Source of the DNA: Campylobacteraceae bacterium
GTDB taxonomy: Bacteria > Campylobacterota > Campylobacteria > Campylobacterales > Sulfurospirillaceae
Direction: 5' to 3'
NCBI GenBank assembly: GCA_027050775.1
Contig: JALUBH010000002.1
Span: 1-41,839 of the forward strand
DNA length: 41,839 nt
How positions within the stretch are numbered: position 1 is the stretch's first letter; every line of letters starts with the position of its first letter. The translations under genes and the position numbers were made by a program. Below, piece by piece: positions 1 to 41,839 of this stretch. The notes beneath the pieces are model-generated. The model had not been told where the DNA came from. It did not search any database and worked only from the letters and a program-made list of their open reading frames with translations.

Positions 1-42
1 TGCTAATTGTTTTTTTAACTCTTTGTGGTTGATTAAGCTCAT
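1..42 (-). CDS. IS256-family transposase, N-terminal 14 residues (partial)
   Basis: An ATG at 40-42 (minus strand) opens a frame reading MSLINHKELKKQLA before the window ends. An AAAGGA Shine-Dalgarno sequence sits about 7 bases upstream, and the IS terminal repeat lies about 60 bases further out, as expected for the 5' end of an IS256-type transposase gene. Too little protein is visible to identify the family from its residues alone; the call rests on the terminal repeat and its match to the element at the right edge. Confidence 0.55.
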   Translation of the reverse strand, partial: MSLINHKELKKQLA

Positions 43-127
43 GTGTAAATCCTTTGAAATAATTCACTTGGTTAGTTTATCAAATGAATCTAGTTTTTAA
101 GGTTTACACAGTTAGATTTACAGTCTC
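1..127 (-). mobile_element. IS256-family element, right end only (truncated by window edge)
   Basis: Read on the minus strand, an IS256-type terminal inverted repeat begins at 127 with GAGACTGTAAATC and continues to about 101 with AACTGTGTAAACC. It is followed inward by a transposase start codon at 40-42. Over 27 positions this repeat matches the one starting at 41394 at 23, so the two are probably opposite ends of copies of the same IS. The remainder lies outside the window. The 8 bases abutting the end (128-135, TACGAAGT) would be its target duplication, which cannot be checked here. Confidence 0.75.
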
Positions 128-159
128 TACGAAGTAGAATTTTAAAATTTTTATAGGCA

Positions 160-1469
160 GGGACTGTAATAAATTCTGTGTCAACACCTAATTGCTCCTA
201 AGATTATATCATAAATTCAAGGCATCTTTTAGCCTCTCTTTAAAATAAATATTAAGCTGAGAAATAGTCAGGCTCCAATTTCTAATTGGCATAGTCCATT
301 TTTTCTCAGCATTTTGTATGCCGGCAAACAGTAATTTGAGAAGACTATTATCATTAGGGAAAGCACCTTTGGTTTTTGTTAAAGTTCTAAATTGTCTATG
401 AACTGACTCAATAATATTGGTAGTATAAATAACTCTTCTAATAGGCTCTGCATATTTGAAGTAATTTGATAAATTATCCCACTTGTTCCTCCAGGATTCA
501 AATACTATAGGGTATCTTTTGCCCCATTTTTCTTCAAGTTTATCAAGTTCAATTTCTGCCTCTTCTTTAGTAAAAGCCTGATACACTTTTTGAGTTCGTT
601 GGCAAATTGTTTTTGATATTTAGAACCTATATATTTCAGGCTATTGCGTATCTGGTGAACTATGCAAAGTTGTACTTCGGTTTGTGGAAATACAGAGTTT
701 ATAGCTTAAGGAAAGCCTTTTAATCCATCTACTGAAGCTATGAGTATATCTTTAACACCACGGTTTTGTAAATCAGTAAGAACCTGTAACCAGAACTTAG
801 CACCTTCACTCTCATTTAAGTATAATCCTAATATCTCTTTTTTACCTTCAAGATTTACTCCAAGAACAGTATAAAATGCCTTGGTTATATAAGTGCCTTC
901 TTCTCTTACTTTGTAGTGTATGGCGTCAAGATAGACAAATGGATATATTGTGTTTAAAGGTCTTTTTCTCCACTCCTCAAGCTTTGGTATCAGCTTATCT
1001 GTTATTGTCGTAATAGCTTGCTTGGAAAAGTGTACACCATACATATCTTCAATATGATCAGATATTTGTGAATAGCTATTGCCTAGTGCAAATAATGAAA
1101 GCATTTTAGATTCAAGTTCATCACTCATATGAGTTTGATTTTTCTTTACTATTTCTGGTCTAAAGCTACCATTTCTATCTCTTGGAGTATCTAATTCAAA
1201 TGTTCCACTCTCTGATTTCATTGTTTTGGAAGTTGTGCCATTTTTACGGTTTCTTTCCAAATCTTTAGATAGGTGAGTTTCTAACTCTGCTTGGAGTGCC
1301 ATCTCTGTGAGTTGTTTAATAAGTGGAGTTAAGGCACCATCTTTTCCTCCGATGCCTTTACCAGCTTTTAGTTGTGCAGCAAAATCTTCTACATCTATTT
1401 CTATTTTCATTTGTAAATCCTTCTGTGTTTAGTATTTTATCTAATTGACACAGAATTATTTACACTCCC
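160..1469 (-). mobile_element. Complete IS256-family insertion sequence with 8-bp target duplication
   Basis: Terminal inverted repeats of about 25 bp lie at 160-184 (plus strand, GGGACTGTAATAAATTC...) and 1445-1469 (minus strand, GGGAGTGTAAATAATTC...), matching at 22 of 25 positions. The 8-bp sequence TATAGGCA directly flanks the element on both sides (152-159 and 1470-1477), so this is an intact insertion of 1310 bp. Size, repeat type, 8-bp duplication and DDE transposase all fit the IS256 (mutator-like) family. The single transposase gene is broken, so the copy should be immobile unless helped in trans. It lies only 32 bp from the truncated IS at 1-127. Confidence 0.93.
209..1410 (-). pseudogene. 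IS256-family transposase, broken by one nonsense codon and one frameshift
   Basis: Two fragments make up one transposase. The N-terminal part (706-1410, 234 aa, ATG start) carries D162 (YLDAIHYK) and D228 (SVDGLKGF). The C-terminal part (209-586) carries the third acidic residue in a NIIES motif. Between them the frame continues as family-like AINSVFPQTEVQLCIVHQIRN, directly after a TAA at about 706-708 where the family has Glu (GFPEAIN). Near 587 one base is missing in AAAAAGTGTAT, shifting the frame before VYQAFTKEEAE. Restoring these two single-base changes would give about 400 aa, the usual IS256 transposase length. The GTG start that opens the second fragment is therefore an artefact of the frameshift, not a gene start. 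Confidence 0.92.
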
Positions 1470-1471
1470 TA

Positions 1472-1502
1472 TAGGCATGGGCGCTTGTTTACCCCATGCC
1501 TA
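1472..1502. repeat. 10-bp-stem hairpin at the IS insertion point
   Basis: TAGGCATGGG (1472-1481) pairs perfectly with CCCATGCCTA (1493-1502) across an 11-base loop. The right arm overlaps a perfect 14-bp palindrome, CTACTTTAAAGTAG (1500-1513). The IS target duplication TATAGGCA includes the outer part of the left arm. It lies downstream of flgS and could be an RNA 3' structure, but there is no T-run to support intrinsic termination. Confidence 0.6.
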
Positions 1503-1577
1503 CTTTAAAGTAGCGACTCGTAACATAGTATTTTTGTGTTTTTTACTTAGCTTGTTTCTATGGCTATAAGCGATGAA

Positions 1578-2597
1578 CTATTTTGATAATTTTATAAGGA
1601 ATTTTTTTGGATTTTTTTCTAGTTCAATAGTGCCGTTGTGTGCTTTTACTATCTGCGAAGCGAGCGCCAATCCTAAACCATTTCCTTTTACTTTTGTGGT
1701 TTTAAATGGTTCAAATAGTATATTTTCATCTTCTATATCTTTACCATTGTCAGCAATAGTGAAAATATGATAATTTTCATCTTCTATGTAGTTTATCTCC
1801 ACTACTCCATTTTTATTTTCACAATCTTCTATCGCATCTATCGCATTGAATATGAAGTTTTGAAATACCAAACTTAGCAGCTCAAAATCACCCTTAATCT
1901 GGTTTGTTTTTAGATTAAATATAAAATCAATATCTTTAGAATAGGTATAAAATGATATAGACTGCTCTATCTCTTGGGCTAAATCATCTAGATTAAAGAG
2001 ATTTTTCTCTACATGTAGACCTTTTGTAAAGAGAAGTGTTGCTTTTATGATTCTTTCAACTCTCCAGATGGATTTTCTCATTTCAAGCACTATAGGCTTT
2101 GTTTTTATATCAACTTTTTTAAAGAGAGTGGATGCCAAAAGAGAAACTGAACCTATGGGATTTCTTATCTCGTGTGAAAGGTGTGCTGCTACTTGCCCCA
2201 TAGATATCAATCTCTCTTGTCTTTTTTCTTCGGTTATGTCTGTAGCACTAATGATAGTTTTTTGCGCTTGTTTTACTATTTTTATGATAAAGTATAAGTC
2301 TTTATATTTTATCTCTTTTGAGTCTCTGTTTTTTAGTATAATTTTTAAAAGCCCGTCTAATTTCTTTGCTTCAGAGTTTTGTAAAAACAGTTCACTATTT
2401 TCATCTATCACCCAAAGAGCATTTGGCTGGACTTCTATGATCTGCTCTAAAAAATTTTGTAAAGATGAGTAGGAGGCATTTAATTTTTTATACTCGTTTT
2501 CTATGACATAAGTTTGGTTTATCAGATCGTCGAGACCTTTTTTAAAGGTCTCTTTTTCATCTGTATTTAAAGAATTTAGTAAGTTTTCATCTATCAT
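1578..2597 (-). CDS. flgS: FlgS-like cytoplasmic sensor histidine kinase (flagellar two-component system)
   Basis: This 339-aa protein has no membrane segment. An N-terminal helical region and a PAS-like sensor (about 1-125) precede a HisKA dimerisation helix with phospho-accepting H142 in SHEIRNP. A HATPase domain follows, with N-box N251, G1 box DNG at 283-285 and G2 box GNGLGLA at 305-311. The soluble layout and N-terminal text (LINQTYVIENEYK) match my recollection of Campylobacter/Helicobacter FlgS, which phosphorylates the NtrC-type regulator FlgR to switch on sigma-54-dependent rod and hook genes. No response regulator lies beside it, which is normal for flgS. It sits downstream of sdhE in the same direction but has a TATAAT of its own. 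No Shine-Dalgarno sequence is evident before its ATG. Kinase certain; FlgS assignment likely. Confidence 0.78.
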   Translation of the reverse strand: MIDENLLNSLNTDEKETFKKGLDDLINQTYVIENEYKKLNASYSSLQNFLEQIIEVQPNALWVIDENSELFLQNSEAKKLDGLLKIILKNRDSKEIKYKDLYFIIKIVKQAQKTIISATDITEEKRQERLISMGQVAAHLSHEIRNPIGSVSLLASTLFKKVDIKTKPIVLEMRKSIWRVERIIKATLLFTKGLHVEKNLFNLDDLAQEIEQSISFYTYSKDIDFIFNLKTNQIKGDFELLSLVFQNFIFNAIDAIEDCENKNGVVEINYIEDENYHIFTIADNGKDIEDENILFEPFKTTKVKGNGLGLALASQIVKAHNGTIELEKNPKKFLIKLSK

Positions 2598-2624
2598 TTT
2601 GGCTAATCTTTTTAGCCTATTATA
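2595..2624 (-). promoter_or_regulatory. flgS promoter -10 and hairpin abutting the start codon
   Basis: On the minus strand TATAAT (2619-2624) is followed almost directly by a 6-bp stem: GGCTAA (2612-2617 read in reverse) pairs with TTAGCC (2601-2606) across a 5-base loop, ending four bases before the flgS ATG. There is no Shine-Dalgarno sequence between hairpin and ATG. The hairpin could be a protein-binding operator, a weak end for sdhABE transcripts, or the 5' end of the flgS mRNA. Confidence 0.45.
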
Positions 2625-2633
2625 CTAAATATT

Positions 2634-3512
2634 CTATGCAAAGTCCACTTTGGCGATATTGTGTTTTATGCCCAATTTCTCAGGGCTAATTCCAAGAGCA
2701 AGTCCAACCATCTGAGGCATGTGAAGTATAGGGATAGATACATCTTGCCCCATCTCTTTACTGATACTTTTTTGTTGAACATCAAGTCTTAAGTGACAAA
2801 GAGGACAGGGTGTTACCATGGTATCTGCATTGTTTTCTATGGCATCAAGCATAGCATTGCCTGAAATCCTATTTGCTGTCTTTGGTGCTTGAAGCTCTAC
2901 ATGAAAACCGCAACATTTGTTTTTATGTCCATACTCAACGCTGTGACCACCAAGTGCTATGATGAGTCTATCCAGTGAAGTTGGCTTATATGGATCTTCA
3001 TTTCCATTTGATGAGCCGTGAACTTTTTGCGGCCTTATGTTATGACAACCGTAAAAAGGTGCGATATATAAGTTTTTAAGAGGATTTTTTACTCTTGAAG
3101 CTATGGCATCTATACCAAAATCATCAATAAGAGCATATAAAAAGTGCTTTATCTGTGAAGTTCCCTTATACTCTAAACCTACTTCTTTTAATTTTGCATT
3201 AACTCTATCTTTTAGCTTTTCATCATTATCAAGCCTGTATTTTGCGGTTGCTAGATTTAGCTGGCAAGTGTTGCAAACTGTGACTATAGTGAGTCCTCTT
3301 TTTTCAGCATAACATATATTTCTTGCATTCAAAACCAAAGAGAGAAAATCATCATAATCTTGCATATGAGAAGCTCCGCAACAGGTTGCTTCCACAAGCT
3401 CTACTAATTCTATACCGAGAGCTTCAGCAATCGCTAGAGTGGATTGCATAAGCTCAGGTGTACTCTGTTTTGGTGTGCAACCTACAAAAAATGCGTATTT
3501 TAAATTTTTCAT
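2634..3512 (-). CDS. sdhE: Type E succinate:quinone reductase / fumarate reductase, CCG-domain subunit
   Basis: This 292-aa protein has two cysteine-rich CCG domains, like heterodisulfide reductase HdrB. Domain 1 has C12, C44-C45 (TCCGA), C80 and C83; domain 2 has C156, C200-C201 (KCCGF), C236 and C239. In type E succinate dehydrogenases and in the Wolinella/Campylobacter methylmenaquinol:fumarate reductase, such a subunit replaces the usual haem-bearing membrane anchors. It attaches the complex to the membrane and is thought to pass electrons between quinone and the Fe-S subunit. It is the last gene of sdhABE, 9 bp after sdhB. No transmembrane helix is evident, which fits peripheral attachment. 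Confidence 0.85.
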   Translation of the reverse strand: MKNLKYAFFVGCTPKQSTPELMQSTLAIAEALGIELVELVEATCCGASHMQDYDDFLSLVLNARNICYAEKRGLTIVTVCNTCQLNLATAKYRLDNDEKLKDRVNAKLKEVGLEYKGTSQIKHFLYALIDDFGIDAIASRVKNPLKNLYIAPFYGCHNIRPQKVHGSSNGNEDPYKPTSLDRLIIALGGHSVEYGHKNKCCGFHVELQAPKTANRISGNAMLDAIENNADTMVTPCPLCHLRLDVQQKSISKEMGQDVSIPILHMPQMVGLALGISPEKLGIKHNIAKVDFA

Positions 3513-3521
3513 AAAGCTTCC

Positions 3522-4502
3522 TTACTTAAATTTTACTGTTGATGAGCTTTTGATGAGTTTGTCCACCTCATCAAGTTTTTGTGATTTTGGCATTTGCCAA
3601 GGCATTATTAACTTTCCATTTTTAAACATATGCAGGGCTTCAGGCACATGTTTTAATACTCCAAGATTTCCTTCAGAATATCTGACGAGCTCGCCTTCAT
3701 CTAAAAAGCCATGTTTTTTTATAGAGTCTTTGAAGCCGACAGCATGTCTAGTGGCGACATTGTCTGTTGCCATATTTTCTTCAAATATTTGATTATGCAG
3801 TTTTGTTATTTTATCTATCGGTGAAAGATCTTTTGGGCAAGCTTCGGCACACTCGTAACACTTGACACAGTCCCATACACCTTTGCCTTCTTGATTTACG
3901 ATATCAAGTCTGTCTCGTTTGGCATTATCTCTTACATCAGCATTAAATCTAAATGCCTTTAAAAGTGCAGCAGGTCCTATATAGTCGCCATTTACTTGAA
4001 CAGAAGGACAGGCATAAAAGCAATTTCCACATTGGATGCAGTAGTCGGCTTCATCCAATTTGTCTGCTTCGTTTCCACTTATGATGTATTCTGATTTTGG
4101 ATGGGCATCTATCTCTGCGATGAGATAAGGTTTGACACTGCTGTATTTATGCCAAAATCTTTCTTTATCTACCACCATATCTTTTATGGCTTGTTTCATA
4201 TCTTGTGGTTCAAAGACCAATTTATAACCAAATATTTCTATAAGGTCAAAAACTCTTTCCTTGCATGAAAGTACAGGTTTGTTGTTGACTTTTATAGCGC
4301 AACTTCCACAAATACCATGCCTGCAACTCCTTCTGTAACTAAAACTCCCATCTTTTTCCCACTTTATTTTGTTAAGAATATCGAGCACAACTTCATCTTG
4401 AGCAACATCAAATGAGTAGTCTTCATAATATGGAAGTTTATCAACTTCTTTGTTGTATCTGAAAACTTTAAAATTTACTCTTTTTATATCATAATTTTTC
4501 AT
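3522..4502 (-). CDS. sdhB: Succinate dehydrogenase/fumarate reductase iron-sulfur subunit (type E)
   Basis: This 326-aa subunit carries electrons between the SdhA flavin and SdhE. The N-terminal plant-type ferredoxin domain has 2Fe-2S ligands C60, C65, C68 and C80 (CRHGICGSC). The C-terminal domain has two complete CxxCxxCxxxCP motifs, C155/158/161/165 and C212/215/218/222. Classical enzymes lack one cysteine of the second set and build a 3Fe-4S cluster; the full set suggests two 4Fe-4S clusters, as described for archaeal type E enzymes. The tail beyond about residue 240 is longer than in E. coli SdhB. It follows sdhA after 9 bp. Confidence 0.93.
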   Translation of the reverse strand: MKNYDIKRVNFKVFRYNKEVDKLPYYEDYSFDVAQDEVVLDILNKIKWEKDGSFSYRRSCRHGICGSCAIKVNNKPVLSCKERVFDLIEIFGYKLVFEPQDMKQAIKDMVVDKERFWHKYSSVKPYLIAEIDAHPKSEYIISGNEADKLDEADYCIQCGNCFYACPSVQVNGDYIGPAALLKAFRFNADVRDNAKRDRLDIVNQEGKGVWDCVKCYECAEACPKDLSPIDKITKLHNQIFEENMATDNVATRHAVGFKDSIKKHGFLDEGELVRYSEGNLGVLKHVPEALHMFKNGKLIMPWQMPKSQKLDEVDKLIKSSSTVKFK

Positions 4503-4511
4503 TTTTTAGTC

Positions 4512-6242
4512 CTAGTATGTTCGTTCTGTCGGCTTGTATTTGCCAATTGTTACAGGTTTATAGTCGATTTTTACACTGCCATCTTCATTTAGATAGCAAT
4601 ATGTGTGATTTAGAAAGTTCTCATCATCTCTTTTTGGAAAGTCATCTCTAAAATGTGAGCCTCTACTCTCTTTTCTTAAAATTGCCCCTTCAACTATAAA
4701 AGTTGAAAAGTCAAGCATGTGACCTAATTCTATGGCTTCTTGAAGATCCGTATTAAATACTTTTGATCTATCATCAATACCAACATTTTTATATCTTTCT
4801 TTTAGTTTTTTGATAATCTCTTTTTGCTTTAGAAGCTTTTCTTCAGTCCTAAATACCCCTGCATTTTCAGTCATCGTTTTTTGCAATTCACTTCTTAACT
4901 TAGGTACTCTTTCACTGCCGCAAGATGATATAAGTCCGTCTATCTCTTTTAGCATGGCTGCTGCATCATTTATATCAGGTTCTTTGTGTGTAAGAAATTT
5001 GTTTTTCTCTAGATCTTCAATTATAGTCTGCCCAACATGGCGTCCGTAAAATACTGCTTCGAGCAGTGAATTCGCTCCTAGTCTGTTTGCGCCGTGAACA
5101 CTTACGCAAGCACACTCTCCAGCAGCATAGAAACTTTTGATATTATGTTCTATGTCATATCTCACCCTGCCGTGGACATCTGTTGGAATTCCACCCATCG
5201 AATAGTGAGCGGTTGGTGCTATTAAGATGGGTTCTTTTATCATATCTAGCCCTAAAAAAGTCAATGCAAGGTCCCTAAGTTCAGGAAGTCTTGACATAAT
5301 TTTTTCAGCTCCTAAGTGGGTTAGATCAAGATATACTGCATCTTTATCTTTCCCTACTCCTTTACCTGCTAAAATCTCTCTTGTGATAGATCTACTAACC
5401 AAATCCCTTGGTCCTAATTCCATCTTTTCCGGTGCATATTTTTCCATAAATCTCTCACCATCAGAGTTAAAGAGTCTTCCTCCTTCCCCTCTTGCTGCTT
5501 CACTGATGAGTATGCCGGTACCCGCTAGTCCTGTTGGGTGAAACTGTACAAATTCCATATCCTTAAGAGGAATTCCCCTTCTAGCAACTATAGAGAGCCC
5601 ATCACCTGTGTTTGCATGAGCATTGGAGTTTATGGCATAACTTCTAGCATACCCCCCTGTGGCAAAGAGTATAGCCTTTGCATAAAATATGCCTTTTTGA
5701 CCGGTTTTTATATTGTAGGCAACAACTCCACTAACGATTTTTTCTTCATTTCCACTATATATGATATCTGCGACATACCACTCGTCCCAAAACTCAACAC
5801 CATCTCTTTGTGCTTGTTCAAAAAGTGTTTGAAGAAGTGTTAAGCCAGTTCTGTCTTTTGCATAGCAAGTTCTTGGAAATGATTGCCCGCCAAAAGGTCT
5901 TTGTGCTATCGTTCCATCTTTTTCTCTGCTAAATGCGGCTCCCATGTGCTCAACCCATCTTATAGTTTCGGGCGCACTACTACACATAAGTTCAACTGCC
6001 TCTTGATTTGCAAGATAATCACTACCTTTTATAGTGTCAAATATATGAGATTGTGTGCTGTCATCACCCTTTAATGCAGCATTTATACCACCTTGTGCAG
6101 CCCCAGAATGGCTTCTGAGTGGGTGAAGTTTTGTTAAAACACATACATGTTTACCGCGACTCTCTAGCTCTCTAGCTGCTGCAAGACCGGCAAGACCGGC
6201 ACCAACTATAACAGCATCATAACGATGAATTGAAATACCCAT
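4512..6242 (-). CDS. sdhA: Succinate dehydrogenase/fumarate reductase flavoprotein subunit
   Basis: This 576-aa protein interconverts succinate and fumarate on covalently bound FAD. Visible are the Rossmann GAGLAG at 14-19, H45 in [10 protein letters not shown] (histidyl-FAD attachment), the substrate loop HPTG with H235, R251 in ARGEGG, arginines in [11 protein letters not shown] (279-289) and HYSMGGI at 346-352. There is no twin-arginine leader, unlike the periplasmic methylmenaquinol:fumarate reductase flavoprotein of Wolinella and Campylobacter, so this enzyme should work in the cytoplasm. In an autotrophic Campylobacterote it may reduce fumarate in the reductive TCA cycle; direction cannot be read from sequence. 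It starts at ATG with an AAGGAA ribosome site and leads the sdhABE operon. Confidence 0.93.
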
Positions 6243-6280
6243 ATAGATTTCCTTAAATTGATATTTTTGAATTTATCTTT

Positions 6281-6286
6281 ATTATA
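6281..6286 (-). promoter_or_regulatory. -10 element for the sdhABE operon
   Basis: TATAAT on the minus strand, inside an A/T-rich 94-bp intergenic region and about 39 bases before the sdhA ATG. An AAGGAA ribosome site lies near 6250. No -35 consensus is seen, which is usual for sigma-70 promoters in this phylum. Confidence 0.5.
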
Positions 6287-6336
6287 TAATTTAATATATA
6301 AAAATAAGATTTAATTAAAGTAAAAAAGTAGAATTT

Positions 6337-7215
6337 TTATATATTTAGTAGTTTTTCAAAATCTTTTAAATCATAGAGTAGAATATTTTCATCTTTTTTT
6401 GACTTTAATTCTTTTGAAAATCCACTCTTTGAAAATAGAGCATACTTATCTATCTCTAAATTTCCTACTTTGCATTTGTTTTGCAGTGAGTTAAGTACAT
6501 TTTTGCAGATTTTGCTGTTTTTCCACTTTGCTTCACCTGCTATTTTAAGATTTGTCGTTTGGATATATAGGTCTATTTCTATATTTTTATCCCAATAACT
6601 GCCGGATGAGATTATATCTTTATAGTTTTTTGCTATAAGCTGATTGGATAATTTTTCAAACTCTAGGCTTATAAATTTTTCCAAGTGTTGGCTTATAGAA
6701 GTTAGAGATATTTTATTTTCATTTTTTAATTCTTGTGCTATAAAAGTGAACCAAAATCTAGTGAAATTATTTTTTATATGTATTTTGTCTTGTATTTTAT
6801 ATCTTCTTAAGGATTTTTTTATTGGCTGTTTTTGAGATCTTTCAAGAGGTTTTTCTCTACTTGTTTCTTTTTGAATTAGACCAATCTCAAAAAGAAACCT
6901 AAAGAGTTCTCTGCCTTTGGTTTGGGGTATATTCTCTTTTGTGTAGACTTTGTAATTCTTTCTATCTCCTTTTGAGAGCCTTGTCAATATCTTTTCGATC
7001 AACTCTTGGTTTTCTTTTGAGCTATCATATACAAAATACTTCTTAAGTGTCTCTATCTTCTCAATTATCTCTTTTTCTATGATGGTAGATAAATCCTTTG
7101 AGAGGTTTAACTGTTTTTCAAGAGGGTAGCCATCAAAAATTGAATAATAAGAGATTAAATCTTCTATATCTAAATATGGAAATCTTTTATAAAAATCTTT
7201 AAAAGTTAAAACCAA
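6337..7215 (-). CDS. Uncharacterised protein with PD-(D/E)XK nuclease-like C-terminus (resembles DUF234)
   Basis: This 292-aa soluble protein is not securely recognised. Residues 1-140 are helical and charged. The C-terminal half has a restriction-nuclease-like pattern: E185/E187 in an N-terminal helix, SGSYWDK at 204-210, D215 in EIDL, and E228-x-K230 in GEAKW. This resembles DUF234, the C-terminal domain of archaeal-type (DEXX-box) ATPases, but no P-loop is present here. It begins with TTG at 7213-7215, directly after and in frame with the TAA of trkH, so the start is fixed by that stop. The Shine-Dalgarno sequence is weak (GGAAAAA) and trkAH coupling is likely. The role is unknown; a nucleic-acid role is only inference. 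Confidence 0.6.
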   Translation of the reverse strand: MVLTFKDFYKRFPYLDIEDLISYYSIFDGYPLEKQLNLSKDLSTIIEKEIIEKIETLKKYFVYDSSKENQELIEKILTRLSKGDRKNYKVYTKENIPQTKGRELFRFLFEIGLIQKETSREKPLERSQKQPIKKSLRRYKIQDKIHIKNNFTRFWFTFIAQELKNENKISLTSISQHLEKFISLEFEKLSNQLIAKNYKDIISSGSYWDKNIEIDLYIQTTNLKIAGEAKWKNSKICKNVLNSLQNKCKVGNLEIDKYALFSKSGFSKELKSKKDENILLYDLKDFEKLLNI

Positions 7216-8661
7216 TTAAAACTTTTTCCAAAATGTTTTACTTAACATTATAAAGACAGTATAGCACTCTAATCTTCCTATTATCATGGCAATTGAGAGT
7301 ACGATTTTGTCGTACCACGCATAAAAGGTGTAGTTTTCAGCCGGACCTACCAAAGAGAAACCAGGTCCCACATTGCCAACAGTTGTCATAGCTGTACTTA
7401 TTGAAGTCATTTCATCGTATCCTCTTGCATATAGATAAATCATGACAAAAAATATAGTCAACATGTAGAGTGAGAAAAAACCAAAGATAGAACTTATTAT
7501 ATTGCTTTTGATAGGTTTTTCATCGATAAAAATTGAGATGATAGAGTCTGGTTTGATGGCTCTTCTGATCTCTAATGATATATTTTTAAAGAAGATTATG
7601 TATCTTATAACTTTCGGACCACCTGCAGTTGAGCCTGCATTGGCTCCTATAATCATAGCAACCAATACAAGAGCTATGGAAGCATTACCCCATGTAGAGT
7701 AGTCCGTAGAGGCAAAACCAGTAGTTGTCATTATAGAAGATATAGTAAAAGTAGAGTTCATGAAATCCTGATATAGTGTAGAAAATCCATTAAAGTGAGC
7801 AAAAGTGAGTAGCAAAGAGAGAGCCGCTACCAAAAATAGATACCACTTTACCTCTTCTAAATTGTAGCTTTTCAGACCCCCACTTAAAAACCGTATATGA
7901 GCTAAAAAGTTCATGCCTGAGATCACCATAAAAAATATAGTAGTCCACATTATTCCATCGTTATTCATCCAAAAACCAAGAGAGTTGTTTTTTGTAGAAA
8001 AACCTCCTGTAGATACTGTTGCAAAAGCTTGATTGACAGCATCAAACCAGTTCATACCAAAAAATTTCAAGCATAGTATATTTGCTATTGTTATGAGTAG
8101 GTATACTCCCCATAGTTTGCTTGCAGTGTCTTTTATGCGTGGTGTGATTTTATCGGTAGAGATACCTGTTGATTCGGCCTTAAAGAGACTAAGCGAGCCA
8201 CTTGGATTGATAAGAGGAAATAGTCCGACTCCTAAGACTATGATACCCATACCTCCTATCCAGTGCATAAGACTTCTGTGCAAAAGTATATTTCTAGGCA
8301 GATCTTCTATGTCGCTAAATACTGTAGCCCCAGTTGTTGTAAATCCACTAATTGCTTCAAAAAAAGCACTTGAAAAGTCTATGCCGGTTTGTAAAAAAAG
8401 AGGAAGAGCGCCTCCAATCCCTAAAAGTATCCATATGAGATTTACGGATACTATACTCTCCTTCATGCCAAAAGACATTTTGTAGTTTTTTAGAGAGAGA
8501 AAAATTATGATATTAAGTAGTAAAAGTGAAGATATGGCGATAAAGGTGCTATCTATATTTTCATAGTCAAGATAGCCTAATCCTACAGGAACCAAAAAAA
8601 GCAGAAAAACAACAATTCCCACTGCTGAAGTAAACTTTAATATGCTTTTTATGTTTACCAT
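7216..8661 (-). CDS. trkH: TrkH-family potassium uptake channel subunit
   Basis: This 481-aa polytopic inner-membrane protein has four glycine-containing pore repeats, for example GFTTTGATV, TVSTGGFST, TTTGFAST and TVGNVGPGF. Those loops form the K+ selectivity filter in the TrkH/KtrB family. It partners with the NAD-binding regulator TrkA encoded directly upstream; the trkA TGA and trkH ATG overlap as TGATG at 8659-8663, so translation is probably coupled. Length is normal for TrkH. It takes up potassium in response to turgor and internal K+ state. Confidence 0.93.
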   Translation of the reverse strand: MVNIKSILKFTSAVGIVVFLLFLVPVGLGYLDYENIDSTFIAISSLLLLNIIIFLSLKNYKMSFGMKESIVSVNLIWILLGIGGALPLFLQTGIDFSSAFFEAISGFTTTGATVFSDIEDLPRNILLHRSLMHWIGGMGIIVLGVGLFPLINPSGSLSLFKAESTGISTDKITPRIKDTASKLWGVYLLITIANILCLKFFGMNWFDAVNQAFATVSTGGFSTKNNSLGFWMNNDGIMWTTIFFMVISGMNFLAHIRFLSGGLKSYNLEEVKWYLFLVAALSLLLTFAHFNGFSTLYQDFMNSTFTISSIMTTTGFASTDYSTWGNASIALVLVAMIIGANAGSTAGGPKVIRYIIFFKNISLEIRRAIKPDSIISIFIDEKPIKSNIISSIFGFFSLYMLTIFFVMIYLYARGYDEMTSISTAMTTVGNVGPGFSLVGPAENYTFYAWYDKIVLSIAMIIGRLECYTVFIMLSKTFWKKF

Positions 8662-9998
8662 CAGTTTTGATGCAGCCAGTTTGAAATCATTTCAGAATTT
8701 TCCTTTTTAGTGATTGCTACTATAATATCATTCTCTTTGAAGCTTTCGATTGAATTGTAAGGAAGAATGTCACCCTCTCTTTGTATGAAAAAACCACCTA
8801 AACTTTCAAGTTTTGAAGATAGAGGTAGAGATTCTCCAATCATATCTGATGCTGCAAATATCTTTCTTATCATCAGTATGCCTTCTCCACTGCAAAATTG
8901 TCGTTTAATGACGATTTTGGATGATTCAATTTTCTCAAGTATGGAGTAATAGGCATTTATCTTTTCACCTCTTACAACTTCTAAGTTTAAATTTCTCATC
9001 AATTTTGAATATGCTATATCGTTGTTGATCGTGATGACTTTATTTACGCCATAATATCTAGCCTCCATACATTTTGTTATATTGTATTCATCATTGCCGG
9101 AAGAGACGATAAAAAGATCAGGATTAACACCACCGCTCTCTAGCATATGATCCGAGTCATAGGTGCTTTTTATAACCGTAGCTTTGTCTTTTAGAACAAG
9201 ATTTGCTTTTTCACATTTTTTTAAGTTTTTATCTACTATTTGTATGTTTAAATCTTTAGTTATGAGCACTTTTGCTATCTCTAAACCTAATGAGTCCGCT
9301 CCAAATATGACGCAGTTTTTTATATCATATCTTGCATCATCTTCGGGATATATATTGTATTGAAGTTCTTTTATAGCATCTTGATATGCGTAGAAGTATG
9401 CTAGATCACCCGGATTTAACATGTCTGCATTGCTTGGGATATAAAACTCACCTTTTCTTTCTATTCCTGCAGCTATAATTTTTTGATTTATATCGTTTGT
9501 TAATGATGAAATCATAGTTGGTTCAAAATCATCAGGGATTTTTATAGATACAAGAAGTGCTTTTGTGTACTCAAAAGATTTTACATTTCTTGCCATAGGA
9601 AAATCCAAAAGATATTTAAAAGGTTGTGCCGCTTCAAAAGCCGGGACAACAAAATCGTTGATTCCCAACCTCTCTTTTACCAAATCGTCCGCAAAAAAGC
9701 TGTTTTTTAATCTTATGATTTTTTTGCTTACCTTTGTGATTTTATCTATGATGAGAGATGCTACCATATTTACTTCATCAGAGTCTGTTACACCGATAAA
9801 AAGATCTATATCCGAATCAACAGAAAGATAGGTATGAGGATTTTCTATGTCTCCGCAAACCGCGAGAACATCTAAATTCTCTTCTATTTTTTGTATAGCA
9901 TCTTCATTTTTATCTATAACTGTTACATTATTGTAAACCATGAGATGTTTGGCTATCATATAACCTACTTTGCCTGCCCCAGCAATAATTATTTGCAT
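8661..9998 (-). CDS. trkA: TrkA potassium uptake regulator, two RCK domains
   Basis: This 445-aa cytoplasmic gating subunit of the Trk system has two tandem RCK-N/RCK-C units. The first NAD-binding motif is GAGKVG at residues 6-11, the second the diverged IFGADSLGLEIA near 230. RCK-C halves lie near 140-220 and in the last 80 residues. It forms a ring under TrkH and opens it according to nucleotide. It is the first gene of trkA-trkH and has an extended -10 promoter close upstream. Confidence 0.93.
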   Translation of the reverse strand: MQIIIAGAGKVGYMIAKHLMVYNNVTVIDKNEDAIQKIEENLDVLAVCGDIENPHTYLSVDSDIDLFIGVTDSDEVNMVASLIIDKITKVSKKIIRLKNSFFADDLVKERLGINDFVVPAFEAAQPFKYLLDFPMARNVKSFEYTKALLVSIKIPDDFEPTMISSLTNDINQKIIAAGIERKGEFYIPSNADMLNPGDLAYFYAYQDAIKELQYNIYPEDDARYDIKNCVIFGADSLGLEIAKVLITKDLNIQIVDKNLKKCEKANLVLKDKATVIKSTYDSDHMLESGGVNPDLFIVSSGNDEYNITKCMEARYYGVNKVITINNDIAYSKLMRNLNLEVVRGEKINAYYSILEKIESSKIVIKRQFCSGEGILMIRKIFAASDMIGESLPLSSKLESLGGFFIQREGDILPYNSIESFKENDIIVAITKKENSEMISNWLHQN

Positions 9999-10033
9999 TA
10001 AAATATTTCCTTAAAACGAAAATTAAGAGAAAT

Positions 10034-10042
10034 ATTATAGCA
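10034..10042 (-). promoter_or_regulatory. Extended -10 promoter for trkA
   Basis: TGCTATAAT on the minus strand is an extended -10 element (TGnTATAAT) about 36 bases upstream of the trkA ATG. It lies between the tRNA gene and trkA, so trkA need not depend on tRNA transcription. Confidence 0.55.
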
Positions 10043-10098
10043 CAAGAGGTCTCTAGTAATTCTTAAATGAAAGGAATGAAAGGTTAAAAAATAAGTAG

Positions 10099-10175
10099 TG
10101 GTGGGTTCTAAGTGACTCGAACACTTGACCGCCCGGTTATGAGCCGGGAGCTCTAACCAACTGAGCTAAGAACCC
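10099..10175 (-). tRNA. tRNA with CAU anticodon (elongator Met or Ile2)
   Basis: A 77-base cloverleaf with encoded 3' CCA (10099-10101). The acceptor stem is GGGTTCT/AGAACCC with A73, the D-arm is GCTC...GAGC, and the anticodon stem is CCCGG/CCGGG around CTCATAA. Anticodon CAT is at 10139-10141, and the T-arm is AAGTG-TTCGAGT-CACTT. All stems pair fully. CAU genes can be initiator Met, elongator Met or lysidine-modified Ile2. The paired G1-C72 end rules out an initiator, but I cannot separate the other two by eye. Confidence 0.93.
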
Positions 10176-10192
10176 ACACTTTTAAGGCTGAA

Positions 10193-10198
10193 ATTCTA
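10193..10198 (-). promoter_or_regulatory. Possible -10 of the tRNA gene
   Basis: TAGAAT on the minus strand lies 17 bases upstream of the mature tRNA 5' end, with TTTTAATC about 17 bases further upstream. Position is right for a tRNA promoter, but the motif is weak. The 120-bp stretch between rodA and the tRNA (10176-10295) otherwise shows no gene or convincing terminator. Confidence 0.35.
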
Positions 10199-10295
10199 CT
10201 GTTTTATTGATTAAAATTAGATTAAATCTATCTCCCTTCCTGCTTTTTTTCTTGAAAAAGTTCTACTTTTTGTAGCTTTAGGGGTACTTAGTATG

Positions 10296-11405
10296 TTAAG
10301 TATTTCTATATTTGACAGATCTGTGAGTTGGATCAAACCTGAATGCCAGTGTATTTTCCAATATGCCAAAAAAGATCATAAAAGTTATAAAACTGCTACC
10401 GCCATAGCTAAAAAAAGGCAGGGGAACCCCGACTACAGGAGCCAAACCTATAGTCATAGCTATGTTGACACTCGAATAGACAAAAATCAAAAAGCTTATA
10501 CCGGTTGTTATAACTTGTGCAAAATAGTCGTTTTTTAGTTTGAAATTAAGTGTGATCATATGGATAACGAGAAGCCCATAGAAAAATATCAAACTAAAAG
10601 CACCCCAAAACCCAAATCTCTCCACAAAGTATGCAAAGATAAAATCGCTTGTAGCGATAGGCAAAAATTTATAGTGTGTTTGGGTTGCTTCTTCTTTTAC
10701 CTTACCCGTAAGTCCGCCTGATCCTATCGCTATAATAGATTGTCTGACATGGTAACTTGGCTTTTCAGAGATAAAATCAGATATCCTTTTTTTTTGGTAA
10801 TCATGCAATGAATTGTATAAAAATGGCCCACTTATACCGATGATTATGAAGATGGTTAGCCAGATTTTTTTATTTACACCTATGATAAAAAGTGTACCGT
10901 ACCCCACAAGAAGTAGGACCATAGCAGTTCCTAGATCAGGTTCTTTTGCTATGAGGATAAAAGGAAGAAGTATATAGAAGCTAAGTTTCAAAAAATCTAT
11001 CCAACCATAGCCTTTTTTGTCCGGAGGATCTTGCTTGATAAGATATGCGAGCATCAATATAAACATAGGTTTGAATATCTCTGATGGCTGTATACTGAAG
11101 TTTACAAAAGGTATATCGAGCCATCTTTTTGCACCAAGTCTTGATATGCCAAAAAAATCTACGCTGATTAGTAAAAATATGGTTATCCAGTAAAAAAAAG
11201 GGATAAGCCATTCTAATTTTTTAATGGGAATAAAGAAAAAAAATCCAAATGCAATCAATCCTATGGTAAAATAGATTAACTGTTTTTCTGCCAAAGTCAA
11301 ACTGACTTCAGAGATGAGGTAGTAAGACATAGCGATGATAGGCAAAACCAATATTGGTAATAGAAAGTCAAAATGAGTTAAAATTCTTCTGTCGATTTGT
11401 ATCAA
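10296..11405 (-). CDS. rodA: RodA, SEDS-family peptidoglycan polymerase
   Basis: This 369-aa polytopic membrane protein belongs to the SEDS (FtsW/RodA/SpoVE) family. It polymerises lipid II glycan strands during side-wall elongation together with a class B penicillin-binding protein. Motifs include GAKRWLDIP and FSIQPSEIFKP, KEPDLGTAMV with the conserved catalytic Asp, and the C-terminal GVPLPFFSYGGSS, which favours RodA over FtsW together with the length and short tail. The start is TTG at 11405 with AAGG about 8 bases upstream. It is divergent from the RluA-type gene, as I recall for mrdB in Campylobacter jejuni. Confidence 0.9.
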   Translation of the reverse strand: MIQIDRRILTHFDFLLPILVLPIIAMSYYLISEVSLTLAEKQLIYFTIGLIAFGFFFFIPIKKLEWLIPFFYWITIFLLISVDFFGISRLGAKRWLDIPFVNFSIQPSEIFKPMFILMLAYLIKQDPPDKKGYGWIDFLKLSFYILLPFILIAKEPDLGTAMVLLLVGYGTLFIIGVNKKIWLTIFIIIGISGPFLYNSLHDYQKKRISDFISEKPSYHVRQSIIAIGSGGLTGKVKEEATQTHYKFLPIATSDFIFAYFVERFGFWGAFSLIFFYGLLVIHMITLNFKLKNDYFAQVITTGISFLIFVYSSVNIAMTIGLAPVVGVPLPFFSYGGSSFITFMIFFGILENTLAFRFDPTHRSVKYRNT

Positions 11406-11436
11406 AGTATGCCTTAGTAATTTGAGTGATTAAAGT

Positions 11437-11442
11437 ATTATA
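11437..11442 (-). promoter_or_regulatory. -10 element for rodA in the divergent intergenic gap
   Basis: TATAAT on the minus strand, 31 bases before the rodA TTG. The gap between the divergent starts is only 53 bp, so this promoter must overlap whatever drives the plus-strand gene at 11459. Confidence 0.45.
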
Positions 11443-11458
11443 TCAAAAAAGAGGAAAA

Positions 11459-12418
11459 ATGACCTTTACATGTAGAGAATTTGGAAGAGCAGATAGGGTT
11501 GTGAGTAATGAACTGCACATCTCTAGGTCTCAGGTTGAAAAGTTTATTAAAAACATAGGTATAGAAGTAAATGGCAAGAAAATTAATAAATCTTCTTTTA
11601 GGTTGGAAATAGGGGATGAAATATCCTATGAGTTTGAAAAAGTCGTAGAAAAGAAAAGCCAATATAAAGTAGATTTTGATATTGATATTTTATATGAAGA
11701 TGATGAGTTGCTAGTGGTAAACAAACCGCCTTTTTTGACGGTTCATGGAGCACCTAGTGTAAAAGAAGCAACTTTGGTCGACTGGTTGAAAAAAAAAGGT
11801 ATCTCTCTCTCGACGATAAGCGGAGAGCAGAGACATGGTATTGTTCACAGAATCGATAAAGAGACGAGCGGAGCACTTGTTGTTGCGAAAAACAATGAAT
11901 CCCACGCCAAACTTTCAAAACAACTTGAAGATAAAAGTATGGGGAGATACTATTTGGCTCTTATCGATCTTCCTTTGAGAGACAATGTTATAGTAGATAA
12001 ACCCATAGCAAGAAATCAGAAAAACAGACTTAAGATGGCAGTTGTGGATGGAGGAAAAAATGCAAAGAGTGCATTTTTAAAGCTTGTCTCGTCTGATACA
12101 AAAAAATATGAACTGATAGTGGCAAAATTGTACACAGGTAGAACACATCAGATTAGAGTCCACTTAAATTCACTTTCTCGCCATATTTTAGGGGATAGTT
12201 TATATGGTTTTAAGAGCCAAAAAGGTAAAATAGAAAGAGTTATGTTGCATGCATATATATTGTATTTTAAACACCCAAAAAGTGGAAAGTTGATGCAGAT
12301 AAAAGCGCCTCTTTTTGAAGATTTTGAAAGTGCGATGTATAGATTTTTTGATAAGGAAAAAATTCATGAAAATATTAAGACTGATACTATTATCAATAGT
12401 TTCGATACTGATTTTTAG
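11459..12418 (+). CDS. RluA-family pseudouridine synthase with S4 domain
   Basis: This protein of 319 aa isomerises specific uridines in rRNA (or tRNA) to pseudouridine. An S4 RNA-binding domain spans about 5-65, followed by the catalytic domain with HRIDKETSG; its Asp is residue 133 from the chosen start. GRTHQIRVH and GDSLYG are further RluA-family motifs. I chose ATG 11459, with AGAGG 5 bases upstream, over a GTG at 11426 in the same frame. RluC/RluD-like, but the modified site cannot be told. The last 53 bases overlap the start of the next gene in another frame. Confidence 0.88.
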   Translation: MTFTCREFGRADRVVSNELHISRSQVEKFIKNIGIEVNGKKINKSSFRLEIGDEISYEFEKVVEKKSQYKVDFDIDILYEDDELLVVNKPPFLTVHGAPSVKEATLVDWLKKKGISLSTISGEQRHGIVHRIDKETSGALVVAKNNESHAKLSKQLEDKSMGRYYLALIDLPLRDNVIVDKPIARNQKNRLKMAVVDGGKNAKSAFLKLVSSDTKKYELIVAKLYTGRTHQIRVHLNSLSRHILGDSLYGFKSQKGKIERVMLHAYILYFKHPKSGKLMQIKAPLFEDFESAMYRFFDKEKIHENIKTDTIINSFDTDF

Positions 12419-13601
12419 TGGTTGCCAAGCAACACTAAATACACCTACAAAACCACAAATTGATCCTAGCTTGCCAACGGTAACAGGATTGAAAGTTTTG
12501 TCTGATGTAACGGAAGTCGGTTTTGAGTGGAAGCCGAATTACGATGAGAGGATTATGGGATACTATGTGTATAGATCAAGCCCAAATCAACAGACAAATA
12601 AGTTGCATAGAATTGCTACGATTAAAGATAGGTACAGCTCTCATTATGTAGATACTAGCCTGCAGCCACAAACAAAGTACTACTATAGGTTTTCCTCCTT
12701 TTCTAAAGACAAAAGAGAGTCTGTTCCTAGTGAAATGGTTACCGTTACTACCAAAAGAATGATATCTTCTGTAGTATATTTAAAAGCGATCGTTGGACTT
12801 CCAAATAGAGTTAAAATTATATGGAGACCATTAGAATACCCCACAGTTTCAGCATATATTATAGAGAGAAACGACCTTAGTTCCATGAAATGGAAAAAAA
12901 TAGCTACGGTAAAAGGAAAACTAAGTGCAGAGTATATAGACACCGGATTGAAAAATAACTATCTATATAAATACAGAATTAGAGTTAAGACCTGTGGTGG
13001 ACTCATATCAAAGCCGAGCCAAATAGTTGAAGCATCTACAAAGCCATTGCCTCCTATGATTGAAAATCTCAGAGCTACTCACAATCTACCTAAAAAAATA
13101 GTTCTAACTTGGAATATTTCTCCGAAAAAAGACATATCTTATTATAAAGTATACAGAACCATAAATCCTATACTCTTTTATAGTTATTATGCTAAGACAA
13201 AAGATAATAAATTTGAAGACTTGATAAATGAAAATGGGAAAAGTTATTATTATAAAGTTACAGCTGTGGATAAAGATGGACTGGAGTCTCCAAGGCAGCC
13301 TTCTGCCGTAGTTGGAACAACTCTAGATATCCCTCTGCCCGTTTCGATTACATCTGTCAAGCAAGACAGTAGAAGTGTGATGTTAACTTGGATGGGAAAT
13401 GATGGCAGAGCGGTAAGCTACAATATAAAAAAAGAGTATAGCGGTAAAACTGTAAATTTAACAGGTATTAACTCTTTTAGTTATCAAGATAGAGATGTAA
13501 TTCCCGGAGTTGAATACAAATACAGCGTCGTAGCCATAGATAAGTATGGCTTGGAATCAAAACCATCAGAGCCCGTGCTTGTATCTATAGCAAAAGAATA
13601 A
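12366..13601 (+). CDS. flpA: FlpA-like lipoprotein with four fibronectin type III domains
   Basis: This 411-aa exported lipoprotein has a signal peptide ending at the lipobox FSGC, with C20 the lipidated residue. Four FN3-like repeats follow, recognisable by recurring patterns such as GYYVYRS, AYIIERN, YYKVYRT and SYNIKKE. The position directly before trmB-ftsE-ftsX matches C. jejuni flpA, a surface adhesin that binds host fibronectin; in a free-living relative the ligand is unknown. The start is ATG 12366 with AAGGA upstream; a longer in-frame ORF from 12315 has no ribosome site. It starts inside the 3' end of the preceding gene. Confidence 0.82.
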   Translation: MKILRLILLSIVSILIFSGCQATLNTPTKPQIDPSLPTVTGLKVLSDVTEVGFEWKPNYDERIMGYYVYRSSPNQQTNKLHRIATIKDRYSSHYVDTSLQPQTKYYYRFSSFSKDKRESVPSEMVTVTTKRMISSVVYLKAIVGLPNRVKIIWRPLEYPTVSAYIIERNDLSSMKWKKIATVKGKLSAEYIDTGLKNNYLYKYRIRVKTCGGLISKPSQIVEASTKPLPPMIENLRATHNLPKKIVLTWNISPKKDISYYKVYRTINPILFYSYYAKTKDNKFEDLINENGKSYYYKVTAVDKDGLESPRQPSAVVGTTLDIPLPVSITSVKQDSRSVMLTWMGNDGRAVSYNIKKEYSGKTVNLTGINSFSYQDRDVIPGVEYKYSVVAIDKYGLESKPSEPVLVSIAKE

Positions 13602-13610
13602 ATAACAAAT

Positions 13611-14786
13611 ATGCCAAACTTTAAAACTAATAGTATCGCTATGCCAAATTTTCCAGTAAAATTTGGAGATAGCGAATTTCTATATCAAGCAGTTTATCAA
13701 AATGAAGAATCACTAATCAGGGTGAAGCAGAAAAAAGAGGATTTTTTCATACAGATACGAAAAAAAGATGGAGGATATCTAGTAAAAGCAGATAAAATCT
13801 CTCGTCCTCCTCAAGTAGTTTTTGTGCAACAAGCCTTAAGAGATTTCAGAGATTTATGTGGATGTAAAGTGGAGTATTCAAATATCCAGCCACAAAAAAT
13901 AAGGCAAAAAGTAAAGTTTGGTGCACTTAAGGATATAAATTTTTTCGCAAATGATTTTCTTTGTGAGCAAGAAATTTGGATTGAGGTTGGTTTTGGAAGC
14001 GGTAGACATCTTTTGCATCAGGCAAAAAAACACAAAGACATACAGTTTATAGGACTTGAAATACACAAGCCATCACTAGAACAAGTAGCAAAACTTTGCG
14101 AATTGCAATCTGTTGAAAATGTATATCTTCTTGATTATGATGCTAGAATCTTTTTGGAATTTTTAAAGTCAAATAGTGTTGGAAAGATATTTATCCATTT
14201 TCCTGTGCCTTGGGATAAAAAACCACACAGAAGAGTCATATCTAGTGAATTTATAGGCGAGTCTCTTAGAGTTTTGAAGGTGCAGGGACAACTCGAATTA
14301 AGGACTGATAGTCAAAAATACTTTGATTACTCTTTGGAGGAATTTTTAAAGTTAAACATCCTTAATCTTCATATAAACAAAAATAGAGATTTGGATATCA
14401 GCAGTAAGTATGAAGATAGATGGAGAAAGCAAAATAAAAACATATTTGATTTGACTATGGTAAGCGAAGAGATTTCTGAGGTAAATCAAAAAATTGGTAT
14501 AATAAAATTTGAAAAGATATATGATTTTGCAAACCTACAAGAGAATTTTAAAAATATTGTTAAAAATGAAGAAGACTATTTTTTGCATATAGAAAATATA
14601 TATGAGATAAATGAAAACGAAGGTTTACTGAAGATCTCTTTTGGTGCAAGTGAAAAAAATGAGAGAGTATATGTCCAATTTTTAAAAGATAAAGTTTCAT
14701 ATTTCCCAAATAATATATTGGCAACAAAAGCAAATCAGAAAGCCCATAATTTGCTAATTGATTGGCTAGAGGAGATAAACAGATGA
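13611..14786 (+). CDS. trmB: tRNA (guanine-46-N7)-methyltransferase, large Campylobacterota form
   Basis: This 391-aa enzyme transfers methyl from S-adenosylmethionine to N7 of G46 in tRNA. The SAM motif IEVGFGSGRH is near residue 125, followed by HFPVPWDKKPHRR and ELRTDS, typical of TrmB. It is much longer than the 240-aa E. coli enzyme, with added N-terminal (1-115) and C-terminal parts, as in C. jejuni TrmB. Start MPNFK is preferred although no Shine-Dalgarno sequence is visible; a second ATGCCAAA lies 30 bases downstream. Its TGA overlaps the ftsE ATG as ATGA. Confidence 0.92.
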   Translation: MPNFKTNSIAMPNFPVKFGDSEFLYQAVYQNEESLIRVKQKKEDFFIQIRKKDGGYLVKADKISRPPQVVFVQQALRDFRDLCGCKVEYSNIQPQKIRQKVKFGALKDINFFANDFLCEQEIWIEVGFGSGRHLLHQAKKHKDIQFIGLEIHKPSLEQVAKLCELQSVENVYLLDYDARIFLEFLKSNSVGKIFIHFPVPWDKKPHRRVISSEFIGESLRVLKVQGQLELRTDSQKYFDYSLEEFLKLNILNLHINKNRDLDISSKYEDRWRKQNKNIFDLTMVSEEISEVNQKIGIIKFEKIYDFANLQENFKNIVKNEEDYFLHIENIYEINENEGLLKISFGASEKNERVYVQFLKDKVSYFPNNILATKANQKAHNLLIDWLEEINR

Positions 14787-15454
14787 ATTTTGTTGTTAGT
14801 GCGCAAAAGCTTTCTTTGGGATATGGAGGTGATGAACCGATAATCGCAGAGACAGATTTAAGTATCAACTCTGGTGATTTTGTTTTTATAACAGGAAAAA
14901 GCGGTAGTGGAAAATCAACAATCTTAAAATCTTTTTATGGAGAACTGTTGCCTCAAAGAGGTAGTTTGAATATTTGTGGCGTCAATATTAAAAAATTGAA
15001 CAGAGTAAAGTTGAATAAATTAAGAAGATATTTAGGTATAGTATTTCAAGATTATAAACTCATAGATAGCTGGACTATTGAAAAGAATATTATGCTTCCT
15101 TTGATGATAGGCGGTTTTTCAAAATCAGTTTGTGAGGCACAGGCTTTAAAACTCTTAAGACATGTAAAATTAACGCATAAGATTGGAAAATATCCTCTTG
15201 AACTAAGTGGTGGAGAGCAACAAAGAGTAGCTATTGCAAGGGCTTTGGCACATAATCCTGTATTAATTTTAGCAGATGAACCTACGGGTAATTTAGACAA
15301 TTATTCGAGTGAAGTAATCTGGAATCTTTTAAAAAATGCAAGAGAGCATTTAGGTACAACAGTGGTTGTTGTGACTCATCATATTCCATCAACTATAGGA
15401 GTGGATTATAAACATTTTTTTATAGATAAAGGTGTATTGTATGAAGTATCTTAA
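14783..15454 (+). CDS. ftsE: FtsE, cell-division ABC transporter ATPase
   Basis: This 223-aa ATPase has Walker [10 protein letters not shown] near residue 38, a Q-loop in VFQDYKL, the signature [15 protein letters not shown], Walker [13 protein letters not shown] and switch His in VVVTHH. With FtsX it forms the FtsEX complex, which does not transport but uses ATP to signal to periplasmic amidase activators at the septum. ATG 14783 has GAGGAGAT upstream and a 4-bp overlap with trmB. Confidence 0.93.
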
Positions 15455-16247
15455 AAATCATGTATCTGTTATCCTGACTCTATTTATTCTGCTTTTTAGC
15501 GTACAATTTAGTATAGAGATGTATAAAGTCATAGAGGATCAAAATCAAAAATTGATAGACAATTACTCCATAGTAATAGTTTCTCAAAAGAGACAGAATA
15601 TAGAAAATTTGCGTAAAGTTACGAGAGATATCGTTTCTATATCTCCTATTAGTACAAAAACCATTATCGATAAATTAAAAAGTAGTATGACACCTGAAAA
15701 CTTATCTATGTTGAAAATAGCCTTACCCTATTTTTATAATCTAAAGCTAAATATTCTTCCAGATAAAATAAGATTGGATAAAATAAAAAGCTCTCTTTTG
15801 TCTATGGGGAGTATTACAAAAGTAGAGATATTTACTAAAACATACAATAGTGTATTTAGGGTTTTGCAGATATTGCAGTTTCTTACATATATTTTTAACG
15901 CAATTATATTTTTTATGTCCATTCTTTTGCTTTTTAAGCAAATCAAGATTTGGATTCTTGAACACGAAGAGAAGATAAAAATTATGGGTTATTTTGGGGC
16001 AAGTTACTGGATTAAGAGTGCATTTTTATATAGATTGGTATTTATAGATTCTCTCATCAGTACAGTATCTGTTGGATTATTGTTTTTTTACCTCTCAAAA
16101 AGTTACTATATCAAGGATAAGCTTTCTGTGCTAAATATCAGTTTTCCTGATTTTAGCATCTTATATGATGTAAGTACACTATTTTTTATTGCATTGTCTT
16201 TATCTTTAGTGATAGTTACTATTGTTTCTAGGAAAATGAGTAGATAA
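15441..16247 (+). CDS. ftsX: FtsX, cell-division ABC transporter permease
   Basis: This 268-aa membrane protein has one N-terminal transmembrane segment (about 10-28), a periplasmic loop of about 110 residues, and three C-terminal segments, the FtsX/MacB layout. It is shorter than E. coli FtsX. Assigned by topology and position between ftsE and an EnvC-like gene rather than by strong motifs. ATG 15441 has AAAGG about 8 bases upstream; the ORF could start at GTG 15432. It overlaps the end of ftsE by 14 bp. Confidence 0.85.
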   Translation: MKYLKNHVSVILTLFILLFSVQFSIEMYKVIEDQNQKLIDNYSIVIVSQKRQNIENLRKVTRDIVSISPISTKTIIDKLKSSMTPENLSMLKIALPYFYNLKLNILPDKIRLDKIKSSLLSMGSITKVEIFTKTYNSVFRVLQILQFLTYIFNAIIFFMSILLLFKQIKIWILEHEEKIKIMGYFGASYWIKSAFLYRLVFIDSLISTVSVGLLFFYLSKSYYIKDKLSVLNISFPDFSILYDVSTLFFIALSLSLVIVTIVSRKMSR

Positions 16248-16252
16248 TTTAT

Positions 16253-17470
16253 ATGAAAATTATATTTTTGCTTCTATTTTCATCTACTATTTTTTTTCAT
16301 TTGCAAGCTAGTGTTGGAAATAAGATAAAACAACAGTCCAACTACCTAAAATCAAAAGGAAGAATGGAAAAAAGAATTACCAAGAAATTAAATGATCTAG
16401 CTAGTGAAATTTTGGGACAAATCAAAAATCTAAACAGACTAAAACAGCAAATTGATAATTTAGATAAAAAGATTAAAGCCAATGAAGTAAATATAGAAAA
16501 CAGATATAAAACGCTTAGTGAACTATTAAACAATAATAAAAAGTTATCTTCGCAAAAGAAAAATCTGGAAAAAAAGATTATTGATATGATTGCAAAAGAT
16601 TTTTCATATTATCTCATAGGCAATAAAAATTTTATAGAGACAAAAGATTCCATAATAGCCGATGAGGTTATTGAAAAGATGGACGCGATTTTAAGAAGAG
16701 AGTTTAGAAAATTATCGCAAAATTATGAAAATATAAATAGTAAAATATCTATACGAAAAAAAGAGATAAAATTTATAAAAATAGATATCGATAACTTCAA
16801 AAAACAAAAAGAACGACTACTGTTGTTGAAAAAACGAAGAGAATCAGCAATAAAAAAACTAAACCGTGAAAAAACAGATTATAAAAATAGACTATATCGA
16901 ATCAAAAAAGAGAAAACGAGCATAAGAGAGACTTTAGAAAAATTAAAAATACTAAAAAAAGCACAGAATCTCAAAGCCCAAAGATATAAAGAGTCGAGAA
17001 GCAGGATAAAAAAACATGGAGAATCAAAGCTTAGCGTAAGGCAAATAGGATCTTCTTATCAAGCCAGCAAGGTAAAAAGATATAGGGGGGCAAAGACTAT
17101 AGCTCCTTTGAAAAGTTTCGTAGTAAAAAGAAAATTCGGTAATTATATCGACCCTATTTACAATATGAAGATATTTAACGACTCGGTTACTCTTGAATCA
17201 AAGATAAAAAACGCAAAAGTAAAAAATATACTAAATGGTAAAGTAGTCTTTGCAAAAGATACAGCTGTGCTAGATAAGGTAATTATTATTGAAAATTACA
17301 ATGGCATACACACCATTTATGCCCATCTAAGTAAGATTGCACCCACCATAAGAGTAGGAAGAAAGATTAGAAAGGGTTATGTCATAGGAAGAGTCAATAG
17401 GGATTTAACATTTGAAGTAACACAGAAAAATTATCATATAAATCCACTGGAACTCATCAGACTAAATTAG
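16253..17470 (+). CDS. EnvC-like coiled-coil protein with degenerate LytM (M23) domain
   Basis: This 405-aa exported protein has a signal peptide (1-19), long coiled coils (about 25-250) and a C-terminal LytM-like domain (about 300-400). Peptidase M23 enzymes bind zinc through HxxxD and HxH; here the first region reads NMKIFND and the HxH position reads DLTF (384-387), with only H358 of AHLS kept. It is therefore predicted not to cleave peptidoglycan. That matches EnvC, which is recruited by FtsEX and activates amidases. Gene order ftsE-ftsX-this and amiA downstream support the role. Confidence 0.85.
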   Translation: MKIIFLLLFSSTIFFHLQASVGNKIKQQSNYLKSKGRMEKRITKKLNDLASEILGQIKNLNRLKQQIDNLDKKIKANEVNIENRYKTLSELLNNNKKLSSQKKNLEKKIIDMIAKDFSYYLIGNKNFIETKDSIIADEVIEKMDAILRREFRKLSQNYENINSKISIRKKEIKFIKIDIDNFKKQKERLLLLKKRRESAIKKLNREKTDYKNRLYRIKKEKTSIRETLEKLKILKKAQNLKAQRYKESRSRIKKHGESKLSVRQIGSSYQASKVKRYRGAKTIAPLKSFVVKRKFGNYIDPIYNMKIFNDSVTLESKIKNAKVKNILNGKVVFAKDTAVLDKVIIIENYNGIHTIYAHLSKIAPTIRVGRKIRKGYVIGRVNRDLTFEVTQKNYHINPLELIRLN

Positions 17471-17513
17471 ATTTTTATATATATTTTGATAAAATAATGG
17501 GTTTGAATATCGG

Positions 17514-17528
17514 AGTTCTTGCAGAACT
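17514..17528 (+). repeat. Small hairpin in the pyrH leader
   Basis: AGTTCT (17514-17519) pairs with AGAACT (17523-17528) across TGC, followed by ATTTTGTG. It could be a weak terminator for the ftsE operon or an mRNA structure before pyrH. Confidence 0.4.
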
Positions 17529-17590
17529 ATTTTGTGATAGCTTAGAAATAGGCGGGATAAAGCTTTGTTTAATATGAAGGAGAAGTATAG

Positions 17591-18310
<720 letters not shown>

Positions 18311-18336
18311 TAAAGAAGAAAAATACTATACCAATT

Positions 18337-18491
18337 TCTTGGCGACAGCCAAAGCTTTAGTAGAGCGTGAATTTGTTGAGAGCTTTGCTCTTGACAAAGA
18401 TGACAGTTAATCAGGTATCTTGGCGACAGCCAAAGCTTTAGTAGAGCGTGAATTTGTTGAGAGCTTTGCTCTTGACAAAGATGACAGTTAA
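18337..18491 (+). repeat. Perfect tandem 74-bp direct repeat (period 81) between pyrH and rpoZ
   Basis: Two identical 74-bp copies at 18337-18410 and 18418-18491 are separated by 7 bp. Each begins TCTTGGCGACAGCCAAAGC and ends GATGACAGTTAA. Each contains two potential hairpins: TTGGC-GACA-GCCAA and GAGAGC-TTT-GCTCTT. Read from the TTG, each copy is open for 23 codons to TAA (LATAKALVEREF...DKDDS). The period is exactly 27 codons, so both copies share one frame, different from pyrH. Its GC of about 42% by hand count looks higher than its surroundings. There is no good start signal for translation. Confidence 0.92.
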
Positions 18492-18516
18492 ATAAAAAAC
18501 CAAAAAGGAAAATAAA

Positions 18517-18729
18517 ATGAGAACAGAACAGATAACAGCCAAAGCACTTAAAAAAGTTGATGACGATAAGTATCTATTATCGATAATAGTTGCAAAAAGG
18601 GCGGAACAGTTGGCAAACGGAGCTGCTCCTCTTGTGAAAGTTGACAATAAAGAGAAATTTACAGATATTGCTCTTAAAGAGATAGCTGATGGTAAAGTGG
18701 GATTAGAGTCTATAACTGATATAAAATGA
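18517..18729 (+). CDS. rpoZ: RNA polymerase omega subunit
   Basis: This 70-aa protein has the omega signature MRTEQITAKAL...DDDKYLLSIIVAKRAEQLANG, where the RAEQL region holds the beta' C-terminus. It stabilises RNA polymerase and contributes to a ppGpp site in proteobacteria. It precedes spoT with an ATGA overlap, a pairing conserved widely. Ribosome site AAAAGGAAA lies before the ATG. Confidence 0.93.
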   Translation: MRTEQITAKALKKVDDDKYLLSIIVAKRAEQLANGAAPLVKVDNKEKFTDIALKEIADGKVGLESITDIK

Positions 18730-20888
18730 TAATAGAAGATTTAACAAAAAAGATAAAAGAATCCAAAGAGATAGATACATCCATATCAATTTTAAAGAGT
18801 TTTACTAAAATTACGCCACTTATACAAAAAGCGATTGATTTTTGTATAAAAGAACATCACGGGCAATATAGGAAAAGTGGCGAAGAGTATGTAAATCACC
18901 CTATACTTGTCGCTTCTTTGGTTGCATTTTATGGAGGCGACGAAGCCATGATAGTGGCTGGTCTTCTTCATGATGTTGTTGAAGATACAAATTGTGAAAT
19001 AGATACTATAGATAGAAATTTTACTAAAGAGATAGGTGCTCTTGTAGAGGGTTTGACAAAAATCATGGAAATTCGTGATATTGAGTTAATTCCTTCTTAC
19101 TCAAACGAAAGAATTATATCTTCAGCTTTGACATTTAGAAAGATGCTGCTTGCCTCTATAAGTGATGTGAGGGTTTTAGTGATAAAACTTTGTGACAGAC
19201 TACACAATATGATGACTCTAGAGGGTCTTTCACCGGCAAAACAGAGAAGGATCAGCGAAGAAACTGTAGTTGTTTATGCACCGATTGCTCACAGACTTGG
19301 TATCTCTTCTATTAAAAAATACCTAGAAGACAAAAGTTTTTTTTATGTTATGCCACAAGAGTATAAAAAGATAGATGACTATATAAATGAACACAAACAA
19401 CAACTCCAATTAAGATTAAACCACTTCGCATCCAAGATAAGAACTTTGATGTTAAGAGATGGTTTTAACGAAAGTGATTTTACCCTTATTAAAAGGATAA
19501 AACACCACTACTCAATTTATCTTAAAATGCAAAGAAAAGGTATATCCATAGAGGAGGTTTTGGATCTTCTTGCGATTAGAGTGATAGTAGAAAAGAGTAT
19601 TGATTGCTATAGGGTGTTAGGATTGATACATCAGCAGTTTAACCCTCTAATCTCGAGATTTAAAGACTATATCGCAATTCCAAAAGAAAATGGTTATCAA
19701 ACTATACATACAACAGTTTTTGATGACAAGTCGATAATTGAGTCCCAAATAAGAACTTTTGACATGGATAAAACAGCTGAATTTGGTTTGGCAGCTCATT
19801 GGAAATACAAAAGCGGAGGATTGAATCCTAAGCTTGATTGGTTAGATGAGCTCAAAAATCAAAATGATGAGATTGAAAATATTGAAGAGTTTTATCAAAT
19901 AGCAAAAGACAATCTATATAGCGAAGATATAGCTGTTTTTTCACCAAAAGGAGATATATTTTCTCTTCCTAGAAGTGCTACGGTACTTGATTTTGCCTAT
20001 GAAGTTCATACTGAAGTTGGTATTTTTGCTAAAGAGGCTTATGTAAATAAACAAAAAGTTCCACTTTTAAGTGAATTGAAAAATGGTGATATTGTTAAGA
20101 TTGTTACTTCTAAAGAGCCAAAATTTAGATGCAGTTGGATAAAAAGTGTAAAGACTGGCAAAGCAATCAATTCAATAAGAACAAGTTGCAGACAGAAGAT
20201 TAAAGATATAAATCAAAAGATAGCTATAAATCTTCTAAAAAATACATTCCATGCAAAAGAAAAAAAGATTATTGATTGGTTGGAAAAAGAAAATTTGACA
20301 AAAAAAGTATTTAAAATAACATCTGATTCTGTCTATTTTAAAGATGTAGTAAATGCACTTAAAAAATATTCAAAAGCAGAAAGTCTGATTTTTCCATTGT
20401 TGAAATTTGATAGATTTAAGATAAAAAAACAGAAATTTGAAAATATCGTTGTTTACTCAAATCAAAGCGTATCAAATGTCTTTTTTGATTTTTGTTGCCA
20501 TCCTAAAAGAGGCGATGATATAATGGGATTTAGAAAAGGAAACCAAGTATTTGTCCATCATAAACTGTGTGATAGAGCTTATGAATTATTGAAAAAAGAT
20601 GATACTATGGTTTTTGTGAAGTGGACTAGAGATGCTCCTGATAGATATAAGCTAATTGTAAGTTTGGAAAATAAAAGAGGCGCTTTAGCGTCCTTTTTGG
20701 CATATTTGGCTAAAATGCAGATAAATTTAGTAACGATAGAGTTGGGTAAATCAGAAGAGGGACATGTTGATTTTTTTGAAATGATACTTGAACTTCCTGA
20801 TAAACCTATAAATTCTATTAGAAATAACTTAAAATCAAGATATAGTGTGATAGAGTTTGTTTCGATAAATGATGCTTATAAGAGTTAA
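18726..20888 (+). CDS. spoT: Bifunctional (p)ppGpp synthetase/hydrolase (SpoT/Rel)
   Basis: This 720-aa cytoplasmic stringent-response enzyme makes and breaks (p)ppGpp. The HD hydrolase domain (about 40-200) keeps H58 and H82-D83 (LLHDVVEDT), so hydrolysis should be active. The synthetase domain (about 240-350) has RFKDYIAIPKENGYQTIHT. A TGS domain (SPKGDIFSLPRSATVLDFAYEVH) and a C-terminal ACT domain follow. This phylum usually has a single Rel/SpoT enzyme. It overlaps rpoZ by 4 bp. Confidence 0.96.
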   Translation: MIIEDLTKKIKESKEIDTSISILKSFTKITPLIQKAIDFCIKEHHGQYRKSGEEYVNHPILVASLVAFYGGDEAMIVAGLLHDVVEDTNCEIDTIDRNFTKEIGALVEGLTKIMEIRDIELIPSYSNERIISSALTFRKMLLASISDVRVLVIKLCDRLHNMMTLEGLSPAKQRRISEETVVVYAPIAHRLGISSIKKYLEDKSFFYVMPQEYKKIDDYINEHKQQLQLRLNHFASKIRTLMLRDGFNESDFTLIKRIKHHYSIYLKMQRKGISIEEVLDLLAIRVIVEKSIDCYRVLGLIHQQFNPLISRFKDYIAIPKENGYQTIHTTVFDDKSIIESQIRTFDMDKTAEFGLAAHWKYKSGGLNPKLDWLDELKNQNDEIENIEEFYQIAKDNLYSEDIAVFSPKGDIFSLPRSATVLDFAYEVHTEVGIFAKEAYVNKQKVPLLSELKNGDIVKIVTSKEPKFRCSWIKSVKTGKAINSIRTSCRQKIKDINQKIAINLLKNTFHAKEKKIIDWLEKENLTKKVFKITSDSVYFKDVVNALKKYSKAESLIFPLLKFDRFKIKKQKFENIVVYSNQSVSNVFFDFCCHPKRGDDIMGFRKGNQVFVHHKLCDRAYELLKKDDTMVFVKWTRDAPDRYKLIVSLENKRGALASFLAYLAKMQINLVTIELGKSEEGHVDFFEMILELPDKPINSIRNNLKSRYSVIEFVSINDAYKS

Positions 20889-20898
20889 AAGGAAAAAA

Positions 20899-22098
20899 AT
20901 GATAAATGAGGCTTTAAGAGAGATAAAGCGCGGAGTCAGTGAGATAATTGATGAGAAAAGAGTGGTAGAGCTTCTTAAAAATTATTTTGAGAAGGGGGAG
21001 AGTTATTTTGTGAAAGCTGGTTTTGATCCTACTGCACCTGATCTTCATCTAGGGCATACGGTTCTTCTTCAGAAGATGGCTCTATTCCAAAAATGCGGAG
21101 CTATCGTTCAGTTTATTATCGGTGATTTTACAGGTATGATTGGTGATCCCACGGGAAAGAATGAAACCAGAAAAAAACTTGATAAAGATACAGTCTTAAA
21201 AAATGCTAAAAGTTATGAAGAACAGGTTTTTAAGATATTGGATCCTAAAAAAACTCAGATATTGTTTAACTCTTCTTGGATAAATAAGTTGGGTTCTACT
21301 GGTTTATTGGAATTAACAACGACTTTTAATGTTGCAAGAATGTTAGAGAGGGAAGATTTTGAAAAAAGGTATAAATCAAATGCACCTATTTCTATAAGCG
21401 AATTTTTATATCCTCTTTTACAAGGATATGATAGTGTTGCTATAAAATCAGATATAGAGATGGGTGGAACTGACCAAAAATTTAATCTTTTGATGGGAAG
21501 ATACTTGCAAAGGGCTTATAATGTTGGCAAAGAGCAGGCAGTTGTCATGATGCCTCTTCTTGAAGGATTAGACGGCGTAAATAAGATGAGTAAATCTCTT
21601 GGCAACTATATCGGTGTAACAGATGAACCAAATGATATGTTTGGAAAAATGCTTAGCATCAGCGATAAATTGATGTGGAGGTATTATGAATTGCTTAGTT
21701 CTCTTTCTATCGAGCAAATTAATTCATTAAGAGAAAAAGTAAAAGATGGTTTGCTCCATCCAAAAAATGTAAAAGAAAATTTGGCAATGGAGATTGTGCA
21801 GAGATATCATGGCGATGCTGCTGCAAAGAGTGCAAAAGCAGAGTTTGAAAAAATACACTCAAAAAATCAGTTGCCAAGCGATATGAAAGAGTTTGAATTA
21901 GAAAATTCCGTTTGGATAGCTCAAGCTTTGGTTGATTGTGGATTGGAGTCTTCAACTTCTCAGGCAAGAAGAGATATAAAGCAAAATGCTGTCAGTGTAA
22001 ATCAAAACAAAATAAGTGATATGCAAATGCAACTTGAAATTGGCGAATATATCCTTCAGGTTGGAAAAAGAAAGTTTGCAAAATTAAAGGTGACATAA
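20899..22098 (+). CDS. tyrS: Tyrosyl-tRNA synthetase
   Basis: This class I synthetase of 399 aa has HIGH-type HLGHT at 50-54 and KMSKS at 229-233, with a C-terminal S4 RNA-binding domain. GGTDQKFNLLMGRYLQ is typical of the bacterial TyrS clade that includes epsilonproteobacterial enzymes. ATG 20899, with AAAGG just upstream, is preferred over an in-frame ATG at 20869 that lies inside spoT. Its TAA overlaps the next ATG (TAATG). Confidence 0.95.
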   Translation: MINEALREIKRGVSEIIDEKRVVELLKNYFEKGESYFVKAGFDPTAPDLHLGHTVLLQKMALFQKCGAIVQFIIGDFTGMIGDPTGKNETRKKLDKDTVLKNAKSYEEQVFKILDPKKTQILFNSSWINKLGSTGLLELTTTFNVARMLEREDFEKRYKSNAPISISEFLYPLLQGYDSVAIKSDIEMGGTDQKFNLLMGRYLQRAYNVGKEQAVVMMPLLEGLDGVNKMSKSLGNYIGVTDEPNDMFGKMLSISDKLMWRYYELLSSLSIEQINSLREKVKDGLLHPKNVKENLAMEIVQRYHGDAAAKSAKAEFEKIHSKNQLPSDMKEFELENSVWIAQALVDCGLESSTSQARRDIKQNAVSVNQNKISDMQMQLEIGEYILQVGKRKFAKLKVT

Positions 22099-23195
22099 TG
22101 GTATTTAAACCTCTTAAAATTGGAAAGTACACTATAAAACATCCTATAGTCCAAGGAGGAATGGGATTAGGGATAAGCTGGGATAATCTAGCTGGAACTG
22201 TGAGCCTAAATGAAGGTTTGGGTGTCATAAGTTCTGTAGGAACAGGTTATTATAAAAATCAAAAATATAGCAAAAAAGAGATAAGTAACAGACCATTCGA
22301 AGCTGAAAATTTTTACTCAAGAGACGGATTTAAAGCTATAATTAACAATGCGAAAAAGATTGCAAGTGGCAAACCTGTGGCTGTAAATGTTCTTTATGCG
22401 ATAAATGAGTACGGCAGAGTTGCAAGAGATGCATGTGAATTGGGTGCCGATATCATCATAACCGGAGCAGGACTTCCTACAAATATGCCTGAATTTACCG
22501 AAGGTTATCCCGATGTTGCTTTGGTACCAATTGTTTCAAGTGCAAAAGCTCTTAAGATAATCTGCAAAAGGTGGAAACAAAGATACAATAGGCTTCCTGA
22601 TGCGATAGTGGTTGAGGGACCAAAAAGTGGTGGGCACCAAGGATTTACTTATGAGCAGTGTTTCAAAGAAGAGTACCAACTTGAAAATTTGATTAAGCCT
22701 ATCAAGGAAGAGATAAAGAAATGGGGAGATTTTCCACTGATAGCAGCAGGTGGTATTTGGGATCATAATGATATAGTCAAAGTTATGGAACTAGGTGCCG
22801 ATGGTGTTCAGATGGGCACAAGATTTATTGGTACTCACGAATGTGATGCGAGTGATAACTTTAAACAAGTGATTATTGATTCAAAAAAAGACGATATAAA
22901 ACTTTTAAAATCTCCTGTAGGGTATCCGGCTCGTGGTGTAAGAACAAATCTCATAGATATGGTAAGCAAGAGAGAAGGTCCTAAGATAAAGTGTATTAGC
23001 AACTGTGTTAGTCCATGCCATAGAGGTCAAGAGGCAAAAGAGGTTGGATATTGCATAGCGGATAGACTCTCGGATGCCTATTTGGGCAAAAAGGATACAG
23101 GTCTTTTTTTCACGGGTTCAAATGGATATAAATTGAATGAGATAATTAGTGTAAAAGTGCTTATGGATAAATTGGTAAACGGAGAAAATGCTTAA
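22098..23195 (+). CDS. NAD(P)H-dependent flavin oxidoreductase / nitronate monooxygenase-like
   Basis: This 365-aa TIM-barrel FMN protein belongs to the 2-nitropropane dioxygenase/FabK group. Motifs are PIVQGGMGLGIS at the N-terminus, VEGPKSGGHQGF with the conserved active-site His, IAAGGIWD and GADGVQMGTRF. A cysteine-bearing stretch, CISNCVSPC, lies late in the protein. A homolog sits between tyrS and amiA in Campylobacter. The substrate cannot be told from sequence; FabK-like enoyl reductase activity is possible but unproven. Confidence 0.85.
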   Translation: MVFKPLKIGKYTIKHPIVQGGMGLGISWDNLAGTVSLNEGLGVISSVGTGYYKNQKYSKKEISNRPFEAENFYSRDGFKAIINNAKKIASGKPVAVNVLYAINEYGRVARDACELGADIIITGAGLPTNMPEFTEGYPDVALVPIVSSAKALKIICKRWKQRYNRLPDAIVVEGPKSGGHQGFTYEQCFKEEYQLENLIKPIKEEIKKWGDFPLIAAGGIWDHNDIVKVMELGADGVQMGTRFIGTHECDASDNFKQVIIDSKKDDIKLLKSPVGYPARGVRTNLIDMVSKREGPKIKCISNCVSPCHRGQEAKEVGYCIADRLSDAYLGKKDTGLFFTGSNGYKLNEIISVKVLMDKLVNGENA

Positions 23196-24567
23196 AAAAA
23201 TAGTAATTCTTGTTTTTATTGCATTTTCACTCTTTGCATCATCAACATATCTTAATAAAGTTTACTCTTATGACAGACAGATGAGTTTAGCAAATGATAG
23301 TACTATGCTCAAAATTTTCCATTCTTTGCAAAGTATCTATATAAAATCCATCATTCAAAATGATAAAACTTTAAAAATCGCAACACTTAAAAGATTGATT
23401 AAGTGCTCAAAAATCTTAAAAATTGATGGAAGAAATTACAAAAGAGAACTTTCAACTCTACTTAAGCAACCTAAAACAATAGAAAAAAAAAGAGTTGTGC
23501 CAAAGAGTAATGATTCAAGCTATAGCATACTGAGACTTTTATCTGTTACGACAAATAATGAGGGTATAAAGTTTAAGTTTAACCATCACATTAGAGACAG
23601 GGACATAAAGTCTTTCGCCTTAAAAAGTAGTAGATTTTATAGAAAGATTTATGATATAAATGCTATTTTGCCTATAAAAATCAAATTTAAAAAGCCGTAT
23701 ATTTTGAGAAAATTACGAGTTGCTCAATATAATAAAAAAACTATAAGAGTGGTTTTAGAAACAAAAAAAAGTAGAGCATATTTTCTTAAAATAGATAAAA
23801 ATACAGTTGTTATTGGTTTTGTCAAAAAGCTTAAAAAGATCAAAAAAGTTACTATTAGCAATAAATTTCAGCAGAGTTACTTTAGACCTTCTAACAAGAT
23901 TATTGTTCTAGATCCCGGTCACGGTGGTAAGGATTCGGGAGCAATAGGATATCAAGGAAGATATGAGAAAAAAGCAGTGTTGCAAATTGCATTAAAATGT
24001 GCAAAAGAGCTTAAAAAAAGAGGTTATAGAGTATATTTAACGAGAAACAGGGATTATTTTGTCAGGCTAAGAAATAGAACAAGATTTGCAAATAGGAAAA
24101 ATGCTGATCTGTTTATATCTATACACGCAAATGCAGCTCCCAAGAAAAGTGAATATCTTACATCAAAAGGTCTGGAGACATTCTTTTTATCGCCTGATAG
24201 AAGTAGTAGAAGCAAACATGTGGCAGCGCTAGAAAACAGATCCGCTATATCCGATATGGATTATTATACCAAAAATACATTTTTGAGTGTAATGAATCGT
24301 GCAAAAATTATTCAGTCAAATAAAATGGCATTAGATGCTCAGCAGGCTATACTAAAATCTCTTAGAAAAAAATACAATGTTGTTGATGGTGGCGTGAGAG
24401 AGGCCCCATTTTGGGTTTTAGTTGGCGCTCAAATGCCAGCAATTCTGATTGAAACAGGATATATCACAAATCCTACAGAAGGTGTTAGATTGTTTAATCC
24501 TGAATATCAAAAACTATTGGCAAAGGGTATCGCAGATGGAGTTGATAACTACTTCTTAAAGAATTAA
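23188..24567 (+). CDS. amiA: N-acetylmuramoyl-L-alanine amidase (Amidase_3)
   Basis: This 459-aa exported zinc amidase cuts the stem peptide from MurNAc during cell separation. A signal peptide (1-18) is followed by a helical region, an AMIN-like beta domain (about 110-215) and the catalytic domain from about 237. Zinc ligands are H245 in LDPGHGGKDSG, E260 and H313 in SIHANA; the catalytic Glu is in IETGYITN. Insertions inside the catalytic domain (about 320-400) fit a regulatory helix that an EnvC-type activator would displace. It overlaps the preceding gene by 8 bp. Confidence 0.94.
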   Translation: MLKKIVILVFIAFSLFASSTYLNKVYSYDRQMSLANDSTMLKIFHSLQSIYIKSIIQNDKTLKIATLKRLIKCSKILKIDGRNYKRELSTLLKQPKTIEKKRVVPKSNDSSYSILRLLSVTTNNEGIKFKFNHHIRDRDIKSFALKSSRFYRKIYDINAILPIKIKFKKPYILRKLRVAQYNKKTIRVVLETKKSRAYFLKIDKNTVVIGFVKKLKKIKKVTISNKFQQSYFRPSNKIIVLDPGHGGKDSGAIGYQGRYEKKAVLQIALKCAKELKKRGYRVYLTRNRDYFVRLRNRTRFANRKNADLFISIHANAAPKKSEYLTSKGLETFFLSPDRSSRSKHVAALENRSAISDMDYYTKNTFLSVMNRAKIIQSNKMALDAQQAILKSLRKKYNVVDGGVREAPFWVLVGAQMPAILIETGYITNPTEGVRLFNPEYQKLLAKGIADGVDNYFLKN

Positions 24568-24573
24568 AGAAAC

Positions 24574-25317
24574 TTAATATTCATTGGTATATTTTTTACC
24601 AATCTCATCCATCTTGTTTTTGAAAAACATACACCACCTTTTCAACTCTTTTTTATTGATATGAGCTAGATATATATCAACTGTTTTCTTGTCTCCTTCG
24701 ATTTTTGGTAGTGACGAGAGCTCCAAATCTTCCGGTAGTGCTTCCATGATGTCTATAAGGTCATTTTCTGAGCAATCTGCTTTAAAACCACAAGAAAACT
24801 TATCAGCTTTTTTTTCAAATAGGTTATTCAGTGCCCAAAGTACCATATGGTGAGCCATAGAAGGAAAACCGGGAGTAAAGAAAAATCTATCTTTAAGATA
24901 AAATCCGGGTACTCTATTGACTATATTTTCTAAAAGTTTAGCGTCTTGTGGTATATCTGCCATCTTGACTCTGTGAGGGTATGCTTCGCCACCAAACTCT
25001 TCTTTTATAAGATCTAGAGCTACTTGATTTGTTTGAAGAATTCCATTTGTAAAGGCGAGTGCAGCTACTTTTCTTGTGTAGTCATCAGGAGTAGAGCCGA
25101 TGCCTCCAAAACAAAACATTACACTTTTAGGGTCTTCGGATATCATTTTAAAGACTCTTTTCATCAAAGGAGGGTTGTCATTTATCACAAAATTTGCTTC
25201 ATGTCTGAGACCACGGTCTCTTAGTGCTTGATTTAAAAAAGAGAAGTGCTTATCCACTCTTCTACCATTTAGCAATTCAGTACCGATAATAACACTATAA
25301 AAGTTATGTTTATCCAT
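24574..25317 (-). CDS. MoCF (MoaB/CinA N-terminal-like) domain protein
   Basis: This 247-aa protein resembles the molybdopterin-binding domain of CinA/MoaB: an [12 protein letters not shown] start and [16 protein letters not shown], the family's ligand loop. The nicotinamide-nucleotide amidase half of CinA is absent. Stand-alone MoCF proteins have poorly known roles; competence/damage-inducible is a historical label only. It is the last gene of aspS-adk-this, overlapping adk by 8 bp, and converges with amiA across a 6-bp gap. Confidence 0.82.
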
Positions 25318-25879
25318 AGATTAGTCCTTGCATATCTTTTACTACCTCTTCTATATCTCTTTCGCCATTTATATCTGCTAAAGCATTTTTTGAGTGATAA
25401 AAGTCTCTTATCTCTTTTAATGGCTCATTATATACTTTCATACGATTTGTAAATACTTCCTCCTTGTCATCAGCTCCCCTTGCTCTATCAAGTACCCTAT
25501 CTTTGGCAACTTTTTCTGAAACTTGAACTTCTATCACTCTTTTTAGATTGATATTTTTACTGTTTTGTAACTTTTTTTCAAGTGCCGTCATTTGTTCAAC
25601 CGACCTAGGAAATCCATCAATTAGTATATTTTTTTTGCTTGAGCTTTTTATTGCTTTTATGATGGTTTCTACGGCGATATCTACAGGAACTAAGTTTCCG
25701 ACACTTATCCTTTTGTCTATAATCTTTCCTAAGTCACTACCGGATTTTACCTCTTTTCTTAGAAGTTCTCCTGTCGAAAAATGTGCGGTAGTCTCAGAGT
25801 TTTTATCTGCGATAATCTGTGCATCGGTTGTTTTTCCACTTCCAGGAGCTCCGATTATTAAAAAGAGAGATTTTGTCAT
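25310..25879 (-). CDS. adk: Adenylate kinase, short form
   Basis: This 189-aa P-loop kinase has GAPGSGKT at 10-17, [16 protein letters not shown] and an arginine-rich short LID ([11 protein letters not shown]). It interconverts 2 ADP with ATP and AMP. It lies just after aspS, the place of adk in Campylobacter, so it is probably the vertically inherited enzyme. I chose ATG 25877-25879, two bases after the aspS stop, over the TTG at 25885. A second adenylate kinase lies at 35688. Confidence 0.88.
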
Positions 25880-25881
25880 AA

Positions 25882-27630
25882 TCAAACCTTTTTTATCTCT
25901 CTTAATCTGATTCCTAGGTCTCTGAGTTGGGTATTGTCAACAGAGCTTGGTGCATTTGTCAGTAGGCATTGTGCTCTTTGGGTTTTAGGAAATGCTATAA
26001 CATCCCTTATACTACTGGAGTTTGTCAAAAGCATGATAAGTCTATCTAATCCGATGGCAAGTCCGCCATGAGGAGGTGCACCAAATTTTAAAGCATCAAG
26101 TAAAAATTCAAATTTTTCATTTGCTTCTTCTTCGCTAATTCCCAAAAGTTTAAATACCTTTTGCTGAATCTCTGGTTTATGAATCCTCATACTTCCACCA
26201 CCTAATTCAACACCATTTAGCACAATATCATAAGCGATTGATTCCATCTCGTCTATAGGTGCGTTTAAATCTTTTGGCATAGTAAATGGATGGTGCAGGG
26301 CTTTTACATCTCCACCATCAACTTCAAACATTTCAAAGTCCACCACCCATAAAAATTCAAATCTGTCTTTAGGAATTATCTCCATCAACTCAGCAAGGTA
26401 GATTCTAAATCTTCCCATGTAATCAAGTACTATTTTTTTACTACCTGCACCAAAGAAGATAACATCGCCTGTTTTTAAATCCGAAATTTTTATGATTTCA
26501 TCTAAATCATCTTGAGTAAAAAACTTAGTCAAGGGGCCTTTTAAACCATCTTCTTTCATCTGAAAGTATCCAAGACCTGCCGCTCCAAATTTTCTTACAT
26601 AATCTTCAAAGCCTTTCATCTGCCTTTTAGAAAAAATATTATCCCCATTTGGTACTTTGAGCGCTTTTATGCGGTTGTTTTTTTTATCTTTTGCGATTGA
26701 GCTAAATATCTCATTTGAAGATTTAGCAAAAATATCTATAACATCGATGAGTGGCAAATCATATCTAAGGTCTGGTTTGTCACTACCATAAGTCTCCAAG
26801 GCATCTTTGTATTTTAATCTTGCAAATGGAGTTTTTACATCATGTCCACAAGCCTTGAATATCTCTTTAATTAATGCTTCGGTAACCTCTATCACATCAT
26901 CTTGTGTACAAAAACTCATCTCTAAATCAATCTGTGTAAATTCAGGTTGTCTATCTGCTCTTAAATCTTCGTCACGGAAACACTTTGCTATCTGAAAATA
27001 TCTGTCAAATCCAGAACACATCAAAAGTTGCTTAAAGAGTTGTGGGGATTGAGGAAGTGCAAAAAATTCGCCATTGTGTACACGACTAGGTACTAGGTAA
27101 TCTCTCGCTCCCTCTGGAGTTGATTTTGTTAAAATTGGTGTTTCTACCTCCAAGAATTCTCTGCTGTCGAGTAGATTTCTTGCAGCGATTGTTGCTTTGC
27201 TTCTTAGTTTAAATATTTCATAAGATTTTTTGTTTCTCAAATCAAGGTATCTATACTTTAATCTTACATCTTCACCCACACTATTGTCGCCTATGACAAA
27301 GGGTACAGGCTCACTTGCGTTTTCTACGATAAGTTTATCTACTACTATCTCTATTTTTCCTGTTTTAAGATTTGGGTTTTCAAGTCCTTCGCCTCTAGCT
27401 CTAACTTTTCCTTTAGCTTTTAAAACAAATTCATCTCTTACTTTGTTTGCTACAGAGTGAGCTTCTTGGCTGTCTACAGGGTCGCATACAAGTTGTACTA
27501 AACCACTTTTGTCTCTTAAATCTATAAATATAACACCACCATGGTCTCTGCTGTTATTACACCAACCACAAACTTCTACTATTTCGCCTATATTTTTTTC
27601 GCTAACTTCTGTACAGTAATGACTTCTCAA
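25882..27630 (-). CDS. aspS: Aspartyl-tRNA synthetase (probably Asp/Asn non-discriminating)
   Basis: This 582-aa class II synthetase is of the long bacterial type. An N-terminal OB anticodon-binding domain (1-105) precedes motif 2 [18 protein letters not shown], a GAD insertion (about 290-400) and motif 3 GLAIGLDRL. Most members of this phylum lack AsnRS and charge tRNA-Asn through AspRS plus GatCAB; that is family knowledge, not visible here. The start is TTG 27630 (MRSHYC as in relatives); an in-frame TAA only 3 bases upstream leaves no earlier start. Confidence 0.95.
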
Positions 27631-27753
27631 ATCTTATCCCTCTTGTCCAAATTTTAAGGCTATTATTTTATCCAAAAAGAGCTTCATTTCACTTTATATT
27701 AATATATATACTGCTAAAATAAACCCTAATTTTATACAAAGGTTTTAAAATAT

Positions 27754-28569
27754 ATGGTGATAACTTCGTTAATTTCAAGACTGTTTGGCAAATTTGCCTC
27801 AACTGAATTTCCAGTATTTTTCCAAAATATCATAAATCAAAGTTATGTATCAATGATGAAAGTTGATATGAATGAATTTCAAAAACCATCCTTTTATAAG
27901 AGTTTAAATGCACTTTTTACCAGAGAGTTAAAGATAAAAAGAGAGTTTGATAAAAATAGTGAGAATTTTATATCTCCTTGTGATAGTTTTATCACGAGTT
28001 GCGGTCTTTTAAGAGAGACAAAAGCTTTGCAAGTCAAAGGTTTTTCTTATGAAGTTAGTGAACTATTGGGTGCAAATATACAAAAATCTAAAAAAGAAAA
28101 AATAAAAGATGGAAAATATATCAACTTTTACCTTTCACCAAAAGATTATCATCGTTATCATACTCCAATTGATATGTGGGTTAAAAAAGCTGTACATATT
28201 CCTGGCAAACTATACTCGGTAAATACAAAATGGCTCGAAAAGATACCAAATCTTTTTATAGAAAATGAAAGAGTTGTTTTGGAGTGTGAAGATACAAAAG
28301 GCAATCTGTTTTTTATGGTGTTTGTGGGAGCTTTAAATGTTGGTCGGATGAGTTTTGTTTTTGATGAGAGAATTCAAACAAATAGTGATAAAAGATATGT
28401 GACATATTATGAATATAGCGATAAATTTTTGAAAAAAGCTCAAGAGCTAGGAAAGTTTGAGATGGGCTCAACCATAGTTATGTTCTTTGAGAAAGATTTT
28501 GTTGATATCGTTGCAAAAGAGAACAAAAGCATTAGATTTGGAGATACGATAGCTATATGTCAAAAGTAA
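27754..28569 (+). CDS. psd: Phosphatidylserine decarboxylase proenzyme
   Basis: This 271-aa membrane-associated enzyme makes phosphatidylethanolamine. It cleaves itself at the LGST-type motif, here MGST with S239 becoming the pyruvoyl group. DSFITS near residue 73 and YHRYHTP near 130 hold the Asp and His of the self-processing triad. There is no obvious Shine-Dalgarno sequence before the ATG. It overlaps the next gene by 13 bp. Confidence 0.93.
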   Translation: MVITSLISRLFGKFASTEFPVFFQNIINQSYVSMMKVDMNEFQKPSFYKSLNALFTRELKIKREFDKNSENFISPCDSFITSCGLLRETKALQVKGFSYEVSELLGANIQKSKKEKIKDGKYINFYLSPKDYHRYHTPIDMWVKKAVHIPGKLYSVNTKWLEKIPNLFIENERVVLECEDTKGNLFFMVFVGALNVGRMSFVFDERIQTNSDKRYVTYYEYSDKFLKKAQELGKFEMGSTIVMFFEKDFVDIVAKENKSIRFGDTIAICQK

Positions 28570-29192
28570 AATCAATAATCTTTGATATGGATGGAACGCT
28601 ACTTAATTCTAGCTATGCTCTTACATGTAGTGTAAATTTTGTAAGGAAAAGTTTAGGTTTAAAACCTTTAGAAAAAGAGACACTAGAATACCACATCAAT
28701 AAACCAGACCAAGATATGCCGATGATTTTTTATGGAACAAGAGAGTATTTGGATGAGCATAGAGCGATGTTTAAAGAACACTATCTTAGGTATGCTAACT
28801 TACATGTAAAGCCTTATAATGGAGTATGTGAATTGTTAGATTCTTTAAAATCTTCTGGCGTTGTGCTAAGTATTGCTACAAATGCATCTGATTATTTTGC
28901 GAAAAATATGCTAGAGTTTGCAAATATGTTGGATTATTTTTCCTATATAGTCGGCTCAAATAATGTGCAAAGCTCAAAACCAAATCCTGATATGATAAAT
29001 CTAATCTGCGAAAAATCAAATATAGAAAAAAATGAAACTCTTCTTATAGGGGATAGCATAAAAGACGAATTAGCAGCAAAAAATGCCAATATAGATTTTT
29101 TATTTGCAAATTGGGGCTACGGAGATAGTGAAAATGATAAAAAGTTTGATACGGTTGCTCTCATGGGAGAGTATCTTCGCAGGATGATTTAA
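28557..29192 (+). CDS. HAD-superfamily hydrolase, phosphoglycolate phosphatase-like
   Basis: This 211-aa protein has HAD motif I FDMDGT (D10 nucleophile, D12 acid/base), motif II TNAS, motif III Lys in SSKPNPD and motif IV GDSIKDELAA. A helical cap (about 17-80) makes it subfamily I, near Gph and related phosphatases. The substrate is not determined. Translationally linked to psd by a 13-bp overlap. Confidence 0.85.
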   Translation: MSKVKSIIFDMDGTLLNSSYALTCSVNFVRKSLGLKPLEKETLEYHINKPDQDMPMIFYGTREYLDEHRAMFKEHYLRYANLHVKPYNGVCELLDSLKSSGVVLSIATNASDYFAKNMLEFANMLDYFSYIVGSNNVQSSKPNPDMINLICEKSNIEKNETLLIGDSIKDELAAKNANIDFLFANWGYGDSENDKKFDTVALMGEYLRRMI

Positions 29193-29201
29193 TCATCCTG
29201 C
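29179..29201. terminator. Bidirectional terminator hairpin between HAD gene and thioredoxin-like gene
   Basis: GCAGGATGAT (29179-29188) pairs perfectly with ATCATCCTGC (29192-29201) around a 3-base loop. The TAA of the HAD gene lies in the loop region. Only a modest T-run (CGTTTGTT) follows on the plus strand. Confidence 0.7.
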
Positions 29202-29207
29202 CGTTTG

Positions 29208-29723
29208 TTAAAATAGTCTCTTTATGTCTTTTGTAAGTCTCTCTTCGCTTTGCATGCCAAGATATGTTTTTGATGCATTGCCATTTTTGTCTAGCAGTAT
29301 AGAGTAAGGTATTTGACCTCTCCAGCCAGTTTTTGATGCTATAAAATTTGCAAATTCAAATGCTTTTTTGCTGGCGGGAATAACGGGATAATTTATCTTG
29401 TGGGTTGCAATAAAATTCTCTATTTCCTGCTGAGTCATTTTTTGCTGCACATGAACAGCGATGATTTGAAATTTTCCTTTTAGTTTGTTTTGAAGTTTTA
29501 CAAAACCAGGAATTTCTGCACGGCAAGGCGGACAGTTTTTGCCAAAAAATGCCAATAAGACAACCTTTCCTTTGTATGTTGGTGAGTATATGCCACTGTC
29601 CATAGTTTGAAGCTCTATGCTTTTACCAAGTGAATCCTTAAAATTATAAGTTTTAAGTATGTCTTTTGCCTGTAAGTTTATGCCCAAAAGTGCGATAAAC
29701 ATCAAAATTACGATTTTTTTCAT
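29208..29723 (-). CDS. Exported thioredoxin-like (TlpA/ResA-type) disulfide reductase
   Basis: This 171-aa protein has a signal peptide (1-19) and one thioredoxin fold with CPPC at 64-67, plus the cis-Pro region IPYSIL. Periplasmic TlpA/ResA proteins reduce protein thiols, often for cytochrome c maturation. Nothing nearby specifies a partner, although a small c-type cytochrome is encoded 9 kb away. It is alone between two hairpins and probably has its own promoter. Confidence 0.86.
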   Translation of the reverse strand: MKKIVILMFIALLGINLQAKDILKTYNFKDSLGKSIELQTMDSGIYSPTYKGKVVLLAFFGKNCPPCRAEIPGFVKLQNKLKGKFQIIAVHVQQKMTQQEIENFIATHKINYPVIPASKKAFEFANFIASKTGWRGQIPYSILLDKNGNASKTYLGMQSEERLTKDIKRLF

Positions 29724-29782
29724 TTCTATTCCTTATTTTTTAATAAATGATACAATTTAATTATAAATATCTTATAAATGCA

Positions 29783-30883
29783 TTATACATTAAATCTGAA
29801 ATGCATGACATCTCCATCTTGCACTTCATACTCTTTTCCCTCTAGTCTCATCTTTCCTGCCTCTTTTGCTCCGTGTTCTCCATTGTTATTTATAAAGTCT
29901 TCATAGCCTATAACTTCTGCCCTTATAAAGCCTTTTTCAAAATCATTGTGTATTACAGAGGCTGCTTTTGGTGCCTTCCAGCCTTTTTCTATCGTCCAAG
30001 CTCTTACCTCTTTAACTCCTGCTGTAAAGTAGCTGATTAGATTTAGTTTTGCAAATGCAGTATGGATGATTTTGTTTAAACCAGACTCTTTGACACCTAG
30101 TTCTGTTAAAAACTCTTGTGCCTCATCTTCTTCAAGCCCTACAAGCTCTTCCTCGATTTTAGCACAAAGTGTGACAACTTCTGCACCCACTTCTTTTGCG
30201 TGTTGTTTTACTATTTTTACATATTCGTTCTCTTCAAGAAGGGAATCTTCATCGACATTTGCACCATATATGATAGTTTTTCCAGATAAAAATCTTAACT
30301 CTTTATTTAGTCCCAAAAACATTTCATCATCTTTTTTGGCAAAATTGCTTACAGGTCTTAACTCATCTAAGTGATTTTTTAGTTCAAGTGCAATTTCCAG
30401 TATCGGTCTAGCTGATTTGTCTGCTTTTGATTGTCTATTTAGTTTTTCTATCTTTTTATCAAGCTGCTCTACATCTGCTAGTATCAACTCTGTTTCTATG
30501 ATCTCTATATCTCTCAAAGGGTCGATTTCACCCTCTACATGTATAACATTTTCATCTTCAAAACATCTGACTAGATGGAGTATGACTTCTACTTCTCTTA
30601 TGTTTGATAAAAATTGATTTCCTAGTCCTTCGCCTTTGCTTGCACCCTTTACGAGTCCAGCAATATCAACAAAATCTACAGTTGAGTACTGCAACCTTTC
30701 TGGATTGACGATTTTTGCTAACTCTTTTAGTCTCTCATCAGGTACTGGTACTACCGCCTTGTTCGGTTCTATCGTGCAAAAAGGGTAATTTTCACTTTGT
30801 GCATTTTGTGCTTTTGTCAAAGCATTAAAAGTTGTTGATTTTCCTATATTTGGAAGCCCTACTATTCCTACGCCTAATCCCAT
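29783..30883 (-). CDS. ychF: YchF/OLA1-family ATPase (redox-regulated, ribosome-associated)
   Basis: This 366-aa Obg-like P-loop protein has G1 GLPNIGKST at 8-16, G3 DIAGLVKGASKG and a C-terminal TGS domain (about 280-363). In place of the canonical NKxD it has GANVDED, which is why YchF prefers ATP. It binds ribosomes and affects oxidative stress and leaderless mRNA translation in other bacteria. Its ATG overlaps the pepA stop by one base. Confidence 0.95.
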   Translation of the reverse strand: MGLGVGIVGLPNIGKSTTFNALTKAQNAQSENYPFCTIEPNKAVVPVPDERLKELAKIVNPERLQYSTVDFVDIAGLVKGASKGEGLGNQFLSNIREVEVILHLVRCFEDENVIHVEGEIDPLRDIEIIETELILADVEQLDKKIEKLNRQSKADKSARPILEIALELKNHLDELRPVSNFAKKDDEMFLGLNKELRFLSGKTIIYGANVDEDSLLEENEYVKIVKQHAKEVGAEVVTLCAKIEEELVGLEEDEAQEFLTELGVKESGLNKIIHTAFAKLNLISYFTAGVKEVRAWTIEKGWKAPKAASVIHNDFEKGFIRAEVIGYEDFINNNGEHGAKEAGKMRLEGKEYEVQDGDVMHFRFNV

Positions 30884-32364
30884 TATTTTTCATCCTTATG
30901 CATATTGTTTTCTTTGTAATCAAAATCTTTCATCCAGTAGGTGCACATTCTCACGCCTGCACCGCTAGCACCGTATTGGTTATATCCCCATGGCTTTTCT
31001 ACATAAGCAGGCCCTGCGATATCAAGATGAAGCCATTTGTCCTTAAAATCATCTCCTATAAAATTATCCAAAAATATACCAGCAGTCAGTGCTCCACCAT
31101 ATCTTGAGTTAGATATGTTTGATATATCAGCAACAGAGCTTTTTAGTAGTTTTCTAAGGTATTTGTTAAAAGGTAGAGTTCCTGAGAGTTCACCACTTTT
31201 TGTAGCAGATATTTGCATTGAGTTTTTAAGTTCCTCATCATTTCCCATGATGCCTACAGTGTATTCACCGACAGCTACTACACAAGCTCCCGTTAGTGTT
31301 GCTAAATCTACTAAATAATCTGGTTTTAAATCTTGTGCAAAATCCAAACAATCCACCAAAACAAGTCTTCCCTCGGCATCAGTATTTCTTACTTCTATAC
31401 TTTTTCCACTTCTTGCGATTAGTACATCGTCTGGTTTATAGGCATTTCCTCCTATCATATTTTCAGCTGCTCCTATGATGGAGTGTACTTCAAATGGCAG
31501 TTTCAAAAGGGCTGCTGCTTTTATGATGTTTATGGCTGCTGCGGCGCCACTTTTGTCTGATTTCATGGTGACCATGTGTTCGCTTGGTTTTAAACTAAGT
31601 CCACCACTGTCATAAGTCAAGCCTTTTCCGACAAAGACAAATCTATTTTTGGCATCTTTTGGTTTATAGCTTAAGTGTATAAGTCTAGGCTTTTCACTAC
31701 TTGCTCTTGATACTGCGAGAAATGCTCCCATCTTCTCTTTTTCCAAAAACTTTTCATCTCCAACAAAACACTCAAGACCGTCAATCTCATCACTCATTTT
31801 TTGAGCATAATCTGCTAGTATTTGTGGAGTCATCTCTTTTGGAGCAGTATTTACTATCTCTTTTGCACTATTTGTTGCCTCCGCTATAATCACAGCTTCA
31901 TCCACTGCTTTTTGAGTAGAATCAACACTGTAAGATTTGCCATTATAGTCTTCGGTGGAAATTTTAACAGTTTTAAGAGAAGAGGGATTTTTTTCGCTCT
32001 TGTATTTATCAAAACAGTATGTTCCAAGCAGTATCCCCTCAGCTAATGCTCTAGCATTGATAGGAGGACAATTTTTAGTGTATAATCCAACTTTTACACT
32101 CTCATAGCTACTCTTCTTTATAGCCTGTAATGCAGAAGATATAGCACATCTTATATCATCACTCTCTAGTGAGTCAGCCACAGCATAAACCATATTTTTA
32201 TCTGCTAGATATGCAACATCGTCACCTTCGCCTTTAAAACCTAGTTTTGTTAAAGTTTTAGCATCTTTTATCCATCTGTGTGTTAAATCTTTGTTTATAA
32301 CAAGCACGATTTCGCAATCAGCTTTTATATCTTTTAATTTTGTATCTAAAATTTCAAAATTCAT
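30883..32364 (-). CDS. pepA: Leucyl aminopeptidase (M17)
   Basis: This cytoplasmic dizinc aminopeptidase of 493 aa has an N-terminal macro-like domain (1-170) and an M17 catalytic domain with GLTYDSGGLSLKP and the family signature NTDAEGRLVL. ATG 32364 has AAGGAA upstream and a 4-bp ATGA overlap with dedA; a longer in-frame ORF from 32484 only runs back inside dedA and was rejected. The order ychF-pepA-dedA-apt is conserved in Helicobacter. Confidence 0.94.
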   Translation of the reverse strand: MNFEILDTKLKDIKADCEIVLVINKDLTHRWIKDAKTLTKLGFKGEGDDVAYLADKNMVYAVADSLESDDIRCAISSALQAIKKSSYESVKVGLYTKNCPPINARALAEGILLGTYCFDKYKSEKNPSSLKTVKISTEDYNGKSYSVDSTQKAVDEAVIIAEATNSAKEIVNTAPKEMTPQILADYAQKMSDEIDGLECFVGDEKFLEKEKMGAFLAVSRASSEKPRLIHLSYKPKDAKNRFVFVGKGLTYDSGGLSLKPSEHMVTMKSDKSGAAAAINIIKAAALLKLPFEVHSIIGAAENMIGGNAYKPDDVLIARSGKSIEVRNTDAEGRLVLVDCLDFAQDLKPDYLVDLATLTGACVVAVGEYTVGIMGNDEELKNSMQISATKSGELSGTLPFNKYLRKLLKSSVADISNISNSRYGGALTAGIFLDNFIGDDFKDKWLHLDIAGPAYVEKPWGYNQYGASGAGVRMCTYWMKDFDYKENNMHKDEK

Positions 32365-32951
32365 ATTTTTTTCCTTACTTTTTCTTTGATTTTTTTCTCC
32401 GTCATTATGTGAAAATAGTAGTATATTCCGCCACCTAGCATAAGTCCTAGAGGAAGAGCCAAATACCAGTGAGCCTTTGCCCACTGGATGACGATTAGTA
32501 TCTCTTTACCAAAATACCAAGCAGGCAGAATCGTTACAGTTGCCCATGCCCAAGCACTCAATAGATTTATGATGGCAAACTTTTTAGCACTATATCCGGT
32601 GAGCCCTATAGACATGGGTATGATTGTTCTAAGCCCGTACATGTAGCGTTGCGAAAATATGATAGGCCAACCATTGTTTTTTATGAGAACATGTGCTAAA
32701 GCAAACTTTCTTCTTTGGCTTTTGAACTTTCTGTGTACATATTTTCTGTTGTATCTACCTATATAAAAGTATATCTGGTCACCGCTAAAACCACCAAGTC
32801 CACCAACGAAGATGGCGATATAGAGATTCATATCTCCGGTATGTGACATGATTCCAGCCATAATCAAACCCATCTCACCTTCAAGAATACTCCAAAAGTA
32901 CAGAATGATATAGCCATAATGCTGTAATAAATCTATAAGATATGCTTCCAA
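32361..32951 (-). CDS. DedA-family membrane protein
   Basis: This 196-aa polytopic protein has the VTT/DedA layout with LEGEMGLIMAG (acidic membrane residue), GDQIYFYIGRY and the re-entrant loop RYMYGLRTIIPMSIG. Family members act as lipid carriers or scramblases, undecaprenyl phosphate or phosphatidylethanolamine being known cases; the lipid here is unknown. The start is TTG 32951. The final ATGA couples it to pepA. Confidence 0.88.
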   Translation of the reverse strand: MEAYLIDLLQHYGYIILYFWSILEGEMGLIMAGIMSHTGDMNLYIAIFVGGLGGFSGDQIYFYIGRYNRKYVHRKFKSQRRKFALAHVLIKNNGWPIIFSQRYMYGLRTIIPMSIGLTGYSAKKFAIINLLSAWAWATVTILPAWYFGKEILIVIQWAKAHWYLALPLGLMLGGGIYYYFHIMTEKKIKEKVRKKI

Positions 32952-32964
32952 TTTTTTACTTTAC

Positions 32965-34170
32965 TTAATCTATATCTATAAGAGTTTGGGCTTGAACCAT
33001 ATCTTTGTCGCCTCGTCCTGAAAGGTTGACTATGATCAACTTGTTTTCAAGTTCCTCTTTTTTCATCTTTTTGAGATATGCAACAGCATGAGAGCTTTCA
33101 AATGCAGGGATAATTCCCTCTTTTTGACTCAGCCAAACAAAAGCATCAAGTGCCTCTTGGTCTGTGATATTTTCATATCTTGCTTTTTTTAAATCTTTCA
33201 AAAAAGCATGCTCCGGTCCGATACCAGGATAATCAAGTCCGGCAGAGATGGAGTACGCCTCTTTTATCTGTCCGTCATCGTCTTGGAGCAGGTAACTCAT
33301 TTGTCCGTGAAGTACCCCTGGGCTTCCTTTGGCAAGTGAACATCCGTGTTGTTGGGTGTCTATACCTTTTCCGCCTGCTTCTATGCCTATACATGTAACG
33401 CTGTCTTCATCTAGAAAGTGGCTAAATATCCCCATGGCGTTACTCCCGCCACCTATGCATGCTATGACAGAATCCGGCAATTTGCCCTCTTTTTTCAAAA
33501 TTTGTGCTTTTGCCTCGTATCCGATGATAGCTTGAAAGTCTCTAACCATCATAGGGTAGGGGTGAGGTCCTGCTACGGTTCCTATGATGTAAAAGGTGTC
33601 TCTTGCGTTTGTAACCCAGTATCTTATGGCTTCATTCATGGCATCTTTTAGAGTTTTACTGCCACTTTTGACAGAGTGAACACGAGCGCCTAGAAGCTTC
33701 ATCCTGAAGACATTTAGCTCTTGTCTTTTAACATCTATTTCACCCATAAAGACATCACACTCAAGTCCTAAAAGAGCAGCTACTGTAGCAGTTGCCACTC
33801 CGTGTTGTCCTGCACCTGTCTCTGCTATAACCTTTTTCTTGCCCAATCTTTTTGCCAAAAGTCCCTGAGCTATAGTATTGTTTATTTTGTGCGCTCCGGT
33901 GTGGTTTAAATCCTCTCTTTTGAGATAGATTTTTGCACCTAACTCGTCAGAGATATTTTTTGCATAGTATAGTGGCGAGGGACGACCAACATACTCATTA
34001 AAATAGTAATTTACCTCTTCCCAAAAGTTTTTATCGAATCTTACTTTTGCATATTCTTTGTCTAATTCAAGCAGAGTCGGCATAAGAGTTTCAGGGACAT
34101 ATCTGCCACCATAAATCCCAAAATGCCCGTTATCATCCGGGTCAAATTTTGATTTTTTAGGTACGTACAT
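32965..34170 (-). CDS. trpB: Tryptophan synthase beta chain, without neighbouring trpA
   Basis: This 401-aa PLP enzyme condenses indole with serine. The PLP lysine is K95 in [19 protein letters not shown] and GGGSNAMG bind substrate and cofactor phosphate. It belongs to the standard TrpB1 type, which normally works with TrpA. No trpA or other trp gene is near; it sits inside the dedA-apt block, where Helicobacter has no trpB as far as I recall. ATG 34168-34170 overlaps the apt TGA (TGATG). Confidence 0.95.
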
Positions 34171-34724
34171 CAATTAACCTCCAAAACAGAATATACAGAA
34201 GTTATCTTTTTTATCTCTTTATCACCGTTTAAAAACTTCAAGTTTATGACAAAACATGCCTCTTTGCAGTTTGCTCCGGCCTTATTTATGAGGGTGACTG
34301 CTGCTTTTGCTGTTCCTCCCGTGGCAATTAAATCATCTATCAAAAGAACATTAGGGTTCTCTTTTTCGCATTTAAAGGCGTCTATATGGACTTCAACTTC
34401 ATCGACTCCATACTCTAGAGAATACTTTTCGCTGATGGTTGTATATGGTAGCTTACCGGGTTTTCTAATCGGCACAAATTTTATCCCAAGCATAGTAGCA
34501 AGTGATGCTCCAAATATAAAACCTCTACTTTCAATTCCGGCGATGTAGTCTATATCTTGATCTTTATACCTGTTGTACAGATGGTTCATTAGAAGTGTGT
34601 ATGCTTTACTGTTTCCCAAAAGAGTTGTGATGTCTTTGAAACTGATTCCGGGCTTTGGAAAATCCTCAACTGTCCTGATTGAATTTAGCAAAAAGTCCTT
34701 ATCGTTTTTATTTAGTGTCTCCAT
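34170..34724 (-). CDS. apt: Adenine phosphoribosyltransferase
   Basis: This 184-aa enzyme salvages adenine to AMP with PRPP. The PRPP-binding motif is [22 protein letters not shown] near the N-terminus and ESRGFIFGA are family hallmarks. It is translationally coupled to trpB and lies 13 bp after the 26-codon ORF. Confidence 0.95.
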
Positions 34725-34737
34725 TATATTCCTTGCT

Positions 34738-34818
34738 CTATTTGAAAATTTTCATTTTTAGATAAACGAAGAATCCGGTTATCAAGAGTACAGATCCATA
34801 AGCAATCAAATCTGTCAT
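34738..34818 (-). CDS. 26-residue membrane microprotein in the rpiB-apt operon
   Basis: A 27-codon frame starts [20 protein letters not shown] and ends in a basic tail (KMKIFK). One hydrophobic segment of about 17 residues predicts a single transmembrane helix with a cytoplasmic basic C-terminus. The ATG forms an ATGA overlap with the stop of the upstream coiled-coil gene, the common coupling in this window, and its TAG ends 13 bp before apt. No family is recognised. Its neighbour is also a membrane-anchored protein, so the two may act together; that is inference. Confidence 0.62.
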
Positions 34819-35144
34819 AGTAGTGCCTCAATCTTTCCTTCTAACTCTTTTATATGTTGTCTTAATTTTTCATTTTCCATTCTATATTGAGAATTTCTGG
34901 TTCTAAGGGATTTTAAGTCATTTTTGATTTTGTTTAGTTCATCACTTAGTATGTCTATATTTCCTAAAGATCTTTGCAGTTGCACCTGATACTTTCTTAT
35001 AACTATCTCCGCATCACCTAGAGTCTCTTTTATTATTATGCTACTTTGTCTCTCTTTGCGAAGTAGAGTACGATAATAAAAAACCATCACTAGCAAGTAT
35101 ATACTAAGGGAAAGAAGAATTGTAGTCAATAACCAATCTGACAT
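34815..35144 (-). CDS. Membrane-anchored coiled-coil protein, function unknown
   Basis: This 109-aa protein has an N-terminal transmembrane segment (about 4-24), a basic stop (YRTLLRKER) and a long coiled coil (about 55-108) with heptad spacing. A protein of this kind occupies the same place between apt and rpiB in Helicobacter (my recollection). No domain is recognised; DivIC/FtsB-like topology is a resemblance only. It starts 2 bp after rpiB ends, and its stop overlaps the microprotein start. Confidence 0.75.
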   Translation of the reverse strand: MSDWLLTTILLSLSIYLLVMVFYYRTLLRKERQSSIIIKETLGDAEIVIRKYQVQLQRSLGNIDILSDELNKIKNDLKSLRTRNSQYRMENEKLRQHIKELEGKIEALL

Positions 35145-35146
35145 AT

Positions 35147-35575
35147 CTAAATCTCTATTTTTGCAACTCTTTGTGCATGTCTTCCGCCCTCAAAGTTTGT
35201 TTGACACCATCCGTTTAAAATAGATTGGGCAACCCCTAGACCTACAACTCTTTCTCCAAAACACAAAACATTCGCATTATTGTGAGCTCTTGCCATCTGT
35301 GCAGTATAGGCATCATGGCAAAGTGCGGCTCTTATACCTTTATGCTTGTTTGCACTCAAGCTCATACCGATTCCTGTACCGCATATCAAAATACCTTGAC
35401 TCCCGTCATTTGCCAAGACTTCCAAGCAGAGTTTATGTGCAAAATCAGGATAATCAACTCTAGAGTTATCTTGCGGTCCTAAATCTACCACTTCATGCCC
35501 CATGTTTTGTAACATCTCTATGATGTTAGGTTTGATATTCACACCCGCATGGTCAGTTGCAATAAAAAATTTCAA
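35147..35575 (-). CDS. rpiB: Ribose 5-phosphate isomerase B
   Basis: This 142-aa RpiB/LacAB enzyme interconverts ribose 5-phosphate and ribulose 5-phosphate. DHAGVN at residues 8-13 and ILICGTGIGMS with the catalytic Cys are diagnostic. The start is TTG 35575 with AAGGAAG upstream. First gene of rpiB-coiled coil-microprotein-apt-trpB-dedA-pepA-ychF. Confidence 0.94.
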   Translation of the reverse strand: MKFFIATDHAGVNIKPNIIEMLQNMGHEVVDLGPQDNSRVDYPDFAHKLCLEVLANDGSQGILICGTGIGMSLSANKHKGIRAALCHDAYTAQMARAHNNANVLCFGERVVGLGVAQSILNGWCQTNFEGGRHAQRVAKIEI

Positions 35576-35576
35576 A

Positions 35577-35627
35577 AAACTTCCTTATCTGTATAAATTT
35601 ATAGAAGATTATATCATAAGGAAGTTT
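35577..35627. promoter_or_regulatory. rpiB promoter flanked by a 12-bp perfect inverted repeat
   Basis: AAACTTCCTTAT (35577-35588) and ATAAGGAAGTTT (35616-35627) are perfect inverted copies with a 27-bp spacer. Between them, TATAAT on the minus strand (35608-35613) is a good -10 for rpiB. The near copy contains the rpiB Shine-Dalgarno sequence; the far copy covers the -35 area. It may be an operator or a chance copy of a Shine-Dalgarno-rich word. Confidence 0.5.
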
Positions 35628-35687
35628 AGAAAAGCTGTAATTAAAATAAAATAGTATATCATAACAAAAAATTTAGGAGTAATTTAT

Positions 35688-36329
35688 ATGAATTTGATGG
35701 TATTTGGCGCACCTGGAGCAGGCAAAGGTACTCAGGCAAAATTTTTAGTAGAGAAGTACAATATCCCCCAAATCTCGACAGGAGATATGCTAAGAGCCGC
35801 TATAGCACAAAAGAGCGCCATGGGAATGAAAGCAAAAAAATACATGGATAATGGTGAATTGGTTCCGGATTCCACAATCATAGGAATTATAAAAGAGAGA
35901 TTGGAAAAAGATGATTGCCAAAATGGCTTTATCTTAGATGGTTTTCCAAGAACTTTAGCCCAAGCCCAAGCACTTGATGTATTGATGAAAGAGAGTGGTA
36001 AAGAGTTGGATTTTGTTCTTTCGTTTGATGTGCCAGATAGTTTGATTATAGAAAGAATCGCAGGTAGAAGAGTATGTCCAAAGTGTGGAGCCTCATATCA
36101 TATAGAGTTTAATCCCCCAAAAACCAAGGGAATATGTGATGCCTGTGGAGCAGAGTTGATAACTAGAGAAGACGATAATGCAGATACTGTTAAAAACAGG
36201 CTCTTAAACTATCACAAACAAACCGCTCCTTTGATAGACTTTTATAAAAAAATGGGAGTTTTTGCTCAGATAGACGGCTCACAAGAACTAAGTAAAGTAA
36301 CAAAGGATATGTTTCAAATATTGGGGTAA
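35688..36329 (+). CDS. adk: Adenylate kinase, long form with zinc-binding LID
   Basis: This 213-aa adenylate kinase has GAPGAGKGT at 7-15, QISTGDMLR and LDGFPRT. Its LID domain (about 122-160) has a four-cysteine site, C130-x2-C133 and C150-x2-C153, as in zinc-LID enzymes. The window thus encodes two adenylate kinases of different classes. It stands alone in opposite orientation inside the rpiB-M50-lepB block, where relatives have none as I recall, so acquisition is possible. The ribosome site is TAGGAG. Confidence 0.94.
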   Translation: MNLMVFGAPGAGKGTQAKFLVEKYNIPQISTGDMLRAAIAQKSAMGMKAKKYMDNGELVPDSTIIGIIKERLEKDDCQNGFILDGFPRTLAQAQALDVLMKESGKELDFVLSFDVPDSLIIERIAGRRVCPKCGASYHIEFNPPKTKGICDACGAELITREDDNADTVKNRLLNYHKQTAPLIDFYKKMGVFAQIDGSQELSKVTKDMFQILG

Positions 36330-36340
36330 TTTACCCCAAT
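36320..36340. terminator. Bidirectional terminator between adk and the M50 protease gene
   Basis: ATTGGGGTA (36320-36328) pairs with TACCCCAAT (36332-36340) around ATT. Both stop codons (adk TAA 36327-36329 and M50 TAA 36331-36333) lie within the hairpin, so it is shared by convergent genes. Confidence 0.72.
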
Positions 36341-36981
36341 AAATAATTTACTATATATCCAATAGGTGCAAAAAAGTATCTTGAGAGTGGTGTGGCTATG
36401 AAAAGAAGTAGTATTAACATACCGTATCTCTGTATGGAGTCGAAAAAGTTCATGATTCCATACCATCCTCTTGATGCTGCTAAGTAAGCTAGGGCATGTG
36501 AACCATCGAGTGGAGGGATTGGGTATAGGTTAAAAACCCCTAAGACTACATTATATATGAGTGATTGCAAGACTAGATATGCAAAAAATAGACCCATATA
36601 TGTTGTTGGTTCTCCTAAGAAACTATATATAATAGTGCAGATTATAGCTAGTGAAAAATTATATACGATGCCTGCGAGAGAGACACTTATGGCAGCTTTG
36701 TATCCTCCATTTTCTATCACTTCTCTCATGTTTATAGGAACTGGTTTTGCCCAACCAAAAAGAAATGGTGCATGAGAAAAAAACAGAAGAGCGGGCAGGA
36801 TGATAGTTCCTACCAAATCGACATGTTTTATAGGATTTATACTCAGTCTGCCCGCATTTTTAGCAGTATTGTCACCGTATTTATATGCGATATATCCATG
36901 CATAATTTCGTGTCCTATGATGGCTATCATCAGGGCTAAAATCTGTGCTACAACTTTTATGATTTCAGTGTTATTTTCCAT
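36331..36981 (-). CDS. Site-2-protease-like membrane metalloprotease (M50)
   Basis: This 216-aa polytopic protein has HEIMH at 24-28 (zinc ligands H24, H28; catalytic E25) and the third ligand Asp in NLYPIPPLDGSHAL. It has no PDZ domain, placing it among minimal rhomboid-sized S2P homologs of the M50B type. The substrate is unknown. It overlaps lepB by 11 bp and keeps the order lepB-M50 seen in Helicobacter. Confidence 0.88.
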   Translation of the reverse strand: MENNTEIIKVVAQILALMIAIIGHEIMHGYIAYKYGDNTAKNAGRLSINPIKHVDLVGTIILPALLFFSHAPFLFGWAKPVPINMREVIENGGYKAAISVSLAGIVYNFSLAIICTIIYSFLGEPTTYMGLFFAYLVLQSLIYNVVLGVFNLYPIPPLDGSHALAYLAASRGWYGIMNFFDSIQRYGMLILLLFIATPLSRYFFAPIGYIVNYLLG

Positions 36982-37804
36982 TTAAATAGTTCTTGCTTGT
37001 TTGCAAATCATCTATAATTCTTCCTATTCTATTCCATCTTATATTGTAGTTTTTATCCCAAGAAAAATATATAAACCATGGTTTTCCAACTATAAGAGAG
37101 TAGGGTACGCTTCCCCAAAATCTACTGTCATTTGAGTGGTCACGATTGTCACCCATCATAAAATACTCATTTTTTGGTACTTTTTTGTAAAAAGCATTGA
37201 ACATCAAACCTTGTATTTTTGGAAACTCTTTTACTATTGTAGGTTGCATAGAGAGTTGATCTGCTTGCATGTATAGATTCATCTGTTCAAACATGTCTAC
37301 ATTTTTATCATAGTGGATACCTGGGTATTTGTATTTATATGGATTTTTGACCCATAATCTTCCAGCTAAGACTATAAGCTGACCTGGTTGAAAATGATTT
37401 TTCATGTACTTATCACCCTCTCGAAATCTTATATAGAGAGTTTCGTTTGAATATAGTATCTCATCACCGCCAAGTGCCACACATCTTTTTACATAGTGAA
37501 TTTTTATATTACCAGGATATCTAAAAACTACTATATCCCCTCTTTTTGGACCTTGACCATCTATGAGGTGACCATCTCCTCTAAAATCAGGCAATACAGG
37601 TACTTCAATCCAAGGAATATGGGGAATTGGAACACCATACGAAAACTTTTTGACAAACAGATGGTCTCCTATAAGGAGGGTATTTTTCATACTGCCACTT
37701 GGAATCACAAAGGCTTGAGCTATAAAAAATATGACAAGCAGTACAATTATGATAGTGCCTGTCCAACTGTTTGAAAAATTATATAGTTTTTTAAGCCTGC
37801 TCAT
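36971..37804 (-). CDS. lepB: Signal peptidase I
   Basis: This 277-aa inner-membrane serine protease removes Sec and Tat signal peptides. A single N-terminal anchor (about 15-34) precedes S38 in IPSGSMK; the Lys base is K106 in HYVKRC. YFMMGDNRDHSNDSR is family box E. Overlaps folD by 14 bp and the M50 gene by 11 bp. Confidence 0.95.
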   Translation of the reverse strand: MSRLKKLYNFSNSWTGTIIIVLLVIFFIAQAFVIPSGSMKNTLLIGDHLFVKKFSYGVPIPHIPWIEVPVLPDFRGDGHLIDGQGPKRGDIVVFRYPGNIKIHYVKRCVALGGDEILYSNETLYIRFREGDKYMKNHFQPGQLIVLAGRLWVKNPYKYKYPGIHYDKNVDMFEQMNLYMQADQLSMQPTIVKEFPKIQGLMFNAFYKKVPKNEYFMMGDNRDHSNDSRFWGSVPYSLIVGKPWFIYFSWDKNYNIRWNRIGRIIDDLQTSKNYLNGK

Positions 37805-38663
37805 TTTTTGTTTCCTTCTTTTTATTTCTGTTTTTTGCTGCTTTAAGCGTATTTAATAAAAGCATAGCTATGGTCATAGGACCTACGCCACCTGGTACAG
37901 GAGTGATGAAGGAGCATTTTGGAGCAACTTTATTAAAATCAACATCTCCGACAAGTTTGCCATTTGAGAGTCTATTTATACCTATATCAATGACTATTGC
38001 ATTGTCTTTCACCATCTCTTCGGTGATAAGTCCAACCTTGCCTACACCGACTATGATTATGTCGGCTTTTAGTGTATGGGCTTTTAAGTCTTTGGTAAAA
38101 ATATGGCATATATCAACTGTAGCCCCAGCATTTAGCAGAAGGTTTAACATCGGTTTTCCGACTATATTACTAGCGCCAACTATGCAAACATCCTTGCCTT
38201 TAGGGCTTATGTTATACTCTTTTAGCATTTCCATAACACCAAGAGGTGTACACGGTGCGAAACTCTCTAATCCTGCAACTAGTCTTCCAACATTGAAAGG
38301 ATGAAAACCATCCACATCTTTTTCGTGATCTATAGCTTCTATGATTTTATCTGTATCTATATGGTTTGGTAGAGGAAGTTGTACCAAGATACCATCCATA
38401 TAGTCATTTTTATTTATCATATTAAGTATCTCTAAAATTTTATCTTGCGATATAGATGTGGGCATTTTGTGTACAATCGAGTATATACCAGCTTCTTCAC
38501 AAGCTTTCTCTTTCATACTTACATAAGTTTTACTAGCAGGATCATCCCCGACAAGTATCACAGCGAGCCCTGGAGTTACGCCAACTGATTCTAGTGTTTC
38601 TATCTCTTTTTTAACATTTTTTCTTATCTTTTGTGATAGCTCTTTTCCGTCTATTAGTTTCAT
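37791..38663 (-). CDS. folD: Methylene-THF dehydrogenase/cyclohydrolase
   Basis: This 290-aa bifunctional folate enzyme interconverts methylene-, methenyl- and 10-formyl-tetrahydrofolate and supplies formyl groups for PurH, encoded nearby. Key features are the TYVSMKEKACEEAG catalytic Lys region, QLPLPNHID, NADP site GASNIVGKPM and PGGVGPMTIAMLL. The C-terminus is lysine-rich (NRNKKKETKN), slightly longer than usual. Confidence 0.95.
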   Translation of the reverse strand: MKLIDGKELSQKIRKNVKKEIETLESVGVTPGLAVILVGDDPASKTYVSMKEKACEEAGIYSIVHKMPTSISQDKILEILNMINKNDYMDGILVQLPLPNHIDTDKIIEAIDHEKDVDGFHPFNVGRLVAGLESFAPCTPLGVMEMLKEYNISPKGKDVCIVGASNIVGKPMLNLLLNAGATVDICHIFTKDLKAHTLKADIIIVGVGKVGLITEEMVKDNAIVIDIGINRLSNGKLVGDVDFNKVAPKCSFITPVPGGVGPMTIAMLLLNTLKAAKNRNKKKETKNEQA

Positions 38664-38738
38664 CTATTTTACTCTGCCTTTATTCAAAATGTTGTATCAT
38701 ATCAAATATCTATTAAAGAGTTGATAAAGTGAGTGTGT

Positions 38739-39071
38739 ATGAGAGTGGTTTTTGTTGGTTTTTTGTTGGTTGTCTCAATCTTTGGGGATGATTTTATCAC
38801 AAAGATGGAATATGCAAAGATGTTGTATTTTAATCCAAGGGGCATAGGGTGTAATCTTTGTCATGGAAACAATGGACAAGGTTCGATTATAGCTAGATAC
38901 AAAGTCAAAGGGAAACGAGAGATATTGAGAGCTCCACCTATAAACAGTCTAGGCTTTATCGCCTTTTCTGAAGCTTTACAAAAGACTCACAGAGTGATGC
39001 CTACCTATTTTCTGACAAACAAGGAGATAAATATACTCTATTTTTATGTAACAAGTAAGGCTAAGAAATAG
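38739..39071 (+). CDS. Small exported monohaem c-type cytochrome
   Basis: This protein of about 110 aa has a signal peptide (roughly 1-16), one haem site CNLCH and a candidate axial Met in HRVMPTYF, the class I cytochrome c layout. Probably a periplasmic electron carrier; partners are unknown. A similar gene lies beside folD in Campylobacter (recalled). The ORF can begin at GTG 38733; I prefer ATG 38739. Its 3' end overlaps an antisense 33-codon ORF. Confidence 0.8.
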   Translation: MRVVFVGFLLVVSIFGDDFITKMEYAKMLYFNPRGIGCNLCHGNNGQGSIIARYKVKGKREILRAPPINSLGFIAFSEALQKTHRVMPTYFLTNKEINILYFYVTSKAKK

Positions 39072-39145
39072 TAGAATCTAAGGTATTTATCCCATTTTTT
39101 ATAATGTGTCTTTCCTCTATCTATATTTTTATCAAAAAAACTCAT
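39044..39145 (-). CDS. Possible 33-residue protein antisense to the cytochrome 3' end
   Basis: A 34-codon frame begins MSFFDKNIDRGKTHYKKWDK and ends in a hydrophobic, aromatic tail (FYYFLALLVT). It has AAGGA 7 bases before the ATG, and TATAAT about 25 bases further upstream (39171-39176), a better start context than many annotated genes here. The last 28 bases overlap the cytochrome gene on the opposite strand. No family is recognised. Confidence 0.45.
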   Translation of the reverse strand: MSFFDKNIDRGKTHYKKWDKYLRFYYFLALLVT

Positions 39146-39170
39146 ACTTTATCCTTCTTGAAAGTGTAAT

Positions 39171-39176
39171 ATTATA
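39171..39176 (-). promoter_or_regulatory. -10 element upstream of the 33-codon ORF
   Basis: TATAAT on the minus strand inside the palindrome ATTATATAAT (39171-39180), about 26 bases before the ATG at 39145. As it is palindromic it could also serve the plus strand towards purH. Confidence 0.35.
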
Positions 39177-39207
39177 TAATATCTTTTTTAAAGTCAAGAT
39201 GATGTGA

Positions 39208-39366
39208 TAAAATGTGTAAAAGCAGTTTTTAATCAAAATAATAATTTTTCGACTTCAGTAACTTAATCTTGCGTACTTTTAAGAGCTTTGTTTATTATAG
39301 CGAGTGAGGTTAGTGCGTAAAACTGCAAGTACGAGAAATATACTTCCGTAAAAAAGGGGACATAAG
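39208..39366 (+). promoter_or_regulatory. Long purH leader region with inverted repeat
   Basis: A -10-like TAAAAT (39208-39213) would give a leader of about 145 bases before purH. CGTACTT (39272-39278) pairs with AAGTACG (39327-39333), and AAGTA/TACTT (39327-39331/39341-39345) could form an alternative stem. Another promoter-like TATTAT occurs near 39293. A GGGGA ribosome site precedes the ATG. I recognise no known riboswitch. Confidence 0.35.
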
Positions 39367-40899
39367 ATGAGAGCATTAATTAGTGTAAGTGATAAAGCGG
39401 GCGTAGTTGAGTTTGCTAAAGATTTAGTAGAGTTGGATTACGAGATAGTATCTACGGGTGGAACTTTTAAACTTTTGCAAGATGAGGGTATAAAGGCTGT
39501 TGAAATCAGTGAAGTTACAAAATTTCCCGAGATGTTTGACGGAAGAGTAAAGACTCTAAATCCTCATATACATGGTGGTATATTGCACAGAAGAGATATA
39601 CCTCTACATGTAGAGACTGCAAAAGAACATGGTATAGTGGGGATTGATTTGGTTTGCGTAAATCTGTATCCATTTAAAGAGACTATAGCTAAGACAGATA
39701 ATTTTGATGAGATTATAGAAAATATCGATATAGGTGGACCGGCTATGCTCAGAAGTGCTGCCAAAAATTTCAATGATGTGTTGGTTGTGACTGATGTAGG
39801 TGATTATGATTTAGTCATATCTGCTCTAAAAAATGGAAAAAACAGTTTAGAATTTAGACGAGATTTGATGATTAAGGCGTTTGAACACACAGCATCTTAT
39901 GACAGCATGATTGCAAACTATATGAATAGAAGGTTTAATGGCGGATTTGGACAGAAGAAATTTATAGTCGGTAGTAAAGCTTTTGATACAAGATATGGAG
40001 AAAATCCTCATCAAAAAGGTGCTTTGTATGAATTTGACTACTTCTTTTCAAACAACTTTAAAACGCTCAAAGGAGAAGCAAGTTTTAACAATATGACAGA
40101 TATGAATGGAGCTTTAAAGATAGCAGCTTCATTTGGTGATGTTCCCGCAGTTTCTATCATAAAGCACGCAAATCCTTGTGGTTTTGCCATAGGTGATGAT
40201 ATATTTGATGCTTATGAAAAAGCTTTAGTGTGTGATCCGATTTCGGCTTATGGTGGAGTTGTTGCGATAAATGGAACTTTGGATAAAAAACTAGCTCAGA
40301 AGATAAGTGAGATTTTCATAGAAGTTATCATCGCTGCAAATGTCGATGACGATGTTTTGGCTGTTTTTGAAAAGAAGAAGAGGATTAAAATCTTTACACA
40401 AGAGAGTAAGTATCTTGTTCTTAATGATGATGAACACGACTTTAAACATGTTGATGGTGGTTTTGTTTATCAAAACAGCGATAAAGTAAGTGATGATGAG
40501 ATCAAAAACGCAAAATGTGTTAGCAAGAGAGAGGCATATAAAGGTGGTATAGAGGATCTTGAAGTTGCCTATAAAATCGCAAGTCTCACAAAATCAAACT
40601 CTGTTGTTTATGTAAAGGAGTCTGTTATGGTAGCTATTGGTATGGGAATGACTAGTAGAATTGACGCTGCAAAGTGTGCTTTAGAAAAGGCAAAAGAAGT
40701 GGGCGTAGAGGTCTTTGGGGCTGCGATGGCAAGTGAAGCATTTATCCCTTTTAGAGATAGTATAGATACAGCTTCACAAGCAGGTGTGAGATGTATAATT
40801 GAGCCTGGTGGAAGTATAAGAGATAAAGATGTTATAAAAGCGGCAGATGAGCATGATATAGCTCTATATTTTAGCGGCGTAAGACACTTTTTGCACTAA
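39367..40899 (+). CDS. purH: Bifunctional AICAR transformylase/IMP cyclohydrolase
   Basis: This 510-aa cytoplasmic enzyme does the last two steps of IMP synthesis. The N-terminal MGS-like cyclohydrolase domain (1-130) has STGGT and [19 protein letters not shown]; the transformylase domain contains the K-H motif IIKHANPCG and [10 protein letters not shown]. It uses 10-formyl-THF made by FolD. Length is normal. Confidence 0.96.
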
Positions 40900-40911
40900 A
40901 AGGATTTTGTA

Positions 40912-41346
40912 ATGAAGATATTAAATATAGGTCTTGTATTTTTGGCTTTAATTTTTGCAGGATGTGCCCAAAGAGGTGTTCAGGAGGTAGATGCAAGTTC
41001 AACTAGATATGTATTGAACTACGAAACAGGAACGATAGAGTCCATAAAACCGGTTGTTATAAAAGACAATGGAACAGGTACTTTTATAGGAGGCTTGGTT
41101 GGAATGGTTGTTGGCTCAACCATAGGAAGAGGAAATGGTTCTGCTTTGGCTGCTTTAGCCGGAGGACTAGGTGGTGCATATGTCGGTAATCAAATAGGAA
41201 AAGCCAATGCACAAGAGCTTGCAGTGATGCTTGATAGTCAAAACAGAAGTATTGTTGTGATAGTAAAAGGCAAAAAGTATTTTGTCGGTGAGCACATTCG
41301 TATAGTAAAAAGAGGTGGCAGAATCAGTAGCGTAGAGCCTTATTGA
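40912..41346 (+). CDS. Outer-membrane glycine-zipper lipoprotein (SlyB/Pcp-like)
   Basis: This 144-aa lipoprotein has a signal peptide ending at lipobox FAGC (C18). A glycine-zipper hairpin of two short membrane segments (about 58-100; GGLVGMVVGSTIGRG and GGLGGAYVGNQIG) is followed by a small C-terminal beta domain. SlyB-type proteins sit in the outer membrane and help envelope stability; the exact role is unclear. It lies 12 bp after purH with ribosome site AAAGGA and ends 47 bp before an IS end. Confidence 0.86.
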   Translation: MKILNIGLVFLALIFAGCAQRGVQEVDASSTRYVLNYETGTIESIKPVVIKDNGTGTFIGGLVGMVVGSTIGRGNGSALAALAGGLGGAYVGNQIGKANAQELAVMLDSQNRSIVVIVKGKKYFVGEHIRIVKRGGRISSVEPY

Positions 41347-41393
41347 TGGAAAATTAGATAAAAGATGAGAGGGTGGAATTTACTCTATAAGCT

Positions 41394-41839
41394 GAGACCG
41401 TAAAATAAACTGTGTAAACCCACCTCTTATCCAATAATCACTTTGTATATTTTGCCATAATTTCACTGAAAAATATACAAAGTTGAGGATAAATTTCATA
41501 CCAATTCCTGATACAGTTCGTATTCCACTTATTTTGTTGCTCCTGAGTAGCAAGATACATAACCTTAAATGCTGATGCTTCAGTAGGAAATGAGCCTTTA
41601 GATTTTGTCTTTCTCTTTATGGTTGCGTTTAAAGACTCAATAGGGTTAGTAGTGTAAATGAGTCTTCTTACAGCATCTGGATATTTGAAGAAAGTAGAAA
41701 GTTCATCCCAGTGTGTCTGCCATGAAGCAGTAATATTAGGATATTTCTTACCCCAAATATCATTAAAATCTGTTAGTGCTAATTGAGCATCTTCCTCATT
41801 ATAAGCTGAATATACTGATTTAAGATCTTTAGCAACAGC
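41394..41839 (-). mobile_element. IS256-family element, left end only (truncated by window edge)
   Basis: The terminal repeat GAGACCGTAAAATAAACTGTG starts at 41394 and runs to about 41420. Transposase coding follows from 41438 on the minus strand to the window end. The repeat matches that at 1-127 at 23 of 27 positions and differs more from the 160-1469 element, so the two edge elements are probably copies of one IS. The adjacent bases 41386-41393 (TATAAGCT) would be its target duplication. Confidence 0.9.
41438..41839 (-). CDS. IS256-family transposase, C-terminal 133 residues (partial)
   Basis: An open frame without interruption runs from the window edge to TGA at 41438-41440. It contains the conserved catalytic-Glu block RRLIYTTNPIESLNA, then KSKGSFPTE, typical of the C-terminal third of IS256 transposases. 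Unlike the copy at 209-1410, no stop or frameshift is seen in the visible part. The C-terminus (IRNWYEIYPQLCIFF) clearly differs from that copy's, so these are two distinct IS types. Confidence 0.92.
   Translation of the reverse strand, partial: AVAKDLKSVYSAYNEEDAQLALTDFNDIWGKKYPNITASWQTHWDELSTFFKYPDAVRRLIYTTNPIESLNATIKRKTKSKGSFPTEASAFKVMYLATQEQQNKWNTNCIRNWYEIYPQLCIFFSEIMAKYTK

Follow-up and report, generated by a model that had tools for sequence, protein, structure and literature searches.

A conserved, unannotated gene downstream of rpiB in Campylobacterales encodes a predicted single-pass membrane microprotein

The microprotein gene and its orthologues

Judging from the comparison of its orthologues, the open reading frame at 34738..34818 on the minus strand of the window (the whole stretch of DNA that was analysed, 41,839 nucleotides) is a real gene that is kept by selection. 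It has 26 codons followed by TAG, and its ATG (34816-34818) shares the ATGA at 34815..34818 (-) with the TGA of the upstream open reading frame, which encodes a membrane-anchored single-helix (coiled-coil) protein of 109 aa (34815..35144, (-)). Further upstream lies rpiB, ribose-5-phosphate isomerase B (35147..35575, (-); TIGR01120/NF004051 over cut-off), and downstream follows apt, adenine phosphoribosyltransferase (34170..34724, (-); TIGR01090 over cut-off), whose start codon at 34724 is 13 nt from the TAG of the microprotein gene. By its consensus, the AAGGA at 34730..34734 (-), between this stop and the ATG of apt, is a putative Shine-Dalgarno sequence of apt with a spacing of 5 nt. The operon thus has the order rpiB-109-apt-trpB-dedA, with the microprotein gene placed between the 109-aa gene and apt. 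A preliminary description had claimed an ATGA-coupled frame of 26 residues that ends 13 bp ahead of apt and fills a sizeable gap. The first part is exact in the sequence, and without the frame the gap would indeed amount to 90 nt, the widest in the operon; of the remaining junctions one is an overlap and the others measure 2 nt and about 13 nt. The genome that bears the window comprises 2.19 Mb, and its genus, which belongs to the Sulfurospirillaceae, is represented by metagenome-assembled genomes. Elsewhere in the window, an open reading frame of 112 aa (38733-39071, (+)) contains a CNLCH motif of the haem-binding type and possibly encodes a small c-type cytochrome.

All ten genomes of the genus that were checked carry an open reading frame of 26-28 aa at the same site, whose start codon lies at the 109-aa stop or overlaps it. 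The absence of a conserved frame from close relatives, which had been named beforehand as an observation that would speak against the gene, was therefore not encountered. Further orthologues were found with a profile built from these ten genomes, and the strong matches whose surroundings were inspected are all located after rpiB. In total, about 65 orthologues at the rpiB locus were collected from seven families of the Campylobacterales (f1, f7, f9, f10, f12, f19, and f22), comprising 59 coding sequences and six more peptides, or 58 distinct peptides. They follow rpiB and nearly always precede apt. One of the carriers is cultured, Sulfurospirillum arcachonense DSM 9755, which encodes the microprotein MGVEVISYSAFGIFLLLFLYLKYILFK.

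Third codon positions carry most of the changes among the orthologues. The proposed check by a Ka/Ks-type analysis revealed strong purifying selection, with a pN/pS of 0.21 (pS 0.54, pN 0.12) for 19 disjoint orthologue pairs of at least 70% identity, as obtained by Nei-Gojobori counting, which is crude at these distances while the direction is not in doubt. These pairs contain 183 synonymous changes at 341 synonymous sites and 135 non-synonymous changes at 1180 non-synonymous sites (binomial p about 2e-41). The pooled ratio over 169 overlapping pairs is 0.34, and the nearest distinct orthologues (L003 and L004) differ from the window by ten synonymous and four non-synonymous changes. A frame of 26 codons is short enough to appear by chance in the spacer of a single genome. 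However, a pN/pS of 0.21 together with a frame at the same site in ten of ten genomes means that the frame is more than chance, and with about 65 orthologues known the probability of a fortuitous frame has become practically negligible.

Scans of the window peptide and 51 orthologues against Pfam and NCBIfam gave nothing significant, a PDB profile search with the microprotein gave no match, and a literature search returned no paper on the gene. The family is new in the sense that it is conserved and has no Pfam or NCBIfam model, while its kind, the single-pass membrane microprotein, is already known. For the Campylobacterota this means one more conserved protein family that lacks annotation, and with 26 codons the gene is below the usual size for gene callers.

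Predicted structure and orientation of the peptide

The peptides are between 24 and 33 aa long and can be aligned on a lysine that is invariant in all 58 distinct sequences. Numbered from this lysine, phenylalanine at +4 is found in 57 of the 58, as are Y/F at -14 and F/V at -11. A small residue is present at -15 and usually also at -10, and phenylalanine is favoured at -4. Most of these positions lie on one face of a helix, a face that is rich in Y/F, and the conservation moment has its maximum at 100 degrees, with a permutation p of only 0.015. In every one of the 58 peptides a core of 16 residues is apolar, without any D, E, K, R, H, N, Q, or P. The N-terminal ends together contain 57 acidic and no basic residues, and the C-terminal ends 135 basic and 18 acidic residues. 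With a length below about 50 aa and a single apolar helix next to charged residues, the microprotein has the features of the generic small single-pass membrane proteins and is predicted to be located in the inner membrane. According to the positive-inside rule a basic flank predicts the cytoplasmic side, so that the acidic N-terminal and basic C-terminal ends make an N-out/C-in orientation likely. Beyond the conserved phenylalanine the length and sequence of the C-terminus vary widely, and the basic tail has only about six residues.

Putative start signal and probable translational coupling

The start of the microprotein gene overlaps the stop of the 109-aa gene throughout the Sulfurospirillaceae in the forms ATGA, TAATG, or TAGTG, except for one case in which the two abut, 1 nt apart. 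In f7, f10, and f22 the two genes do not overlap; the start is typically located 7-17 nt past the stop and has a Shine-Dalgarno sequence of its own. In the window, a GAGG at 34826..34829 (-), 7 nt before the ATG and inside the Glu-Ala codons of the ...KIEALL tail of the 109-aa protein, is the putative Shine-Dalgarno sequence of the microprotein gene. A stop-start overlap (ATGA/TAATG) and a GAGG in the upstream gene, as in a coupled pair, are thus both present. The glutamate of this tail is encoded by GAG in all 28 orthologues with an overlapping or abutting microprotein start, and by GAA in 17 of the 18 spaced orthologues, which have AGGAG-like Shine-Dalgarno sequences of their own. If all loci with a 109-aa gene are considered, GAG is found at 53 of 55 overlapping junctions and GAA at 40 of the 53 others. 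This offers a natural contrast, in which a Shine-Dalgarno sequence would arise in the codons of the upstream gene where the next gene overlaps. The tree contains only about seven well-supported independent contrasts for the GAG/GAA pattern, and the sign test is not significant. With so few switches, the reading of the pattern as an embedded Shine-Dalgarno sequence is suggestive and not proof.

Campylobacter species, which do not have the microprotein, often also have GAG, with apt starting in the overlap. In loci such as L181, L186, and L196 an ATGA closes the 109-aa gene and apt apparently starts there; apt in Campylobacter thus apparently takes the overlap that belongs to the microprotein gene in Sulfurospirillaceae. 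Several Sulfurospirillum without the microprotein retain GAG, which fits a recent loss of the gene.

The frame in the window begins in the upstream stop, is followed after 13 nt by apt, and has conserved residues near the C-terminal end. It could therefore be a leader or coupling frame that governs how ribosomes reach apt, either by being translated or by a C-terminal motif of the arrest-like form K-x-x-[ILM]-F, and whose peptide has no task in the membrane. We regard this as quite unlikely. It is apparently apt that starts directly in the ATGA overlap in Campylobacter, where no such frame is present, and the gene downstream of the microprotein is not apt in two of the orthologous loci, in one f12 genome (G047; a repeat-protein-like gene of 747 aa) and in one f9 genome (G077; a gene of 408 aa). 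In addition, length and sequence vary widely after the conserved phenylalanine, and the N-terminal half of the helix with its Y/F positions is conserved as well.

The 109-aa protein and rpiB as neighbours

The 109-aa protein has homologues in 288 of the 399 genomes of the Campylobacterales. Its AF2 model is one helix from residue 2 to 108 with a mean pLDDT of 92 and an N-terminal apolar segment, and no Pfam or NCBIfam model matches it over the cut-off. It constitutes a highly conserved, uncharacterised family with the core ...IRKYQIQLQRSLGNIDIL..., which is arguably as interesting as the microprotein. HP0573, which we take to be its relative in Helicobacter pylori, gave no matches in a literature search.

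The 109-aa gene is located between rpiB and the microprotein gene in f1 (the Sulfurospirillaceae, including S. arcachonense), f7, f10, and f22. The preliminary description had rightly recognised a conserved single-pass microprotein whose tail is basic and whose gene overlaps that of the 109-aa protein; its apolar core and basic C-terminal end recur in the 58 peptides. It had further suggested that the microprotein pairs with the coiled-coil protein as a small accessory subunit, and this part does not hold as an obligate relationship. The genes are adjacent in these four families and overlap in f1, and both proteins are single-pass membrane helices. However, in f19 and in G047 and G077 the microprotein gene follows rpiB with no 109-aa gene in between, and the profile search for the 109-aa gene gave no match above noise in the 11 f19 genomes or in G047. 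In G077 a relative of the 109-aa gene is located on another contig, unlinked from the microprotein gene. Conversely, Campylobacteraceae (Campylobacter) and many others encode the 109-aa protein and not the microprotein; outside f1, f7, f10, and f22 the 109-aa genes that were read are mostly located 0-46 nt before apt with no microprotein gene. Since the genes separate in both directions, their pairing is positional and not obligate; we have rejected the microprotein as an obligate subunit, and a dedicated subunit that is co-translated with the 109-aa protein is in general unlikely. A lineage-specific pairing could still have been established in f1, f7, f10, and f22.

The steadier neighbour is rpiB, not the 109-aa gene: it is found upstream, directly or via the 109-aa gene, in the inspected loci. 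In most families apt is found downstream. With rpiB as the most constant neighbour and a C-terminus that is predicted to be cytoplasmic, the microprotein might serve as an anchor or scaffold and bring soluble RpiB or Apt to the membrane through its basic tail. However, this tail has only about six residues, the genes for RpiB and Apt are retained in relatives without the microprotein, and the neighbourhood can be explained by operon inertia, so that such an anchor is very unlikely.

Possible function and partners

We consider it somewhat more probable than not, by analogy with known small subunits and from the sequence features described above, that the members of this unannotated family each provide an accessory single-pass helix to a larger membrane protein. 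The synthesis of the microprotein would be tied to that of the operon by termination-reinitiation, with the embedded GAGG acting at the ATGA, and the peptide would insert N-out/C-in into the inner membrane. The helix face with Y, F, G/A, F, K, and F at -14, -11, -10, -4, 0, and +4 would then bind the larger membrane protein, and this binding may stabilise or tune it, as CydX, CioY, or AcrZ do for their partners. The accessory function is proposed by analogy with CydX and CioY (PMC4325964, PMC11955535). CydX of Escherichia coli, with 37 aa, is an accessory single helix in a membrane complex and resembles the microprotein in size class and in having a single helix, which makes it a model for an accessory helix (PMC4325964). 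CioY of Campylobacter jejuni, with 34 aa, is encoded downstream of cydAB (cioAB) and binds CioA, and it is likewise an operon-encoded microprotein of the Campylobacterota with a single transmembrane helix that was long missed by annotation (PMC11955535). The microprotein, however, has no sequence-family match to CydX and no cydAB neighbour; it is located at rpiB-apt instead of cioAB, and many of its carriers do not have the PF01654 oxidase. Among 51 members there was no match to the CydX or CioY family in Pfam or NCBIfam. A weak NCBIfam similarity to KdpF (NF011326) was seen for one of 51 members; for the window peptide it has an E-value of 0.21 over 12 residues and a score of 11.4 bits compared to a cut-off of 57.

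Several membrane complexes were considered as obligate partners and rejected. KdpA is encoded in eight of 60 genomes, all of them Sulfurospirillum without the microprotein at the rpiB locus, and thus in none of the carriers among these 60, which separates the microprotein from KdpF. CydAB does not qualify because PF01654 is absent from the high-completeness carriers G010, G013, G019, G047, G054, and G057. For the DedA protein of the operon only paralogue-level matches were obtained in the complete carriers G010 and G019, and in some f7 genomes DedA is not at the microprotein locus. An obligate partner must occur wherever the microprotein does, which excludes the 109-aa protein, KdpABC, CydAB, and the operon DedA. 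This short list of excluded partners makes the hunt for the partner well posed. Widely held complexes are possible candidates, namely LepB, the Sec/YidC machinery, or a haem-copper oxidase. The PF00115 subunit of the latter is encoded in all 22 carriers tested, which is consistent with such a partner but not discriminating, as carriers only were included. In the f7 loci fetched, neither the M50 protease nor LepB adjoins rpiB. We only tentatively suggest, and on balance doubt, that the microprotein is the accessory helix of a housekeeping complex common to Campylobacterales outside Campylobacter, such as a cbb3-type oxidase or the signal peptidase/translocon, and that the ancestor of the order already had it, with repeated later losses of which one affected the Campylobacteraceae.

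Evolutionary history

On a tree of RpiB and Apt from 128 loci, the microprotein must have switched between presence and absence at least 11 times, also within Sulfurospirillum. This tree is unrooted, and gains and losses are thus not separable by count. In one genome (G016, locus L039) the sequence past the stop of the 109-aa gene contains a truncated remnant, MSTKLISY, and then departs from the family pattern; the microprotein gene has apparently decayed there. In Sulfurospirillum sensu stricto, long, repeat-containing spacers of about 120-290 nt are located at the microprotein site. The remnant and these spacers argue for an older gene that was lost repeatedly, and the patchy presence and the remnant together mean that the microprotein is dispensable.

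A small, hydrophobic, and patchily retained peptide could also be a free-standing membrane effector, for example a stress or toxin-like peptide, and not a subunit. Its fixed synteny with a housekeeping operon across families and the strong purifying selection speak against such a peptide, as does the lack of an antitoxin-like partner next to it, and we regard this reading as highly improbable compared to an accessory helix.

A possible unlinked copy, MPDWGVYVTFGVLTALIMYIKMAIFRE, was noticed in one genome (G305; L128, about 3022-3102), where it is preceded by a Shine-Dalgarno-like site and located just before an MFS-like gene. With an E-value of 2.9e-4 and a single genome among about 400 it is too weak to count as a relocated gene. 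The Sulfurospirillum spacers of L019-L025 and L027-L029 share segments such as TTTACATGTAAACAT and TCTGCCTC...GAGGCAAGCTTT, and resemble an inserted repeat element.
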